Shown here in pieces: positions 1-64,000 of a DNA stretch of 64,000 nucleotides (position 1 is the stretch's first letter; each line of letters starts with the position of its first letter). The position numbers and the translations under genes are program-made. The notes under the pieces were generated by a model that did no database searches, was not told the DNA's origin, and was given only the letters and a program-made list of their open reading frames with translations. This DNA comes from Hymenobacter sp. DG25B (GTDB lineage: Bacteria > Bacteroidota > Bacteroidia > Cytophagales > Hymenobacteraceae), in NCBI RefSeq assembly GCF_000801315.1, contig NZ_CP010054.1, positions 2,914,001 through 2,978,000 of the forward strand, written 5' to 3'.

Positions 1-1
1 G

Positions 2-880
2 GAGCCCGACGCCGACTACATTCAGGAGCACCTCACGCAGCTGCTGGCCGAGCATCCCGGCCAGAAGCTGTTCATCACGCAGGGCTATATCTGTCGCAAC
101 GCGCAGGGCCTCATTGACAACCTCAAGCGCGGCGGTTCCGACTACTCGGCTTCCCTGATTGGCGCCGCGGCCCGCGTGGCGGAAATCCAGATCTGGACCG
201 ACATCGACGGCCTGCACAACAACGACCCGCGCGTGGTGAAGGACACGTATCCTATCCGGGAGCTGTCGTTTGATGAAGCCGCCGAGCTGGCGTATTTCGG
301 GGCGAAGATTCTGCACCCCAGCTCCATTTTGCCGGCCCGCCAGCACGGCATTCCGGTGCGTTTGCTGAACACCCTGCAACCTGAGGCGCCCGGCACGCTT
401 ATTTCGGCCAAAACCGGCTCGGAAGCCATTAAAGCCGTAGCCGCGAAGGATGGTCTGGTGGCCATTAAAGTGCGTAGCAGCCGCATGCTGCTGGCCCACG
501 GTTTCCTGCGCCGTCTGTTCGAGGTGTTTGAGCGGTTCCGCACCCCCATTGATATGATTACCACCTCGGAAGTGGCTGTGTCGCTCACTATCGACGACTC
601 CACGCACCTGCCCGAAATACTGGAAGAGCTGCGCGGCTTTGGCACCGTGGAAACCGATGAAAATCAGACGATTATTTGTCTGGTGGGCAACCTCATTCAG
701 GAAAACCACGGCGCCGCATTTAAGGTATTTGAGGCCCTGCAGGACATTCCGCTGCGCATGATCAGCTACGGCGGCTCACCCAACAACATCAGCATCCTGA
801 TTAACACGCCGGATAAAGTGCGGGCCCTCACGGCGCTGAACGAAGGCCTGTTCCGCCGCAAAGCCGAGGCCGTAGCATAG
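2..880 (+). CDS. lysC: Aspartate kinase, C-terminal part (cut by window start)
   Basis: Aspartate kinase phosphorylates aspartate in the first step of lysine, threonine and methionine synthesis. The frame is open from base 2, so 292 C-terminal residues are visible and the N-terminus lies outside the window. Seen: the end of the kinase domain (ITQGYICRNAQG, then RGGSDYSASLIGAA and WTDIDGLHNNDPRVV), followed by a regulatory region of about 150 residues with the alternating strand-helix look of paired ACT domains. An internal GTG at 176 is only a codon within the gene. lysA follows 217 bases downstream on the same strand, which fits the lysine pathway. The enzyme appears monofunctional, because no homoserine dehydrogenase domain follows before the stop. 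Confidence 0.93.
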   Translation, partial: EPDADYIQEHLTQLLAEHPGQKLFITQGYICRNAQGLIDNLKRGGSDYSASLIGAAARVAEIQIWTDIDGLHNNDPRVVKDTYPIRELSFDEAAELAYFGAKILHPSSILPARQHGIPVRLLNTLQPEAPGTLISAKTGSEAIKAVAAKDGLVAIKVRSSRMLLAHGFLRRLFEVFERFRTPIDMITTSEVAVSLTIDDSTHLPEILEELRGFGTVETDENQTIICLVGNLIQENHGAAFKVFEALQDIPLRMISYGGSPNNISILINTPDKVRALTALNEGLFRRKAEAVA

Positions 881-896
881 AGCGTGTTGGGGCTTC

Positions 897-995
897 GTCC
901 TGTCGAGCGGAGTCGAGACATCTTGCTAGTGTGGTAACCAATAATTACTCCCACAACGACCGCACGCGAGATGTCTCGACTTCGCTCGACATGAC
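897..995. repeat. Intergenic inverted repeat (TGTCAT-type)
   Basis: Arms at 897-923 and 969-995 pair over about 25 of 27 bases around a 45-base centre. The arms carry GTCGAGCG(A/G)AGTCGAGACATCT. The right end reads ATGACA, the reverse complement of TGTCAT, as in the elements near 2271, 14739 and 63469. It sits between lysC and lysA and could form a hairpin in the transcript. No coding sequence is seen here. Confidence 0.8.
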
Positions 996-1097
996 AAGTT
1001 CCAATTATAAGTTTAGCCCTGCTTCTCGCTGATTTAACCTGTCTTACCAGCGTCAGGAAATAGCCCTGACGTCGGCCTCCTTGCCTCTATTGCACCC

Positions 1098-2243
1098 ATG
1101 GCTTTCACCTTGCCCGCGGGCGTCCTCGACCGCTCCACTCCTTTTTACTACTACGACCTCGCGCTGCTGGACCAGACGCTGGAGGCGCTGCAGCGCGCCG
1201 CCCGGCCGCGCGGCTTTCAGGTGCACTACGCCCTGAAAGCCAACACCAACGGCCCACTGCTGGCCCACATCCGGGAGCACGGCCTGGGCGCCGACTGCGT
1301 GAGCGGCAACGAGGTGCAGCGCGCCCTCTCCGCCGGCTTCAAGCCCGACCACATTGTATTTGCCGGCGTGGGCAAATCAGATGCGGAAATGAACCTGGCG
1401 CTGGCGGCGGATATCTGGTGCTTCAATGCCGAATCGGTGGAGGAGCTGGCAGTGCTGAATGAACTGGCCGGCGCGCAAAACCGCAAGGCCCGCGTGGCCC
1501 TGCGCATCAACCCCAATGTGGATGCCTACACGCACCCGCACATTACCACCGGGCTGGATGCCAACAAGTTCGGCATCAATATCTCTGATTTACCCGGCGT
1601 AATCGACCAGTTTGAAACTCTGACGAACCTGGAGCTGATTGGCCTGCACACCCACATCGGCTCCCAGATTACCAACCTCACGGTGTTCGAGAAGCTCAGC
1701 CACAAGCTGAATGAGCTGCAAACCTGGCTGGAAGACCGGGGCCACTTTCTCCCCCACCTCAACGTGGGCGGCGGCCTCGGCATCGATTACCACGCCCCCG
1801 ACACCAACCCCATTCCGGAGTTTGAGCGGTATTTTCGGGTTTTTGAAAAGTATCTCGTGCGCCGCCCCAACCAGCAGGTGCACGTAGAGCTGGGCCGCTC
1901 CGTAGTGGCGCAATGCGGCTCGCTGGTCAGCAAAGTACTCTTCGTGAAGCGCAGCCAGCAAACCAATTTTGCCATTCTGGATGCGGGCATGACGGAGCTG
2001 ATTCGCCCGGCTTTGTACGGCAGCTACCACGCTATCCAGAACCTCACCAGCCAGGGCCCGGCCCAGCCGTATGATGTAGTGGGCCCCATTTGCGAGTCGT
2101 CGGATACCTTTGGCCGGCAGGTGCTGCTGCCCGAGACAAAGCGTGGGGATGTTGTGGTTATCCGCTCCGCCGGGGCCTACGGCGAGGTGATGTCATCGGG
2201 CTACAACCTGCGGGAAAAGGTGGAGGCGGTGTATTCTTTATAG
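1098..2243 (+). CDS. lysA: Diaminopimelate decarboxylase
   Basis: Decarboxylates meso-diaminopimelate to lysine, the last step of lysine synthesis; a cytoplasmic PLP enzyme of the alanine racemase-like (fold III) family. The 381 residues show the PLP-lysine motif HYALKAN (about residue 50), the substrate loop HPHITTG, LHTHIGSQ, the glycine-rich phosphate site NVGGGLGIDY, and the C-terminal GPICESSDTFG and GAYGEVMSSGYN that complete the dimer active site. The ATG at 1098 fits the usual N-terminus. The length is slightly below the family's usual 400-420. It lies downstream of lysC in the same direction. Confidence 0.96.
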   Translation: MAFTLPAGVLDRSTPFYYYDLALLDQTLEALQRAARPRGFQVHYALKANTNGPLLAHIREHGLGADCVSGNEVQRALSAGFKPDHIVFAGVGKSDAEMNLALAADIWCFNAESVEELAVLNELAGAQNRKARVALRINPNVDAYTHPHITTGLDANKFGINISDLPGVIDQFETLTNLELIGLHTHIGSQITNLTVFEKLSHKLNELQTWLEDRGHFLPHLNVGGGLGIDYHAPDTNPIPEFERYFRVFEKYLVRRPNQQVHVELGRSVVAQCGSLVSKVLFVKRSQQTNFAILDAGMTELIRPALYGSYHAIQNLTSQGPAQPYDVVGPICESSDTFGRQVLLPETKRGDVVVIRSAGAYGEVMSSGYNLREKVEAVYSL

Positions 2244-2270
2244 AAACGATGAGATAGTGAAGAAGCCATC

Positions 2271-2422
2271 TGTCATTGCAAGGAACGAAGCAATCCGTCC
2301 TCAGAAACGCAGAATGCCTTGAGAAGTGAAAAGCCCTTGATGTACCATACATCAAGGGCTTTGTGGTAAAAGAAAATTCAGTGCTTTTTAGAGGACGGAT
2401 TGCTTCGTTCCTCGCAATGACA
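2271..2422. repeat. Intergenic inverted repeat with nested hairpin
   Basis: Outer arms at 2271-2302 and 2391-2422 match at 31 of 32 bases, beginning TGTCATTGC and continuing GAACGAAGCAATCCGTCCTC. The centre encloses a second perfect hairpin (2331-2361). GTGA-type repeats flank the outside (GAGATAGTGA at 2251-2260 and its complement near 2436-2445). The element fills the gap between the converging lysA and the glycosyltransferase gene. It looks like a small non-autonomous element that brings a terminator with it. Confidence 0.85.
2331..2361. terminator. Hairpin, likely bidirectional terminator
   Basis: A perfect 14-bp stem (AAGCCCTTGATGTA and its complement) closes a 3-base loop, with A/T at the base on both sides. 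It lies between convergent genes, so it can end lysA transcripts on the plus strand and glycosyltransferase transcripts on the minus strand. Confidence 0.7.
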
Positions 2423-2451
2423 AATTCACCATCTCACTATCTCACTGCCAA

Positions 2452-4104
2452 CTACCACCACACGGTCCACTTCCCCAGCTTATCCTGCTGCTTGAAATAG
2501 CGGAGCATCCATTGCCTTTCGGCGGGCAATTCGCCTTTCACCAGCAGCACGGGCTGGCGCAGGAGCAGGCTACCTAAATAGGGTTCTTCCTGCGGGTTTT
2601 GCAGGTTGATGAGGGTGCGTTTCCAGGTGTCATTCGGCTCGAACTGCGTTTCCCGGCTCAGGGCGTGGTTGCCATCGAAAAGAGACACCGGAATCTTGCC
2701 CGACTCAAACGCCAGCGACGGCAGCAGCTCATTGTATACCAGCACTTGGCGCTGCTGCAGTTGCTGGTGGCGTAGGAATTCTGCCAGCGGGCGGCTGCCG
2801 TTGAAGGCCAGCTCGTTCTGCTGCAACAGCGGTTTAGCGGCCAGCAGCAGCGTGATAGTGAACAAGCCAGCGGCTACCAACAGGCGCGGTACCACACGTA
2901 TCTCGTCCCAGAAATTCAGCAGCAACACCAGCAGGACAATGCCACCGGCCGCCATACCCGCCGTGAGCATACCGGCCTCCACCGGGAGGCGGGCATCCAG
3001 TCCTAGAATGGGCAGCAGGCACAGCGTCCCCAGCAGTAAGCCCCAGAACGCCAGAAAGCCCACGTACCAGCGGTGCAGCACGCCATCCGTCAGGCGGCCG
3101 AGGTAATGCACCGTGAGCAAAGCCATACCCGGGAACACCGGCAGCACGTAGAGCAGCAGCTTGGACTTTGAAATCGAGAAAAACAACAACGGCACCACCA
3201 CCCAGAAAATGAGCACGTTGCGCCACTGCTGCGGCACGGTACTCCAGCGCGTGCGCACGGCCTGCGTAATCAAGGCTACTGACCAGGGCAGGCTGGTGGC
3301 CGGGGCCAGCAGCAGATAAAACCACCACGGCTTGGCCCGGTTGAAAGTGGCCGCATTGGCGAAACGCTCCACCGTATGCTCGAACAGGAAATAGCGCAGG
3401 AAAGCCGGGTTTTCGGCCATCAGATACAGATACCAGCTTAGACCCACCAGCAAAAAAGCGAGTATCCCTATAGCATGATGCCGCGTGAAGGGCTGCCGGG
3501 ACTGTTTCTGTTTGAAATAATGCCCGATAACTACCATCAGCGGTAGAATGAAACCTACCGGACCCTTGGTGAGAAAGGCCAGCCCCAAACCTAACCAGAA
3601 CAGATACAGCCACCGCGCCCCGCCCCGGTGGTAGTAGCGCAGAATACCGTAGGCGGAGGCCAGCTCCAGCGTGGCCAGATAGGCATCCGTCGTCACGTTG
3701 AGGGCCGAGATGAGCACCACGGGCAGCGTGCCGTACACCACGGCCGCCGCCAGCGCGCGGGCGCGGTCCTGCTGAAAAAGCAGGAGGCCCAGGCCGTACA
3801 CCAGCAGCACCTGCAGCAGCACGGCCAGCACCGGCAGCACCCGCACGCCCAGCGTGTTTTCACCGAATAAGCCCAAGCCGGCGGCCGTAAGCCAGTACGT
3901 GAGCGGGGGCTTATGAAAATGCTGAATTCCCAGCAGGCGCGGGTGTAGCCAGTCCTGCCCCACCAGCATTTCGCGGCCAATTTCGGCGTAGCGGGCCTCG
4001 CTGCTTTCCAGCGGCCCCCACGCGCCCAGGCCAATCAGAAACGACAGCCCAAGGGCGGCCAGAAACAACCAGAGCCAGGTGCGAGAAGTAATGGACAGCG
4101 GCAT
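2452..4104 (-). CDS. ArnT-like membrane glycosyltransferase (PMT/GT39/GT83 clan)
   Basis: Probably moves a sugar from a polyprenyl-phosphate donor to lipid A, another glycolipid or a protein on the periplasmic face of the inner membrane. The 550 residues begin with a membrane helix. The first periplasmic loop follows, with WGPLESSEARYAEIGREML; its acidic residues match the catalytic loop of this clan. Then come HFHKPPLTYWL and about 11-12 further hydrophobic helices. A soluble C-terminal part of roughly 130 residues ends the protein. The family resembles 4-amino-4-deoxy-L-arabinose transferase, but no arn genes lie nearby, so the sugar is unknown. The ATG at 4104 gives the canonical short cytoplasmic N-terminus. 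Confidence 0.88.
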   Translation of the reverse strand: MPLSITSRTWLWLFLAALGLSFLIGLGAWGPLESSEARYAEIGREMLVGQDWLHPRLLGIQHFHKPPLTYWLTAAGLGLFGENTLGVRVLPVLAVLLQVLLVYGLGLLLFQQDRARALAAAVVYGTLPVVLISALNVTTDAYLATLELASAYGILRYYHRGGARWLYLFWLGLGLAFLTKGPVGFILPLMVVIGHYFKQKQSRQPFTRHHAIGILAFLLVGLSWYLYLMAENPAFLRYFLFEHTVERFANAATFNRAKPWWFYLLLAPATSLPWSVALITQAVRTRWSTVPQQWRNVLIFWVVVPLLFFSISKSKLLLYVLPVFPGMALLTVHYLGRLTDGVLHRWYVGFLAFWGLLLGTLCLLPILGLDARLPVEAGMLTAGMAAGGIVLLVLLLNFWDEIRVVPRLLVAAGLFTITLLLAAKPLLQQNELAFNGSRPLAEFLRHQQLQQRQVLVYNELLPSLAFESGKIPVSLFDGNHALSRETQFEPNDTWKRTLINLQNPQEEPYLGSLLLRQPVLLVKGELPAERQWMLRYFKQQDKLGKWTVWW

Positions 4105-4241
4105 AACGCAAATAAAAAAACGGACTTCGGCGAAGATACTGCCGTAGTGTTTATTAATTCACAATAGAAAAATATAATATTTAAAATAATTAATATTTAA
4201 ATCAGGCACAATAACTTTTCAAATAAATATATTAGTATATT

Positions 4242-4332
4242 ATAATTTGACATACAATATATTATAAAAAATGGCCAGCACTTCATAATGAAGCGCTGGC
4301 CATTTTTTATAATATATTGTATGTCAAATTAT
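4242..4332. repeat. 91-base near-perfect palindrome
   Basis: Bases pair from both ends to the centre at 4287, with one mismatch (4280/4294). The outer part is AT-rich; the inner part is AAAAAATGGCCAGC and its complement, which alone would act as a bidirectional terminator. It lies just after the stop of the AT-rich glycosyltransferase gene and upstream of the ArnT-like gene. The stem is far longer than a terminator needs. Confidence 0.85.
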
Positions 4333-4349
4333 TTTCAGGCAGATTGAAC

Positions 4350-5057
4350 TTAGTTTAATGATAAGGAATAATCATTTTTCAACTCAATCATACGCTGTTT
4401 CAGCGCCACTTTAAGCTTTGGTTTATTTATTTTTTTAAACATAATAAGGCATCGATTAAACCACCGCAAATTGTTTTCGTCCAAATAAGTAATTCGGAGT
4501 CCTCCTCCACTATAATGCTGAATATAGCTTCTCTCATCTATTGCTACAGTGTTGTTCCACAGCTCATAAGGTATAACTCCAACCGCAGGGTTCGTTTTAC
4601 CATAATGAATCATATGTCCGTTTTCGTAGATAGCAAAATCCTCATCCGGAACGGGTTTTTCACAGTTATTCAACACATTTTTAAAAAAATCCAAAGCTTC
4701 AGGAGTATTCTTCACGATGATTATTCCTGAGTTAAGGCGACCGGAATGACCATTCGCCATATAGATGCTTTGGCCTTCGGTAAAGACATCCTCAACCGGA
4801 GGTGTATGTGACCTAACCAAGCAATCAGCATCTATGAAAAATACAGATTCGTACCCACTCTCCAGAGCATTAATAATCATTACGATTTTTAACCATGCCG
4901 CGGCAGAAGGAGTCAAATCCTCTTTTGATTTGTCAATGATTTTGTACTCATATCCATATTTTTGGCAATATTCCTTATGGGAATTAATGCACTTGCGAAA
5001 CAGCAAAGCATACCCCCCTAAGGCGATGCTAAAAACGAACGTCTTCTCAATCTTCAT
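4350..5057 (-). CDS. Putative glycosyltransferase, AT-rich and foreign-looking
   Basis: Likely a cytoplasmic or membrane-associated nucleotide-sugar transferase. The 235 residues begin with a beta-strand (KTFVFSIALGGYALLF), followed by INSHKEYCQKYGYEY and the metal-site motif FIDADCLV (a D-x-D), then GRLNSGIIIVKNT. This order is typical of GT-A-fold families such as GT34/GT77. I chose the ATG at 5057 because the longer frame to 5117 starts with TTG and adds residues before the first fold strand. The gene is clearly more AT-rich than its neighbours. A long palindrome and a transposase relic border it, which suggests acquisition by transfer. The acceptor is unknown. Confidence 0.75.
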   Translation of the reverse strand: MKIEKTFVFSIALGGYALLFRKCINSHKEYCQKYGYEYKIIDKSKEDLTPSAAAWLKIVMIINALESGYESVFFIDADCLVRSHTPPVEDVFTEGQSIYMANGHSGRLNSGIIIVKNTPEALDFFKNVLNNCEKPVPDEDFAIYENGHMIHYGKTNPAVGVIPYELWNNTVAIDERSYIQHYSGGGLRITYLDENNLRWFNRCLIMFKKINKPKLKVALKQRMIELKNDYSLSLN

Positions 5058-5225
5058 TATTTTAGAAGTGTAAATTTTATTCAAAGAGGTGTGTTTGTTT
5101 AGTGCAAAGATCTGCAAAGTATACCATACGTGACGTGTATTTTAAAGTTTTAGTTCTATAGTCCCAGTATATAGCAGTGTATTTTTTAGGCTGGTATTTC
5201 GCACAACTTTACAGGACAGATAATC

Positions 5226-5860
5226 CACGGCAGTGCCAATGTAACAGCGGCCGTACGGCGCGCTATCCAGCATAGTCAGAGAAGCTGCAAGCACTGGTCA
5301 TCCGTTAAGGCATCAACCCAAAAACAGTGGCCAAATGGCGCAAACGCCCTACAGTCCAAGTAGCCCGGCTGGGTCCCACCGGCCTCGACGGTGCTCACGT
5401 CCGAAGAAGAAGCTATGACCGTAGCCTATCGGCGCCATACTCTCTTCCCGGAATGACTGCTTGTACGCCCTGCAAGCTACGATTCCGCAACTCCAGCGTC
5501 CGGTGCTGCACCGCTGCTTGTCTCTGAACGAAGAGGGCAAAGCCAGCCGATAAAGAAATAAGGATTATCCCTTCCGCTATTTGCACGTCAATTTTGAAGA
5601 AGAGCAGATCGAGACTCCTTCCTCATTGTATTGGTCAACAACGTGCGGTCTGCGTTCATAAAACTAACTTAACCAATTAACTGAGTCCCTCTAGAGTACA
5701 GACGAAATCAAGGAATACTTACAAGCCTTTTTGCTAGCTTATAACTACGCCAAATGTTTGAAGACCCTGCTAGGCCTGGGCATGACCCTGCACGAATTCG
5801 TCCGTGGCCAGTCGTAAAAGAGCCCAGCTATCTTTACCCGTGCACCAACCCTCCATAAGA
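5226..5860 (+). pseudogene. Decayed IS481-family transposase
   Basis: Three-frame reading gives fragments in the order of an IS481-type transposase. They are HGSANVTAAVRRAIQHSQ (from 5226); LQALVIR, a stop, then GINPKTVAKWRKRPTVQV (about 5286-5360); TVLTSEEEAMTVAYRRHTL (about 5390-5446); DCLYALQATIPQLQRPVLHRCL (about 5457-5520); and DEIKEYLQAFLLAYNYAKCLKTL near the C-terminus (about 5700-5770). Several frameshifts and stops separate them, and most of the DDE catalytic core is missing (about 5600-5700). Terminal repeats are no longer visible. This is an old insertion next to the AT-rich glycosyltransferase. Confidence 0.82.
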
Positions 5861-5894
5861 ATATACAACTAATTTAATTATAGGAATCTGTCTC

Positions 5895-6512
5895 TTGAAC
5901 GACCCCGAAATACGCGCCTTATTATACCCGCTTCTGCAGGGCGGACTGTACGTGGATGAGCTGCCCACCGGCACCACCCGCGCCGATGTGGTGCACATTA
6001 CGGAGCACTTCATGCACGGCTACGAGCTGAAAGGCGACGCCGATACCCTGCAGCGCGTGGCCAAACAGCTGCCCTGCTACAGCAAAGCCTACGATTTCGT
6101 CACGTTCGTCATCACTGAAAAGCATCTGCCCAAGCTGCTGCCGCTGGTGCCGGAATGGGTAGGCGTGCTGGTGGCATCGGCGGAAGGGCTGCGCGAGGTA
6201 CGGCCGGCCGGCTACAACGCCACCGTGGAGCGTCCGGCCGTAGCGGGCTTGCTGCGGGTTGAAGAAATTAAGCAATTTCTGCTGGCCCAGGGCCTGCCCG
6301 GCGTAAGCACCCTGCGCCGCCGCGAAATCCTTAATTTCCTGCGCACCACCCGCCTGGTGCTGCTCTCTGATCTGGCCCGGCACGTGCGCGAGCGGCTGAT
6401 GGGCCGCATGGAAGAGCGACTGGCCATTCGGGCGGAGCGCAAAGCCGAACGGGCGCAGCGCGGTGCCCGCAAGCGCCGCCGTCCCACGCACACGCGCCGC
6501 AAGCAGCGCTGA
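5895..6512 (+). CDS. sce7726-family protein, putative PD-(D/E)XK nuclease fold
   Basis: The function of this family is not established. The 205 residues contain the family core: D31 in RADVVHI, E44 and K46 in HGYELKGD, then Q58 and Y62 in a helix, and a strand FVTFVITE. A D...ExK layout of this kind is the signature of restriction-endonuclease-like folds. The C-terminal 45 residues are extremely Arg/Lys-rich and could bind nucleic acid. The start is TTG at 5895 because no in-frame ATG precedes the conserved NDPEIRALL helix. It lies just downstream of the IS481 relic and 51 bases before an SDR gene. The nuclease activity is inferred from the motif only. Confidence 0.7.
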   Translation: MNDPEIRALLYPLLQGGLYVDELPTGTTRADVVHITEHFMHGYELKGDADTLQRVAKQLPCYSKAYDFVTFVITEKHLPKLLPLVPEWVGVLVASAEGLREVRPAGYNATVERPAVAGLLRVEEIKQFLLAQGLPGVSTLRRREILNFLRTTRLVLLSDLARHVRERLMGRMEERLAIRAERKAERAQRGARKRRRPTHTRRKQR

Positions 6513-6563
6513 ACTATGCAACCACTTGCTGGTTAGCTTATTGTTCAACTGCGCACTTGCCCC

Positions 6564-8072
6564 ATGAAAATCCTACTCACCGGCGCTACCGGCTACATTG
6601 GTCAGCGCCTGCTGCCACTTTTGGTGGCCGCGGGCCATGAGGTGGTGTGCTTAGTGCGGGATGCCCGCCGGTTTCAACTGCCCGCCGCCCAACAGAATAA
6701 CGTCACGGTAATAGAAGGCGACCTATTGAAGCCGGAAACGCTGGCCACTTTCCCCGCTGATCTGGATGCTGCCTACTACCTGGTGCACTCTATGAGCGGC
6801 CACACCAAGGATTTTTTCCGGGCCGAACAGCAGTCGGCGGAAAACTTTGCCGCCGCGCTCAACCAGACCACCGCCCGCCAGATTATCTACCTCTCCGGCA
6901 TTGCCAATGATAGAGCCCTGAGCACCCACCTTCGCTCCCGCCGGGCCGTGGAAAAGGAGCTGAAGAAAACCGCTCGGGCAGCCCTCACGGTACTGCGGGC
7001 CAGCATTGTTATTGGCTCCGGCTCGGCTTCGTTTGAGATTATCCGGGATTTGGTGGAAAAGCTGCCCGTGATGGTAACGCCGCGCTGGCTGAACTCGCGC
7101 TGCCAGCCCATTGGCATTCGGGACGTCATGTTCTACCTCACGGCCGTGCTCGATAACCAGGCCTGCCTGGGGCGCAGCTTTGATATTGGCGGGCCCGATG
7201 TGCTGACGTACCGGCAAATGCTGCTGGGTCTGGCCGAAGTGCGCGGCTACCGGCGCTACATCATCACGGTACCGGTACTCACCCCGCGTTTGTCGTCGTG
7301 GTGGCTGTTTCTTGTTACCAGCACCACGTTTTCCCTGGCGCAAAGTCTGGTAGAAAGCCTGCGGAACGATACCATCGTAGACCCTAAGCGCAGCATTCAG
7401 GAAGTAGTGCCGCACGTTTGCATGACGTACCGCGAAGCGTTGCAACTGGCTTTCCAACGCATTGAGCAAAACGAGGTACTCAGCAGCTGGAGTGATGCCC
7501 TGAGCAGCGGCGTGATGCCCCGCAACTACATGGACCACATTCAGATACCCCAGCACGGCATGCAGCAGGACCGCCAAACGCTACGCTTCACCCGCGACGC
7601 GGAGCAGGTACGCCGCAACATCTGGCAGATTGGCGGCGACCGGGGCTGGTACAAGGTAGACTGGCTGTGGCAGGTGCGCGGCCTGCTGGACAAGCTGGCC
7701 GGCGGCGTGGGTTTGCGCCGGGGCCGCCGCTCCCCCACCGACCTGCGCGCCGGCGACCCGCTGGATTTCTGGCGCGTGCTGGTAGCCGACCAGGAAGGCC
7801 GCCGCCTATTGCTCTACGCCGAAATGAAGCTCCCTGGTGAGGCCTGGCTGCAGTTCCGCATTCTGGACAGCCCGGATGGCTCGCACACCCTGGAGCAGCT
7901 GGCCGCCTTCCGCCCTTACGGCCTGGCCGGGCGCCTGTACTGGTATGCCATGCTGCCGTTTCACGCCATTATCTTCAAAGGCATGGTGGAGAATATTGTG
8001 GAATATGAGGCACCGGCCAGGAAGCCGAAAGCTGCTCTTGGCGTGGGCGTTTCCCCGTCAGCAAAAGGATAA
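6564..8072 (+). CDS. SDR-family NAD(P)-binding protein with DUF2867 C-terminus
   Basis: A 502-residue cytoplasmic protein. Residues 1 to about 290 form an atypical short-chain dehydrogenase/Rossmann domain: TGATGYIGQRLL at the nucleotide-binding turn, then YLVHSM, IIYLSG and the substrate-side VMVTPRW. Residues from about 335 match the DUF2867 type (RRNIWQIGGDRGWYKVDW, then LLYAEMKLPGEAWLQF). The family resembles YbjT-like and complex I NDUFA9-like proteins; the substrate is unknown. The ATG at 6564 places the Rossmann strand at residue 2, which supports the start. It follows the sce7726 gene by 51 bases. Confidence 0.88.
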   Translation: MKILLTGATGYIGQRLLPLLVAAGHEVVCLVRDARRFQLPAAQQNNVTVIEGDLLKPETLATFPADLDAAYYLVHSMSGHTKDFFRAEQQSAENFAAALNQTTARQIIYLSGIANDRALSTHLRSRRAVEKELKKTARAALTVLRASIVIGSGSASFEIIRDLVEKLPVMVTPRWLNSRCQPIGIRDVMFYLTAVLDNQACLGRSFDIGGPDVLTYRQMLLGLAEVRGYRRYIITVPVLTPRLSSWWLFLVTSTTFSLAQSLVESLRNDTIVDPKRSIQEVVPHVCMTYREALQLAFQRIEQNEVLSSWSDALSSGVMPRNYMDHIQIPQHGMQQDRQTLRFTRDAEQVRRNIWQIGGDRGWYKVDWLWQVRGLLDKLAGGVGLRRGRRSPTDLRAGDPLDFWRVLVADQEGRRLLLYAEMKLPGEAWLQFRILDSPDGSHTLEQLAAFRPYGLAGRLYWYAMLPFHAIIFKGMVENIVEYEAPARKPKAALGVGVSPSAKG

Positions 8073-8333
8073 GCCCTGGAAATCTGTGCGTGCTGATTAA
8101 TAATAGAAGTCTAATTAATCACCCATAATTATTAAGTAATCAAATACTTACATCAAAACACCCTACCTGTATAGAGTCAGAAGAGTCTAAATTTCAGAAT
8201 AGCAATTAACCGTATCTGCCTTATCATTGATTCGGCTTGATAGCAGGATTTAGCGCTTGTAGCAACCGGCAATCCGGATTTTAGGCCGCTGGCAAGCTGG
8301 TTACGTCCTTGTATCACTGTCGAGATTCTATTT

Positions 8334-10166
8334 ATGAGCCCTATCTACTCCCTGCAATGGGCCATTCCGGCGCATCCTGAATTTGACTTCTATACGCTAT
8401 TTTATGTCCTGGCTTTTGGGCTGAATCTGGGGTTATTGGTTTGGGAAGGGCGGCGGCGCGGCTATCCGCAACGCGCCTGGCTGGTGTTGCTGGCCTGCAC
8501 CACCCTCATGTTTATTCTGGGTACCAAGCTACTGGCCTTTTCCGGACCGGAGTGGCGGGCCCTGCTGCATACCGGGCACTGGCCCGACTCGGAGGCGCGC
8601 ACCGTGTTGGGCGGCGCCATGGCCGGCACGCTCACCCTCCTGCTTTTGCGCCGCCCGTTTGGGTTCAGCTGGCACGTGTTTGATGCCTTTACGCTGCCCA
8701 TGTGCGCGGCGCTTATGGTGCAATGTGTGGGCTGCACGCTCACGGGCTGCTGCTTTGGCGAACTGACGCACGGCAGCTGGGGCCTCACCTACCCGCCCGA
8801 TACCCTGCCGTATCTGTGGCAGGTTTCCCGGGGGTTGATTCCTGCCGGGGCCGCCCATTCGTTGCCCGTGCACCCTACGCAATTATATTCTCTGGTACTT
8901 TGCGGTGTGGTGGGGGTAGTTTTGATTGTTACCCGGCACCGGCCCTGGCCTGGCGGCAGCCGCCGCCTGCTGCACCTGGGCCTGCTGCTGGCAGGCCGCC
9001 TGCTTATCGAGTTCTGGCGCAACCCAGCCGGCGAGCAGGTGGGAGCTGCTATTCAGACGCACGGTGGCCTGGCCCTCAAACAGGTACAATGGGTGCTACT
9101 GCTGCTTGCCCCGCTGCTGCTGGGCATTTGGGCGCTGCTGATTCGCAGGGCGGCCCAGCCCGAGCGGGTGCCTGTTAATCATTCCGTGCGCAACCTGCTG
9201 GCTGTGGCCGGCCTGCTGCTTCTCACCGCCTGGCTGGGCCAGTGGGCGCTTACTCTGCCCGAGATATTGGTAGTAAAGGCATTGCTGCTGGCCGTGCTGG
9301 CAATGGAAGGCAGCGCCCTGCTGCTGGGTGCCTCTGGGACCCTACGCCCCTACCGCGTAGCCTGGCCGCTGGGTCTGGCGGGCTCCGTATTTCTCCTTAC
9401 CAGTCAGATTCCCATTGACTCAGCCCACACCGCTCCCAATAAGTACTACACTTTGTCGGCGGCCTGGAGCCATGGTACCTTTCAGCGGCAGCAGAATATC
9501 AATGGTGGCTGCGGGGGCAGTAGCCCACTATTGCCGTACCAGCATCAGTATACCACCGCCACCCTGGACGCATCCCATACCAGTCTGCCCGTCCTCAATG
9601 CGGCGGGCAAGATGCAAAAGGAAGAAACCACCTGGGGGCTGCGCCTGCACGCCGGCGCCGACCAGCAAACTCAGCTCTACACCGATTCGCTCTATGCCCC
9701 TTACACCGGCAAAAAGCGCACTTTTCTCTTCGCCGTTAATCCTTACTGGCAAGGCGACCGGCGCTATTACGGTTTGGGAGTCGGAATGCTTCTCGGCAAC
9801 CTGGGCTACCATAAGATTAATTCCGGCGATGAGTTCAGTGTATTGGATGTGCAGTTTTCCGCTCGTGTGGGTTCGCGCCAGTCTGTATTTGCGCAGGCCG
9901 ATTATAATTACCTGGGCTATGGCATGGCAAACCCACAGCACCGGATAGGGCTGGGCACCGGCTTTGGCGGCACGCGCTGGCGCCTGCTGGCCGGGGGTGC
10001 CCGGTCCAAGGATTACGATATGATGCCGGGCGCTACCCGCTGGTCGGGATTTGCGGAGGCGCGGGGGCAAGTGGATCTGCACTGGAGCGCGGGGGCCTTT
10101 ACGTTGTTTGGCAACCGGCAGCAGCGGCAGGTGGGCATTCAGCTTAGCCGCCGCTTTGGGCAATAA
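8334..10166 (+). CDS. Lgt-like membrane protein fused to a beta-rich C-terminal domain
   Basis: 610 residues. Residues 1 to about 275 resemble prolipoprotein diacylglyceryl transferase: several helices, GCTLTGCCFGE (134-143), HPTQLY (180-185) and GRLLIEFWR (221-229). The usual H-G-G-L motif is replaced by GGAMAG, and the R/N residues of the Lgt signature are absent, so classical Lgt activity is doubtful. Two or three further helices end near 361. A region of about 250 residues follows, rich in alternating hydrophobic and polar strands with many Gly and Tyr, ending RRFGQ like an outer-membrane barrel. This combination is unusual. There is no partner gene on the same strand, and a 260-base AT-rich leader precedes the ATG. 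Confidence 0.7.
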   Translation: MSPIYSLQWAIPAHPEFDFYTLFYVLAFGLNLGLLVWEGRRRGYPQRAWLVLLACTTLMFILGTKLLAFSGPEWRALLHTGHWPDSEARTVLGGAMAGTLTLLLLRRPFGFSWHVFDAFTLPMCAALMVQCVGCTLTGCCFGELTHGSWGLTYPPDTLPYLWQVSRGLIPAGAAHSLPVHPTQLYSLVLCGVVGVVLIVTRHRPWPGGSRRLLHLGLLLAGRLLIEFWRNPAGEQVGAAIQTHGGLALKQVQWVLLLLAPLLLGIWALLIRRAAQPERVPVNHSVRNLLAVAGLLLLTAWLGQWALTLPEILVVKALLLAVLAMEGSALLLGASGTLRPYRVAWPLGLAGSVFLLTSQIPIDSAHTAPNKYYTLSAAWSHGTFQRQQNINGGCGGSSPLLPYQHQYTTATLDASHTSLPVLNAAGKMQKEETTWGLRLHAGADQQTQLYTDSLYAPYTGKKRTFLFAVNPYWQGDRRYYGLGVGMLLGNLGYHKINSGDEFSVLDVQFSARVGSRQSVFAQADYNYLGYGMANPQHRIGLGTGFGGTRWRLLAGGARSKDYDMMPGATRWSGFAEARGQVDLHWSAGAFTLFGNRQQRQVGIQLSRRFGQ

Positions 10167-10169
10167 CGG

Positions 10170-10400
10170 CTAGCTGCCCAGCCGGCGCACCAGCCACATA
10201 ATCAGGCTGATCAATAAGCTCACCAGCAGCATAGAAGCCAGCGGCATATAGAACCGGAAGCCCGGCCGCTCCACCCGAATATCACCGGGCAGGCGCCCAA
10301 ACCAGTTCAGCGCACTACCACCGCCCAGCCAGATAAAAGCACCCAGCAGCGCCAGGCCCAGACCAAGCATCACGAAGAGCTTACCGATTTGAGGAGACAT
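10170..10400 (-). CDS. DUF2905 small membrane protein
   Basis: 76 residues with two membrane helices (about 7-26 and 50-70) separated by the family motif FGRLPGDIRVER. The function is unknown. The ATG at 10400 gives the standard N-terminus SPQIGKLFVMLG; a longer frame to 10457 would add residues encoded across an inverted repeat and is rejected. It is the last gene of a minus-strand run and ends four bases from the stop of the convergent Lgt-like gene. Confidence 0.85.
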   Translation of the reverse strand: MSPQIGKLFVMLGLGLALLGAFIWLGGGSALNWFGRLPGDIRVERPGFRFYMPLASMLLVSLLISLIMWLVRRLGS

Positions 10401-10414
10401 AGATGGTGAAAAGC

Positions 10415-10459
10415 AGATGCACCCGCTTCGTACGCAGGGCGCGCCAAACGGGTGCATCT
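10415..10459 (-). terminator. Hairpin between transglutaminase-like gene and DUF2905 gene
   Basis: Perfect 11-bp arms AGATGCACCCG (10415-10425) and complement (10449-10459) close a 23-base loop. On the minus strand it lies after the stop of the transglutaminase-like gene and just before the DUF2905 start. There is no clear T-run, so it could also act as 5' UTR structure. Confidence 0.45.
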
Positions 10460-10493
10460 ACTGAAGGCTATTGGGCCGTTGCCTAGCGGCTGA

Positions 10494-11603
10494 CTACTCA
10501 GGTTTGGCGTAGAAAGCCTCTAACGAGCGGGTGTACAGGCAGTAGTTAATAGGATTGTTCACTTGAAAAATGGTGGGCTCTTTGGCGCCGGCGGGCACCA
10601 GCATGAGGCTGCCCTTGCCGTTTATCTTGGTGCGCTCTAGCCCCTGCCCTTCGCGGTTGTCAAACTTCACATCCAGATAGTACAGGTAGGGCGCAATCCA
10701 GTTTACGTAGCCCCTTTTGCTGACACCCGACAGGCTCCTGATTTCCAGGTCTTTATAATTACGGGCAATGGCCTGTTGAAACTCCACCGCATTCAGCGGC
10801 TTACCGCGCAGCACGGGCATCACATCCCACTGCCCATCCAGTAGCACCCATTTTTGCTGGTCGGGCAGCCAGGTTTCCAGCAGCACGTGGCCGGCCCCAC
10901 TTTCGGTGGTTTCTACGTCCTTGGTTTTCAGGGCCAGCACCCGCGACTTCAGCCCGTAGGCATTCAGGCAGGAGGTGGCTACAATGCCGTACTCCACGCA
11001 GCGGAACTGCTTGCCCAGCTTCACTTCTTCCAGAATGGTAAGCGCATCGTTTTTAGTGGGCTGGTTGCTGCCGTTGTGGTCCCATTGCTGATGCACCCAG
11101 TGCAGCAGGCGCAGCGCCCGCTCGGTGTCGTTTTGGGCGCCCTGCACCACGGCATCCAGGTTGTACTGTTGGCGCAGCTGGGTGAGGAAGGTATTATTCT
11201 GGCCGGCTTCATACCGAATTGTGAGTGGCGCGGCCGGGCGCGCTTTGTCAAAGCGCAGCGGCTCCACGGCAAAGCCGGTGGCGCGCAGCTCCGTCAGTGC
11301 GTAGCGGCCATCATCGAGCAGAACGTAAAAGCGTTGGGTAGTGCCGGGCTTCAGCGTATAGCGAATAGAGTCCTGGTCGGTGCGGAATACCACGGATTCT
11401 TTGGCTGCGTGCAGGGTCAGCGGTAGCACGTCAGGGCTGGTTTCGGGGGCTATGCGCCATTCGCCTTTCACCCAATCCTGGCCCAGGCGGTAGTCGGCCT
11501 GCGGCTGGTGCGCTTTGATGACGGGCAGCCCCTGATAGGTGGCAGATTGCGCAACGGCAGTGCCACTAGCTAGCAGCAGGCCATACAGCAAAAGAGGTTT
11601 CAT
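10494..11603 (-). CDS. Secreted transglutaminase-like (cysteine protease fold) protein
   Basis: 369 residues with a cleavable signal peptide (MKPLLLYGLLLASGTAVAQ). The catalytic triad of the transglutaminase-core superfamily is readable: C202 in FRCVEYG, H239 in GAGHVLLE and D256 in LLDGQWD. The first 130 residues are a beta-rich N-terminal domain. In bacteria this fold is more often a peptidase or scaffold than a true cross-linking enzyme. I chose the ATG at 11603 because it opens directly on the signal peptide; the frame to 11711 adds an unlikely extension. Its periplasmic location is inferred. Confidence 0.82.
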   Translation of the reverse strand: MKPLLLYGLLLASGTAVAQSATYQGLPVIKAHQPQADYRLGQDWVKGEWRIAPETSPDVLPLTLHAAKESVVFRTDQDSIRYTLKPGTTQRFYVLLDDGRYALTELRATGFAVEPLRFDKARPAAPLTIRYEAGQNNTFLTQLRQQYNLDAVVQGAQNDTERALRLLHWVHQQWDHNGSNQPTKNDALTILEEVKLGKQFRCVEYGIVATSCLNAYGLKSRVLALKTKDVETTESGAGHVLLETWLPDQQKWVLLDGQWDVMPVLRGKPLNAVEFQQAIARNYKDLEIRSLSGVSKRGYVNWIAPYLYYLDVKFDNREGQGLERTKINGKGSLMLVPAGAKEPTIFQVNNPINYCLYTRSLEAFYAKPE

Positions 11604-11723
11604 GCGGATTATGAAATATAGGTTTAGCCGCATAGAGGACCTTAATTCGAAAATCGTTGCCTCGGGGGTCAGGATTTCTTTGGCCTTGTAGCCTGGAGCC
11701 GGGCAAAACAATTTGCCTCAGGC

Positions 11724-11996
11724 TTAGCCAAGCAAGGCGAAAAACACCACGGTTACCGCCACCACTATCAGCACATACGCCCCCAGCGCCCACCATTCGG
11801 CCCGCTGCCGGAAATCATACGGGAAGCGCTGCCCGATGCGCTGCTGCACCCATACGGACGCCATGAAGCCGATAAAAACTATAGCCAGCGCCACCTGGGT
11901 GGGCAGCAGCTGCCGGAACATCAGCAGCAAAGCCAGCAGCGGCAACAATCCCACGAGGTAGCCCAGCAGTCGGGCAGTAAATAAGTTGGTTAGCAT
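11724..11996 (-). CDS. Small membrane protein of unknown function
   Basis: 90 residues with three hydrophobic stretches (about 10-25, 30-50 and 72-90) and a charged segment QQRIGQRFPYDFRQR between the second and third. I recognise no family. The ATG at 11996 lies 10 bases after the stop of topB on the same strand, so it is probably cotranscribed with topoisomerase III, perhaps only by position. A longer frame to 12032 would overlap topB and is not favoured. Confidence 0.6.
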   Translation of the reverse strand: MLTNLFTARLLGYLVGLLPLLALLLMFRQLLPTQVALAIVFIGFMASVWVQQRIGQRFPYDFRQRAEWWALGAYVLIVVAVTVVFFALLG

Positions 11997-12006
11997 AACG
12001 CGGTGG

Positions 12007-14553
12007 TTAGTTTTTCTCGAATACGGGCTCAATCCGGCCTTCGGCTCCTATCTGCAAGGCAGCCTCGTAGCGGTTGCCGGTTTTGGCGGAAACGAAACCC
12101 CGGATAACACCGGTTTTGCCCTTGCGCAGCAGCTGGTTCATCTGCGTATCGCTCAGGGTTTTACCGCCCCACTCAAACGGCACCCGGAACTGGCAGTCCT
12201 CGCGGAAGCGCGAGCAGCCCCAGGCCGCTTTGCCCTTCAGCATAGTGCCCAGGCGGCACACGGGGCACGGAATCTGGCCGGGGTCGGTGGCGGTGGTGGG
12301 CTTGTTTTCGGCGGCGCGGGCCAGCTCCAGGGTGCGCTGGGGCGTGAGGCGGATGGCAGCGTCGAACTTGTTGCCAGCCTCATCCAGGAAGCCTTTCATC
12401 ACCTGCGTGCGGCCTTTTTTGAGCAGGTCACCTACCTGCTTATCGGTAATCTTCTTGCCTTCGAACTCGGTGGGCAGGCGGAACAGGCAGTTTTCCCGGA
12501 AGCGAGAGCAGCCAAATGCCGTTTTGCCGCGCAGTACGTGGCCGCTGCCGCAGGCCGGGCACGCCCCCAGCGCGCCGGGAATAGCCGGCGTGGCGGCGGC
12601 TTTCGGCGGATTAGCCTTGGCGGCGGCTCCGGCCTTCTGTCCCGTTAAATCGGCCAGCTCCGTCTTATGGATGCTGATGCCGCGGCCCGAGCCATCCTGC
12701 TTTACTTCCAGCACCATTTCCCGCACCAGCCCTTTCAGCTCATCCAGAAACTGCCCGGCGTCCAGCTGGCCGCCCTCAATCTGGCGCAGCTTCCGCTCCC
12801 ACTGTCCCGTCAGCTCCGCCGATTTCAGGGTGGGGTTGCGGATGAGGCCAATGAGCTCTACGCCGGTAGCGGTGGGTACAATGCGCTTTTTCTCCCGTAC
12901 AATGTAGCCGCGCTTAAACAGCGTTTCGATGATGGCGGCGCGGGTACTGGGCCGCCCAATACCGTTTTCCTTCATAGCCTGGCGCAGCTCTTCGTCGTCT
13001 ACGTTACGGCCGGCGGTTTCCATGCCGCGCAGCAGCATAGCTTCGGTGTACTCGCGCGGGGGCTGGGTTACTTTCTGATCCAGGCGGGGCTTGTGCGGGC
13101 CGCTTTCGCCTTTTTCGAAGGCGGGCAGCACGGTATTCACCACATCATCGTCGCCCTCGGTGGCGGCTTTGGGCGTGGACGGCGCCTGCTGCTCCTCCGG
13201 GTTGCCATATACCACGCGCCAGCCCGGGTTCAGAATCTGGCGGCCCCGCACCCGAAACAGATACCCGGCTGCTTCGGCCAGCACCGTAGTGTTGGACACT
13301 TCGCAATCGGGGTAAAAAGCCGCCAGAAAGCGCCGCACAATGATATCGTACACGCTTTGCTCGAAGCTGCCTAAACCGCCCGCACTGGCGCCGGTGGGAA
13401 TAATGGCGTGGTGGTCGGTTACTTTATTATTGTTGAAGACCTTGGTGCTCTTCTTGATTTTGTTGGCCAGCAGCGGCTGCGTGAGGCTACGGTAGGCGCC
13501 CAGCCCCTGCAGAATACCGGGTATTTTGGCATACTGATCATCGGGCAGGAAGGTGGTGTCTACGCGCGGGTAGCTGACCACTTTCTTCTCGTAGAGGCTC
13601 TGCACGGTTTTAAGCGTGTCTTCGGCTGAGAGGCCCAGCTGGTTGTTGCACTGCACCTGCAGGGAAGTCAGGTCGAAGAGGGAAGGCGGCGTTTCCAGCG
13701 CTTTCTTGATTTCGACACCCGTTACGGTAAGCGGCACATCCTTTACGGCGGCCATGGCCACATCGGCCTCTTCCTGACTTACGAAGTAGCCGCGGGCCTT
13801 CAGGCGCGCTTTTTCATCGGGCTCATCGTCCTCGGCCTTGCCTTTTTTAACGGGCGCTACGTGGCTGAACAGGGTGCCCCGGTACTCGGTGCGCAGCACC
13901 CAATACGGCTCCGGCTTGAAGTTGCGGATTTCGTGGTAGCGGTCTACCAGCAGGGCCAGCGTAGGGGTTTGCACGCGCCCAATGCTAAGCACCTGGCGCT
14001 GGCCGGGAGCATATTTCAGCGTAAACAGGCGCGTGGCGTTCAGGCCCAGCAGCCAGTCGCCGGCGGCACGGCTTTTACCGGCCTGGTACAGGTTGTCGAA
14101 CTCCGAGCCCTCGCGCAGGTTGGCAAAGCCCTGGCGAATAGCCTCTTCCGTTAAAGATGAAATCCAGAGGCGCTTGAAGGGCTTGCGGTATTTGGCTTCC
14201 ATCAGCACCCAGCGCTGAATTACCTCCCCTTCCTGGCCGGCATCGCCGCAGTTAATGACTTCCTCGGCAGAAGCCAGCAGGTTTTTGATGACGTTGAACT
14301 GCCGCACCACCCCGTCGTCGCGGCGCATGAGCTTGATGCCGAACGACTCGGGCAGCATGGGCAAATCATGAATGCTCCAACGCTTCCACTCGGGGCGGTA
14401 ATCCTCAGGCTCGCGCAGCTGGCAAAAGTGCCCGAACGTCCAGGTTACCTGGTAGCCATTGCCCTCAAAATAGCCATCCATTTTGCGGCTGGCACCCAAC
14501 ACATGGGCAATTTCGCGGGCTACGCTGGGTTTTTCGGCAATACAAACTTTCAC
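12007..14553 (-). CDS. topB: DNA topoisomerase III (type IA)
   Basis: Relaxes and decatenates DNA through a 5'-phosphotyrosine intermediate. The 848 residues contain the Toprim domain (IAEKPSVAREIA at the start, later NCGDAGQEGEVIQRW), the DNA gate with LSIGRVQTPTLALLVDR, and the active-site tyrosine near residue 327 in SYPRVDTTFL. The tail carries two copies of a module made of a CPxC zinc ribbon, GCSRFR and a short lysine-rich segment, which is common in topoisomerases of this phylum. The start is GTG at 14553. A TATCTTTG -7 element lies at 14617-14624. The downstream small membrane-protein gene is close enough to share the transcript. Confidence 0.95.
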   Translation of the reverse strand: MKVCIAEKPSVAREIAHVLGASRKMDGYFEGNGYQVTWTFGHFCQLREPEDYRPEWKRWSIHDLPMLPESFGIKLMRRDDGVVRQFNVIKNLLASAEEVINCGDAGQEGEVIQRWVLMEAKYRKPFKRLWISSLTEEAIRQGFANLREGSEFDNLYQAGKSRAAGDWLLGLNATRLFTLKYAPGQRQVLSIGRVQTPTLALLVDRYHEIRNFKPEPYWVLRTEYRGTLFSHVAPVKKGKAEDDEPDEKARLKARGYFVSQEEADVAMAAVKDVPLTVTGVEIKKALETPPSLFDLTSLQVQCNNQLGLSAEDTLKTVQSLYEKKVVSYPRVDTTFLPDDQYAKIPGILQGLGAYRSLTQPLLANKIKKSTKVFNNNKVTDHHAIIPTGASAGGLGSFEQSVYDIIVRRFLAAFYPDCEVSNTTVLAEAAGYLFRVRGRQILNPGWRVVYGNPEEQQAPSTPKAATEGDDDVVNTVLPAFEKGESGPHKPRLDQKVTQPPREYTEAMLLRGMETAGRNVDDEELRQAMKENGIGRPSTRAAIIETLFKRGYIVREKKRIVPTATGVELIGLIRNPTLKSAELTGQWERKLRQIEGGQLDAGQFLDELKGLVREMVLEVKQDGSGRGISIHKTELADLTGQKAGAAAKANPPKAAATPAIPGALGACPACGSGHVLRGKTAFGCSRFRENCLFRLPTEFEGKKITDKQVGDLLKKGRTQVMKGFLDEAGNKFDAAIRLTPQRTLELARAAENKPTTATDPGQIPCPVCRLGTMLKGKAAWGCSRFREDCQFRVPFEWGGKTLSDTQMNQLLRKGKTGVIRGFVSAKTGNRYEAALQIGAEGRIEPVFEKN

Positions 14554-14616
14554 TATTCGCTGATTCTCACGGATGATGACGCTGAGCCCGCACAGACAAG
14601 CTCAGTGGGGAATCAA

Positions 14617-14624
14617 CAAAGATA
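14617..14624 (-). promoter_or_regulatory. Bacteroidota -7 element for topB
   Basis: The minus strand reads TATCTTTG, matching TAnnTTTG, 64 bases before the topB start. No convincing TTTG is seen at the usual -33 distance, so the call rests on the -7 match and its position. Confidence 0.5.
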
Positions 14625-14691
14625 ACCGGATAAAAAGTCCGTTTAAAGCTGCTACCGCAACATCGGAAAAACACGGGCAGCAGGTCACAAA

Positions 14692-14719
14692 AAAGCGGCT
14701 CGCCAAGGCGAGCCGCTTT
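14692..14719 (-). terminator. Rho-independent terminator of the DUF1573 gene
   Basis: A 13-bp perfect stem (AAAGCGGCTCGCC and complement) closes a 2-base loop; on the minus strand a run of T residues follows. It is downstream of the DUF1573 stop at 14816. Confidence 0.8.
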
Positions 14720-14738
14720 GTATAAGGAATCCTTTTCT

Positions 14739-14801
14739 GAGCGCAGCGCGGAATCTGAGTTTCTCTTATGTAAGAATTACCCCAGATTCCGCGCTGCGCT
14801 C
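14739..14801. repeat. Intergenic inverted repeat (TGTCAT-type)
   Basis: Perfect 19-bp arms at 14739-14757 and 14783-14801 (GAGCGCAGCGCGGAATCTG). The right flank continues GGAATGACA to about 14810, giving the same TGTCATTCCGAG-type end as related elements in the window. It sits between a terminator and the DUF1573 stop codon. Confidence 0.8.
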
Positions 14802-14815
14802 GGAATGACAGGTTT

Positions 14816-15355
14816 TTAGGATTTCTTCTTGTGCTTGGCTTTGATTTTAGCGTCGCCGAGCTTGGTCTTTTGCTTGGCGTCCACGTCAGCAGAGGTAGAT
14901 ACATCCGTTTTGGCGGGCGCGGCCGAGGCCTGCGTCATGCTGGCGGCATCTTTTACCTCGCCTACCAGGGCCACCATAGTGTTGCCGGCCGAGGAGTTGG
15001 ATTCAATGGTCAGCACTTTGTTCTGCATGCCCATTTTGCCCATGCTGTTGAACTTGGCCGTGATAGTGCCGGACTTGCCGGGCATGATGGGCTCCCGCGT
15101 CCAGTCCGGGGTGGTGCAGCCGCAGCTTACGCCAATGTTGGAGATAATGAGCGGGGCGGTGCCCGTGTTCTTGAACTTGAAGGTATGGTCTACGATGTCG
15201 CCTTGTTTGATAACGCCGAAATCGTACTTCATTTCCTCAAACTGAATCAGCGGGCCGGCCACTTTTTCCTGAGCGGGCGCCGTTGCGGCAGTCTGCGCGT
15301 GGGCCGCAAAACCGCCCAGCGTGAGCGACAAGGCCAGAACAAGTACTTTTTTCAT
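14816..15355 (-). CDS. DUF1573 secreted protein
   Basis: 179 residues with a signal peptide (MKKVLVLALSLTLGGFAAHAQ). Residues 35-135 form the DUF1573 immunoglobulin-like domain, shown by FGVIKQGD, HTFKFKNTG, the conserved VSCGCTTPDW and PGKSGTI. The last 45 residues are Ala/Lys-rich and low in complexity. Such proteins are common in Bacteroidota envelopes; their precise role is unknown. A well-formed promoter lies upstream (15387-15416) and a strong terminator downstream, so the gene is probably a single transcription unit. Confidence 0.9.
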   Translation of the reverse strand: MKKVLVLALSLTLGGFAAHAQTAATAPAQEKVAGPLIQFEEMKYDFGVIKQGDIVDHTFKFKNTGTAPLIISNIGVSCGCTTPDWTREPIMPGKSGTITAKFNSMGKMGMQNKVLTIESNSSAGNTMVALVGEVKDAASMTQASAAPAKTDVSTSADVDAKQKTKLGDAKIKAKHKKKS

Positions 15356-15386
15356 GACTGGGGATAGTTTGTGAAGTTGAATTAAT

Positions 15387-15416
15387 CAAAAATACGGGTT
15401 TTGCCGGGCAGGCCAA
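15387..15416 (-). promoter_or_regulatory. Bacteroidota promoter of the DUF1573 gene
   Basis: The minus strand reads TTG (15414-15416), 19 bases, then TATTTTTG (15387-15394), matching the TTTG-N19-TAnnTTTG pattern. The start codon is 32 bases downstream. Confidence 0.7.
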
Positions 15417-15545
15417 TTATCCTGCCAGTTTTCCGGGTATTTATTATGACTTATAAGTTACTGGTTTGTACGCAGCAATGCATAATTGGCCGGGAAAGAA
15501 TTAACAGGCATCCACTACTGACATGCTCCCACAGGTAGCAGCTGC

Positions 15546-17033
15546 TTACTCCGCCAGCATTTTAGGGTTGAAATTCAGCAGAAACAGCTGCTCTGAGGAC
15601 CGGGTGACGGCGGTATACAGCCAGCGGGCAAACTCAGAATTCACCATATCTTCCTTCAGGTAGCCGTGGTCTACGAAAACGGCCTGCCACTGGCCGCCCT
15701 GCGCCTTGTGGCAGGTAAGCGCATAAGCAAACTTCACCTGCAGGGCATTCAGGAAGGGGTCTTTACGCAGACCAGCGGCCCGGTCCTTTTTCTTTTCCAG
15801 GTGGGCGTAGTCGGCATTGATGGCCTGGTAGAGGGCGTTGCTGCGGTCGGCGGGCAGGGCCGGGCTTTCCGTGTGCAGGGTATCCAGCAGCAGCTTTACT
15901 TCAATATCGGGCTCGTCCGGGTAGTCTACCAGCCGCACGCGGGCATCGGCAAACCGGAAGCCGAATTCCTCGGTGCGCCGGATGATTTTGACCACCTGCA
16001 CAAAGTCGCCGTTGGCCAGAAAGCCAATTTCCGAGTCCTTGGGCAGCCAGAAATAGTTGTTGCGCACCACCATCAGGTAGTCGCCGGATTCGATTTCATC
16101 TTCCGCATCAAACAGAATACGGCGGATAAACTGGTTGTACTGGTTGGCGTTCTTGTTGGAACGACAGATGATGGTGGTGTTTTCGTGCCCGTAGTTTTTG
16201 TAGGCCCAGCGCAGGCCATCCTCCAGCTTGTCGCCGTTCATCTTAAAGATATCGGGGTAGCCTTTGGTGTGGAACTGAATGTTGGGATGCTCCTCCCGTA
16301 GCTCTTCCCGCAACGTGGTGGCGTTCATCAGAATACCCGAGGCCTCGGCCTGGCGCATCACCTGGCGCAGCTCCACGGAGCTGACGGTAGCCCGGAAGCG
16401 GTGCGCCAGCAACTCAGGGTCCAAGGCCGGGGACAGCAGCTGGCCCACGGGCGGCAGCTGGGCCGTATCGCCAATAAGCAGCAGGCGGTTGGTGGGCTTT
16501 TCGAACACGTAGCCCATCAAATCATCCAGCAGACCGTTTTCGCCGAAGGCTTTTTCGTCTGATATCATGGAGGCTTCGTCCACGATGTAGAGCATATCGG
16601 CGGTGCGGTTGGGCTGGCGCTGGAAGGAAAGCCGCTCCGAAGGCGTGCCGCTGGTTTGGCGGTATATTTTCTTGTGAATGGTGCTGGCTGCCACGCCGGA
16701 ATAAGTGCCCATTACCTTGGCCGCCCGGCCGGTAGGCGCCATAAGGGTATACTTGCGCTGGCGGCTGTAGAGCCACTGCACCAGGGCGCTTACCACGGTG
16801 GTTTTGCCGGTGCCGGCGTAGCCGCGAAGCACAAACACCTTGCGGCCCGGCAGCTCATCGCGCAGAAACTCATCCAGCTGAAAAAACAGCGTGGCCTGGT
16901 CCTGCGTGGGCTCATAGGGGAAAAAGTCGCGGACGGAGGGGTTCTTACGGAGAGCATAGCAGGGAAATCTATGCAACAAAGTTACGCCGGATTCAGGTCC
17001 TGCGCTTGCAAAGGATATTGCGCAGGAAACCAT
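15546..17033 (-). CDS. RecD-like superfamily 1 DNA helicase
   Basis: ATP-dependent 5'-3' helicase-like protein of about 495 residues, without RecB/RecC partners nearby. Motifs: Walker A GYAGTGKTT (71-79), MAPTGRAAKV, the Walker B-type IVDEASM, LLLIGDTAQLPPVG, and the C-terminal UvrD-like part ending YALTCHKAQGGQW and WLYTAVTRS. The start is uncertain. The ATG at 17033 gives an unusual Ser/Cys-rich extension before the conserved DFFPYEPTQDQA. A TAACTTTG element (16977-16984) lies inside this extension, yet I see no in-frame ATG or GTG between it and the conserved region. Alternative TTG starts are at 16979 and 16976. Confidence 0.88.
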   Translation of the reverse strand: MVSCAISFASAGPESGVTLLHRFPCYALRKNPSVRDFFPYEPTQDQATLFFQLDEFLRDELPGRKVFVLRGYAGTGKTTVVSALVQWLYSRQRKYTLMAPTGRAAKVMGTYSGVAASTIHKKIYRQTSGTPSERLSFQRQPNRTADMLYIVDEASMISDEKAFGENGLLDDLMGYVFEKPTNRLLLIGDTAQLPPVGQLLSPALDPELLAHRFRATVSSVELRQVMRQAEASGILMNATTLREELREEHPNIQFHTKGYPDIFKMNGDKLEDGLRWAYKNYGHENTTIICRSNKNANQYNQFIRRILFDAEDEIESGDYLMVVRNNYFWLPKDSEIGFLANGDFVQVVKIIRRTEEFGFRFADARVRLVDYPDEPDIEVKLLLDTLHTESPALPADRSNALYQAINADYAHLEKKKDRAAGLRKDPFLNALQVKFAYALTCHKAQGGQWQAVFVDHGYLKEDMVNSEFARWLYTAVTRSSEQLFLLNFNPKMLAE

Positions 17034-17141
17034 GCGGCTGGTTTTCTTACCTGATCAGCCTGCCTGACCCCAAGGAAAACCGCTGCTGCCTAGCGCCAAG
17101 GCAACAGGGGCAAGAGGTGAAAACGCAGCAGCAGGAAAAGT

Positions 17142-17174
17142 AAAAAGGCCCGCTGAATCTCAGCGGGCCTTTTT
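17142..17174 (-). terminator. Terminator of the M36 peptidase gene
   Basis: A 15-bp perfect stem (AAAAAGGCCCGCTGA and complement) with a 3-base loop and T-runs on both sides, placed 22 bases after the peptidase stop on the minus strand. Confidence 0.85.
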
Positions 17175-17195
17175 ATAAAACAGGTAGAAAGCAGG

Positions 17196-20100
17196 CTATT
17201 CCCGTACTACGCGCAGCATGGTGCTTTGCCCGTTGGCCAGCTGCAGGCGCACCAGATACAAACCAGCCGGGAGGCCGGCCGCCTGGGGCCATACCACCGG
17301 AGTGGCACCCGCCGCCAGCGGCGTCAGGGTTTGTTGCAGCATCTGCCGGCCAGCGGCATCGTGCAGGGTGAGGTAGGCGCGCGACTGGGCCGCCGGAACC
17401 CGCAGCGTGAGGCGCAGGCCATCGGAGCCGAAGGGGTTGGGCTGCGCTACCAGCTGCACCATATTACCAGCACCGGGGCGGGCCACCGTGCGCACCACTG
17501 AATAGCGGGCTTTGCCATCGGTATCCACCTGCCGCAGGCGGTAGTAGAGCAAGCCGGCGGGCTGGTTTTGTGCCGCGGCGTCCAGCAGCTGATAATCGTG
17601 GCGAGTTGTGCTGGTGCCGGCGGCTTTCACCTGGCCTACGGTAGTCCAAGAATTGATTCCATCCAGGCTACGCTCCACCTCAAACCGGTCGGCCATTTCC
17701 TCAAAAGCCGTAGCCCAGTTCAGCTGCGCCCCGGCAGGCTGCCAGCGCCCATCAAACTGCATCAGGGTTACGGGCAAAGCAACCGGTGCCGGCGGGGCGA
17801 GGAAAGTAGCAATGGAGGTAGTGGATACCAGGCTGTTCGTGCTCGTATCCGTCAGCTTTACTACCTGGTCGCCACCGCAGCCATTGGTCACCTGAATATC
17901 ATCTACAAACCAGCCTTCATTCCCGGTACCTCTGTCGGAGCGCACCCGGAATCTCACTTTGATGGCTTTGCCATTGAAGGAGGAAAGGTTGATGACTGTT
18001 TTGGTGAACTTGGACCCATCAGCATTAGCGGCTAATATCCCCGTAAAACAGGGCACACCGCTGGCACTGAAAGCAGAGTTATAGCCATTGGATATGAAGT
18101 AGGGTGCGGCATCCGTCCAGGTTGTACCGTTATTCGAGGTAATCTCTACGGTTCCACCGTCATAGCCGGACTCAAAGCTATAGAAGTGATAGAAGGAAAG
18201 CGTAGAAGCCGTAGTGGGCGTAACTGAACCCGAAATCAGGCTAAAATCTTTGGTTTGAGTAGGCGAGCCGGATGCCCAGGATTTGGTACCGCTTTTGGCG
18301 TAGGTAGTACTGGTACCCCAGGCCGTATTGCCGTCTTTGGGCGTGGTGAAGGAAGTGGGGGTTGCATCGGCATTCTCATTTAATGCCAAGGCAGTAACGC
18401 AACCAGCATCCTTGGCCGTTTGGGCATTGATGCTGAAGCTCAGGCTTTGGTTGATGGCCGTGAACTTGACATTGGAAAACGTAACGGTGCTGCCGCTGAG
18501 CATGCCGCCCGTGCTGCTTATATACTGCAGGCCGGCGGGCAGATCATCGGTGAGCTTGTAAGTGGCCGCGGGAACGGCGCAGTCGCAGGTGGCGGTAAGC
18601 GCAATGCTGAAGGAATTGCCTGACAAGGCCGCCGTTGCTTTCTTCAACGTTACGCTGGAGGGCACATTGTAGCCAGCGGTCTGGTCGGTAGCGCTGGTGG
18701 AGGTGCCTTGCTTGGCATCAACGCCCATGCCGCGACGGGCAAAGGCACTCCAAATAGCGCAGCGGTACTTACCACCATACAGCAGCTGGTCAGCGGCCAG
18801 AATGGCGTCGCGGGCATCCAGGAAGCCGGGGTTGCAGGGTTGCAGTTTCAGGCCTTGAATAACCAGCTGCATGGCTACGTTATTGCCGCCGGTGCTGGCA
18901 CTGTTGTAGAGGTTAGACTCAATGGCGCCTTGCTGCTGAATGATATTCCAGGTCATATCCCAGAGCACAGCACACCAGACTTCACCAATGTTATGCACCT
19001 CGGTGTCGAGAGCAACATCAGCATACGTGAGCGGGTTGATGCTCATAGAAGTGCTATAAGGATAGCGGCGGATACCACTGCCATTGGTCGGCTGCCCCAC
19101 GGCATAGTTGCCCATGGGGCGCGACTTGGTGCCGTCCGTGACCAGCGTTGCCTGCCAGTCAGTGGTCAGCATCAAGGCAAAATAGTCGCTCCAGCCTTCG
19201 CCACCCTGTTCGGCGTTGTTCAGGCAGCTGCTGTTGGCCGGGCCGCCGGTCAGGCGGGTAGAAACGCCGTGGCCATACTCATGCACCACAATTCCGTTGT
19301 CGAGGTCACCGTCCAGCTGCGGATCCGTAGCCGAAGGCTTGGGCAGGGTTACAGACACGCCGTTGGCCAGCTCGCCAATTAACAGGGCGCCATCTTCCAT
19401 GGATATCATCACGGCAGGAACGGTGATGGTATTATCCGTGCCGCCCATGGTGAAGGGGGAACCGGTGATGTTATTGACCATGATAACAGCCTTAGCACCG
19501 GCTGTCTGGGCATTTTTTACTTTGGTTACAAAGTCGCACGTGCCCCGGTCAATCATTACAATTTTACCTGACAGAGCTGCTGCTGATACCGGTGTGCCGC
19601 ACGCCTGGTGGGTAAGTGGGCTGGAGCCGGCATCATCATAGCGCACTACCTGGCCGGAAACAGGGCCCTTGTCTGCCAGCTTATTAGCCGTGCTGAAGCT
19701 GCCTTCTGCCATGTAATACTGCCCGGCAATGGCGGTAGGCGCCGTAACCTGCATTTTGGGCGATGCTGCCGCAAACAAGTACATCTGCATGCGGCCACTG
19801 GTGCCATCAACGGGGGTGCTGAAGTTAGCATTGTCGGTACCGCTGCCATCCTGCGCTTCGGCTAATACATGGTCGTTACCCGTACCGCCACGGGTGAGGT
19901 TGTCTTTTTGAAAGTTGCCGGCTGCTTCCGTAAAGCCATACTGGTACAGCACATCGTGGGTGATATTGTTCCAGTAAAACAGGTTTACCAGGGCAGCCTT
20001 CTGGTTTGTGGTGGTGGTAGGCGCAAGGCTGAAGTCCGGCACATAATTGAACGTGAGCGAAGAGCCCGTAGTAGAGGAGCTGGCATAGCTGGTTAAACCA

Positions 20101-21080
20101 TTGCCCGTAGTAGCGGGTAAGTTATTAGCATCCCGGTCCTCATATGCCTGCACGTTGTTGCCCCGGGTATACGCATAGTTGGTGGTGCCGTCAAAATGCC
20201 AACCGTGTGTGGTGGCGTTATTGCTGCTCCCGGCTTTCAGCCACGGGTCCGACTCGGTGCGCAGGGTATTCCCAGTGGGGCTTTCCCTAGGATAGGGAAT
20301 AACGTAATACGTGGAGGCGGTGGTTGTGGGCGGGGGCAACAGCATAGGCTGCACCAGCGCAGCCGGCAGCGAAGGGCGCTCCAGCACCGCCGCCCTAAGT
20401 TCAGCCGTGCGCGGCTGGCTGGCACGGTTACGCTCATGTACCGTCCAATTGTCTTTATCCACAAATTCCCCGGTAGTAGCATCTATGCGCACGTTCCACC
20501 AATCGGAGGAGCTTTGCACATCAATGTTGACATTCCAGGCCAAGTGCAGTTTTTGATTTTTATCCTCGGCCCATACCAGACTGGCCGTTATATCCCGCCG
20601 CGCCACATTGCCGCCAGCAAACGTCTGCTGGGCCTCAGGGCCGGTAGGGCCGGTCAGGGGTGAAGTGGAAACCGTGCCGCTCAGCTGCAATATCTGAATG
20701 GCCCGTGCTACGGCAGCTCCGGCCGGAATGCTGGGGGTGGCGGGCAGCCCTTCCAGCTCGGTATCGGCCAGGAACCTGCCGGCGTGGTGCACCAGGTTAT
20801 CTTTTACGAAAGCCAGCGCCAGCACCCGGTTGTATACCGGAATGCCCTGGTGCATTTGCTGCACGTGCACATAGTCCAGGTGGCTAAGGGCATCGGAGTG
20901 CGCGCTCGATACGCGCATCTGGGCATTAGTAAGTCCGGCACTGGCCCACTGGGCCCGCGTTTGAAGGGCCCTTTTCAGGCCCTCCTGCGCATTCATTGAC
21001 TGCGCGAGTGAGGCTTGCAACGGCAGCAGCAAACCAAGGGCAACGGAACTTACAGAGAGTAGAGTAGAGGTTTTACTCAT
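17196..21080 (-). CDS. M36 (fungalysin) metallopeptidase with PA insert and T9SS-type tail
   Basis: A secreted zinc endopeptidase of 1294 residues. In order: signal peptide (VALGLLLPLQASLAQ), an FTP/propeptide region, and the catalytic domain with HEYGHGVSTRL near residue 600 and the downstream zinc-site EGWSDYFA. A protease-associated domain is inserted before the active site (about 455-555, with MIDRGTCDFVTKVKNAQ). After the catalytic domain come a DUF11-like beta repeat, a MAM/jelly-roll-like domain and a fibronectin-like segment. The last 80 or so residues (AGLPAGLYLVRLQLANG) are a typical type IX secretion sorting domain. The ATG at 21080 is preferred to a TTG six bases upstream. Export through T9SS is inferred from the tail. 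Confidence 0.92.
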   Translation of the reverse strand: MSKTSTLLSVSSVALGLLLPLQASLAQSMNAQEGLKRALQTRAQWASAGLTNAQMRVSSAHSDALSHLDYVHVQQMHQGIPVYNRVLALAFVKDNLVHHAGRFLADTELEGLPATPSIPAGAAVARAIQILQLSGTVSTSPLTGPTGPEAQQTFAGGNVARRDITASLVWAEDKNQKLHLAWNVNIDVQSSSDWWNVRIDATTGEFVDKDNWTVHERNRASQPRTAELRAAVLERPSLPAALVQPMLLPPPTTTASTYYVIPYPRESPTGNTLRTESDPWLKAGSSNNATTHGWHFDGTTNYAYTRGNNVQAYEDRDANNLPATTGNGLTSYASSSTTGSSLTFNYVPDFSLAPTTTTNQKAALVNLFYWNNITHDVLYQYGFTEAAGNFQKDNLTRGGTGNDHVLAEAQDGSGTDNANFSTPVDGTSGRMQMYLFAAASPKMQVTAPTAIAGQYYMAEGSFSTANKLADKGPVSGQVVRYDDAGSSPLTHQACGTPVSAAALSGKIVMIDRGTCDFVTKVKNAQTAGAKAVIMVNNITGSPFTMGGTDNTITVPAVMISMEDGALLIGELANGVSVTLPKPSATDPQLDGDLDNGIVVHEYGHGVSTRLTGGPANSSCLNNAEQGGEGWSDYFALMLTTDWQATLVTDGTKSRPMGNYAVGQPTNGSGIRRYPYSTSMSINPLTYADVALDTEVHNIGEVWCAVLWDMTWNIIQQQGAIESNLYNSASTGGNNVAMQLVIQGLKLQPCNPGFLDARDAILAADQLLYGGKYRCAIWSAFARRGMGVDAKQGTSTSATDQTAGYNVPSSVTLKKATAALSGNSFSIALTATCDCAVPAATYKLTDDLPAGLQYISSTGGMLSGSTVTFSNVKFTAINQSLSFSINAQTAKDAGCVTALALNENADATPTSFTTPKDGNTAWGTSTTYAKSGTKSWASGSPTQTKDFSLISGSVTPTTASTLSFYHFYSFESGYDGGTVEITSNNGTTWTDAAPYFISNGYNSAFSASGVPCFTGILAANADGSKFTKTVINLSSFNGKAIKVRFRVRSDRGTGNEGWFVDDIQVTNGCGGDQVVKLTDTSTNSLVSTTSIATFLAPPAPVALPVTLMQFDGRWQPAGAQLNWATAFEEMADRFEVERSLDGINSWTTVGQVKAAGTSTTRHDYQLLDAAAQNQPAGLLYYRLRQVDTDGKARYSVVRTVARPGAGNMVQLVAQPNPFGSDGLRLTLRVPAAQSRAYLTLHDAAGRQMLQQTLTPLAAGATPVVWPQAAGLPAGLYLVRLQLANGQSTMLRVVRE

Positions 21081-21497
21081 GCGCAATAGGTTACAAAGGT
21101 GATGAAGCAGGGCGGGGTGGTGTTAAGTGCAGGCCTCAGCCTTAGCATCTAAAAACCATGAGCTTTAGCACTGAAGCTGCTACTCAAGCTCGCAAAGTAC
21201 AAATCACACTTAATAATCCCTATTGAATTAACCTTATTGGGATAATTAATTATCCCAATCCAACTTCAATATTTATCCCAATGATATTTTTGACCCTTCG
21301 ACCTAATAAACATGAAATTGGCAACCTAATCTGTGTTTTATGAATAATTTAACAATATTTTGGCTTGAAATTTATATAGTATTCAATTCAATAATTTAAC
21401 TATTTATATAATAATATTAATAATAAACAAAAACAAAGAACACTACACACCATACCTAACTCCCATTTTATATTCTTATTTAAACACCAAAAATATA
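21081..21497. other. AT-rich intergenic region upstream of the M36 gene
   Basis: About 420 bases with no supportable gene. The stretch from about 21200 to 21490 is strikingly AT-rich against the GC-rich surroundings and contains repeated TTATCCCAAT-like words (about 21237-21285). It probably holds the promoter and control region of the M36 peptidase. I could not fix a promoter with confidence. Confidence 0.5.
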
Positions 21498-21554
21498 CCC
21501 CGTCTTCCCGCCAGCATAGGATTTTCAGATTCCTATGCTGGCGGGAAGACGGGG
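21498..21554 (-). terminator. Strong hairpin terminator after the thioesterase gene
   Basis: Perfect 24-bp arms at 21498-21521 and 21531-21554 with a 9-base loop, followed on the minus strand by TATATTTTT. It lies 48 bases after the stop of the thioesterase gene. The stem is long for a terminator and may originate from a repeat. Confidence 0.7.
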
Positions 21555-21602
21555 CCGAAAAATTATACTCAGGCCAACGCCGCCTTCCTCAACAAGCCTT
21601 AT

Positions 21603-22049
21603 TTATACTACCGGCTCAATCACGGCCATGGTAGCCGTGGCCTTGGCAATGAGCAGGTCATCACACCACACCTCCGCCTCGCAGAAATGCAGGCGACGGC
21701 CGGCCTTCAATACCCACCCAATAGCCCGCAGCTTTTCCCCTACCCCGGGGTGCAGATAAGTGGTTTTCAGCTCCACCGTTACCATGCCGTGGTTATCCGG
21801 GATAAGCGTAACGCCGGCAAAGCCGGCTACCAGATCAGCCATGGTGGCGGTGAGGCCGCCGTGCACGAAGCCCTTCTGCTGCTGGTGCTGCAGGGCCAGG
21901 GTTAGCTCTGCTTCCACGCGGCCAGGCTCAATCAGGGTGAGGTTGGCCCCAATGAGGTGCATGAAGTACTGGCGCTCCAGCTTGCGGCGAATCCGGGTTT
22001 CGAGCGGCTCCAGAGCGGCCGCAACGGGGGAAGTAAGTTCATCAGACAT
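21603..22049 (-). CDS. PaaI-family (hotdog) thioesterase
   Basis: Probable acyl-CoA thioesterase, 148 residues, single hotdog fold. Motifs: HQQQKGFVHGGLTATMADL (helix and active-site region near 60-75), GMVTVELKTTYLHPG, then LHFCEAEVWCDD. The substrate cannot be read from the sequence. The ATG at 22049 is supported by a promoter with TATCTTTG at 22055-22062; a frame extending to 22244 crosses that promoter and overlaps the divergent DUF4126 gene, so it is rejected. With the -7 element only 6 bases before the ATG, the leader would be very short or absent. Confidence 0.85.
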   Translation of the reverse strand: MSDELTSPVAAALEPLETRIRRKLERQYFMHLIGANLTLIEPGRVEAELTLALQHQQQKGFVHGGLTATMADLVAGFAGVTLIPDNHGMVTVELKTTYLHPGVGEKLRAIGWVLKAGRRLHFCEAEVWCDDLLIAKATATMAVIEPVV

Positions 22050-22054
22050 TGCGG

Positions 22055-22087
22055 CAAAGATACCGCCTTCCGAAGAGGTGCACCAAA
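22055..22087 (-). promoter_or_regulatory. Bacteroidota promoter of the thioesterase gene
   Basis: The minus strand reads TTTG (22084-22087), a 21-base spacer, then TATCTTTG (22055-22062). It ends 5 bases before the ATG at 22049, which implies a leaderless or nearly leaderless transcript, or a slightly later true start. Confidence 0.6.
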
Positions 22088-22149
22088 TGCAGGAGTTGCG
22101 TACCTTTTGGCCGCGGCCGCAACCCAGCGGGCCCCTGGCTTTACTCCGT

Positions 22150-22752
22150 ATGCATCCCACCGACTTCCTTCTACCTGGTGCCCTGGGGCTGGCCCTGGCG
22201 GCCTGCAGCGGGTTTCGGGTGTTTGTGCCGCTGCTGGCAGCCAACGTAGCTTACCTTTCCGGCTACCTCACCCCTTCCCCCGGGTTTGCCTGGCTGGGCA
22301 CCTGGGTAGCCTTTGCCGTGCTGGCCACAGCCACGCTGGCCGAAATGCTGGCTTATTATGTACCAGTAGTTGATAACCTGCTGGATACGCTGACCACGCC
22401 CGCTTCTTTTATTGCCGGCACGCTCCTGATGACCTCTGCCCTCCCCGAAATGAGCCCGGTTATGCGCTGGGGGCTGGGGGTTTTGGTAGGCGGCGGCGCG
22501 GCGGGCCTTGTGCAAACGGGCACGGCTGTTTTGCGGGCCGGCTCCACCGTTACCACCGGCGGGCTGGGCAATCCGGTGCTGGCTACCCTTGAAAATATGC
22601 TGGCCGTGGTGGGCTCTCTGCTGGGGCTATTGTTGCCCCTGATTATGGCCGGACTGGCGTTGGTTCTGGTGCTGTATCTTGCGGGCCGTATCCGGCGGCA
22701 GGTGCGCCGCTCTTCTCGCCCGCAGGCGGCTACTTCGCCCCCGGGCACCTGA
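22150..22752 (+). CDS. DUF4126 membrane protein
   Basis: 200 residues with about five hydrophobic helices. The family pattern is visible: AACSGFRVFVPLLAANVAYLSG near the start, WVAFAVLATATLAEMLAYYVPVVDNLLD, then glycine-rich helices (GGGAAGLVQTGT, TTGGLGNPVLATLEN). The function is unknown. The ATG at 22150 is preferred because the longer frame to 21760 runs antisense through the thioesterase gene. A TACCTTTTG word near 22101 is a weak promoter candidate. The NUDIX gene follows 15 bases downstream. Confidence 0.85.
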   Translation: MHPTDFLLPGALGLALAACSGFRVFVPLLAANVAYLSGYLTPSPGFAWLGTWVAFAVLATATLAEMLAYYVPVVDNLLDTLTTPASFIAGTLLMTSALPEMSPVMRWGLGVLVGGGAAGLVQTGTAVLRAGSTVTTGGLGNPVLATLENMLAVVGSLLGLLLPLIMAGLALVLVLYLAGRIRRQVRRSSRPQAATSPPGT

Positions 22753-22767
22753 TCTGACTTTCTCCCT

Positions 22768-23273
22768 ATGACACACTCTACTGCTAATCCCTCTGATTCT
22801 CTGCTGCAGGCCTACACCGGCCAGGTGCGCGTGCGCGTGGGCGGGCTGCTGGTGCAGAATGGCGCTATTCTGCTGGCGGCCCACCGGGGTCTGCTACCCG
22901 ATAAAGTACCGTTCTGGTCGCCGCCCGGCGGGGGCTGGGAGTTTGGCGAAACCATTCGGGCCTGTTTGCGCCGTGAGTTTGAGGAGGAGACCGGGCTGCA
23001 GGTAGAAGTGGGCCGCTTCCTGCATCTGCACGAGTTTATGGACAATGACCTGCAGGCCCTGGAACTGTTTTTTGAGGTGAAGCCGCTGGACCCCACGGCT
23101 ACCCGCGCCTTGGCTCCGACCCGGAGCACACGCCCGAAGGCCAGGTGCTGACCAAGCTGGCGTTCTTTACGCCCCGCCAGCTGGTTTCGATGCCCGTGTT
23201 GCAGGTTCACCCGGTGCTGCGCCTCATCCTCAGCCCCGATGACGTGTACATTCCCCAGCAGCTGTTTAAATAG
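22768..23273 (+). pseudogene. NUDIX hydrolase gene with a frameshift
   Basis: Begins as a normal NUDIX protein: VRVGGLLVQNGAILLAAHR, then WSPPGGGWEFGE and the NUDIX box end REFEEETGL. At the run of four C residues at 23091-23094 the frame changes. The zero frame runs into a spurious RALAPTRSTRPKARC and stops at 23151. The other frame continues with a proper C-terminus, HGYPRLGSDPEHTPEGQVL then KLAFFTPRQLV and DDVYIPQQLFK, to a stop at 23273. One extra C would restore a protein of about 168 residues. Either the gene is disrupted or this is a homopolymer sequencing error. It follows the DUF4126 gene closely. Confidence 0.85.
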
Positions 23274-23439
23274 CGCCCGCCGCCCCCGGTGCTATATAAC
23301 CGGGTCTTGAGGGTTGAACATATAAAAGCGCCGCTTGAAAATCAGTTTCTCTGCGCCGCCCCACCGCCGGCGTGACCAAAACGGCCGCGTCTTTCTGTAA
23401 CTTTAGGGGCTTGATTTGGCCCTAGTCGTCTTTTTGCCT

Positions 23440-24336
23440 GTGTCTGACTCTGTTTCTGTTCCTACCCTGCCTACTCCCACCCTCTCGGGTATTCTGCCGC
23501 GCCTGCGCGACGAAACCCTGGACCCTGACAACCTGACGGCGTATAACCTGTACCTCTCCGTAGGGGCAGCCGGCGTGCGCGTGGGGGTGGCCGATGTGCG
23601 CCGCAACAAGTTTGTGGTGCTGGAAGACTACTCCCTGCAGCCCGCTACCTCCCTTTCCGGCCAGCTCCAGGGCCTGGCTGCCCAGCATGATTTAGTAGGC
23701 CGCACGGGCTGGAACCGGGTGCGGCTCTCGGTGCAAAACCGGAGTTTCACGCTTCTGCCCAAGCCCCTGTTCCGGGCCGGTGATGAAGCCGCTTATCTGC
23801 AGCTGCACCACCACCTGGACCCGGCCCACGAGGCGGTGCGCAGCTACTCGCATGCTTCACTGGAAATGGTGAATGTATTTGCGGCCGAAAAAGCCCTGAC
23901 CGAGTGGTTTGGGCGCACCTACCCCGCTGGCCAGCTGCTGCACCAGACCAGCGCGCTGCTGCAGGGGCTGGTTCACCAGAGCGACCGGGGAGCCCCCCGC
24001 CGCTGCTACCTCAGCATTGGCCACCAGGAGCTCACCGTGGTAGTTATCCGGGACAAGCGGCCGGAGTTCTGCAACGTCTTCAGCTTCACCACCCCCGAAG
24101 ACCTAATTTACTACACCATTCTGGTGATGCAGGAGCTGCAGCTAAACCCCGACCAGGACGCCGTAATGGTGTGGGGCGACCTGTTCCACGACTCGGCCCT
24201 GTTCACCGTACTGCGCAAATACATCCGCAACATCCGCTTCGGCAACCGCCCCTTCGATATAGGCTACAGCTACCGCCTGAACGACGTGTTCGAGTACCGG
24301 TACTTTGAGTTGTTTAGCCTGCATCTTTGCGAATAG
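23440..24336 (+). CDS. DUF3822 family protein
   Basis: 298 residues, predicted cytoplasmic, with no signal peptide. The sequence follows the actin-like/DUF3822 pattern found in Bacteroidota: YLSVGAAGVRVGVADVRRNKFVVLEDY, HASLEMVNVFAAEK in the middle, then RRCYLSIGHQELTVVVI and VMVWGDLFHDSALF. The function is unknown. The GTG at 23440 is preferred to a TTG at 23416 because it begins SDSVSVPTLP and leaves room after a TAACTTTA promoter-like word at 23398-23405. It lies 90 bases upstream of coaD on the same strand, an arrangement I believe recurs in related genomes. Confidence 0.8.
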   Translation: MSDSVSVPTLPTPTLSGILPRLRDETLDPDNLTAYNLYLSVGAAGVRVGVADVRRNKFVVLEDYSLQPATSLSGQLQGLAAQHDLVGRTGWNRVRLSVQNRSFTLLPKPLFRAGDEAAYLQLHHHLDPAHEAVRSYSHASLEMVNVFAAEKALTEWFGRTYPAGQLLHQTSALLQGLVHQSDRGAPRRCYLSIGHQELTVVVIRDKRPEFCNVFSFTTPEDLIYYTILVMQELQLNPDQDAVMVWGDLFHDSALFTVLRKYIRNIRFGNRPFDIGYSYRLNDVFEYRYFELFSLHLCE

Positions 24337-24420
24337 GTGAGCCAGGTGAAGGGATGGAATGGCGAGTCTTATCCTGACTTGCCAGTTCCTCAACTCACCA
24401 TTTCACCATATCACCACCTC
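24336..24420. repeat. GTGA-type imperfect inverted repeat
   Basis: The left part carries GGTGA words from 24337 and the right part CTCACCATTTCACCATATCACC (about 24393-24415). It fills the gap between DUF3822 and coaD and ends a few bases before the coaD ATG. Related to the elements at 30905-31016 and near 2250/2440. Confidence 0.5.
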
Positions 24421-24426
24421 CCGTTT

Positions 24427-24897
24427 ATGCGCATAGCCCTGTTTCCCGGTTCCTTCGACCCTTTCACCAACGGCCACCTGGATGTAGTGCGGCGCGGCAC
24501 CTCCCTATTCGATAAAATCATTATTGCCATTGGCAACAATAGCAGCAAAAGCCGCTATCTGCCGGTAGAGCAAATGGCGGCCATGATATCGGAGGTTTTT
24601 GCCGATGAGCCCCAGGTAGAGGTACAGGCTTACAAAGGCTTAACTGCAGATTTTGCCCGCGAAACCGGGGCCCGCTTCCTGCTGCGCGGGCTGCGCAACA
24701 CCACCGACTTCGAGTACGAAAACACCATTGCTCAGGCCAACCGGCACGTAAATCCGCAGCTGGAAACGGTGTTTCTGATTACTTCTCCCCCGCTGGCCGC
24801 TATCAGCAGCACCATCATCCGGGAGATTCACCGCTTTGGGGGCAACGTAGACGACTTTGTGCCGTTCCGCCTGCCAGCGCACCCGCCGGAAGCCTAG
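24427..24897 (+). CDS. coaD: Phosphopantetheine adenylyltransferase
   Basis: Transfers AMP from ATP to 4'-phosphopantetheine in coenzyme A synthesis; cytoplasmic. The 156 residues match the family length. Motifs: the HxGH nucleotidyltransferase box in FPGSFDPFTNGHLDVV (residues 6-21), AYKGLTADFAR, RGLRNTTDFEYE, and the second ATP-binding motif ISSTIIRE. The ATG at 24427 starts directly on the first strand (MRIALFPG). A longer in-frame reading to 24337 runs through the GTGA-type repeat and is rejected. Confidence 0.97.
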   Translation: MRIALFPGSFDPFTNGHLDVVRRGTSLFDKIIIAIGNNSSKSRYLPVEQMAAMISEVFADEPQVEVQAYKGLTADFARETGARFLLRGLRNTTDFEYENTIAQANRHVNPQLETVFLITSPPLAAISSTIIREIHRFGGNVDDFVPFRLPAHPPEA

Positions 24898-24934
24898 TAG
24901 CCAGCCAAAATAGCTGTATTAAGCTCTCAAAGCC

Positions 24935-25453
24935 TTACTGGCTCGTTTCTTTCCGCTGGCTGGGCACAATGCGTACTCCGCGCACCTTGTTCAGCTGGCC
25001 GGGCTCCGGAATGGAGAGAACAATGTAATTGGGAGCGGTGGTACTGAGGTTGCCCAGTCGCATCAGATCTTCCTCGTTGGTGCCCATCAGCACAATGTCG
25101 CTCACCTTGCGGGTGCGGGCATTAAACGTAACTATCAGCGTGGAACCCTGCCGCCGGAAGGTGTTAATCCAGCCTTCGCCTTTGGTGGCGCGCAGCTGGG
25201 CAGCCGTGGGGTCGGCCCCAATCACCTCATCGGCCGCTTCCTGCGGGGGGCCCAGCTGGCGGCGCAGATAGTCGATGTTATGCTTTACTAATTCCGGCAG
25301 ATCAATTGAGGCGGTTTGGGCCGTTTTGGACTGGCTTTGCTGCGGCGCTTCCGTTTCCGATGGTGTTTGGGAACGGGAGCAGGCGGCCAGAAAACCCAGT
25401 GTTAATCCGGCCAGCAAGAGAATAGGTACACGCATAACGGGCCGGGTAAACAT
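24935..25453 (-). CDS. Putative lipoprotein, family not recognised
   Basis: 172 residues with a lipoprotein signal: hydrophobic ILLLAGLTLGF then the lipobox LAAC. After a Gln/Ser/Thr-rich linker, a conserved-looking domain (about 50-165) contains NIDYLRRQLGPP, GEGWINTFRRQG and TLIVTFNARTRKVSDIVL. The start at 25453 overlaps the stop of the upstream NUDIX gene (TAATG), which suggests translational coupling. An alternative ATG at 25435 gives a cleaner signal peptide. The function is unknown. Confidence 0.7.
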   Translation of the reverse strand: MFTRPVMRVPILLLAGLTLGFLAACSRSQTPSETEAPQQSQSKTAQTASIDLPELVKHNIDYLRRQLGPPQEAADEVIGADPTAAQLRATKGEGWINTFRRQGSTLIVTFNARTRKVSDIVLMGTNEEDLMRLGNLSTTAPNYIVLSIPEPGQLNKVRGVRIVPSQRKETSQ

Positions 25454-26154
25454 TATTTGGCGGGTTCTTTTACGGGTTCGGCCACGCCGGCCACCTCACT
25501 CAGGTAGTGGCGCACCACCAGCGCAATGGAGGCGTACGTGTCTGGTAGCACGGCCAGGGCTTCCTGGGGCGTCATCCAGCGCACTTCCTCAATGTACTCC
25601 TCGGCCTGGGGCTTCATCAGGGAGTCATCCACGCAGCGCATGATGTACCAGTTGGTTTTCTTCAGCATTTTGTTGCCGTTGTAGGCGTACGAATGCCAGG
25701 TACTGGGCAGTGATTCGCCCAGCTCAATCTTGATGTTGCACTCTTCCTCCACCTCGCGCAGCGAGCCTTCGGCCGGGTCTTCCTCCTTCTTCAGCTTGCC
25801 TTTCGGCAGGTCCCATTTGCCCAGGCGGTAAATCATCAGCACCAGACCATCTTTCACCACCAGGCCGCCGGCGGCCTTGGCAATGCGGAACTGGTCTTTG
25901 AGGTGCAGAATGAGGCGCTTTTTTTTCCGCGCCATCAGGGTGAGGGAAGTCAGTTTCTTCAGCTTTTTCACCTCCATCAGCCGTAGCAAACGGTCGAGGA
26001 ATGCGTCGGTCACGTCGCGCACCAGCACGTCGCCTATCAGGTCTTTGGAGGTAAATTCGTCCTCCGCGTTCAGGATCAGGTCGTAGCGGTGCTTGTACAC
26101 TTTTTCGCTGGTCTTCTTGATGATCAGCGGAATATCATTGATGAAAACGTTCAT
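25453..26154 (-). CDS. NUDIX-domain hydrolase with N-terminal extension
   Basis: 233 residues. The N-terminal 90 residues (MNVFINDIPLIIKK then LILNAEDEFTSKDLIGDV) form a separate module before the NUDIX domain. The NUDIX box is readable: GKWDLPKGKLKKEEDPAEGS followed by REVEEECNI. The likely substrate is a nucleoside diphosphate derivative; nothing more specific is visible. The ATG at 26154 is used because the longer frame to 26211 adds an atypical leader. The C-terminus ends in a Pro/Glu-rich tail, and its stop overlaps the start of the lipoprotein gene. Confidence 0.85.
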   Translation of the reverse strand: MNVFINDIPLIIKKTSEKVYKHRYDLILNAEDEFTSKDLIGDVLVRDVTDAFLDRLLRLMEVKKLKKLTSLTLMARKKKRLILHLKDQFRIAKAAGGLVVKDGLVLMIYRLGKWDLPKGKLKKEEDPAEGSLREVEEECNIKIELGESLPSTWHSYAYNGNKMLKKTNWYIMRCVDDSLMKPQAEEYIEEVRWMTPQEALAVLPDTYASIALVVRHYLSEVAGVAEPVKEPAK

Positions 26155-26317
26155 CGCGGGGTAATGTGGAGGAGGCAAAAAAATCAATTGGGGCACCAGC
26201 GTCCGTTGCAAAACACAACATAAATATCGTGAAACGGAAATACCGCCGGCCGGGCAAGATACGAGTTGTATCGGGTTACGTTGCCCTCAGCACTCAACTA
26301 GTGTTTACCTTGCCGGC

Positions 26318-26824
26318 ATGAAAAAAATCGGTCTTCTCTCCGATACCCATAGCTACCTGGACGAACGAATCCTGTATCATTTGCGGGACTGCGACGAAAT
26401 CTGGCATGCCGGCGACTTTGGCACGGCGGCCGTGGCCGAGGAGCTGGCTACGGTAGCTCCCCTACGCGGCGTATACGGGAACATTGACGGCCGCGACGTG
26501 CGCCTGACTCAGCCCTTGGTGCAGGCCTTTGAAATAGAGGGCCTGCGCGTGCTCATGACGCACATTGGCGGCTACCCCGGCCACTACAGCCCCGCTGCCC
26601 GCCCCCTGCTGCAACAGCACCGACCGGGCCTGTTCATCAGCGGGCACTCCCATATTCTGAAGGTGATGCCCGACCCCAGGCTGCGGCTGTTGCACCTGAA
26701 CCCCGGCGCGGCCGGCCGCCATGGCTTTCATAAGGTGCGCACGCTGTTGCGCTTTCAGGTAGAAGCCGGGCAGGTGCAGCAGCTGCAGGCCATTGAACTG
26801 GGCCCGCGCACTACGGAGCGGTAA
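26318..26824 (+). CDS. YfcE/MJ0936-type metallophosphoesterase
   Basis: 168 residues, a calcineurin-like phosphodiesterase with two metals. Ligands are readable: D9 and H11 in LLSDTHS, D33 in HAGDFG, N55 in GNIDGRD, then H81 in LMTHIGG and GHSH near residue 106. These small enzymes cleave phosphodiesters in vitro; the natural substrate is unknown. The ATG at 26318 opens on the first strand. The gene is divergent from the NUDIX/lipoprotein pair and ends before a strong terminator shared with the convergent small gene. Confidence 0.9.
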   Translation: MKKIGLLSDTHSYLDERILYHLRDCDEIWHAGDFGTAAVAEELATVAPLRGVYGNIDGRDVRLTQPLVQAFEIEGLRVLMTHIGGYPGHYSPAARPLLQQHRPGLFISGHSHILKVMPDPRLRLLHLNPGAAGRHGFHKVRTLLRFQVEAGQVQQLQAIELGPRTTER

Positions 26825-26832
26825 CAAACGCA

Positions 26833-26866
26833 AAAAGCGCCTTTCCCATCCAGGAAAGGCGCTTTT
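26833..26866. terminator. Bidirectional terminator
   Basis: A 14-bp perfect stem (AAAAGCGCCTTTCC and complement) with a 6-base loop, A-run on one side and T-run on the other, between the convergent phosphoesterase gene and the small basic-protein gene. Confidence 0.85.
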
Positions 26867-26907
26867 CAACAACTATGTATGCCGACCGACACCGGCGGCG
26901 GACTTAC

Positions 26908-27204
26908 TTACAGGGCAATTTCCGGCTTGGGGTGCTCACCTTCCTGACCATCAGCGTTAACTGGCTTGGTCACGGCTTCGGCATCGTCAAATGCTTCGGC
27001 GTTGGCTTTTACGGTAGCCTTGGCGGTTTTCTCCGACTTAGCAGCAGCTGGCGCAGCAGCACCGCCATTGAAGCGGGCCTTCAGCTCTTCGATGTCCACG
27101 TTCTTCAGAACGGGCGTGAGGAGCAGTTGCTTAATGATGCGCTGCTTGTTGTTTTGACGGGCAATGTTCTTGCGGTGCTTCCGCTTCAGTCGGGTGACGC
27201 TCAT
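26908..27204 (-). CDS. Small basic protein of unknown function
   Basis: 98 residues. The first 45 are strongly basic (SVTRLKRKHRKNIARQNNKQ then RIIKQLLLTPVLKNVDIEELK), suggesting RNA or DNA contact. The rest is Ala/Glu-rich and probably disordered. No known domain is recognised. The ATG at 27204 fits a TACTTTTG -7 element at 27242-27249. The gene is divergent from threonine aldolase with overlapping promoter regions. The basic head resembles small ribosome-associated proteins, but that is only an impression. Confidence 0.6.
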   Translation of the reverse strand: MSVTRLKRKHRKNIARQNNKQRIIKQLLLTPVLKNVDIEELKARFNGGAAAPAAAKSEKTAKATVKANAEAFDDAEAVTKPVNADGQEGEHPKPEIAL

Positions 27205-27241
27205 ATCCGGGTCGGTTAAAGTCGTTTTAGTAAAGGAGGGG

Positions 27242-27249
27242 CAAAAGTA
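27242..27249 (-). promoter_or_regulatory. -7 element of the small basic-protein gene
   Basis: The minus strand reads TACTTTTG, matching TAnnTTTG, 38 bases before the ATG at 27204. It lies only 5 bases from the plus-strand -7 element of ltaE. Confidence 0.6.
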
Positions 27250-27254
27250 AGTCT

Positions 27255-27262
27255 TATTTTTG
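27255..27262 (+). promoter_or_regulatory. -7 element of the threonine aldolase gene
   Basis: TATTTTTG matches TAnnTTTG, 39 bases before the ATG at 27302. Back to back with the minus-strand element at 27242-27249, so the two promoters compete for the same DNA. Confidence 0.55.
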
Positions 27263-27301
27263 AATCCCGAAACCTCCATCCTCAACTCATTAGCTCCTTT
27301 C

Positions 27302-28321
27302 ATGATTGATTTACGCTCCGATACCGTAACCCGCCCCACCCCAGCCATGCTGGAAGCCATGTTTCAGGCCCGGGTGGGCGATGATGTGTATGAAGAAGAC
27401 CCCACGGTAAAAGCGCTGGAAGAAGCCGCTGCCGCCCGCTTTGGCATGGAGGCCGGCCTGTTCTGCCCTTCCGGCACCATGACCAACCAAATTGCCATTA
27501 AGGCCCATACCCAGCCCATGTCGGAGGTTATCTGCGAGCAGACTTCGCATATCTACCTCTGGGAAGTGGGTGGTATTGCGTTTCACTCGGGCGCCTCGGT
27601 GGCGCTGCTGCCCGGCAACCGGGGCCGCCTCACGGCCGCGCAGGTAGAAGCCGCCATCCGTCCCGATGATAACGTGCATTATCCCATCACCCAGCTTATT
27701 TCCCTGGAAAACACCCACAACCGGGGCGGGGGCAGCTGCTATGCGCTGGAAGAAATGGAAGCCATTGCGGAAGTAGCCCGCCGCTACGGCATTCCGCTGC
27801 ACCTGGACGGCGCCCGTATTTTCAACGCCCTGGTAGCCACCGGGCAGGATGCCCGGGCGTATGGCCGCCTGTTTGATACCATTTCCGTGTGCCTGTCCAA
27901 AGGGCTGGGGGCGCCGGTAGGCTCGGTGCTGCTGGGCAGCAAGGCCTTCATTCATAAAACCAAGCGCATTCGCAAGGTAATGGGTGGCGGCATGCGGCAG
28001 GCGGGCTATCTGGCCGCGGCAGGCCTGTATGCGTTGGAAAACAACGTAGAGCGCCTCGCCGATGACCACCGCCGGGCCCGGCAGCTGGGCGAAACGCTGG
28101 CTGCCCAGCCTTATGTGGCTGAGGTACTGCCTGTGGAAACCAACCTGGTTATTTTCCGGCTGCGGGATGAGCAGCCCGCCGGCGCATTCCTGGATTACCT
28201 GAAGCAGCACGGCATCATTGCCTCCTCCTTCGGCCCACAAATGATTCGGTTTGTGACCCACCTGGATGTGACAGACGACATGCTGGCCCGCGTAACAGAG
28301 GCCCTCGGCAACCTGCGCTAA
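27302..28321 (+). CDS. ltaE: Low-specificity L-threonine aldolase
   Basis: PLP enzyme that cleaves threonine or allo-threonine to glycine and acetaldehyde; cytoplasmic. The 339 residues show the family start [40 protein letters not shown], the HIYLWEVGG histidine that stacks on [14 protein letters not shown], and the PLP lysine in [13 protein letters not shown] (about residue 200). The ATG at 27302 matches the canonical N-terminus; 14 upstream residues of the longer frame are not conserved in character. It is convergent with nhaA. Confidence 0.94.
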
Positions 28322-28337
28322 GCCATAGCACAGCCGA

Positions 28338-29510
28338 CTACGGCTGGGCGGAAGCTAATTCCGGTCCGGCCGTAGTTGGCTGCGGGCTTCGCAGCAGAAT
28401 AACAGCCCCAATGCTGGCGGCCATTACCGAACCAGCCAGTACGGCCAGCTTGGCCAGATCTATTAACTCCGGTTGATGGAAGGAAAGCGTGGCAATAAAA
28501 ATGGCCATGGTGAAGCCGATGCCAGCTGTAAATCCCAGCCCCAGCATCTGCAGCCAGCTAACGCCGGTAGGCAACATGGCCTGCCCGCTGCGCACCAGCA
28601 CCCATACACTGAGCACTATGCCCACGGGCTTGCCCACTACCAAACCCAGCATAATACCCAGCCCTAGTGGCGACACAATGTCTACGCCCGTGCCGCCCTT
28701 TAGCATGATGGCCGTATTGCAAAGGGCAAACAGGGGCAGGATAACAAACGTCACGGGGTCGTGCAGGGCATGATACACCCTTCTGAGCTGTTTAACTGGC
28801 GTAACGAAGGCCAACAGTACCCCCGCCACCGTGGCATGCACCCCCGATTTCAGCATACAGAACCAGAGCAATAACCCCAGGATGGCTACCACCCATACCC
28901 AGTCCTCCCGCCAGCGGCCCAGCAGATAAAGCGCCAGCACCAGCCCCGCGGCACTCGCCAGATAAAGCATATGCAGCGTGTGGGTATAGAAAATAGCGAT
29001 AACCACCACTGCCAGCAGATCATCAATGATGGCCAGCGCCGTGAGAAAAACGCGCAAACCAGCCGGCACGCGCGAACCCAGCAGGGCCAGAATACCCAGG
29101 GAAAACGCAATATCAGTAGCGGTAGGAATGGCCCAGCCGGCGGCAGCCGGTGTGCCCCGGGTAAACAGAAAATGGATAAGCGCGGGCATAGCCGCGCCAC
29201 CCACCGCCGCCACCGCCGGCAGCATGGCTTTGCGGGGCTCGGTCAGCTCGCCATCCACCAGCTCGTGCTTGATTTCCAGCCCCACCAAAAAGAAGAAGAT
29301 GGTCATCAGGCCATCATTTATCCAGTGGCTGATGGATTTATGCAGAAAGGACGGCCCTATTTCATGTTCCCAGAAACCAATATAGGCCGGGCCCACCGCT
29401 GTATTGCTGAGCACCAACGACAGAATAGTAGCCCCTATCAGGAGTAAACCGGAAAGACGGCCACCTTCTGCCAGCGCCTGTAGTGGAATGCCACGCGTAA
29501 AAAACTTCAT
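28338..29510 (-). CDS. nhaA: Na+/H+ antiporter NhaA
   Basis: Electrogenic antiporter in the inner membrane for sodium and pH homeostasis. The 390 residues match the family length, with about 12 helices. The catalytic aspartate pair is D163-D164 in ALAIIDDLLAVVVIA, the same numbering as in E. coli NhaA. Also seen are GLEIKHELVDGEL, WAIPTATDIAFSLGIL and GFTAGIGFTMAIFIATL. A Pro/Ala-rich tail ends the protein. It starts at the ATG at 29510 and is divergent from the PPP-type phosphoesterase gene. Confidence 0.97.
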   Translation of the reverse strand: MKFFTRGIPLQALAEGGRLSGLLLIGATILSLVLSNTAVGPAYIGFWEHEIGPSFLHKSISHWINDGLMTIFFFLVGLEIKHELVDGELTEPRKAMLPAVAAVGGAAMPALIHFLFTRGTPAAAGWAIPTATDIAFSLGILALLGSRVPAGLRVFLTALAIIDDLLAVVVIAIFYTHTLHMLYLASAAGLVLALYLLGRWREDWVWVVAILGLLLWFCMLKSGVHATVAGVLLAFVTPVKQLRRVYHALHDPVTFVILPLFALCNTAIMLKGGTGVDIVSPLGLGIMLGLVVGKPVGIVLSVWVLVRSGQAMLPTGVSWLQMLGLGFTAGIGFTMAIFIATLSFHQPELIDLAKLAVLAGSVMAASIGAVILLRSPQPTTAGPELASAQP

Positions 29511-29627
29511 GAGCGCAAATTACTACTCCTGCCCTAAATTATGACAGGAGTCCGGAGGGCCGGCAGCAGGCGCCTAACGGGTGCGGTGTTATTTCCATGT
29601 GGAATCTTTTCCTTACTTGCCAGCCGT

Positions 29628-30278
29628 ATGAACTTGTTTATTGTGGGCGATGTGCACGGCTGCTACTACAGCTTTCTGGAGGTGCTGCAGCACTGGAAAC
29701 CAGCGGAGGAGCTCCTGCTTCAGGTAGGCGACCTGGTAGACCGTGGCCGCTTCGCGCCGGAAACCGTGCAGGTGGCCCTGGAGCTAAGCGAGAAGTACCC
29801 GGCGCAGACTGTATTCCTGAAAGGCAACCACGAAGCGGGCATGCTGCTGCATTATGGCCCTACCGGCCCCCACCCCAACTGGCTGAGCTGGGGCGGCCGC
29901 TCCACCAAGCAGCAGTACCAACTGCATCCGGGCTGGCTGGCCCCGCACCTGGCGTGGCTTTCTGAGCGGCCCTTGTTCTGGGAGAATGAGCAGGTGCTGG
30001 TCAGCCATGCCGGCTTGGCCGATACCCCCGACCCCATGAATGAGAACAACCCCGACGGGATTCTCTGGCGCCGCGGCCCCCTGCGCAACGTGGGCAAGCT
30101 GCAGGTCATTGGCCACACGCCCACTAAGGGTGCGCCTGCGTTTGATGCCAAGGCCAATGCGCTTTACATTGATACCGGGGCCTGTTTTGGGCAGGGCCTC
30201 TCGGCCGTGCGGATCAGCGCCGCCGGCCAGCAGCTGGAAACTATCTTCGTACCCACTCACCAGGCCGACGTTGGCTGA
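29628..30278 (+). CDS. PPP-family serine/threonine phosphatase-like metallophosphoesterase
   Basis: 216 residues. The phosphatase signature is complete: GDVHG (residues 7-11), GDLVDRGRFAPE, LKGNHEAGM, the histidines of VSHAG and IGHTPT, and IDTGACFG near the end. This order belongs to the bacterial PrpA/ApaH-like branch, which acts on phosphoproteins or diadenosine polyphosphates. The substrate is not known. The ATG at 29628 opens on the first strand; the longer frame from 29541 is not favoured. The AlkA-type glycosylase gene starts 15 bases downstream, so the two are probably cotranscribed. Confidence 0.88.
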   Translation: MNLFIVGDVHGCYYSFLEVLQHWKPAEELLLQVGDLVDRGRFAPETVQVALELSEKYPAQTVFLKGNHEAGMLLHYGPTGPHPNWLSWGGRSTKQQYQLHPGWLAPHLAWLSERPLFWENEQVLVSHAGLADTPDPMNENNPDGILWRRGPLRNVGKLQVIGHTPTKGAPAFDAKANALYIDTGACFGQGLSAVRISAAGQQLETIFVPTHQADVG

Positions 30279-30293
30279 TTCTACTTGTTGCTG

Positions 30294-30902
30294 ATGGCTG
30301 CTGACCCTATTCACCATCTTTCCCAGGCCGATCCGGTGCTGGCGGGCCTGATCCGGCAGGGGCGGCCCATTGCGCCCAGCGCCCACGAGGATTTATACCT
30401 GGCGCTGCTCAGAGCCATTGTGTCTCAGCAGATTTCCACCAAAGCCGCGGCCGCCATCTGGCGCAAGGTGCAGGCCCTGTTCCCGCCCGATGGCTACCCC
30501 GAGCCGGCCGCCATCCTGGCCATGTCGGATGAGGATTTGCGGGCGGCGGGCATCTCGCGCCAGAAGGCCGGCTACCTGCGGGCCATTGCCGAGTTTGCCC
30601 AGCGCGACCAGCTCGACCACAGCTACCTCAGCCAGCTGGATGCCGATGCCTTTACCCAACACCTGACCCAGATAAAAGGTGTGGGCCGCTGGACGGCGCA
30701 AATGCTGCAGATGTTTGCCCTGGACCAGCCCGATGTGTTTCCGGAAGGCGACCTGGGCATCCAAAACGCCATGCGCCGCCACTACGGCCTGCAGGAAACC
30801 GGCCGGGCCCTGCACCAGCGCATGACGCAAATTGCCGAGGCCTGGCGCCCCCACCGCACCCTGGCCAGCAAGTATTTGTGGCAGTCGTTGGATAATCAGT
30901 AA
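30294..30902 (+). CDS. DNA-3-methyladenine glycosylase II (AlkA-type)
   Basis: Base-excision repair of alkylated DNA. The 202 residues belong to the helix-hairpin-helix glycosylase superfamily: the hairpin is IKGVGRWTAQML (127-138) and the catalytic aspartate is D153 in FPEGDLGIQ. The early helices with LLRAIVSQQISTKAA (38-52) also fit. It lacks the N-terminal TBP-like domain of E. coli AlkA, so it resembles the short MAG/AlkA group. I chose the ATG at 30294 over two TTG codons at 30285 and 30288. Confidence 0.9.
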   Translation: MAADPIHHLSQADPVLAGLIRQGRPIAPSAHEDLYLALLRAIVSQQISTKAAAAIWRKVQALFPPDGYPEPAAILAMSDEDLRAAGISRQKAGYLRAIAEFAQRDQLDHSYLSQLDADAFTQHLTQIKGVGRWTAQMLQMFALDQPDVFPEGDLGIQNAMRRHYGLQETGRALHQRMTQIAEAWRPHRTLASKYLWQSLDNQ

Positions 30903-30904
30903 AA

Positions 30905-31016
30905 GGTGAGCTTGTGAAGTGGTGAGATGGTGAGTTTGACGTTCCGCTTGCGCAAACCGCGCGTATTGCACAACAAACTCACCATTTCACCACCTCACCA
31001 TTTTACTATCTCACCT
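30905..31016. repeat. GTGA-type inverted repeat
   Basis: The left arm, ending in GTGAAGTGGTGAGATGGTGAG then TTT (30914-30937), and its complement (about 30974-30997) pair at 22 of 24 bases around a 36-base centre. Both arms are built from GGTGA(R)AT-like units. The element lies between the glycosylase stop and the DUF58 stop. Confidence 0.7.
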
Positions 31017-31920
31017 TACCCCGCTTCATCATGTAGGCGTACAGCACTTTATCAAACGGCTCCCGGATATCCACCGGCACAAAATCAATCTTAAACTGTC
31101 CGCAGCGCAGGGCCAACTCCTGCTCATAGCGCCGCATGGCGGCCTGGTATTGCTCCCGCACTTGCGCCGGCTGCAGCTTAATGGTTTCGCCGGTTTCCAC
31201 GTCCTCAAACAGGTAAGGCCGGTCCTGGAAGGCAAAGTCCGACTCCGTGGCGCGGTCCATCACGTGGAATAGCAGCACCTCATGCTGCTGGTGGCGCAGG
31301 TGCTGCAGGGCGGCTAGAGCCTGTGTTTGCTCCTCGGGGGCGCGGCCCAGCATATCGCTGAAAATGATAACCAGGGAGCGTTTCGGGATTTGCTGCGCGA
31401 TGGTGTGAATCACGCCAGCCACATCGGTGGGGCGGCGCTGCACGGGGCGCTCCAGGAGTTGCTGCAGGGTGAGCAGCAGGGTGTGCCGGTGGGTGCTGGT
31501 AGAGCGCACGGGCGTTTGCAGCTCCACCTGGTCGGCGAAGGTGACGAGGCCCACGGCGTCGCGCTGCTTTTGCAGGAGCGTGGCCAGGGCCGCCGCGCAC
31601 AGCACGGAAAAGCGCAGCTTGTCGTGGCCGGGACTGGGGTAGTACATGCTGGGGCTTACATCCAGCAGCAGGTGGCAGCGCAGGTTGGTTTCCTCTTCGT
31701 AGCGCTTCACAAAGAGCTTATCGGTGCGGGCAAATACTTTCCAGTCCAGGTGACGGGTGCTTTCGCCGGGGTTGTAGAGCCGGTGCTCCGAGAATTCCAC
31801 GGAAAAGCCGTGGTAGGGCGACTGGTGCAGGCCCGTAATAAAGCCTTCTACCAGCTGCCGGGCCAGAAATTCCAGGTTCTCAAAAGAGCGGATAGCAGCT
31901 AGGTCAATGGATTGGGCCAT
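31006..31920 (-). CDS. DUF58 domain protein (VWA-like)
   Basis: 304 residues, cytoplasmic. The DUF58 motif YNPGESTRHLDWKVFART (about 50-67) is followed by a von Willebrand A-like core with LLDVSPSMYYP (MIDAS-type D-x-S-x-S) and SLVIIFSDMLGRAPEE. Such proteins usually accompany a MoxR-type AAA+ ATPase and further VWA proteins; none is present nearby, so the partner must be elsewhere. The ATG at 31920 begins MAQSIDLAAIRSFENLEFLA, a usual N-terminus for the family. Upstream, a TATCTTTC word near 31949 is a possible weak -7 element. Confidence 0.88.
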   Translation of the reverse strand: MAQSIDLAAIRSFENLEFLARQLVEGFITGLHQSPYHGFSVEFSEHRLYNPGESTRHLDWKVFARTDKLFVKRYEEETNLRCHLLLDVSPSMYYPSPGHDKLRFSVLCAAALATLLQKQRDAVGLVTFADQVELQTPVRSTSTHRHTLLLTLQQLLERPVQRRPTDVAGVIHTIAQQIPKRSLVIIFSDMLGRAPEEQTQALAALQHLRHQQHEVLLFHVMDRATESDFAFQDRPYLFEDVETGETIKLQPAQVREQYQAAMRRYEQELALRCGQFKIDFVPVDIREPFDKVLYAYMMKRGKVR

Positions 31921-32184
31921 GGGTCAGGCATTAAAATCAGTCAAAAGCGAAAGATAGGCAGCCGGAGTATGTCTGCCTTATTTCATCAACGCATAAGCCC
32001 CACAAAAGCTGCGTGCGATGCTGCCCGGCAGGCTTCTTTCTTCTGGCCCTGCTACTTACAAACGGCCCGGGCAGTAGGCAGCTATAGGAAAAGCGCGACT
32101 TAAAATTTTTATATCTACAGATAAGTGGTTACTTTGTCCTGAAATTCAAACATCTTGGAATAAATCAACTCTATTGTAGCCACC

Positions 32185-32517
32185 GTGGAAGACCGTCACG
32201 ATCAGGAAGAAATCTACTCTCAACGTATTAAAGCCGGCAAGCGCACGTACTTCTTCGACGTGAAAGCCACCCGCGGACAGGACTATTATCTCACCATTAC
32301 GGAGAGCAAACGCAAGCTGCGCGACGACGATACTTTCTCGTATGAGAAACACAAAATCTTCCTATATAAAGAAGATTTTATCAAGTTTGTCGATGCCCTG
32401 CAGGACGCCGTGGATTATGTGCGGGAAGAGCTGCTGACCGAGGAAGAAGTAGCCGAGTTGGACCGCCCCCGGCAGTACGAAGGCGACTCATTTAACCGCA
32501 GCGAAGACAACTTTTAA
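32185..32517 (+). CDS. DUF3276 (Pur-alpha-like) protein
   Basis: 110 residues of the bacterial Pur-alpha-like family, which folds as a PUR repeat and binds single-stranded nucleic acid. Seen: EIYSQRIKAGKRTYFFDVK, YYLTITESKRK, HKIFLYKEDFIKFVDALQ and an acidic tail. The start codon is GTG at 32185, which opens MEDRHDQEE; no in-frame ATG lies nearby. It is a single-gene unit, ending at a GC-rich hairpin at 32575-32608. Confidence 0.88.
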   Translation: MEDRHDQEEIYSQRIKAGKRTYFFDVKATRGQDYYLTITESKRKLRDDDTFSYEKHKIFLYKEDFIKFVDALQDAVDYVREELLTEEEVAELDRPRQYEGDSFNRSEDNF

Positions 32518-32574
32518 CCCCACCGCCTAGCGAAGCACTGCTTACTCTCCTCATTTCATTTGCAACCCCCTTTT

Positions 32575-32608
32575 AGCGGCGCGCCCGGTTTTACCGTGGC
32601 GCGCCGCT
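32575..32608 (+). terminator. Terminator of the DUF3276 gene
   Basis: An 11-bp perfect GC-rich stem (AGCGGCGCGCC and complement) with a 12-base loop, followed by TTGTT. It lies 57 bases after the stop. Confidence 0.65.
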
Positions 32609-32674
32609 TTGTTAGGTTCTGACCGGCTGGTGGGCTGTTTTCTAAAACAGGCAGCAAAGCCGCCCAAAACGCCC

Positions 32675-32682
32675 TACCTTTG
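32675..32682 (+). promoter_or_regulatory. -7 element of ychF
   Basis: TACCTTTG followed by C matches the Bacteroidota -7 element, 62 bases before the ychF ATG. No clear -33 TTTG is visible. Confidence 0.5.
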
Positions 32683-32744
32683 CCCCGGGAATGGCGTTAT
32701 GGACTTCATTCCTCATTCTTAATTCTTCATTACTAATTAAAACC

Positions 32745-33845
32745 ATGGGTCTTCGCTGCGGTATCGTCGGTTTGCCGAACGTGGGCAAATCCACGCTGTT
32801 CAACGCTCTTTCGAACGCCAAGGCCGAATCGGCCAACTACCCGTTCTGCACCATTGAGCCCAACGTGGGCGTGATTACCGTGCCCGATGAGCGCCTGCAG
32901 ATTCTGGAAGCACTGGTGAACCCCAAGCGCGTGCTGCCCACCATTATTGAATTTGTGGACATTGCCGGGCTGGTAAAAGGCGCTTCCAAAGGCGAAGGTC
33001 TGGGCAATAAATTCCTGGCCAACATCCGGGAGGTAGATGCCATCATTCACGTGGTGCGCTGCTTTGATGACCCCAACATTGTGCACGTGGCGGGCGGTGT
33101 AGACCCCGTGTTCGATAAGGACGTTATCGACACGGAGTTGCAGCTGAAGGATCTGGAAAGCATCGATAAGAAGCTGGCCAAATCAGAGCGCAGCGCCAAA
33201 GCCGGTGATGCCGTAGCCAAGAAAGAAGTAGTGGTGCTGCAGCGTTTTAAAGCTGCGCTGGAAGCCGGGCAGAATGCCCGCGCCGTAACGGCCAGCGAAG
33301 ATGAGCTGGAGGCCGTGGCTGATCTGCAGCTGCTCACCATTAAGCCCGTTATCTACGTGGCCAACGTGGACGAGGCCAGCATTGCCACCGATGGCAACAA
33401 GCACGTAAATGCCCTGCGGGAGCATGTGAAGGCTGAAAATGCGCAGGTAGTTCTGGTTTCGGCTGCTATTGAGGCGCAGATTGCGGACATGGAAGACCCT
33501 GAGGAAAAGGAAATGTTCCTGGGCGAGTACGGCCTCACGGAGTCAGGCCTGAACAAGCTCATCCGGGCCAGCTACGAGCTGCTGAACCTGATTACTTACT
33601 TTACCGCCGGCGTACAGGAAGTACGCGCCTGGACCATTCACCGCGGCGACAAAGCCCCCGCGGCCGCCGGTGTCATCCACTCCGACTTCGAGAAAGGCTT
33701 CATCCGCGCCGAGGTGATTAAGCTGGCCGATTACCAGGAATACAAAACCGAAGTGAAAATCAAGGAAGCCGGTAAGATGGCCGTGGAAGGCAAAGAATAC
33801 GTGGTGCAGGATGGCGACATTATGCACTTCCGCTTTAACGTGTAG
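32745..33845 (+). CDS. ychF: Redox-regulated ATPase YchF (OLA1-type)
   Basis: A P-loop NTPase of the Obg family that prefers ATP. It contacts ribosomes and responds to oxidative stress. The 366 residues match the family. Seen: [17 protein letters not shown] at the N-terminus, [19 protein letters not shown] (G3), the atypical G4 motif YVANVDE in place of NKxD (the basis of ATP preference), a coiled-coil insert in the middle, and the C-terminal TGS domain ([20 protein letters not shown], then MHFRFNV). The ATG at 32745 matches the canonical start. Confidence 0.97.
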
Positions 33846-33887
33846 TAGACTTTCGACACAGATTGTCGAAGCATTATAGTACTACAG

Positions 33888-33916
33888 ACGCCCCGCCCGG
33901 ATGCCGAGCGGGGCGT
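33888..33916 (+). terminator. Terminator of ychF
   Basis: A 9-bp stem (ACGCCCCGC and complement) closing an 11-base loop, followed by TTTGTGG, 42 bases after the ychF stop. Confidence 0.7.
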
Positions 33917-34069
33917 TTGTGGTATATAGGCTGATACACTGCACTCTTTCCAAACGCTGGGGCGCAAATCTTACCCCTGCCCATGTCCCGGCCTGGCTAT
34001 CTGCCGTATAGAACAAGATGTAGGAGAGGCAGGCGCCTTACCTGCCAGGTATTCTTTATCCGGGCTTTC

Positions 34070-34834
34070 ATGGCGGCATCCAAGCATCATTTTCTGGCTG
34101 AAACCGGGGGAATGGCCCGCTTTGTGTGGCGCTTTTTCCGGGAGGTGTTCCGTCCGCGCTATGAGGTGCAGGAGTTTCTGTACCAGTGCTATGTGGTGGG
34201 CTACCAGTCGTTGCCCTTGGTCAGCATCACGGGTTTTATCATGGGGCTGGTACTCACGCTGCGCCTCCACCCTACTATGGTCACGTTTGGAGCGGAGTCC
34301 TGGATTCCGGCCATGGCCGGGCTCACCATCATCCGCGAAGTGGCGCCACTGATTTCCGCATTAATGGTAGCCGGTAAAGTCAGCTCAGATATGGGCGCTG
34401 AGCTGGGCGCCATGCGCGTTTCAGAGCAGATTGATGCCATGGAAGTATCAGGCTCTAACCCCTTTAAGTATCTGGTAGTGACGCGGGTACTGGCTACCAC
34501 CCTTATGATGCCTATACTTTCTATTCTGGCGGCAACTATTGGACTGTATGCGGCCTACCTGGGCGTGAATATGCACACAGTAACTCCCCTGCTGATGTTC
34601 ACGAATGACATTCTGAAGCCCCTCACATTTGGCGACGTGCTGCCGGCCTTACTGAAAACCTTCTTTTTCGGCTTCGCCATTGGCATCATTGGCTGTTACA
34701 AGGGCTACTACTGCCAGGAAGGAACGGAGGGAGTGGGCCGTGCCGCCAACTCGGCCGTAGTGGTGTCGTCGCTGGTGATTTTTGTACTGGATTTGCTGGC
34801 CGTCCAAATCAGCACCCTTTTGGGCTATAATTAG
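34070..34834 (+). CDS. MlaE-family ABC transporter permease
   Basis: Inner-membrane permease of the phospholipid/Mce-type transporter family. The 254 residues show about five helices and the family signature: SITGFIMGLVLTLR, MAGLTIIREVAPLISALMVAGK, ELGAMRVSEQIDAMEVSG and FGFAIGIIGCYKGYYCQEGT. The usual partners (ATPase MlaF, MCE-domain MlaD) are not adjacent here; the next gene is on the other strand. The ATG at 34070 gives the typical length; the frame from 33983 adds an Arg-rich leader and is not favoured. Confidence 0.87.
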   Translation: MAASKHHFLAETGGMARFVWRFFREVFRPRYEVQEFLYQCYVVGYQSLPLVSITGFIMGLVLTLRLHPTMVTFGAESWIPAMAGLTIIREVAPLISALMVAGKVSSDMGAELGAMRVSEQIDAMEVSGSNPFKYLVVTRVLATTLMMPILSILAATIGLYAAYLGVNMHTVTPLLMFTNDILKPLTFGDVLPALLKTFFFGFAIGIIGCYKGYYCQEGTEGVGRAANSAVVVSSLVIFVLDLLAVQISTLLGYN

Positions 34835-34870
34835 CCCGCCCGGTATTGCTTCTCACAATCGATGTAAATA

Positions 34871-34917
34871 ATTGAGCCCCTGCGGCTTCCTATATCGGGA
34901 ATTCGCAGGGGCTCAAT
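34871..34917. terminator. Bidirectional terminator
   Basis: A 14-bp perfect stem ATTGAGCCCCTGCG and complement around a 19-base loop, flanked by AT-rich bases that partly extend the pairing. It separates the convergent mlaE-like gene and the first M48 gene. Confidence 0.75.
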
Positions 34918-34935
34918 TACATATCAGGGCAGTTT

Positions 34936-36363
34936 TTACTTACCCACCACCTTAAACAGCATGCCCGAGGACAGCTTGGTGGAAGTTTGCATACCGTTTA
35001 GAATAGCCATTTCCTGGTAGCGGCGGGAAGGAACTCCGTTAGCGGCCAGGGCGCTGGCCAGCGTCTGGCCGGCTTTGGCCGTGCGGATGCGAATGCGCTC
35101 CGGGGCTTTGTTGATTTTAGCGGCATCGGTGAGGCGACGGAAGCCCTGGGCCGTGTTCTGGAAAGTGGGGCCGTACGAGTTCAGCGTCTGGGGGGCACAC
35201 AGGCCAATAAGGGCATAGATGGTTTGCCCATCCTGAATGAGGTAGCTGAGCGTGCTGGCCGATACGCCCTGCTGGCCCACCTGGTCGCCCTGCACAGCCA
35301 GTGCAGGGAAGCCGTTGATGGTGGTGCGGCTGGCCTGCGGCGACTGCAGATTAAGCTGTTTCGCCAGCACCTGGGCGGCTTCGTCCAGGGAATTGCCCGG
35401 GGCCAGCGTCAGAATCTGAACAGCCTTGCCATTGGGCTCTGCCATCTGAAACTGCTGGGGCGAGTTCTGGCTTTTCCAGCCACGAGGCACCGGAAACTGA
35501 AATTTCATTTCGGGGTGGTAGAACACGCTGTTTTCCACGTAGCCCTGGCGCGGGTCTTCGCCATACACCAGACCATCGAGGCGGCGCAGGTACTGGTTAC
35601 GATTTACGGCCAGCTGGCGGCCGCCCACGTTCTGCTTGGCCTGGGCGGCCAGCTTTTTCACCGTGGTGTAGCGGTCGGCGGAATTGGGGTGGGTAGAGAG
35701 GAACGTGGGGATGCTAGCGGCGCCGCTGGCCTGTTCGGTGCGCTGCAGCGTCTGAAAGAAATCGGCCATGTGGGAGGCATCAAACCCGATTTTGGTGGAG
35801 TACTTCACGCCTAGCTGGTCGGCTTCGGTTTCATCACCGCGACCATATTTCAGCATGCCCAGACCTACCACCTGCTGCGCCACCCCACCCACCGACTGCA
35901 TAAGGCGGGGAGCGACAATAGAGCCTAACAGAAAGCCAATACCTGCCACCGTGCTGCGGGTTTGCTGCTTCTGTCCATGGTGTGCGGTAATGTGGCCAAT
36001 TTCGTGCCCCAGTACGCCGGAGAACTGGGCTTCATCATTGAAATAAGCCAGAATACCACGCGTGAAATACACGTGACCATCAGGAGTAGCAAAGGCGTTG
36101 ATAACGGGGGAATCCAGCACAGTGAAGCCTTTTACATCGGCCGGGCGGTCGGATACGCGGCCCATGGCGCTACCTTTTTGGTCCATAAACTGCTGCAGGG
36201 CCGTGTTATTGAGCAGGCCAAACATGGCCACTACCTGAGGGTCGGGCTGGGCGCCCTGCACCGGGGCAGCAGCATTTACGGTAGCGCCCGTGGAGGAGCT
36301 TAACAGCGGCAGGAGTGCCAGTAAAGCACCCACGCTGAGGTTTCGAAAGAGAGACTTTTTCAT
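34936..36363 (-). CDS. Secreted M48 metallopeptidase (paralog 1)
   Basis: 475 residues with a signal peptide (LSVGALLALLPLLSSSTG). M48 catalytic features: GHEIGHITAHH (zinc-binding HExxH) and the third ligand region RGDETEADQLGVKY. The middle part is a BepA-like helical and PsbP-like segment (YHPEMKFQFPVPRGWKSQN). The last 65 residues (TAKAGQTLASALAANGVP, then MAILNGM) look LysM-like. Probably a periplasmic envelope-quality protease. It is the downstream member of a tandem pair with strong similarity to the gene at 36483, which suggests a local duplication. Confidence 0.9.
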   Translation of the reverse strand: MKKSLFRNLSVGALLALLPLLSSSTGATVNAAAPVQGAQPDPQVVAMFGLLNNTALQQFMDQKGSAMGRVSDRPADVKGFTVLDSPVINAFATPDGHVYFTRGILAYFNDEAQFSGVLGHEIGHITAHHGQKQQTRSTVAGIGFLLGSIVAPRLMQSVGGVAQQVVGLGMLKYGRGDETEADQLGVKYSTKIGFDASHMADFFQTLQRTEQASGAASIPTFLSTHPNSADRYTTVKKLAAQAKQNVGGRQLAVNRNQYLRRLDGLVYGEDPRQGYVENSVFYHPEMKFQFPVPRGWKSQNSPQQFQMAEPNGKAVQILTLAPGNSLDEAAQVLAKQLNLQSPQASRTTINGFPALAVQGDQVGQQGVSASTLSYLIQDGQTIYALIGLCAPQTLNSYGPTFQNTAQGFRRLTDAAKINKAPERIRIRTAKAGQTLASALAANGVPSRRYQEMAILNGMQTSTKLSSGMLFKVVGK

Positions 36364-36482
36364 GGGAGTACAATAGGAAAATCAGGCCAACAGTGGCCGG
36401 ATGGCCTGCCAAACAGCACCAAGGCACCATTCAGCAGGCATTTGGCAGAGTATAGACCAATTTCGGGCCAAACCTTTCCGGC

Positions 36483-37946
36483 CTATTTCTCCACTACTTT
36501 AATGAGGGAGCCAGCATTTACCTGTTCGTTCAGTTGCATGCCGTTCAGGATGGCCATTTCCTCCAGGCGCTTTTCAGGTACGTTGTAGGAGCGCAGGGCG
36601 GCGGCCAGGTTGCTGCGCAGCTTCAGGGTCTTGATGCGCACGCGCTCCGGCTTGCGGTTCAGCTTGTCGGGGTCGGTGAGGCGCTGGAAGGCTTCGGCTA
36701 CGCTGGTAAACTGGGGCGCGTAGCTGGGGAAATCGGCCGGGGCAGATACACCGATGAGGGCGAAGATGGTTTTACCATCCTGAATGAGGTAAGTGAGCGT
36801 GCGCACGCCGGCCACCTGCTGGCCGGTTTGCTGGTCCTGCTGCACCTGGTCGGCTACGAAAGCCAGGGCGGGAAAGCCGTTGATGGTGGTTTTCTTAGAA
36901 TCAGTGGGCTGCAGGCTGAGCTGCTTGGCCAGGTTCTGGGCGGCTTCCTCCAGGGAGTTGCCGGGGGCCAGCATCAGCATTTGCAGCGCCTTGCCGGCGG
37001 GGTCGGCCATCTGGAATTGCTGGGGCGTATTCTGGTACTTCCAGCCCTGGGGTACGGGGAAGCGGAACTTCAGCTCGGGATGGTAGAACACGTTGTTTTC
37101 CACGAAGCCCTGCTTGGGGTCTTCCCCGTACACAATGCCGTCAATCATGCGCAGGTACTGGTCGCGGTTGATGGCCAACTTGGGGTTGCCGTTTTTCTGC
37201 TTCCAGTCGGCAGCCAACTGTTTTACGGTGTTGTAGCGGTCCTCGGGGTTAGGGTGCGTGCTGAGGAAGTCGGGAATGGCTTCGGCACCGCTCTGGGCCT
37301 GCTCCCGGGCAAGGGTCTGGAAGAAATCGGCCATTTCGGAAGCATCATACCCAATTTTGGAGGAGTATTGCACCCCCAGCTCATCGGACTGCCGCTCATC
37401 ATCACGGCCAAACTTTAGGAACAGCAGCTGCATGCCCTGCATGGCCTGCTCGCCAAACTGCGCCAGCTTGGGTGAGGCAATCATGGCCCCCATCAAACCC
37501 ACCTGCCCAATAATGGCGCTGGTTTGCTGCTTGGCGGAGTGCCGGGCCGTTACGTGGCCAATTTCGTGACCCAGCACGCCGGCAAACTGCGCTTCGTTGT
37601 TGAAGTGGGCCATAATGCCGCGCGTGAAATACACGTAGCCACCGGGAATGGCAAAGGCGTTGATAATGGGCGAATCAACAATGCGAAAGTTGTAGGTCAG
37701 CTCGGGGCGGTGCGAGATGGCGCCCATCTGCTTGCCCTTTTCATTGATGAACTTCTGCAGCTTATCATCGGGATACAAGCCAAACTGGGCCACCACGGCG
37801 GGGTCCGACTGCTGACCCATGGCCAGCTCCTGCCCTTCCGACACCAGCATCACTTCTTTTTTGCCGGTGACGGGGTTGGTAGCGCAGGCATTTAGGAACA
37901 GCGCGGCCGCAACCGAGCTGCTTAACAGGAAAGGACGTATTTTCAT
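36483..37946 (-). CDS. M48 metallopeptidase lipoprotein (paralog 2)
   Basis: 487 residues. The signal ends in a lipobox-like ALFLNAC, so it is probably a lipoprotein, unlike paralog 1. The motif NPVTGKKEVMLVSEGQELAM follows, typical of M48 lipoproteins. Catalytic features: GHEIGHVTARH and RDDERQSDELGVQY. The C-terminal LysM-like segment is shared with paralog 1, and the order of all parts is the same. The gap between the two genes is 119 bases, without a strong terminator, so cotranscription is possible. The function is likely in envelope proteolysis; the substrate is unknown. Confidence 0.92.
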   Translation of the reverse strand: MKIRPFLLSSSVAAALFLNACATNPVTGKKEVMLVSEGQELAMGQQSDPAVVAQFGLYPDDKLQKFINEKGKQMGAISHRPELTYNFRIVDSPIINAFAIPGGYVYFTRGIMAHFNNEAQFAGVLGHEIGHVTARHSAKQQTSAIIGQVGLMGAMIASPKLAQFGEQAMQGMQLLFLKFGRDDERQSDELGVQYSSKIGYDASEMADFFQTLAREQAQSGAEAIPDFLSTHPNPEDRYNTVKQLAADWKQKNGNPKLAINRDQYLRMIDGIVYGEDPKQGFVENNVFYHPELKFRFPVPQGWKYQNTPQQFQMADPAGKALQMLMLAPGNSLEEAAQNLAKQLSLQPTDSKKTTINGFPALAFVADQVQQDQQTGQQVAGVRTLTYLIQDGKTIFALIGVSAPADFPSYAPQFTSVAEAFQRLTDPDKLNRKPERVRIKTLKLRSNLAAALRSYNVPEKRLEEMAILNGMQLNEQVNAGSLIKVVEK

Positions 37947-38073
37947 GGGAGGGAGAATTGGTGGGAAAGAAGAGCGGAACAGGCATCCCGCCGGGGCAAA
38001 GCCTCCTTATAGTAGACAAAGGCCATGCCGCAACGGGTAGCCCTTGCAACGCAATGCTCCGGTAGAGGTTACG

Positions 38074-39402
38074 TTAGGCTGGTTTGGGGCTTTGCTCCTC
38101 TGATTTCTCCTCATCTTCCTGCTCGGCTTCCGCCAGCTGCTGATCTTCCAGCTCTACGGTGGTGGGGCGCCCGTGCCACCGGTCCAGCCAGTTCATGACG
38201 GGCGTAGCCAGCATACCGTGTACTATGATGGAGGTAAGCACCGTGAAGCCCGTAATAGCCCACAGCTCCCGCATCTGCGGAAAATCGGCCTTGGTGACGG
38301 CAAAAGCCAGATAAAAGAAGGAGCCGATACCCCGGATGCCGAAGGTGGAAATAACCAGTCGCTCCGGGAAATTGAGGCGCGAAATGCGGCTGCGCCACAG
38401 CGTTAGCATGCCGCCCAACGGCCGCAGCAGAAACAGCGCAAAAAGCCCCAGCCCCGCGCCGCGCCAGGTGAGCGGGGCCAGCAGCCCGCGCGCCAGGGCG
38501 CCGCCAAAAAGAATCAGAATAACCACAATGAACAGCCGCTCCAGCTGGTCCGTGAATTCGTGCATCTCGGTATGGTACTCGTGGCTACGCTCGTGGGCGC
38601 GCAGCGTAATGGCGGCAATAAAAACTGCCAGGAAACCATACCCGTGCAGCATCTCCGTAACCCCATAGGCCACCAGTGTAACAGAAAGCGCTACAAACCC
38701 ATAGGCCTCCGGGTTGATCCGAATGCGGTGAGGCAGGTCAAAAATCAGGAATGACAAGACTTTGCCGGCCATCCAGCCGCCTACTACGCCCGCCCCCAGT
38801 CGGTAGAGCATATCCATCCAGGCCCACTCCAGCAGCCGCTCCGAAATAGACAGCGTAGAGGGCAGCAACGCCAGCGCCAGGTACACAAACGGAAAGGCCA
38901 GCCCATCATTCAGGCCAGCTTCGCCCGTGAGAGCAAAGCGCACATTGTCTTCGCGGCCCTCGCCGGGGTTGCCCACCTGCACGTCGCCGGCCAGTACGGG
39001 GTCGGTGGGAGCCAGGGTGGCCGCCAGCAGCAGCGCTGAGGCCGGCAGCAGGCCCGCCAGACGCCAGGCCACCACCATAAAGCCAGCAATGGATACCACC
39101 ATGAGAATGAGCACCAGTTGCAGGGGCACGCGCCAGCGCCAGAACGAAAACGGCCGGTCTATCTTGAGGCCGGTACCGGTGAGGGCCACAATCACGCACA
39201 GCTCCGTGAGGTGCGTGGTGAAAGGCGCATACCGGACAGGATCCGGGTTGGGCAGGCCCAGGGGCAAGGAATATACCAACGCCCCCAGCCCTACAAACAG
39301 AATGGGGTACGAAAGCGGATATTTGCGAAGCAGGGAAGGCAGCCAGGCTACAGCCAGAATGGCTATACCCATTACTACCAAAGCCAAGTTGTAGAGCGAC
39401 AT
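38074..39402 (-). CDS. CPA1-type cation:proton antiporter
   Basis: Inner-membrane sodium (or potassium)/proton exchanger, 442 residues with about 12 helices. Landmarks: TGTGLKIDRPFSFWRWR, LLAATLAPTDPVLAGDVQVG, and the catalytic ND pair in GEAGLNDGLAFPFVY, which marks the electroneutral CPA1/NhaP group. RGIGSFFYLAFA comes late in the protein. The tail of about 35 residues is rich in Glu and Gln. It starts at the ATG at 39402 and is divergent from the DUF2157 gene. A second antiporter (NhaA) is 9 kb away but of a different family. Confidence 0.93.
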   Translation of the reverse strand: MSLYNLALVVMGIAILAVAWLPSLLRKYPLSYPILFVGLGALVYSLPLGLPNPDPVRYAPFTTHLTELCVIVALTGTGLKIDRPFSFWRWRVPLQLVLILMVVSIAGFMVVAWRLAGLLPASALLLAATLAPTDPVLAGDVQVGNPGEGREDNVRFALTGEAGLNDGLAFPFVYLALALLPSTLSISERLLEWAWMDMLYRLGAGVVGGWMAGKVLSFLIFDLPHRIRINPEAYGFVALSVTLVAYGVTEMLHGYGFLAVFIAAITLRAHERSHEYHTEMHEFTDQLERLFIVVILILFGGALARGLLAPLTWRGAGLGLFALFLLRPLGGMLTLWRSRISRLNFPERLVISTFGIRGIGSFFYLAFAVTKADFPQMRELWAITGFTVLTSIIVHGMLATPVMNWLDRWHGRPTTVELEDQQLAEAEQEDEEKSEEQSPKPA

Positions 39403-39583
39403 CCAACGGAGGTGAGGAGAGGCAGAAGTAAGTACCGCTTACGCAAGTGCGCCGCTTTTGGCTACCACGCGTTGCTGGAGGAAGTGGAGGTTAAATTTCA
39501 AAAACCGCCGGGCGGTGCCTGCCGTCCGGTACCGGAAAAATGCTATGTTTACCTGGCAGCAGTAGCCCGCTGCCCGGCCTATT

Positions 39584-40576
39584 ATGACAGAGAAGATTCT
39601 TGCCTCCCTGCGGGCCCAAAAGCTGGTATCGGCGGAGCAGGCTGCGGCTATTACCACCTACGAGCAGACCAAGCCTTTTGCGCTCTACTACGAGCTGCGG
39701 GCACTACTCGCGCTGGGCGTCACGCTGCTGAGCACCGGGCTGGGCCTGCTGATTTATCAGCATATTGACAGCATTGGCCATGGCTTTATAGTGGCGGGCA
39801 TAGCGCTGCTTAGCGCCGGGGCGTTTGCCTACGCCTACCGGAAGCGGCAGCCGTTTACCTGGCAGACCAACCCCACCCTTACTACCGGCGCCGACTACGC
39901 CCTACTGCTGGCCTGCCTCACCTTTCTCACGCTGGTAGGTTACCTGCAGTACCAGTATAACCTGTTTGGCAGCCGCTACGGCCTGCTGGTGCTGCTGCCC
40001 ACCCTCGTGTTCTTTTACTGCGCCTACCGCTTCGACCACCGCGGGGTGCTGTCTATGGCCATTACCGGGCTGGCCGCCTGGGTGGGCGTAACCATAGCGC
40101 CCCTGTCGGTTTTCACCCAAAACAACTATGCCCTCCCCCACCTGAGCTATGCTGCGCTTGGCTTGGGGCTGTTACTGTGCGCAGTAGGGCTGTTTTCTGA
40201 ACATGAGGACCGCAAAAGGCACTTCGCCTACTCCTATCTGCTGCTGGGCAGTAATCTGGCCCTAGTGGCCGCCAGCAGCACCTTGTGGCATGATGCCGCG
40301 GAGCTGCGCTTTCTACCCCCGGTGCTGGCGGCACTGCTGATTCTGGCCCTGAGTGGGGGCTTGTACTGGTACGCCCGCCGGAGCCACTCCTACGTTTTTC
40401 TGCTGCTGGGGGCGCTGTACGGGTATATGGCCTTCACCTACCTTTTCTTTCAGCTGCACAGCTCCATCAACATAACATTAGCCTTCCTGTATTTTCCGCT
40501 TTCCACAATTGGAGCCATTCGGCTGCTCTTCAACCTGAAAAAGATTATGGGAATCCATGAAAGCAAAGGCGTATAA
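39584..40576 (+). CDS. DUF2157 membrane protein
   Basis: 330 residues. A soluble head of 45 residues (KILASLRAQKLVSAEQAAAI) is followed by about 10 hydrophobic helices, the DUF2157 layout. The function is unknown. The ATG at 39584 follows a TATGTTTA word at 39544-39551 that resembles a -7 element. The stop overlaps the start of the next membrane-protein gene by 20 bases, so the pair is translationally linked and probably works together. Confidence 0.82.
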   Translation: MTEKILASLRAQKLVSAEQAAAITTYEQTKPFALYYELRALLALGVTLLSTGLGLLIYQHIDSIGHGFIVAGIALLSAGAFAYAYRKRQPFTWQTNPTLTTGADYALLLACLTFLTLVGYLQYQYNLFGSRYGLLVLLPTLVFFYCAYRFDHRGVLSMAITGLAAWVGVTIAPLSVFTQNNYALPHLSYAALGLGLLLCAVGLFSEHEDRKRHFAYSYLLLGSNLALVAASSTLWHDAAELRFLPPVLAALLILALSGGLYWYARRSHSYVFLLLGALYGYMAFTYLFFQLHSSINITLAFLYFPLSTIGAIRLLFNLKKIMGIHESKGV

Positions 40577-41774
40577 CGAACAGAGGATTTTCAATGGACT
40601 GGTGCAGCAAGCCGCCCGGCGGTGGAACAAACTCAATCTGCTATCAGCGGAGCAAGTGAAGTCAATAACCTTGGCGTATCCCGATGACCACTATGCCCCG
40701 CACCTGCTTACAAAAATTGCGCTCTTCATCCTCACCTGTATTGGCACTTTTGGGGCAGCGCTGTTCGTGTTCCTGATGGTTGGCTCCTTCTCGCAGTATG
40801 GCTTGCAGGAAGAACAGCTGTTTATCGCAGGCTCTGTACTCTGTGGCTTAGGTGCCTTTTTTTTTCTGGGAGTAGTAATTGCTAATGATAGGCTGTACCG
40901 CTCCGGTCCCGATAATGCCTTGCTCTACCTCGGCCTGAGCTTTCTAGTGGCCGCTCTGTGGCTCTTGTACAGCCTGGTACTACCGGGCCCCATGCAGGCG
41001 GAAGGATTAATTGCCCGCGGGCTGCTGTGGCAGCTACTGCTGCCCGTTTGGCTTGTACTGCTGGCAGCGGTGCTGCGCTACGCCGACCCTGTGGTAGCGA
41101 CTGCAAGCCTGGCAACGTACCTGGCAATTGTGGCCACCTTTACGTTGCAGTTCACGCTGGGCAAAGCGCTACTGCCGTTTGTGCTGATGCTGGCTGCCGG
41201 TGGTAGCTACTACACCGTAAAGCACCTCTCTCGTCGTCCCGATGCCTACTACCACACCAGCCTGCTGACCACAAAAGTCCTTTCAATAGCATGCTTTTAC
41301 CTGGCCGGCAACTACCTGATAGTGCGCGAAGGCAACGCCCTGCTCCATAACCTGCCGGTTTCCACCCAAATCAGCTTCGCGCCGCTTTTTTACTTTTTCA
41401 CGGCAGCTATTCCCCTGCTGTACCTCTACACGGCATTGCGGCGCGCCGACCGTATTTTTCTGCACACTGGCCTGCTTACCCTGGCATTTTCTCTGTATAC
41501 CATTCGGTTTTACCGGCAGGTGTTACCCCTGGAAGTGGCGCTTACCCTGGGCGGCGCGGCGCTTATTCTGGTAGCGGGCTGGGCACTGCGCTACCTGCGA
41601 CCCGCCCGCCACGGCCTCACCTCCGAGCCAGCCAACAGCCCCGCTTTTGCGCACCTGAACCTGGAAGCGTTGGTTACCTCTCACCTCACTGAACACAGCC
41701 TGAAAGTACCGGAGCGGGGCTTTCAGTTTGGCGGTGGCTCTTCGGGTGGTGGTGGCGCCGTTGGGGAATATTAA
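40557..41774 (+). CDS. DUF2157/DUF4401-like membrane protein
   Basis: 405 residues. The N-terminus (FNGLVQQAARRWNKLNLLSAEQVKSI) parallels that of the upstream gene. About 10 helices follow, then a soluble C-terminal tail that ends in a glycine cluster (FQFGGGSSGGGGAVGEY). That type of Gly/Ser ending is common in TPM/DUF-type membrane proteins of this phylum. The function is unknown. It overlaps the upstream gene by 20 bases in a different frame. Confidence 0.78.
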   Translation: MKAKAYNEQRIFNGLVQQAARRWNKLNLLSAEQVKSITLAYPDDHYAPHLLTKIALFILTCIGTFGAALFVFLMVGSFSQYGLQEEQLFIAGSVLCGLGAFFFLGVVIANDRLYRSGPDNALLYLGLSFLVAALWLLYSLVLPGPMQAEGLIARGLLWQLLLPVWLVLLAAVLRYADPVVATASLATYLAIVATFTLQFTLGKALLPFVLMLAAGGSYYTVKHLSRRPDAYYHTSLLTTKVLSIACFYLAGNYLIVREGNALLHNLPVSTQISFAPLFYFFTAAIPLLYLYTALRRADRIFLHTGLLTLAFSLYTIRFYRQVLPLEVALTLGGAALILVAGWALRYLRPARHGLTSEPANSPAFAHLNLEALVTSHLTEHSLKVPERGFQFGGGSSGGGGAVGEY

Positions 41775-41808
41775 GCAAGCACAAGAGTCTGGCGTTTGAT
41801 TTTCCGGG

Positions 41809-43140
41809 CTACGGCCGGCGCCCGTTCACGGCGGTGCGCTGGTAGCCAATGAGCAAATCGGCGCGGGAGCCCGGCGGGCGGTAATACACCAGCAGGTCGT
41901 ACTCATTTTCGGTTTCCTGGTGGCTGCCTTCAAAGTAGGCTTCGTTGGGAACGGCGGCTCCGCCCACGGCAAAGGAGTAGTTGTAATAGCCCTGCTTCAG
42001 CAGCGCGTGGCCCGTGTATTCCTGCTGGGCAGCATCGTACGTCAGTTTGAACTCCTCTTTTAGCTGCCAGTCAGACAAAGCGCCCAGCACGTACACCGGG
42101 CCAGGAGCGGCTTGTGGGGCGCGTAGCCGGAAAGTAACGTCCAGGTAATCGGCGTTAGTGGCGCCGTTGCCGTAGTCGCGGCTCTCGAACACGCGCTGGC
42201 CATTCACGTCCTCGTACTGGGTGTAGGCCTGCTCGCGGCGGGTAGCTTCGGGCTGCAGCAGGGCCGCGCGCGGGGTGGCCTCGGCATTTAGCTTGGCTAC
42301 CCCTACGCCCAAGGCGCGGTAGCTGCGCAAATCCACAAACCGGTACTCTGACAGACCCAGAAAGGCATTTTCAAAGTTAAAATATTGGTATTCCAGCCGC
42401 CGTTCCGCATCGCGCACAAAGGTGGGGCGCAGGTTATAATGGGCGTTGTCCCACCGGAAATTCTGCCGCAATACCACTTTCACTTCCTGCGCCGGGTTTA
42501 CCAGGTTCACGCCCCCGTAGCTAATGCCAAAGTTGAGCTGCTGCATGGTGTAGCGCTCCTGTCCCGCGGCCAGCGGGCCCGGCTGCAGGAAGGTGCGCAC
42601 CTGCTCTTCGTACACCAGCACCCGGCGCGAAAGCAGCGGCGTGCCCGCCCCGTTTTGCACCACCAGCAGGTAGTTACCGCTGATTTTCACGCGCGGCACC
42701 CGCAACCGGTAGTGGAAATACGGCACCCGGGTATTCACGGAGGTGCGGTAATCCGTCAGCAGAAACTCGTTGATGTCACTCAGAAACTGAATATCGGTGA
42801 GAATGGAGGGCGTCCAGTCCACGTTGCAATGCACCAGCTTAGCGGTGAGGCGCTGGCTTTGCTGGCCCAATACGTCAAACTCCAGCACCACAGGCTGCGC
42901 CTGGGCCAGCGGCACTACGGGCGGCTCAAACACCTCGGTGGGTTGCCCGGAGCCTACGTAGCATTGCACCGACTGCACATCTTTGGAGTAGATATAGTCC
43001 TGGTAGCGCAGTGCCACCTTCGGCGTTTGCACCGGGCTGCTCTGGCCCGTTCGGGCAGCGTTAGGGTCGGTTATTGGCGTACCCAGGGGCACGCAGGCGG
43101 TGGCGAGGAAAAGCAGAGCGGGTGCGAAACGGTGATGCAT
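41809..43140 (-). CDS. DUF5103 type IX secretion system plug protein
   Basis: 443 residues, a predicted outer-membrane lipoprotein (signal ending LATAC). The DUF5103 pattern is clear: QDYIYSKDVQSVQCYVG at the start, the WTPSILTDIQFLSDINEFLLTDY-type segment in the middle (about 110-135), YFHYRLRVP, LQQLNFGIS-type strands, and a C-terminal Ig-like domain with YVLGALSDWQLKEEFKL. In Flavobacterium the homologous plug closes the SprA translocon from the periplasmic side. This supports type IX secretion in the organism. The start is the ATG at 43140, 22 bases from the left REPIN. Confidence 0.88.
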   Translation of the reverse strand: MHHRFAPALLFLATACVPLGTPITDPNAARTGQSSPVQTPKVALRYQDYIYSKDVQSVQCYVGSGQPTEVFEPPVVPLAQAQPVVLEFDVLGQQSQRLTAKLVHCNVDWTPSILTDIQFLSDINEFLLTDYRTSVNTRVPYFHYRLRVPRVKISGNYLLVVQNGAGTPLLSRRVLVYEEQVRTFLQPGPLAAGQERYTMQQLNFGISYGGVNLVNPAQEVKVVLRQNFRWDNAHYNLRPTFVRDAERRLEYQYFNFENAFLGLSEYRFVDLRSYRALGVGVAKLNAEATPRAALLQPEATRREQAYTQYEDVNGQRVFESRDYGNGATNADYLDVTFRLRAPQAAPGPVYVLGALSDWQLKEEFKLTYDAAQQEYTGHALLKQGYYNYSFAVGGAAVPNEAYFEGSHQETENEYDLLVYYRPPGSRADLLIGYQRTAVNGRRP

Positions 43141-43161
43141 AAGCGCGAATGTAATATGAAT

Positions 43162-43279
43162 AGTAGCGCGAAGCTCCGGCTTCGCGTACGAGCGAAGCGA
43201 GTAGCAAGCTGGCGCTGACGAATAGCTTACGCGTAGAAACTCGCTCTGCTCGTGCGCAAAGCCGGAGCTTCGCGCTACT
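43162..43279. repeat. Left REPIN (paired REP elements)
   Basis: Two inverted REPs: 43162-43192 on the plus strand and 43249-43279 on the minus strand, matching at 29 of 31 bases. Each REP reads AGTAG followed by an 8-bp hairpin CGCGAAGC-TCCG-GCTTCGCG. GTAG at the foot of the hairpin is the hallmark tetranucleotide of REPs recognised by RAYT proteins. The left REP is identical over 31 bases to the left REP of the element on the other side of the RAYT gene. Confidence 0.9.
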
Positions 43280-43300
43280 TTTAACTTAGTAAGTCGGCTT

Positions 43301-43906
43301 ATGGCTAGTTCAGACCTGATTCAATACCGGCGCAACTTGCCCCATATTTTACCACCGGGCACTAACCTGTTTATAACTTTTCGTTTGGCTGATTCCCTGC
43401 CACGTGTTGTGCTTGACCAACTGCGGGATGAATGGAATCTTCTCTCTCAGGAAGATGCTGATGAAAGTGAGGCCTATGCTCGGCAGAAGCGCTACTTCGG
43501 CAGGTTTGACCATCTCCTTGATCAGGCCGACCACGGGCCAATCTGGCTTTCAGAGCCTACAGTGGCAGAAGCAGTGCGCGAGGCCCTTCACTATTATGAT
43601 GACCGGGCGTATCGGCTGATCTGTTACTGCGTTATGCCCAATCATGTCCATCTGGTCATTACGCTACCCGATGATGCGCAGCCCCTGGCCCGCACGCTAC
43701 AATCCATCAAAAGCTATACGGCTGCCAAAGCTAATTTACTGCTACAACGCACTGGCCAGTTCTGGCAGCGGGAAAGCTACGACCACCTGGTGCGTGATGC
43801 TGCCGAAATGGAACGGGTAATAAGCTACGTGCTGGAAAACCCCGTAAAAGCAGGCTTAGTAGATGACTGGCAAATCTGGCCCCATTCGTACTGGAAGGAA
43901 GAGTAG
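43301..43906 (+). CDS. REP-associated tyrosine transposase (RAYT, TnpA_REP type)
   Basis: A Y1/HUH nuclease that acts on single-stranded REP DNA. The 201 residues show FITFRLADSLP (25-35), the HUH motif PNHVHLV (H115, H117), and the catalytic tyrosine Y160 in WQRESYDHLVRD, followed by helices ending in VLENPVKAGLV. The ATG at 43301 lies 22 bases after the left REPIN. The stop codon TAG (43904-43906) falls inside AGTAGCGC, a partial copy of the REP start, 9 bases before the right REPIN. All motifs are intact, so the protein may be active. Confidence 0.94.
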   Translation: MASSDLIQYRRNLPHILPPGTNLFITFRLADSLPRVVLDQLRDEWNLLSQEDADESEAYARQKRYFGRFDHLLDQADHGPIWLSEPTVAEAVREALHYYDDRAYRLICYCVMPNHVHLVITLPDDAQPLARTLQSIKSYTAAKANLLLQRTGQFWQRESYDHLVRDAAEMERVISYVLENPVKAGLVDDWQIWPHSYWKEE

Positions 43907-43915
43907 CGCAAAAAT

Positions 43916-44022
43916 AGTAGCGCGAAGCTCCGGCTTCGCGTACGAGCAACGCGAGTTCCAGGCGTAGGCTGACGCGTGGTTACTCGCTGCACTCGTACGC
44001 GAAGCCGGAGCTTCGCGCTACT
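43916..44022. repeat. Right REPIN (paired REP elements)
   Basis: REPs at 43916-43946 (plus) and 43992-44022 (minus) are perfect inverted copies over 31 bases, with the same GTAG plus 8-bp hairpin. The internal spacers differ between the left and right REPINs (56 and 45 bases), although both contain GCGAG and CTCGCT words. It ends 23 bases from the stop of the convergent ABC-F gene. Confidence 0.92.
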
Positions 44023-44045
44023 ATCTTAATTGATCTAACTCGGCC

Positions 44046-45953
<1,908 letters not shown>

Positions 45954-45976
45954 CTACTTTGCGAGGTATCAGGCCG

Positions 45977-46005
45977 CAAAGGTACGGGTTTGTAGATTGA
46001 AGCAA
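45977..46005 (-). promoter_or_regulatory. Bacteroidota promoter of the ABC-F gene
   Basis: The minus strand reads TTG (46003-46005), an 18-base spacer, then TACCTTTG followed by C (45977-45984). It interlocks with the plus-strand promoter at 45989-46019. Confidence 0.7.
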
Positions 46006-46019
46006 CTAGGCTAACTTTG
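45989..46019 (+). promoter_or_regulatory. Bacteroidota promoter of the small AT-rich gene
   Basis: TTTG (45989-45992), exactly 19 bases, then TAACTTTG (46012-46019): a full match to the consensus. The start codon of the small membrane-protein gene is 30 bases downstream. It overlaps the ABC-F promoter. Confidence 0.7.
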
Positions 46020-46048
46020 GCTACTGTTTAATCGTCATGCAATAACCT

Positions 46049-46378
46049 ATGTGGACTCTTATTGAGGGAATATGTATTGGGTTTCTAAATATCCCACCTC
46101 TCATGAAATATTTAGTAGCTCCTAGTATATTTTCTACCTTAGATGTAATACTAGTATATATAACTGCTTATTTCTCTCGAAAAAAACAGTTCAAGCAGGC
46201 AACTGCATTAGCCTTATCTGAGAACATGAATGAAGGAGAATTTGATGATCTTTTGAATCAATATATTACCCCAAGCCCCCCTTTTGGCATTGCAGTTATT
46301 ATGTTTGTAAGACAATATATAACTATTTCTGTTTTAGGCTTCATAATAAGCATCATTAAAAGCTATTTTTTTAGTTAA
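46049..46378 (+). CDS. Small AT-rich membrane protein of unknown function
   Basis: 109 residues with two or three hydrophobic segments (about 22-42 and 76-107) separated by a charged loop (KKQFKQATALALSENMNEGEFDDLLNQY). I recognise no family. It is much more AT-rich than the flanking genes, with codon use to match, which suggests recent acquisition. A consensus promoter precedes it, so it is likely expressed. It could be a small toxin-like or regulatory membrane protein, but the sequence gives no proof. Confidence 0.6.
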   Translation: MWTLIEGICIGFLNIPPLMKYLVAPSIFSTLDVILVYITAYFSRKKQFKQATALALSENMNEGEFDDLLNQYITPSPPFGIAVIMFVRQYITISVLGFIISIIKSYFFS

Positions 46379-46480
46379 ATCGTCTTATTAACAAAATTCG
46401 GTCGATAGCCTGTATTCCTAACACTGTGGATATTGAGTTAGGCACGCGTTATGAAAACGCAACTTTGTTTATAGTTTTTC

Positions 46481-47020
46481 ATGTATAAATACCTCCTGCC
46501 GCTCCCCCTCCTACTCACCTTCGCCAGCTGCCGTTCTACAGAACAGGAATCAGACAATGGCGGCACTACGGAAACCGTACCCGCCGCCGTGAAGGGCGAA
46601 GTTTCCACCACCGAAACCGTAGGCGAAACCGGCCGCAACCACGCCTACATCAAGCGCTTTTATCAGGACAAAGGCCGCTACTACGTCACTGCGGACTACA
46701 TCCAGTTCCTGAACGGCGAAGCGGCCATAGCCGCCGCCAGACGCAAAGGCGACGCTGAGCTGACTGTACAGAACGGTGACACTACCTATGCCATTTTCAA
46801 CGATTACTACATCGTGAATGACGATGCGCGCCAGCGCACTTTTCCGCTCAGCGAGCAGGCCGTTATCACTCTCTGGGACCGTACTACCGAATTGCAGCAG
46901 ACCACGATAACGCCTGCTCAATTACAGGCCAGAAACCCGGAGCTGCTCAGCGCCACGCCTTTTATCATCGAAACAAAGCAAGGCGTAGTAACCAGCCTGA
47001 CGGAGCAGTATATTCCTTAA
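46481..47020 (+). CDS. Putative lipoprotein of unknown function
   Basis: 179 residues with a signal peptide and lipobox (LLLTFASC), followed by a Glu/Thr-rich linker. The mature domain contains NHAYIKRFYQDKGRYYVTADYI, FLNGEAAIAAARRKGD and TTYAIFNDYYIVNDDARQ. I recognise no catalytic motif. The gene is convergent with the next lipoprotein gene, with six bases between the stops. The start is the ATG at 46481. Confidence 0.75.
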   Translation: MYKYLLPLPLLLTFASCRSTEQESDNGGTTETVPAAVKGEVSTTETVGETGRNHAYIKRFYQDKGRYYVTADYIQFLNGEAAIAAARRKGDAELTVQNGDTTYAIFNDYYIVNDDARQRTFPLSEQAVITLWDRTTELQQTTITPAQLQARNPELLSATPFIIETKQGVVTSLTEQYIP

Positions 47021-47026
47021 ACCAGC

Positions 47027-47602
47027 CTAGCGGTTGTAGAGCACATCAAAGCGGCCATCTGTTAGCTCGATGGTGCGCCCGGCATTCGTCGTTTCGTCCA
47101 GGCGGCCTTCAAACGTACCGGATACGATGGATTGCACGGTATCTATTTTTGTAATAGTGATGGTAGTAGCCCCGTTGAGCAAACTCTGGTACGCAACCCC
47201 GCCGAATTCATTATCAGTGAAGGAAAGCTGATTATTTACGTGCCCGCCGTTGCTTTTTGGCACTGCCAGCCGGGCCGGATATACCCCTGGTCCCCCGAGA
47301 GAATCGACCGTAAGTACAAACGCCTGATTTAGGCGGGTGCCGGTGCGGTAGGCACTGATCTGTAAATTCAGCGTCCCATCGGGGTTGCGGTATGCGGAGG
47401 CCTCTACCTGGTTATCGGCGCAGCCGTAGATGCCGCACACCCGGCCGGCCGGTACCCACACCCCGCCAAACACCCGGAACCCCAGCGTCTCGGCGCCGGT
47501 AGTGGTAGCCGCCGGCAGCTCAGCCTTAGGGTCAGCGCCTGATTTTTTGCAGCTCTGGAAGGGCAGTGCAGCAAGCAGAACAAGGTAAGGCAGGATTTTC
47601 AT
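47027..47602 (-). CDS. Putative lipoprotein, DUF6252-like
   Basis: 191 residues with a lipobox (LPFQSC) and a Lys/Ala-rich linker. The beta-rich mature part contains FGGVWVPAGRVCGIYGCADN with two cysteines that could form a disulfide, then LNLQISAYR and a terminal GRTIELTDGRFDVLY. The layout resembles DUF6252 lipoproteins of Bacteroidota; the similarity is judged by eye. A 16-bp hairpin sits 24 bases upstream of the start (47627-47671). Confidence 0.68.
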   Translation of the reverse strand: MKILPYLVLLAALPFQSCKKSGADPKAELPAATTTGAETLGFRVFGGVWVPAGRVCGIYGCADNQVEASAYRNPDGTLNLQISAYRTGTRLNQAFVLTVDSLGGPGVYPARLAVPKSNGGHVNNQLSFTDNEFGGVAYQSLLNGATTITITKIDTVQSIVSGTFEGRLDETTNAGRTIELTDGRFDVLYNR

Positions 47603-47626
47603 AGCGGTGATTTGAACCAGGTGCCC

Positions 47627-47671
47627 GCTGTTCCCATACGCTACGAAGTAAACGCAGCGTATGGGAACAGC
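47627..47671. promoter_or_regulatory. Inverted repeat upstream of the DUF6252-like gene
   Basis: Perfect 16-bp arms GCTGTTCCCATACGCT (47627-47642) and complement (47656-47671) around a 13-base centre. No T-run follows on the minus strand, so a plain terminator is less likely than a 5' UTR structure, an operator or a repeat element. Confidence 0.45.
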
Positions 47672-47760
47672 AGACGCAGGCTTTCATTTCTGCGGCCTAG
47701 CACTTTCAAAGTGCGTAAATAGTGCCAAGATGATATGAATCGCAGAAATACAGGGCCACA

Positions 47761-49392
47761 TTAGCCCACAAACGGCTTGCGAAACTCTGGGGCCACCCGC
47801 TTCTTGGAGGCCTGCTCATAAGCATACGCCAGAGTCAGCAAGGCCGGCTCCTGATACGCGCCGGCCACAAACGACAGCCCAACCGGCAAGCCGTGGGCGT
47901 GGCCCATGGGCACGGTAATGTGCGGGTAACCAGCCATGGCGGCCGGGCCGGAAAAGCCCGGACCGGGCCAGTAGTCGCCGTTTATCAGGTCGATGCAGGG
48001 CGCGGGGGCGTTGGTAATGCCGATGATGGCAGTGAGCTTGTTGTCGCGCAGGATAGAGTCCAGGGCCTTGCGGGAGCCGTTCTGCGACTTGCTGAGGGCC
48101 GCTTTGTATTTGGGGCTATCCAGACCGTCCAGCTTCTCCGAGGCTTCCAGAATTTCCTGCTGGAAGAAAGGCATGGATTTGTCCTTGTTCTGCTTGTTGA
48201 AGGCAATAACATCGGCCAGGGTTTTCACGGGAGCCCCGGCAGTGGCCAGGTACTTGTTTACGCCGTCTTTGAACTCATACAAGAGCACGTCGTACTCGGC
48301 GGAGCCCAGCGGATCGGTCTGCTTTTGCACTTCTACTTCTACCACGGTGGCTCCCTGCGCTTTCAGGAATTCTACCGCCTCTTTCAGCAGCGCTACGGCA
48401 TCGTTGGTGCCGGTCAGGTGGCTTTTCTCTACCCCAATGCGCTTGCCTTTCAGGCCGTTGGCATCCAGGAATTTGGTATAGTCGGCCTGCAGCTTGCCGG
48501 CACTTTGCTGGGTTATGGGGTCGGCGGCATCGGGGCCGGCCAGAGCGGAGAGCAGAATGGCGGCGTCGCGGACGGTGCGCGTCATGGGGCCGGCCGTGTC
48601 CTGGCTGGCAGAAATGGGGATGATGCCCGTGCGGCTGAGCAGGCCCACCGTAGGTTTAATGCCCACCAGGCCACTGCAGGAAGACGGCGACACTACGGAA
48701 CCGTCGGTTTCGGTACCAATGGCTACGGCGCAGAGGTTGGCAGAGGCCGCCGCGCCCGAGCCGGCGCTGGAGCCGCTGGGGGTGCGGTCCAGAATATACG
48801 GGTTGCGGGTTTGGCCACCCACTGCGCTCCAGCCGCTGGTAGAGCGCGTGGAGCGGAAGTTGGCCCACTCGCTCAGGTTGGTTTTGCCCAGGATTACGGC
48901 CCCGGCTTCGCGCAGCTTCTTGATAATGAAGGCATCCTGCGAGGCTTTGTGGCCGGCCAGTGCCAGGGCCCCGGCGGTGGTGGGCTGCTGGTCGGCGGTG
49001 TTAATGTTGTCTTTCACCAGCACTGGAATGCCGTGCAGAGGGCCGCGCACTTTGCCGTTTTTGCGCTCCTGGTCCATCTGATCAGCAATTTTGAGGGCAT
49101 CGGGGTTGGTGATGAGCACGGAGCGCAGCGTGGGGCCGCTGCGGTCAATGGCCTCAATGCGCTTCAGATACAGCTCCGTAATTCCCCGCGAAGTGAGCTG
49201 GCCGCTGCCCATCTTCTCCTGCAGGTCGTTGATGGTGGCTTCCTGTAATTCAAAACTATCGGCGGCGTTGTCGGCCGCGTCGGGGGCGCCGGCCTTTTTT
49301 TCCTTGGTTTCCGGGGCGCAGGCACCCAACGAGAAAGTGGAAAGGGCTACACTGGCCAGGCCGCTATTACGCAGAAATATTCTTCGGTTCAT
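47761..49392 (-). CDS. Amidase (amidase signature family), exported
   Basis: 543 residues. The N-terminus carries NRRIFLRNSGLASVALSTFS and LGACAP, a Tat-like twin-arginine signal with a lipobox, so the enzyme is probably an envelope lipoprotein. The Ser-cisSer-Lys triad is readable: lysine in PVLVKDNINT, cis-serine in SGSSAGSGAAASANL, and the nucleophile region in GTETDGSVVSPSSCSG. It hydrolyses an amide of unknown identity. The ATG at 49392 is the start. The DUF2256 gene ends 99 bases upstream on the same strand. Confidence 0.92.
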   Translation of the reverse strand: MNRRIFLRNSGLASVALSTFSLGACAPETKEKKAGAPDAADNAADSFELQEATINDLQEKMGSGQLTSRGITELYLKRIEAIDRSGPTLRSVLITNPDALKIADQMDQERKNGKVRGPLHGIPVLVKDNINTADQQPTTAGALALAGHKASQDAFIIKKLREAGAVILGKTNLSEWANFRSTRSTSGWSAVGGQTRNPYILDRTPSGSSAGSGAAASANLCAVAIGTETDGSVVSPSSCSGLVGIKPTVGLLSRTGIIPISASQDTAGPMTRTVRDAAILLSALAGPDAADPITQQSAGKLQADYTKFLDANGLKGKRIGVEKSHLTGTNDAVALLKEAVEFLKAQGATVVEVEVQKQTDPLGSAEYDVLLYEFKDGVNKYLATAGAPVKTLADVIAFNKQNKDKSMPFFQQEILEASEKLDGLDSPKYKAALSKSQNGSRKALDSILRDNKLTAIIGITNAPAPCIDLINGDYWPGPGFSGPAAMAGYPHITVPMGHAHGLPVGLSFVAGAYQEPALLTLAYAYEQASKKRVAPEFRKPFVG

Positions 49393-49491
49393 TGGTCGAT
49401 TTTTGCTGGTAAGTTAGCCCTGTACATTGGACTTTTCCAGCGTTTTAGCAGGAATAAAAGACCCAGGAAAAATCTACTGCTGTGCGGCTTG

Positions 49492-49680
49492 CTACTGGCG
49501 CTTGGGCAGGCCGCTGCCGGCACTATCTGCTGGCGGTTTGAGACGATTGCGCTGGCACTTCTCCCCGCAGTATTTTACCGCTTCCCAGCTAGCCTGCCAC
49601 TTCTTGCGCCAGGCAAAGGGCCGGCCACAGGTTACACATATTTTAGTGGGCAGGTCGCTTTTACTGCGGGCTTTGGGCAT
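49492..49680 (-). CDS. DUF2256 small zinc-finger-like protein
   Basis: 62 residues. Four cysteines in CVTCGRPFAWRKKW and VKYCGEKCQRNR form a likely zinc site, the DUF2256 pattern. The function is unknown. It begins 2 bases after the stop of the large DUF748-like gene, so it is the end of that transcript. An antisense frame over this region (49427-49852) has no support. Confidence 0.85.
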   Translation of the reverse strand: MPKARSKSDLPTKICVTCGRPFAWRKKWQASWEAVKYCGEKCQRNRLKPPADSAGSGLPKRQ

Positions 49681-49682
49681 GG

Positions 49683-51944
49683 TTATTTACTGCCTTCTAA
49701 CGATACCCGTTTGCTTTCCACCGGCTGTCCTCCCTTGCCCATGGCGGGCATTGTTTTCGGCGCGGGGGTGGCCTCACTCATCTTTTTGGCCAGCTTGTCC
49801 GGCACGCCCATGCTGTTCAGCATACCACTCACCAGCCCCTGCTGCCAGATAGCAAATACCGACATCCGCAGGTTGCGCTTCGATTGGATAGTGCCGGGCT
49901 TCAGGGCCTCATTACTTTGGCGGGGGTTATTGTCCCGGATAACCAGGGCATTGGCCACCTTAGAGCCAACTTTGGTTACCAACGTGGAGTGGGCCTCCCC
50001 TCCTTTCAGAGATAAAAAAGCCACTTTTAAATCAGAGTAAGCCGCTTTCATGGTACCCTCCACCCCCTGTCGGTCCACCACCATGGCAAAATCGACCTGC
50101 TTTACGCGGCCACTGGAAAATTTGAGTGAGCGGGATGATTCGGTAATCGAGTTCAGAATACTAAATGGTGCCGGACCAAACGTACCTACAATGCGGTGGC
50201 GGCCATTGGGCTGCAGCAAGGGAACATAGGCCGTGGCGCGCACAAAGCTGCGGCGCTGAAACCACGCACTGGCCTGCACTACAGCGGGCTGCGCGGCGCG
50301 GCCAGAGCCGGCTACAGTGTTAAGGTTGCGAATAGTGCCATTGAGCTGGGTAACGCTGGTGCGCGAAGGCTGCGGGCTGCGCAGGGCCCGGTACACAAAA
50401 AACAAATTGCCTTTCTGCAGCTGCAGCAGCCGGATATCTAGGGGGAAGGGCAGCTCCTTTAGTTTTTCGGGCGTTACCAGCGACGGTTTTTGGCTGATAG
50501 GGTAGCGCCCATCACCGGCCAGGTGCAGCAGCGGGTTTTGCACCACCAGCTTGCGGGCGCGCACCACGCCCTGGTGCTGAAGGGCAGCAAAGTTGAGCCC
50601 CGAGGCGCGCACCACCGGCACCTGCACCGTAATGTGCGACACTTGGTGGCCTTTGCGCCGGGCCATAGCAGCCAGCGGCATGGTAGGAGCCAGTTTTGTA
50701 CGGGTGATGGTCAGTTGCTGCTGCGCCGTGTTCAGCGTCAGCCCCTGATAAGTCAGCTTGTAATAAGGCGCATCAATAGCTACCGAGCCCGGCCCGGTGC
50801 TGAGCTGCCAGGAACGGGCATACAGCACCCGCGCGGGGTTGCGGGCACTGGCCGCATCTACCCGGATAGCCTTGCCCTGCAGCGACACGTTTTTGGCCTG
50901 TGGTGCCGTTGCCAGGCCTTTTACCTGCACTTTGGCGCCGGCCACCACCAGACTTTGCAGCGAAACCCGGGTAAGCGCCGACAGCAGCTGGTGCAAGGGC
51001 GCGGGAGAAACCCGCGGCGCTACCACTACTACCTCGGGACGCATGAGCCGCAGCGTATCGGCCTGGAACTGCTGCCGGGCTAGTTGGGCAGCCTGCAGCC
51101 CCGTGAGCACCAGTTGGGGCAGCTGCAGCGCTATGCGGGCTGTGCGGCTCTGTTGGTTGCTGATGGGCTGCAAGGGGATAATGCGCACAGAATCGACCTG
51201 CAGCTGCTGGGTTTGGGAGGTAAACCGGGTATGGGCCACCTGCACGCGGTGCCCGGCTGCGCGGGCCTGCAGGCCGACCAGCTGCAGCGCAAGCTGGGCG
51301 GCGTAGCCAATGCGCTGCGTATCAGCCGCGCCGGCCCGGCTCAGGAGAATATCCCGGGCCGAAAAGTCGCCTCTTTTTAAATGGATGGAGTCCTGTTGGC
51401 TGATTTGGTACGCCAGCTGCACCCGTTGTAAACCCAGGTAGCCCAGCCGCAGCCCCGGCACCCGCGTGGGCAAACGGGTATGCATTGACGCAGCGGCCTG
51501 TTCTGACGCGGGCCAGGCACCCGAATTCAACCGCACCGCGCTAATCAGCAAACTATCTATGGGCACCTGCTGCCGGCGTAGCAGCTGCCAGAGGCCCACG
51601 CCGGCCACGCGCACCCGGCCCACATCCAGCGTGAGGACGGGCAGCTTACTGGCCACGGCCGTACGGGTGCGCAGCCGAATGCCCTGCACATCGAGCACGC
51701 CGTGCCACAGATTAGTGTGCAGAGTGTTGATGTGCAGCTGGTAGCGGCCGTGGGTGCGGGCGGCTACTTCCTGCTCGGCTTTGCGGCGTAACCAGGGGTC
51801 CAGGGCCAGCAGCAGAATGCCCACTAACACTGCCAGCACCACCAGAATCAGTCCCAGCCATTGCCACCATGCCCAGCGGCGGCGCGGCTCAGCCGGCCTG
51901 GGCGCGGGGGTATTTTTCAGAAATACAGGGGCAGAATCAAACAC
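49683..51944 (-). CDS. Large AsmA/DUF748-like envelope protein
   Basis: 753 residues from the GTG at 51944. A cytoplasmic Pro/Arg-rich start (RPAEPRRRWAWW) is followed by one membrane helix (LGLILVVLAVLVGILLLAL) and a long periplasmic region. That region consists of AsmA-like beta repeats: HINTLHTNLWHGVLDVQGIRL at the start and FATGRVKQVDFAMVVDRQG-like strands near the end. Proteins of this superfamily bridge the envelope and are linked to lipid transport; a precise role cannot be read. The open frame runs to 52139, but the upstream part is Cys/Arg-rich and unconvincing. It is followed at once by the DUF2256 gene. Confidence 0.8.
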   Translation of the reverse strand: MFDSAPVFLKNTPAPRPAEPRRRWAWWQWLGLILVVLAVLVGILLLALDPWLRRKAEQEVAARTHGRYQLHINTLHTNLWHGVLDVQGIRLRTRTAVASKLPVLTLDVGRVRVAGVGLWQLLRRQQVPIDSLLISAVRLNSGAWPASEQAAASMHTRLPTRVPGLRLGYLGLQRVQLAYQISQQDSIHLKRGDFSARDILLSRAGAADTQRIGYAAQLALQLVGLQARAAGHRVQVAHTRFTSQTQQLQVDSVRIIPLQPISNQQSRTARIALQLPQLVLTGLQAAQLARQQFQADTLRLMRPEVVVVAPRVSPAPLHQLLSALTRVSLQSLVVAGAKVQVKGLATAPQAKNVSLQGKAIRVDAASARNPARVLYARSWQLSTGPGSVAIDAPYYKLTYQGLTLNTAQQQLTITRTKLAPTMPLAAMARRKGHQVSHITVQVPVVRASGLNFAALQHQGVVRARKLVVQNPLLHLAGDGRYPISQKPSLVTPEKLKELPFPLDIRLLQLQKGNLFFVYRALRSPQPSRTSVTQLNGTIRNLNTVAGSGRAAQPAVVQASAWFQRRSFVRATAYVPLLQPNGRHRIVGTFGPAPFSILNSITESSRSLKFSSGRVKQVDFAMVVDRQGVEGTMKAAYSDLKVAFLSLKGGEAHSTLVTKVGSKVANALVIRDNNPRQSNEALKPGTIQSKRNLRMSVFAIWQQGLVSGMLNSMGVPDKLAKKMSEATPAPKTMPAMGKGGQPVESKRVSLEGSK

Positions 51945-52410
51945 AGATAACGGACCGGCAGCAGAGAGTCGAAAACAAAGCCCCGGCACTAGCCGGCAGC
52001 GGCAGGTAATCAACGAAAGGAAGGCCTGAAGGTTTGCACCCAGCACGTTGCGCTTACGCCCGGCCTGCCCTGGCGCCCCGCGGGAAGCCCTGCCGGCACT
52101 GCCTGGCGCTACCGGCAGGGCAATGCTGCGCTTTGCCACGCCGCAACGCCTACCTTAGCACTCAGGCAGCACCCGGCTTATACCATTCCGGGCAGGCAGC
52201 GGTTTTAGTGGAAGCCGGAAACCGGGCCTGGCGCACACGGTCTTAATTTTTCTTTAGCGGCCGCCGCGCCCAGCCGTATGCTGCCTAAGGCTGGATGAAC
52301 TTCCGGCAGCACAATTCTGCTCCCCGCAAGTTTTAATTATCCGTAGCGCTGCATATTGCCTTATTGTTGCTTTTATTCGATTGTTGAATTCTGTGTATGC
52401 TCCGAATCTA
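51945..52410. other. Intergenic region between divergent genes
   Basis: About 465 bases with no convincing gene. It should hold the promoters of the DUF748-like gene (minus) and the 2H phosphoesterase gene (plus). A TATCTGTG word on the minus strand, just upstream of the GTG at 51944, resembles a -7 element. The rest is GC-rich up to about 52320, then AT-richer. No strong hairpin or repeat is seen. Confidence 0.4.
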
Positions 52411-53061
52411 ATGGCCGTTTCAGTTCCAACTCCCTGGCAGGAAAGACGTTCTAAACAGGCGCCGGCAGTTCCCTCCGCTGCCGCCAACCGCCCGATGCTC
52501 GCCATAACTTCCCTGCTAAACCCGCAAAGCGCGGCCCGCATCAATACCATCATCAAAAGCCTGGAGGCGGAGTTTGGGCTGGATGACGTGCAGGCCACGC
52601 CCGACCCCCACATTACTTACCAGCTGGCCGGAGTGCGCAAGTTGTCTATGCTGAAAGCGGTGCTGCAGGACGTAGCCCGCCATACCCAGCCTTTTTCCGC
52701 TTTCACCACCGGCCTAGGCGTGTTTCCGGGCCCTAACCCGGTTATTTACATTCCGGTGCTGCGCTGCGATGCCCTCAACGACCTGCACCGGCGCATCTTA
52801 AAAGCCACCGCGCCGCTCTGCCTGCGCACCGATAAGTTCAGCGGGCCCGACTGCTGGCTACCGCATATTTCCCTGGCCCTGCACGATACCACCCCCGATT
52901 TGCTGGGCCCGGTGCTGCAGTACCTCAATCAGCAAACCTTCAACCTGCGTCTCACCATTAACAACCTCACCATTCTGCGGCAGGAAGGCGACTTATTTGT
53001 GCAGGAAAAAAACTTTTCCTTTGCCGGCCACAAGCAGCATAAAACGCCGCTGCTGTTTTAA
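52411..53061 (+). CDS. 2H phosphoesterase / 2'-5' RNA ligase-like protein
   Basis: 216 residues. Two HxT/S motifs define the 2H superfamily: H67-I-T69 in PDPHITYQL and H152-I-S154 in WLPHISLAL. They are spaced as in LigT-like and cyclic phosphodiesterase-like enzymes that cleave 2',3'-cyclic phosphates or join RNA ends. A non-conserved head of 28 residues precedes the fold. I chose the ATG at 52411; upstream TTG (52381) and GTG (52393) codons are in frame, and a later ATG at residue 29 is also possible. The biological substrate is unknown. Confidence 0.8.
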   Translation: MAVSVPTPWQERRSKQAPAVPSAAANRPMLAITSLLNPQSAARINTIIKSLEAEFGLDDVQATPDPHITYQLAGVRKLSMLKAVLQDVARHTQPFSAFTTGLGVFPGPNPVIYIPVLRCDALNDLHRRILKATAPLCLRTDKFSGPDCWLPHISLALHDTTPDLLGPVLQYLNQQTFNLRLTINNLTILRQEGDLFVQEKNFSFAGHKQHKTPLLF

Positions 53062-53154
53062 AACCACACAAGTCCGGTAGATTTTGCCGCCCGGCTGCGG
53101 TAATCTGCCCCTCCCCTCCGACCTTTACCCGCTCCAACCACCTTTCTCTTCTCT

Positions 53155-53613
53155 ATGTATCAAATCGTACTTCTGCTGCACTCCTGGACGCGCTGGCTGG
53201 TGCTCATTTTTGGCCTGATTGCTATTTTCCGTGCCCTGGGTGGCTGGCAGGGCCGCCGCCCCTGGACCGGGGCCGATAATGGCATGGGCGCCTCTTTTGT
53301 GGGCTCCATGCACCTGCAGCTGCTCCTGGGCCTGATTCTGTACATCACTGGCCCCCTCGGCATGAAAGCTTTTGAAGCGGGCAGCGCCGTGATGAAAGAC
53401 CCCGGCAGCCGTTTCTGGGCCGTAGAGCATCTGGTAGGCATGCTGCTGGCCGTCATCTGCGCGCAGGTGGGCCGGACGCTCTCCAAAAAAGCCACCGACC
53501 CCGTGCTGAAGCACAAGAAGGCCTTCACCTGGTTTCTGATTGCGCTGCTGCTGGTGCTGGTGATGATTCCGTGGGGCATCTGGAACCCGGCCCGCCCACT
53601 ATTCCGCTTTTAG
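53155..53613 (+). CDS. Four-helix membrane protein with conserved histidines
   Basis: 152 residues with four hydrophobic helices (about 3-28, 50-68, 88-107 and 121-142). Histidines H9, H53 and H92 sit within or at the edges of helices in LLLHSWTRWL, SMHLQLLLG and VEHLVGML, which would suit heme binding as in small cytochrome b-like proteins. That role is inference. The ATG at 53155 opens on the first helix. A terminator follows at 53642-53676. Confidence 0.7.
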   Translation: MYQIVLLLHSWTRWLVLIFGLIAIFRALGGWQGRRPWTGADNGMGASFVGSMHLQLLLGLILYITGPLGMKAFEAGSAVMKDPGSRFWAVEHLVGMLLAVICAQVGRTLSKKATDPVLKHKKAFTWFLIALLLVLVMIPWGIWNPARPLFRF

Positions 53614-53641
53614 CAAATAGTATATTTCGTGGCCGCTTACC

Positions 53642-53676
53642 AAGAGTTCTGCCAGTTTCAACTGCGCAGAACTCTT
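53642..53676 (+). terminator. Terminator of the four-helix membrane protein gene
   Basis: An 11-bp stem AAGAGTTCTGC and complement, with a smaller inner stem, followed by TTTGTTTTT, 28 bases after the stop. Confidence 0.75.
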
Positions 53677-53856
53677 TTGTTTTTCAGGTAGTTGCATTTA
53701 AAACAACGCACTAAATATATTTTATAAGATATATTATCTGTTTATAATTATAAGCAATGTCCCTATCTTTAGCCCCCCCGTATACAGCAGTAATATATTG
53801 CTGCAAAGTGCCTTTTGTAGCTTCTCTTCTAATCCTTGCCAGTCTCTCTATCCATC

Positions 53857-54036
53857 ATGGTTACTAAATCCCGGTATTCCCCCGAGGAGTTCCAGCAACA
53901 CATGGTTGTTCGGATCAGGGAATTGGAAAAGCACAAGGATGCCCGTTCCTATACACTTATGTTAGCGGTGCTGCGCCAAAACCTATTGGACATGCAGCGG
54001 GAAGCCAGCCCTATAACCCGTTCCAAACCTGCCTGA
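53857..54036 (+). CDS. Small hypothetical protein
   Basis: 59 residues, mostly helical (FQQHMVVRIRELEKHKDA then YTLMLAVLRQNLLDMQ) with mixed charge and no signal peptide. No family is recognised. It follows a 220-base AT-rich stretch that contains TATCTTTA at 53764-53771, a near-consensus -7 element. The ATG at 53857 is preferred; the frame is open to 53836. A long perfect hairpin terminates it. Coding status is likely but not certain at this length. Confidence 0.55.
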   Translation: MVTKSRYSPEEFQQHMVVRIRELEKHKDARSYTLMLAVLRQNLLDMQREASPITRSKPA

Positions 54037-54045
54037 TGCCGCAGG

Positions 54046-54102
54046 CTACGGATCTAAAAAAGGCCCGCTACTTCAGGTAGCGGGCCTTTTTTAGATCCGT
54101 AG
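54046..54102. terminator. Long bidirectional terminator
   Basis: A perfect 26-bp stem (54046-54071 with 54077-54102) and a 5-base loop TTCAG. The core AAAAAAGGCCCGCTAC gives T-runs in both directions. It lies between the small gene (plus) and the SDR gene (minus), whose stop codon is 4 bases away. Confidence 0.9.
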
Positions 54103-54105
54103 AGT

Positions 54106-54867
54106 TTAAAGCGAGTAGCCGCCGGAGGCTTCTATACGCTGGGCATTTACCCAACCGGCATCTTCTGAGCACAGGAAGGCCACAATGCCGCCAATGTCTT
54201 CCGGCTCACCAATGCGGCCCAGCGCTGTTTGAGAAGCCATATAGCCCTCCAATTGCGGGTGCGCCTGGCGGGCAGCAGCCGTAAAATCGGTTTTAATGAT
54301 GCCCGGCGCCACCACATTGGCCCGGATTCCGCGGCTGCCCAATTCCTTGGCCAGGTAGCGCGTCAGGATTTCCACGGCGCCTTTCATGGAGGCATACGCC
54401 GCGTAGCCGGGGGCCGTGAAGCGCGCCAGCCCAGTGGAGAAATTCACAATGCCGCCGCCATCAGCCAGCAAGGACAGCAGGTTCTGGGTCAGAAAGTACA
54501 CGCCTTTGAAGTGCACATTCATCAGGTGGTCGAAAGACTCTTCCGTGGTTTGCGCAAAGGGTGAAGGCGCATCGTGGCCGGCGTTGTTTACCAGAAAATC
54601 AAAGTTTTCACGGTTCCACTTCTGCTGCAGATGTTGGGCTATAGTCTCTTTGAAAGCCGGAAAGGAGGCGCTCTGGCTTACATCCAGCGGCAGCGCCACG
54701 GCCTGACGGCCCAGCGCTTCAATCTCGGCCACTACGGCCTGTGCTTCTGCCTCCTTGTTGCGGTAGGTCAGGATAAGGTCATGGCCGGCTTGCGCCAGGC
54801 GGAGGGCGGTGTTTTTGCCCAGTCCGCGGCTGGCACCAGTTACGAGGGCTATTTTGTTTGTGCTCAT
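54106..54867 (-). CDS. Classical SDR oxidoreductase
   Basis: 253 residues, an NAD(P)-dependent short-chain dehydrogenase. The cofactor motif TGASRGLGKNTAL is at the N-terminus, NNAGHDAP follows at about 90, and the catalytic Ser and YAAYASMKG (Y-x3-K) lie at about 150-165. The ending is DIGGIVAFLCSEDAGWVNAQ then IEASGGYSL. The substrate is unknown. The ATG at 54867 is the usual start. The AraC-type gene ends 70 bases upstream on the same strand and may regulate it. Confidence 0.92.
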   Translation of the reverse strand: MSTNKIALVTGASRGLGKNTALRLAQAGHDLILTYRNKEAEAQAVVAEIEALGRQAVALPLDVSQSASFPAFKETIAQHLQQKWNRENFDFLVNNAGHDAPSPFAQTTEESFDHLMNVHFKGVYFLTQNLLSLLADGGGIVNFSTGLARFTAPGYAAYASMKGAVEILTRYLAKELGSRGIRANVVAPGIIKTDFTAAARQAHPQLEGYMASQTALGRIGEPEDIGGIVAFLCSEDAGWVNAQRIEASGGYSL

Positions 54868-54937
54868 CGGTTCTTTGCTTAGTTGATGCTGCAAAGTTCA
54901 TCTATGGTGCCGATGATGTTCTGGTGAGAAGCTCCGA

Positions 54938-55354
54938 TTAAATGGTGACAGTTTCCGTTTTTTCAGTTCGCAGTGCTTCCCATAGCTGCTCCCGGTACTG
55001 CTTGGGCGTGGTGCCGGCAAAGCGCTTGAAGAACTTAGTAAAGTTGGAAGGATCGTAGGTGAGGCGGGCGGCTATTTCGGCAATGGGCAGCGCCGGGTCC
55101 TGCAGCAGCCGTTGCGCCACTTCCAGAATGCGCTGCTCAAAGAAATGGCAGGGCGAGTGGCCGGTGGTGAGCTTGATGGTATTGCTCAGGTGCGTGGGGT
55201 GAATGTGCAGCCGGTCGGCCAGGTCGCGCACTTCCAGCATTTCCGTGGCGCGGCCGGCTTCCACGTCGGCCACGTGCTGATCTACTTCGCGCAGAAACTC
55301 CGCCGTTATTTCGTGCTGGCGGGCCAGAATTTTCTTGGGAATGGACGTGGGCAT
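54938..55354 (-). CDS. AraC-type HTH regulator without a sensor domain
   Basis: 138 residues. The C-terminal two-thirds is the double helix-turn-helix of the AraC family: LADRLHIHPTHLSNTIKLTTG (first helix pair) and IAEIAARLTYDPSNFTKFFKR then FAGTTPKQYRE. The usual N-terminal ligand domain of about 150 residues is absent, leaving a 40-residue helical head. The adjacent SDR gene on the same strand is the likely target. The ATG at 55354 is the start. Confidence 0.88.
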   Translation of the reverse strand: MPTSIPKKILARQHEITAEFLREVDQHVADVEAGRATEMLEVRDLADRLHIHPTHLSNTIKLTTGHSPCHFFEQRILEVAQRLLQDPALPIAEIAARLTYDPSNFTKFFKRFAGTTPKQYREQLWEALRTEKTETVTI

Positions 55355-55398
55355 AATGTCAATACCAAAAAGTAGGAGGTCTGTTTCCTAATTTATGA

Positions 55399-55432
55399 AA
55401 AAGCCCGTCGCTGACTTCAGCGGCGGGCTTTT
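55399..55432 (-). terminator. Terminator of the deoxyhypusine-synthase-like gene
   Basis: A 16-bp stem (one G-T pair) with core AAAAGCCCG and a 2-base loop, T-run on the minus strand, 21 bases after the stop at 55453. Confidence 0.8.
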
Positions 55433-55452
55433 ATGCAAGCGTCAAAAGGCAA

Positions 55453-56424
55453 TTACTGCCCCAGCACCATGGCAAACACCAGCGGGGCTACAATGGTAGC
55501 ATCCGACTCGATGATGAACTTGGGCGTGTCCTGGCCCAGCTTGCCCCAGGTGATTTTCTCGTTCGGCACGGCACCGGAGTACGAGCCGTAGGAGGTGGTG
55601 GAGTCCGAAATCTGGCAGAAGTAGCCCCACAGCGGCACCGAGGTGCGCCCCAGATCCTGGTGCAGCATGGGCACCACGCAGATGGGGAAGTCGCCGGCAA
55701 TGCCGCCACCAATCTGGAAGAAGCCTACTTTGCTTTGCTCGGTGGCCTGCTCAGTGTACCAGCCGGCCAGGTAAATCATGTACTCAATGCCGGTGCGCAC
55801 GGTGTGCACGTTCTTGATGTCGCCCGAAATAACGTGGCCGGCGAAGATGTTACCCAGCGTAGAGTCTTCCCAACCGGGGCAGATGATGGGCAGGTTTTTC
55901 TCGGCGGCAGCCAGCATCCAGCTATCCTTGGGGTCTATCTGGTAGTACTGCTCCAGCTCACCCGACTTCAGAATCTGGTAGAAGAACTCGTGGGGGAAGT
56001 ACTGCTCGCCGGCCTTATCGGCCTTCTCCCAGAACTTCAATACCGAATGCTCCAGGCGGCGCATGGCCTCTTCCTCGGGAATGCAGGTGTCGGTTACGCG
56101 GTTCATGTGGCGCTCCAGCAGGGCCTGCTCGTCGGCGGGGGTCAGGTCGCGGTAGTTGGGTACCCGCTCGTAGAAGTCGTGGGCTACTAGGTTAAAGATA
56201 TCCTCCTCCAAGTTGGCACCGGTGCAACTGATGATCTGCACTTTGTCCTGCCGAATCAGCTCGGCCAGCTGGATGCCCATTTCGGCGGTGCTCATGGCAC
56301 CGGCCAGGGTAATCATCATCTTGCCACCTTCGGCCAGGTGCTTGTTGTAGCCTTCGGCGGCATCAATGAGGGCAGCAGCGTTGAAGTGGCGGTAGTGGTG
56401 CTTGAGGAAGTTGGTGATTTGCAT
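55453..56424 (-). CDS. Deoxyhypusine synthase-like protein
   Basis: 323 residues of the deoxyhypusine synthase family, NAD-dependent enzymes that transfer an aminobutyl group from spermidine. Seen: MITLAGAMSTAEMGIQLAEL, ISCTGANLEEDIFNL, ICPGWEDSTLGN, GGGIAGDFPICVVPML, and the region around the catalytic lysine SGAVPNEKITWGKL, in which the W-G-K lysine is kept. Bacteria have no eIF5A to modify, so a bacterial member probably makes homospermidine or a related polyamine. The ATG at 56424 is used. No other polyamine gene is nearby; hslV is upstream. Confidence 0.9.
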   Translation of the reverse strand: MQITNFLKHHYRHFNAAALIDAAEGYNKHLAEGGKMMITLAGAMSTAEMGIQLAELIRQDKVQIISCTGANLEEDIFNLVAHDFYERVPNYRDLTPADEQALLERHMNRVTDTCIPEEEAMRRLEHSVLKFWEKADKAGEQYFPHEFFYQILKSGELEQYYQIDPKDSWMLAAAEKNLPIICPGWEDSTLGNIFAGHVISGDIKNVHTVRTGIEYMIYLAGWYTEQATEQSKVGFFQIGGGIAGDFPICVVPMLHQDLGRTSVPLWGYFCQISDSTTSYGSYSGAVPNEKITWGKLGQDTPKFIIESDATIVAPLVFAMVLGQ

Positions 56425-56442
56425 ATTGGTTTGAGCTTCAAG

Positions 56443-56533
56443 CCTCAAGCTGCAAGTAGCAAGCTTTTGGCATTAGGGAGAAAAAGAGGTAACGAGGGAA
56501 CTGATACGGGCGAAAAAGCTTGCAGCTTGAGCC
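56443..56533. repeat. Intergenic inverted repeat (CAAGCTGCAAG type)
   Basis: The left arm GCCTCAAGCTGCAAG then CAAGCTTTT (56443-56467, with a 7-base insertion) pairs with the right arm AAAAAGCTTGCAGCTTGAGCC (about 56513-56533). It fills the gap between hslV and the deoxyhypusine-synthase-like gene. Confidence 0.55.
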
Positions 56534-56558
56534 TTACGGCTTGCCGCTCTAAAACCCT

Positions 56559-57095
56559 CTATACCGGCTCCTCAATCATGAGGTTGTGGTTGGTATAGAT
56601 GCAGATGTCGGCCGCAATGTGCAAGGCTTCTTCCACCATCTGGCGGGCCGTGAGGTGGGGCGCGTGCTTCTTCAGGGCCAGCGCGGCGGCCTGGGCGTAC
56701 ATGGCGCCGGAGCCAATGGCAGCCACGTCGGAGTCGGGCTCCAGCACGTCGCCGGTGCCGGCAATGATGAGCAGTTCGTCTTTATCGGCTACCACCATCA
56801 TGGCTTCCAGCTTGCGCAGGTACTGGTCTTTGCGCCACTCCTTGGCCAGCTCAATGGCGGCGCGGCGCAGCTGGCCGTTGTAGCTGCCCAGCTTCTCCTC
56901 AAACTTATCCAGCAGCATAAAGGCATCGGCTGTAGAGCCGGCAAAACCGGTTACTACTTTGCCATCGTGCAGCTTGCGCACTTTGCGCACGTTGCTCTTG
57001 GCCACGTGCTTGTCCATAGTGGCCTGGCCGTCGGCGCCCAGGGCAATCTGCCCGTTGTGGCGCACCCCCAGTACGGTAGTGGAGCGTATTTTCAT
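56559..57095 (-). CDS. hslV: ATP-dependent protease subunit HslV
   Basis: Threonine protease subunit that forms a double-ring peptidase driven by HslU. The 178 residues match the family: after a short MKIRS propeptide the catalytic threonine begins TTVLGVRHNGQIALGADGQAT. Then follow VVTGFAGSTADAF, EKLGSYNGQLRRAAIELAKEW, IAGTGDVLEPD and AIGSGAMYAQAAA. HslU is not in the window; it must be encoded elsewhere for the protease to work. The ATG at 57095 is the start. Confidence 0.96.
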   Translation of the reverse strand: MKIRSTTVLGVRHNGQIALGADGQATMDKHVAKSNVRKVRKLHDGKVVTGFAGSTADAFMLLDKFEEKLGSYNGQLRRAAIELAKEWRKDQYLRKLEAMMVVADKDELLIIAGTGDVLEPDSDVAAIGSGAMYAQAAALALKKHAPHLTARQMVEEALHIAADICIYTNHNLMIEEPV

Positions 57096-57117
57096 ATCGG
57101 TAGTGAATCAGTTTCAG

Positions 57118-57180
57118 GTTATCAGTTGTCAGAAAAAAGATTGTCAGCTGCCGGGTCGAAACGAACTGACAACTGACAAC
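57118..57180. repeat. Intergenic inverted repeat (CAGTTGTCAG type)
   Basis: Arms at 57118-57132 and 57166-57180 match at 14 of 15 bases, built from the word CAGTTGTCAG. It lies between hslV and the pyruvate dehydrogenase E2 gene. Confidence 0.6.
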
Positions 57181-57201
57181 CAAAAACCAGCAACGCAAAA
57201 A

Positions 57202-58956
57202 TCAGATGAGCATGCGCATGGGGTCTTCCAGCAGGCTTTTCAGCGTTTGCAGGAAAGCGGCGCCGGTAGCACCATCTACCACGCGGTGGTCGCAGCTTAG
57301 GGTCACTTTCATCACGTTGCCAATGGCCAGCTGACCGTCTTTTACCACGGCCGTCTGCTTGATGCCGCCCACGGCCAGGATGCAGGCATCCGGGGGGTTG
57401 ATGATGGCCGTGAATTCTTCAATGCCGAACATACCCAGGTTGGAGATGGTGAAGGTGCTTCCCTCCCACTCGGCGGGCTGCAGCTTCTTGCTCTTGGCTT
57501 TGCCGGCCAGCTCTTTCACTTCCGTGGCAATGGTAGACAGGCCTTTGCCGTCGGCGTTGCGCACTACGGGCACCAGCAGACCTTCGTCCACGGCCACGGC
57601 CACACCAATGTTCACCACCTTGTTCTGGCGAATTTTGTCGCCCAGCCATGAGGAGTTTACGGCCGGGTGCTGCTTGAGCGCCACGGCGGCCGCCTTAATC
57701 ACCAGGTCGTTGAACGACAGCTTCACCGGGGAAAGAGTGTTCAGCTGCGTGCGCACTTCCATGGCACGGTCCATCAGAATTTCCATCGTGAGATAGAAAT
57801 GAGGGGCCGTAAAGAGGCTTTCCGACAGGCGACGGGCAATAACCTTGCGCATCTGCGAAACCGGCGTGTCAGTGTAGGTACCCTCGGCCGCAACTGGGGC
57901 GGAAGCAGCGGCCGGAGCCGGTGCTGCTGCTGAAGGAGCAGTTGGGGCCGGGGCGGGAGCCGCAGCAGGCGCTGCGGCTGGCTGGGTGGCCGGAGCCGTA
58001 CCGGGCTGGAAGCCTTCAATATCCCGGGAAACAATGCGGCCGTTGTCGCCGCTGCCTTTCACCTGGCTCAGGTCGATGCCTTTTTCTTTGGCGATGCGCT
58101 TAGCTAGCGGCGAAGCCAGCAGGCGGCCACCGGTTGGGGCGGGGGCTACAGCTACTGCCGAGGATGCAGGTGCTGCGGCGGCTGGAGCGGCAGCAGCTGG
58201 TGCCGGGGCGGCTTCCACAGCAGCCTCTGGCGCCGGGGCAGCGGCCGGAGCCGCACCACCCGACTGGCCACCCAGCAGGCTTTGAATATCAGCACCTTCT
58301 TCACCAATAATGGCCAGAATGCCATCTACGGCTACGGCTTCGCCTTCTTTCGGACCAATATAGAGCAGGGTACCGTCGTCGTAGTTTTCCAGCTCCATGG
58401 TGGCCTTGTCGGTTTCCACTTCGGCCAGCACGTCGCCGGACTTCACTTTATCTCCTACTTTTTTCTGCCAGGAGGCAATGGTGCCTTCCGTCATCGTGTC
58501 GCTCATTTTCGGCATCCGGATAACGGTAGCTTTCTTGCCGTTGCCAGCCGGGGCCGCGGGGGCTGGGATTGGTGCAGGAGCAGGAGCGGGTGCTGCGGCA
58601 GGTGCCGGAGCTGGGGCAGCAGGCGCCGCCGCAACAGGGGCAGGAGCGGGAGCAGCGGCCGGTGCCGGAGCAGCCGCGCCACCCTGAGCGCCGCTCAGCA
58701 GGCCGGAAATATCTTCGCCGGCTTTGCCTACAATAGCCAGCAGGCCATCTACGGGCACGCCTTCGCCTTCTTTGGGGCCGATGTAGAGCAGGGTGCCATC
58801 CTCGTAATTCTCCAGCTCCATCGTGGCCTTATCGGTTTCCACTTCTGCCAGAATATCTCCGGACTTAACGGTGTCGCCTACCTTCTTGAGCCACGACGCA
58901 ATGACCCCTTCGGTCATGGTGTCGCTCATTTTGGGCATTTTTATGATTTCGGCCAT
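57202..58956 (-). CDS. Pyruvate dehydrogenase E2 (dihydrolipoamide acetyltransferase)
   Basis: E2 core of the pyruvate dehydrogenase complex, making acetyl-CoA. The 584 residues contain two lipoyl domains, each with the lipoyl-lysine motif ETDKATMELENY (near 45 and 180). Ala/Pro-rich swinging linkers join them (about 90-140 and 225-275). A peripheral subunit-binding domain follows (ASPLAKRIAKEKGIDLSQV, about 285-305) and then the catalytic domain ending in DHRVVDGATGAAFL near 560. No E1 or E3 gene is adjacent. The promoter at 58983-59013 gives a leader of about 25 bases to the ATG at 58956. Confidence 0.95.
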   Translation of the reverse strand: MAEIIKMPKMSDTMTEGVIASWLKKVGDTVKSGDILAEVETDKATMELENYEDGTLLYIGPKEGEGVPVDGLLAIVGKAGEDISGLLSGAQGGAAAPAPAAAPAPAPVAAAPAAPAPAPAAAPAPAPAPIPAPAAPAGNGKKATVIRMPKMSDTMTEGTIASWQKKVGDKVKSGDVLAEVETDKATMELENYDDGTLLYIGPKEGEAVAVDGILAIIGEEGADIQSLLGGQSGGAAPAAAPAPEAAVEAAPAPAAAAPAAAAPASSAVAVAPAPTGGRLLASPLAKRIAKEKGIDLSQVKGSGDNGRIVSRDIEGFQPGTAPATQPAAAPAAAPAPAPTAPSAAAPAPAAASAPVAAEGTYTDTPVSQMRKVIARRLSESLFTAPHFYLTMEILMDRAMEVRTQLNTLSPVKLSFNDLVIKAAAVALKQHPAVNSSWLGDKIRQNKVVNIGVAVAVDEGLLVPVVRNADGKGLSTIATEVKELAGKAKSKKLQPAEWEGSTFTISNLGMFGIEEFTAIINPPDACILAVGGIKQTAVVKDGQLAIGNVMKVTLSCDHRVVDGATGAAFLQTLKSLLEDPMRMLI

Positions 58957-58982
58957 CTGCTTCTTCGGTTGAGTTGTGGGGT

Positions 58983-59013
58983 CAAAATTAGCCCGAAAAT
59001 CCGGGGGCGCAAA
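58983..59013 (-). promoter_or_regulatory. Bacteroidota promoter of the E2 gene
   Basis: The minus strand reads TTTG (59010-59013), exactly 19 bases, then TAATTTTG (58983-58990), a full consensus match. Confidence 0.75.
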
Positions 59014-59100
59014 CGAGAGTTATTCCCCTCTGCTACGCGAAATTTCGCCGGGCAGACGGTTAGGGCTGCCGTTCCCCGGCTTTTGCCCGGCTGCGAAACG

Positions 59101-59721
59101 CTATACCGCGTGCAGATGGCGGACGTCCAGGAAGTTGCGTACGGTGAACATGCTGCCCGTGTAGTGCAGCTTATATAAGCACAGGTTATGGTGCTCAAAT
59201 GCATCCATGCAGGCCAAGGGGTAGTTTAATAACTGGCACAGCATCACGCGCATGGCCCGCCCGTGCATGCACACCAGCACGTTTTCTTCCTCGGGGCGGG
59301 ATTTCAGTAGCTCAATAAACGGGCGCTGGCGGGCCGCCACTTCATCGGGGCTTTCGCCGCCCAGCAGGCGGGCGCTGGTCTGGCCCCGTTTCCATTGCTG
59401 CAGCACGCCGTGGTATTCTTCATCCTCGTCCGGGGTAATGCGCGTGCCTTCCCGGTCGCCCCAACTGATTTCGTTGAGGCCGGCGTGCACTTCGTGCGGC
59501 AGGCCGAGCTGCAGAAAATCGTGCACCGACTGGTGCGTGCGCTGCAGCGTGGAGGTATATACCTTATGGAAGGGCACGTGCTGGTAGGCCGCGAAAAACC
59601 GCGCCGCCTGTCGCTGCCCGGCCTCATTCAGACTGGAATCTACGCCGCTGCCCTGCACAATGCCGCGCACGTTAAAGTCCGTCTGTCCGTGGCGGATAAG
59701 GTATATTTTTTTGACGCTCAC
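59101..59721 (-). CDS. Histidine phosphatase family protein
   Basis: 206 residues of the phosphoglycerate-mutase-like branch. The phosphohistidine motif is YLIRHGQTDFN at residues 5-15, the acceptor region is SWGDREGTRI, and the second active-site histidine is in VCMHGRAMRVML. The substrate may be a sugar phosphate or another phosphoester. I chose the GTG at 59721 because it opens directly on VKKIYLIRHG; the longer frame to 59802 overlaps the divergent thioesterase start. A TACTTTCG word near 59752-59759 is a possible -7 element. Confidence 0.88.
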   Translation of the reverse strand: MSVKKIYLIRHGQTDFNVRGIVQGSGVDSSLNEAGQRQAARFFAAYQHVPFHKVYTSTLQRTHQSVHDFLQLGLPHEVHAGLNEISWGDREGTRITPDEDEEYHGVLQQWKRGQTSARLLGGESPDEVAARQRPFIELLKSRPEEENVLVCMHGRAMRVMLCQLLNYPLACMDAFEHHNLCLYKLHYTGSMFTVRNFLDVRHLHAV

Positions 59722-59800
59722 TTTAGCCCTAGCTTTGCTGTTTGCTACCTCGAAAGTAGGATTTTTAGGGCAAAAAACGTCCTTTCTGGTTTGTTTCTGC

Positions 59801-60244
59801 ATGGAAAATACTCCTCATTCCCTGGCTAAGCTCAACGAGTGGTGCCAGAATACCCTGGGCGCGCACCTGGGCATCGAGCTTACCGCCGTGGGCGAGCGGA
59901 GCATTACGGGCCGCATGCCCGTAGACCACCGCACCCACCAGCCCATGGGGCTGCTGCACGGGGGCGCCTCCGTGGCCCTGGCTGAAACACTGGGCAGCAT
60001 CGGCGCTTTTCTGCAGGTAGACCAAAGCAAAAAAGCCTGCGTGGGGCTGGAAATCAATGCCAATCACCTGAAAGGCGTACACTCCGGCTACGTGGTAGGC
60101 CATGCTACGGCCCTGCACGTGGGCCGCACCACCCAGGTATGGGAAATCCGTATTACCCACGAAGAAACTGGGGCGCTGGTATGCATCAGCCGCATTACCA
60201 TGGCGGTGATAGACCTGCCCGGCAAAAAGGAGAAAACCACGTGA
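59801..60244 (+). CDS. menI: 1,4-dihydroxy-2-naphthoyl-CoA thioesterase (hotdog)
   Basis: Hydrolyses DHNA-CoA in menaquinone synthesis. The 147 residues closely follow E. coli MenI/YdiI: MPVDHRTHQPMGLLHGGASVAL with H53, the catalytic glutamate E62 in AETLGS, VGLEINANHLKGV and TTQVWEIRI. Placement confirms the assignment: the stop overlaps the GTG start of menF (GTGA), and menD and menB follow. The ATG at 59801 is the start; a longer frame from 59660 overlaps the divergent gene and is rejected. Confidence 0.92.
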   Translation: MENTPHSLAKLNEWCQNTLGAHLGIELTAVGERSITGRMPVDHRTHQPMGLLHGGASVALAETLGSIGAFLQVDQSKKACVGLEINANHLKGVHSGYVVGHATALHVGRTTQVWEIRITHEETGALVCISRITMAVIDLPGKKEKTT

Positions 60245-61494
60245 GTACGCCCTTGCCAGGAAATGTACTGCGCTGGCCCAACCCGGCGCAGGCTGTGCCG
60301 GAGCGTCTGCGCCAGCTGGTGGCCTTTGCGTTGCTGCATAAGCTGCCGGTAGCGCTGTGGCGCCTGCCCAACGCCACGGCCCCGCAACTCTGCCTGAGCT
60401 TCTCCGCCGAGGCTGCCCTCACAGGTCTGCCACCCGCGCTGGAGGCTACCGCCCCCGCTGGCTTTACCTTTTTTCCCTTCCGCGACTCCGACCACAACCC
60501 GGCTCTTTTTCTACCGGCTGATGTTCTGTTTGACGCCGCCCGGCCCAACGAGCTGCGCGTGCAGGAGGCCGCGGCCGGAGCCCCCGATATACTACCGCAA
60601 CTGCGGGAGTATCTTGCCAGCAGCCAAAATACAGCAGCCAGCAGCCCAATTCTACCCTGGGCCGTAAGTCCGCAGCCGGCTCCGCATGCCGCCACGCAAG
60701 AAGAATATACTGCCCTGGTTGAGCGAGGTGTGCGGGCTATTGAAAAAGGCAAAGTGCAGAAAGTGGTATCGTCCAGAGCGGCGCGGTGGCCTCTGCCGGC
60801 TGACTTTGATGCCCTGGCTGCCTTCACTGCGCTGCAGGAGCGCTACCCCCGTGCCTTTGTATCTCTGGTGAGTGCGCCGGGCGCGGGTACGTGGCTGGGC
60901 GCCACGCCGGAAGTACTGGTGGAGCTTACGGCCGATGGCCGCTTCTGCACCATGGCCCTGGCCGGCACCCAGCCCCTGCCGCCCGATCATCAGCCCCAGC
61001 ATGCTATTTGGCGGCAAAAGGAAATTGAGGAGCAGGCCCTGGTGGCCCGCTACATCGTGAGCTGTTTTAAGCAATTGCGGCTGCGCGAGTACGAGGAAAC
61101 CGGACCGCGCACCGTGGTAGCCGGCGAGCTGCTGCACCTGCGCACCGATTTTTCCGTGAACCTGCGCGCCGTGCCCTTCCCTACCCTGGCCACCGATATG
61201 CTGCGCCTGCTGCACCCCACCTCCGCGGTGGGCGGTATGCCCCGGCAGGCGGCCCTGGAGTTTCTGCAGAAGCACGAAGGCTACGACCGGGCGTATTACA
61301 GCGGTTTTCTGGGCCCAGTAAACCTGCCCGCTCCTGGTGTAACCCAACTCTTTGTAAACCTGCGCTGTTTTCAAGTGCGCCCGCAGGAAGCCATTCTCTA
61401 CGCGGGTACCGGTCTAACCGCTGATTCTGACCCCGCCAAGGAATGGCAGGAAACCGAGCTGAAGCTGACAACCGCCGGCGCTATTCTTACCTAA
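60241..61494 (+). CDS. menF: Isochorismate synthase
   Basis: Converts chorismate to isochorismate, committing it to menaquinone. The 417 residues end in the chorismate-binding fold: VSSRAARWPLPADFDALAAF, GATPEVLVEL, FCTMALAGTQPL, KEIEEQALVARYI (catalytic region) and LHPTSAVGGMPRQAALEFL, then RAYYSGFLGPV. The N-terminal half is variable as usual. The GTG at 60241 overlaps the menI stop by 4 bases, so translation is coupled. EntC-type synthases look alike, but the men neighbours decide for MenF. Confidence 0.94.
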   Translation: MSTPLPGNVLRWPNPAQAVPERLRQLVAFALLHKLPVALWRLPNATAPQLCLSFSAEAALTGLPPALEATAPAGFTFFPFRDSDHNPALFLPADVLFDAARPNELRVQEAAAGAPDILPQLREYLASSQNTAASSPILPWAVSPQPAPHAATQEEYTALVERGVRAIEKGKVQKVVSSRAARWPLPADFDALAAFTALQERYPRAFVSLVSAPGAGTWLGATPEVLVELTADGRFCTMALAGTQPLPPDHQPQHAIWRQKEIEEQALVARYIVSCFKQLRLREYEETGPRTVVAGELLHLRTDFSVNLRAVPFPTLATDMLRLLHPTSAVGGMPRQAALEFLQKHEGYDRAYYSGFLGPVNLPAPGVTQLFVNLRCFQVRPQEAILYAGTGLTADSDPAKEWQETELKLTTAGAILT

Positions 61495-61580
61495 TGGTGA
61501 ATGCTAAATGTTGAATGGCAATGTATTGGCCCCGTATTCCCATTCATAATTCAGCATTTATACCTCATAATTTAAAAGCT

Positions 61581-63458
61581 ATGCAGTCGGTTTATAACAT
61601 TGCTGAAATCTGTGCCCGGCACGGCATTACGGACGTGGTTTTGTCGCCGGGCAGCCGGTGCGCGCCGCTGACCATTGCTTTTGCCCGCCACCCTGAAATA
61701 AGGGTGCGCACGGTGCCGGATGAGCGGGCCGCGGCGTTTATTGGCTTGGGGCTGGCCCAGGCCCAGCGACGGGCCGTAGCGCTGGTATGTACTTCCGGCA
61801 CGGCCGGCCTAAACTACGCCCCGGCCGTGGCCGAAGCCTACTTTCAGCAGATTCCGCTGGTGGTTTTCACCGCCGACCGCCCCCCGGAATGGATTGACCA
61901 ACTGGATGGGCAAACCATTCGGCAAAGCAACCTGTACGGCGCCCACGCCAAAGGCACCTTTGAATTCCCGGCCGAAACTTCCCATGCTGATGCCCGCTGG
62001 CACGCGGAGCGGCTGGTTTCCGAAGCCATTAACCTGGCCCAGCAATTTCCGGCCGGTCCGGTGCAGGTAAATGTGCCCCTGCGGGAGCCCTTCTATCCCC
62101 AAGCCGGCCAGCCGCTGCAGTATGATAAAGTGAAGGTGATACGGGAGCAGGCCGGGCAATCAACTTTGCCGGCTGCGGAGCTGGCCAGCCTCCGCGCCCA
62201 ACTCCGCCAGACCCCGCAGACCTTGGTAGTAGGTGGCCAGCATCGGCATGAAAATGAGCTTTTGCTGGCCTTGCGGCAGTTTTCGGCGGCATACCAGGTG
62301 CCGGTGGTGGGGGATGTTATTGCCAACCTGCACCAACCCGTGGGCCCAACCTACGACCTGCGCGCCGCCCCCATTGGCCGGCAGGATGTATTTTTGGCCG
62401 TGCCGGAAAAAGGTTTGAAAGAAGCGCTGCGCCCTACCCTGCTCATCACCTTCGGCCAGTCGCTTATTTCCAAAGCCCTGAAGCTGTACCTGCGCGAATA
62501 CGCGCCGCAGCAGCACTGGCATATCCAGGCCGCCGGCCCCGTGGCCGATACCTTCCGCTCCCTCACGCGCATTATCCGGATGGAGCCGGCCGCGTTTTTT
62601 GCGGCTCTGCTTTCAGAGACAGGCACTATAACGACTTCTGAAAAAGACGAGCTGGCGCCGGCCAATCCGCACGAAATGCCGGCCGATGCCACCCGCGTGG
62701 CGCGGCCCGCGAAGCCCACGGGCACGGTGCGCCTGACTTGGCCGAAAGCAGGCTGGGCCCTGGGGGATGAAGAATCGGTGCGCAACTCATTTGCCACACC
62801 CTGGCAGAAAGCGGAAGGCTGGGCTACGAGTTTCCTGCAGGAGTTTTTTCAGGAGCCGCAGCAGCCGTTTAATGAGTTTTCGGCCTTCTATCACACCCTG
62901 CGTTTCCTGCCCCAACACACGGCGCTGCACCTGGCCAATAGCATGGCCGTGCGCTATGTGAATATCCTGGGCCTGCCCGCCACCCAGGCCGTGGAAGTAT
63001 TTGCCAACCGCGGCACCAGCGGCATTGATGGCTGTACCAGTACGGCCGTGGGCGCGGCCCTGGCCCAGCCGGAACGCCCGGTGGTATTACTCACCGGCGA
63101 CGTGGCTTTCTTCTACGACCGGAACGCCTTCTGGCAGAACTACCCCACGACTAACCTGCGCGTGGTCCTTTTCAACAACCACGCGGGCGGCATTTTCCGG
63201 CTGATTGACGGGCCTCGTCAGCAGCCGGAGCTGGAAGAGTTTTTCGAAACCCATCAGCCCCTCACCGCCGAGAATACGGCCCGGGATTTTAACCTGGGTT
63301 ATTTCACGGCCCGTAGTCTGGCTGAATTAGAATCGGTACTGCCGGTTTTCTTTGCACCCGGAAACAGTGCGGCCCTGCTGGAAGTTACTACGGACAGTGC
63401 CACCAACGCGGCTTTCTTTGAACACTACCGCACGGCGGTAAAAACTGCTTTTGCGTAA
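61581..63458 (+). CDS. menD: 2-succinyl-5-enolpyruvyl-6-hydroxy-3-cyclohexene-1-carboxylate synthase
   Basis: TPP-dependent enzyme that joins 2-oxoglutarate to isochorismate. The 625 residues show VVLSPGSRCAPLTIAFA and TVPDERAAAFIGLGLA near the N-terminus, ALVCTSGTAGLNYAPA, and the TPP/Mg site GDVAFFYDRNAFW followed by VVLFNNHAGGIF near residues 510-540. It is longer than the usual 550-580. The excess is a Pro/Ala-rich segment around 345-420 (AFFAALLSETGT onwards), likely a flexible insert. The ATG at 61581 matches the conserved SVYNIAEICARHG. It follows menF by 86 bases. Confidence 0.94.
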   Translation: MQSVYNIAEICARHGITDVVLSPGSRCAPLTIAFARHPEIRVRTVPDERAAAFIGLGLAQAQRRAVALVCTSGTAGLNYAPAVAEAYFQQIPLVVFTADRPPEWIDQLDGQTIRQSNLYGAHAKGTFEFPAETSHADARWHAERLVSEAINLAQQFPAGPVQVNVPLREPFYPQAGQPLQYDKVKVIREQAGQSTLPAAELASLRAQLRQTPQTLVVGGQHRHENELLLALRQFSAAYQVPVVGDVIANLHQPVGPTYDLRAAPIGRQDVFLAVPEKGLKEALRPTLLITFGQSLISKALKLYLREYAPQQHWHIQAAGPVADTFRSLTRIIRMEPAAFFAALLSETGTITTSEKDELAPANPHEMPADATRVARPAKPTGTVRLTWPKAGWALGDEESVRNSFATPWQKAEGWATSFLQEFFQEPQQPFNEFSAFYHTLRFLPQHTALHLANSMAVRYVNILGLPATQAVEVFANRGTSGIDGCTSTAVGAALAQPERPVVLLTGDVAFFYDRNAFWQNYPTTNLRVVLFNNHAGGIFRLIDGPRQQPELEEFFETHQPLTAENTARDFNLGYFTARSLAELESVLPVFFAPGNSAALLEVTTDSATNAAFFEHYRTAVKTAFA

Positions 63459-63468
63459 CATATGCCCT

Positions 63469-63571
63469 TGTTATCCTGAGCCTGCGAAGGACCTTACATA
63501 CTGCGAACGATAATCGTAACCACGACTCGTGCTAGCGTGACAAGGTCCTTCGCTTGGGCTCAGGATGACAG
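63469..63571. repeat. Intergenic inverted repeat (TGTCAT-type)
   Basis: The left end TTATCCTGAGCC then GCGAAGGACCTT (63471-63494) and the right end AAGGTCCTTCGC then GGGCTCAGGATGACA pair with a small bulge. The ends match TGTCATCCTGAG, in keeping with the other TGTCAT-type elements. It lies between menD and menB without ending in a T-run. Confidence 0.75.
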
Positions 63572-63604
63572 GCGTTTTTGCTTTTTTTCTTCAACTTCTA
63601 ATCT

Positions 63605-64000
63605 ATGGCCGAACAACTCATCTGGACTCCCATTAAAGAATTCCGCGAGATTATCTTCTCGCAGGCTGGGGGCATTGCCAAAATCAGCATCAATCGTCCG
63701 CACGTGCACAATGCCTTCACGCCCCTCACGGTGCAGGAGATGATTGAAGCCATGGACATCTGCCGCAACCGCACCGATATCGGGGTGATTATTCTCACTG
63801 GCGAGGGCGGCAAAGCCTTCTGCTCGGGCGGCGACCAGAGCGTGCGGGGCCACGGCGGCTACGTGGGCGAAGACACCGTGCCCCGCCTGAACGTACTGGA
63901 TTTGCAAAAGCAGATTCGCTCCATTCCCAAGCCCGTCATTGCCATGGTGGCCGGCTGGGCCATTGGCGGCGGCCACGTGCTGCACGTGGTGTGTGACCTG
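63605..64000 (+). CDS. menB: 1,4-dihydroxy-2-naphthoyl-CoA synthase, N-terminal part (cut by window end)
   Basis: A crotonase-fold enzyme that closes the naphthoate ring in menaquinone synthesis. The 132 visible residues show [37 protein letters not shown] (oxyanion region, typical of MenB) and [18 protein letters not shown]. The frame is open to the window edge. The ATG at 63605 begins [13 protein letters not shown]. It completes the visible menI-menF-menD-menB order. Confidence 0.94.

Follow-up and report, generated by a model that had tools for sequence, protein, structure and literature searches.

The closest described systems to the one analyzed here are the REPtrons formed by the TnpAREP/RAYT (REP-associated tyrosine transposase) proteins of Escherichia coli, Stenotrophomonas and Marinomonas (PMC8266576; structure 4er8). 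In the accessible part of that report, they combine a HUH motif and a single tyrosine with a W-Q...D/E-H..R region and a GTAG foot on the REP, and they have REP pairs located at the gene and one gene with many REPs. In Pseudomonas fluorescens SBW25, according to the available sections of the work describing them (Bertels and Rainey, PMC3116915), REPs form hundreds of inverted doublets (REPINs) with a variable interior, a one-hairpin fold and an extragenic location, and REPIN excision leaving around 6 bp of one end has been reported. The accessible text on TnpAREP subclasses (PMC6006769) gives subclass 2.4 the motif set NH[IFV]H, WQ and YIxNNP, describes it as abundant in Bacteroidetes and Cyanobacteria, and proposes that double-foot REPs arise by central deletion. 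No paper joining Hymenobacter with REP-associated tyrosine transposases or repetitive extragenic palindromic repeats was found in our searches, and no wider absence is claimed.

The system reported here comes from a Hymenobacter-type genome (G000; 4.36 Mb in 4 contigs), unlike the hosts of the REPtrons mentioned above. The window, i.e. the whole stretch of 64,000 nucleotides analyzed, spans positions 2914001-2978000 of contig C1, and contains a RAYT gene (43301-43906, + strand) with an inverted REP pair on each side, one at 43163-43278 and the other at 43917-44021, as had been proposed in a previous sequence-only reading of this DNA. Each REP consists of GTAG followed by CGCGAAGC-TCCG-GCTTCGCG, in which 8 perfectly paired bp form the stem and TCCG the loop, unlike in the E. 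coli REP, which has a bulge. The left REPIN (116 nt, unstranded, with a partly palindromic interior) is formed by REPs at 43163-43186 (+) and 43255-43278 (-), the latter being the only one of the four at the locus with an altered stem base (GCTTTGCG for GCTTCGCG). The right REPIN (105 nt, also unstranded) is formed by REPs at 43917-43940 (+) and 43998-44021 (-), whose first 30 nt, starting at GTAG, are identical. When the A immediately before GTAG is included, the two arms agree at all 31 bases in the right pair and at all but 2 of 31 in the left pair, as that reading had stated. When folded as single-stranded DNA, the whole flanking REPINs gave z values of -7.9 to -13.0. Allowing up to 3 mismatches, the REP word was found 5 times in the window (0.15 expected from shuffles), corresponding to the four REPs at the RAYT gene and one 3-mismatch site at 11278. 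Weak Rfam matches, mostly to eukaryotic microRNA families, were all below the gathering score and were discarded as hairpin artefacts. The GC content of the RAYT gene is 52%, that of the window being 58%.

The window RAYT scored 92.9 bits with the curated NCBIfam model NF047646 (REP_Tyr_transpos), above its cut-off of 80, contains a PF01797 (Y1_Tnp) domain, and matched the E. coli RAYT structure 4er8 in a phmmer search (E 3.8e-8). Its AlphaFold2 model (pLDDT 84.4) gave 794 PDB matches, the top one being again 4er8, the complex of a RAYT with a REP hairpin (E 1.2e-8, TM 0.54/0.65); unlike that protein, of 165 aa, the window RAYT has 201 aa and an additional N-terminal part. The family is well known, since 6,620 database proteins match the window RAYT, several among the 120 matches listed being named RAYT or REP-associated tyrosine transposase, and the nearest named relatives are mostly from Hymenobacter (the five best of 14 loci, and most of the named ones among the matches listed), which probably makes the host a member of this genus.

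The intact HUH protein with H115 and H117 anticipated from the sequence was confirmed as H115-V-H117 (residues 115-117) within the 201-aa open reading frame. The proposal of Y160 as the catalytic tyrosine had to be abandoned: in the alignment to 4er8, this residue falls within WQxxxYDHxxR, the segment carrying GTAG-contact residues, and the Y-x-x-x-N-P motif of the protein is YVLENP, with Y176 as its tyrosine. Judging from these alignments, the catalytic residue is most likely Y176. H115, H117 and Y176 are invariant, and Y160 is also conserved, in the 30 RAYT loci compared, the window's own counted in. In the 4er8 alignment, W155, Q156, D161, H162 and R165 correspond to the GTAG-region residues W94, Q95, E/D100, H101 and R104 of E. 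coli; Q156 is replaced by H in 5 of the 30 loci. The accessible part of PMC6006769 names the GTAG-contact residues of the E. coli protein and calls the role of W94 unclear. As in the TnpAREP subclasses 2.4 and 2.7 described in that text, the protein has NHVH, WQ and Y-x-x-x-NP motifs and the REPs are canonical long GTAG elements; unlike in those subclasses, YVLENP is exact to neither motif (inexact against the YIxNNP of subclass 2.4, in a comparison made by motif) and no REP was found inside the window gene.

The sequence-only reading had predicted that copies of the REP would be scattered through the genome and had proposed checking whether most are intergenic inverted pairs; both points were borne out. 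The exact REP word appeared 53 times (26 forward, 27 reverse; none for the reversed control), and up to 3 mismatches gave 101 matches versus 3 controls, so that the word is not confined to the RAYT locus. The matches were grouped into 46 places, lying in 45 stretches, which comprise all those listed with no more than 2 mismatches and, in addition, one 3-mismatch pair; a further 12 matches with 3 mismatches, one of them unlisted, looked like chance and were excluded. Of the 46 places, 42 are inverted pairs in which GTAG is outermost, the remaining four being two double-foot elements of 28 nt (L084 and L095), like those in the available text of PMC6006769, and two with a more degenerate partner (L070 and L072). 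According to a crude codon-usage caller, which missed the RAYT gene itself and covered the element only partly at L066 and L070, 43 of 49 script rows (the 46 places, with three loci counted twice) were mostly outside open reading frames, in loci that were 83% coding. C1 (3.87 Mb) carries every one of the 53 exact words and C2-C4 (0.49 Mb) carry none; by position, the first half of C1 holds 31 of the 46 places.

The resemblance to the REPINs of SBW25, as the accessible part of PMC3116915 presents them, includes inverted doublets, a variable interior, a one-hairpin fold and extragenic location, with around 46 places in G000 instead of hundreds and TCCG-type elements mostly of 103-118 nt. The lengths of the 26 TCCG/GCCG-type REPINs in G000 were 103-106 or 114-118 nt, with one exception (110). 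These clusters, seen in G000 (L061-L105) and in the related genome G076 (L106-L126), are separated by about one helical turn, with almost no intermediates. Among the sites common to both genomes, 10 show a length difference above 1 nt, which amounts to 10-13 nt at nine of them and to 3 nt at the other. TCCA-loop types are also present in G000, many with another interior.

A survey of 120 genomes of the genus showed a RAYT-like gene (E 1e-5) in 90 and the exact REP word in 22. The word reached 53 copies in G000 and 36 in G076, whose RAYTs are 97% identical, and no more than 6 in each of the other 118 genomes. The word was not equally common where the gene is missing, since among the 30 genomes with no RAYT match (20 named from the search and 10 obtained by subtraction from 120), 26 had no exact word and four had one each. 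We then compared the best RAYT locus from each of 30 genomes; no REP was found at four, leaving 26. The match between RAYT phylogeny and REP sequence proposed as a check was observed: REP difference correlated with RAYT distance (n=26, Mantel r 0.76, permutation p 0.0001), and the 9 REP types required 8 changes on the RAYT tree, which is the minimum, with REP word and class assigned by hand at each locus and one word picked in case of ties (L044, L046, L052, L058). Part of this match reflects shared descent, because REPs at the flanks of a RAYT are linked to the gene.

A rule by which each REP word would require its own RAYT in the genome failed for a second word, TTTGT (GTAGCGCGAACTTTGTAG), present in 72 of the 120 genomes with a total of 1,010 copies. 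It is also abundant in some genomes where only a distant RAYT, without such REPs, was found, for instance G065 with 59 TTTGT words, which indicates that REPINs can be maintained where a close RAYT is missing.

We consider it very probable that the locus is a REPtron, in which a single, vertically inherited RAYT has its own REPIN population and the gene stays put as a domesticated transposase. It is well formed and of a known kind, its parts being already known and the novelty being its member in a Hymenobacter-type genome, and we infer that the window RAYT recognises and spreads this REP family. The REP would fold in single-stranded DNA, probably while the strand is single during replication. 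By analogy with the systems described in the accessible part of PMC8266576, the RAYT would bind the folded single-stranded REP via the GTAG foot and the loop, cleave beside the foot through Y176 and then join. REPINs would thereby be moved or copied between mostly intergenic sites, the gene itself remaining where it is.

With both flanks as guides, each of the 46 places of G000 was found in G076, with a combined flank identity of 79.8-96.6% at 43 sites. Paired REPINs exist in both genomes at 30 places, five more are common in other forms (L070, L072, L084, L092, L095), and 11 have no REPIN in G076. The two genomes therefore have no fewer than 35 of the 46 sites in common, which implies that movement is slow. 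The content at these sites is another matter: in contrast to the available text on SBW25, a relative shows other content at the same sites. The interior was kept (identity 0.84 or more) in 11 of 24 comparable TCCG-type pairs, although in four of these (L071, L075, L082, L089) copies elsewhere match as well or better. At the other 13, the REPIN is a different one or has been resized or flipped: L100 seems to have been inverted where it stands, L061 has the same interior with an 11-nt difference, for ten several copies elsewhere are as near as the ortholog or nearer (ranks 3-28 of 59), and one (L101 left) is ambiguous. The idea that TCCA-type REPINs became frozen through loss of their own RAYT was rejected, as turnover of TCCA-type and other older REPINs was not different from that of the TCCG type (4/6 vs 11/24 retained, Fisher p 0.65). 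In G076, a different palindromic element, with ends GTCATGTCGAGCG and CTCGACATGAC, was seen at L141, L149 and L152, where the REPIN is absent.

No simple uninterrupted empty site was found at the 11 G000 sites without REPIN in G076, at two in the reverse situation, or at six loci mapped in a third genome, G102. The nearest to empty sites were G000 at L123 and G102 at L088 (GTAGCACTAC), and feet were retained in both. Spare REP feet also recur outside REPIN ends, at a distance of 3-8 nt. We defined a foot rung as GCGCTAC, matched at 6 of 7 positions or better, at offsets 1-15 outside a REPIN end, the expectation being derived from the rate at offsets 41-190. There were 13 rungs at 86 ends in G000 versus 3.8 expected, 8 of them at offset 6, and 12 at 40 ends in G076 versus 2.4 expected; sites common to both genomes enter both counts. 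Rungs were one-sided at 11 of 12 loci in G000 and 6 of 9 in G076. The TTTGT family, which is independent, agrees with this pattern: 25 exact feet (14 genomes) were located 3-8 nt outside the word versus 2 (2 genomes) at 23-28 nt, among 1,010 words. In the window, the spare foot GTAGCGC (43903-43909, +), 7 nt outside the right REPIN, contains the TAG at which the RAYT reading frame stops, and the same rung exists in G076 (L109). In another relative, G013, the RAYT (L036) apparently also ends in a TAG within the REP foot directly 3' of the gene. By comparison with the excision reported in SBW25, the rungs could be excision scars, or else preferred targets. Judged from the aligned sites, content differences and spare feet suggest that REPINs have repeatedly been exchanged, or excised and inserted again, at fixed sites.

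G102 provides a natural knock-out, as a close relative without RAYT. It is the closest to the window by plug-domain protein (93%) among the 60 other genomes searched, with 95% DNA identity in the ABC-F gene; it was not among the 90 genomes with a RAYT match, and nothing in its DNA matched the RAYT part. It has no copy of the exact TCCG word and one TCCA word. The six G000 loci mapped in G102 (7 of the 46 places) showed a decayed REPIN at L087, only joined feet (GTAGCACTAC) at L088, neither REPIN nor joined feet at L089, L099 and L100, and 1.8 kb of other sequence at the RAYT locus. G102 may have lost its RAYT or may never have carried one; judging by the decayed REPIN, activity may have been lost.

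The main competing view is that ordinary recombination, i.e. gene conversion or strand switching at a hairpin, changes the content of shared sites, the RAYT having made the family long ago and being now uninvolved. Gene conversion of REPs is, by its title, the subject of a 1988 paper by Higgins. Identical arms of 18 nt and longer are common to many copies, both loops differ together (TCCG vs GCCG) at four sites (L064, L082, L087, L096) and only one arm differs at six, and the apparent inversion of L100 is in the same line. At L095, G000 has a 28-nt double foot and G076 a full 105-nt REPIN, as if the centre had been deleted between short direct repeats, which fits the origin proposed for double-foot REPs in the available text of PMC6006769. 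However, word abundance tracks RAYT presence, and spare feet outside REPINs are no simple consequence of conversion. We regard this explanation as a serious possibility, albeit one with the odds somewhat against it. A variant of the REPtron reading, which we put forward only tentatively and find rather unlikely, would make the RAYT mainly an exchanger at fixed addresses, with REPIN feet (GTAG/CTAC) as preferred targets, so that sites would persist while the REPIN in them would be replaced, flipped or resized, and a spare foot may remain outside after each round. If true, the foot rungs would be explained, as would site lists that stay stable although their content changes, and REPIN populations would be address-bound rather than free-roaming.

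The gene itself appears to have remained in place. On the left it is preceded by a gene for a type 9 secretion plug-domain protein (41809-43140, - strand; PF17116) and on the right it is followed by a gene (44046-45953, - strand) with two ABC_tran domains, which we take to encode an ABC-F-type ATPase. Both lie outside the cassette and mark a conserved locus: the RAYTs of G000, G076, G105 and G013 (4 of the 30 loci) are all between these same genes, with REP loops TCCG, TCCG, TCCC and TCCA, respectively; in G013, TCCA is found upstream of the RAYT and a TCCC-type REP after the gene. Having the same neighbours in four species with different loops indicates that the RAYT was inherited in place while its REP changed, and TCCA may, from this comparison, be an earlier loop of the same RAYT lineage. 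At 4 of the 29 plug loci of relatives (L200, L211, L216 and L223, in G092, G022, G052 and G019), an ABC-F match was nearby and no RAYT was present in the retrieved stretch; the locus therefore also exists without the cassette.

These data bear on the initial description of the cassette as a mobile or domesticated system, of which the second term seems to fit better than the first: as a single-copy gene whose locus is the same in four species, the RAYT has the look of a domesticated element and not of a mobile one. It is very improbable that RAYT and REPINs together form an autonomous mobile element of the IS200/IS605 type. An HUH-Y1 protein between palindromic ends, a fold and catalytic motifs shared with IS200/IS605 transposases (2f4f, 2xm3 and others) and a weak match to the IS200 model speak for it, but that match (NF033573, 19.3 bits) is far below the cut-off of 55, only one such gene was found in G000, with REPs of one family on both flanks, and its plug/ABC-F locus is the same in the four genomes. 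Least credible of all is that the host built the repeats as terminators or regulatory hairpins and that a transposase adjoins them by chance, for although the majority lie in gaps between genes (crude caller) and one terminator-like pattern coincides with a REP (3 found in the region vs 1.2 in shuffles), the genome's only RAYT lies between two REPINs, REP type shifts with RAYT clade across the genus, and the pairs are symmetrical with GTAG outermost.

Site-fixed turnover and foot rungs constitute a concrete, testable pattern, and are the parts that merit specialist attention. The genus is a good test bed, with a RAYT-like gene in most genomes surveyed, TCCG, TCCC and TCCA loops in one lineage at one locus, and a RAYT-less relative. 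It may also hold a second REP-like system, as RAYT-like genes of the 35-36% identity class at L168 and L169 (G075 and G012) adjoin other palindromes (CTGTGGCACGGACTTCAGTCCGTAGCCCG). Finally, REPINs of another RAYT clade (GTAGCGCGCAGCTCCGC) at L034 and L039 (G041 and G053) have an interior resembling the ACGAGC...GCGAGT of the window family, a likeness that may mean exchange between REPIN families.
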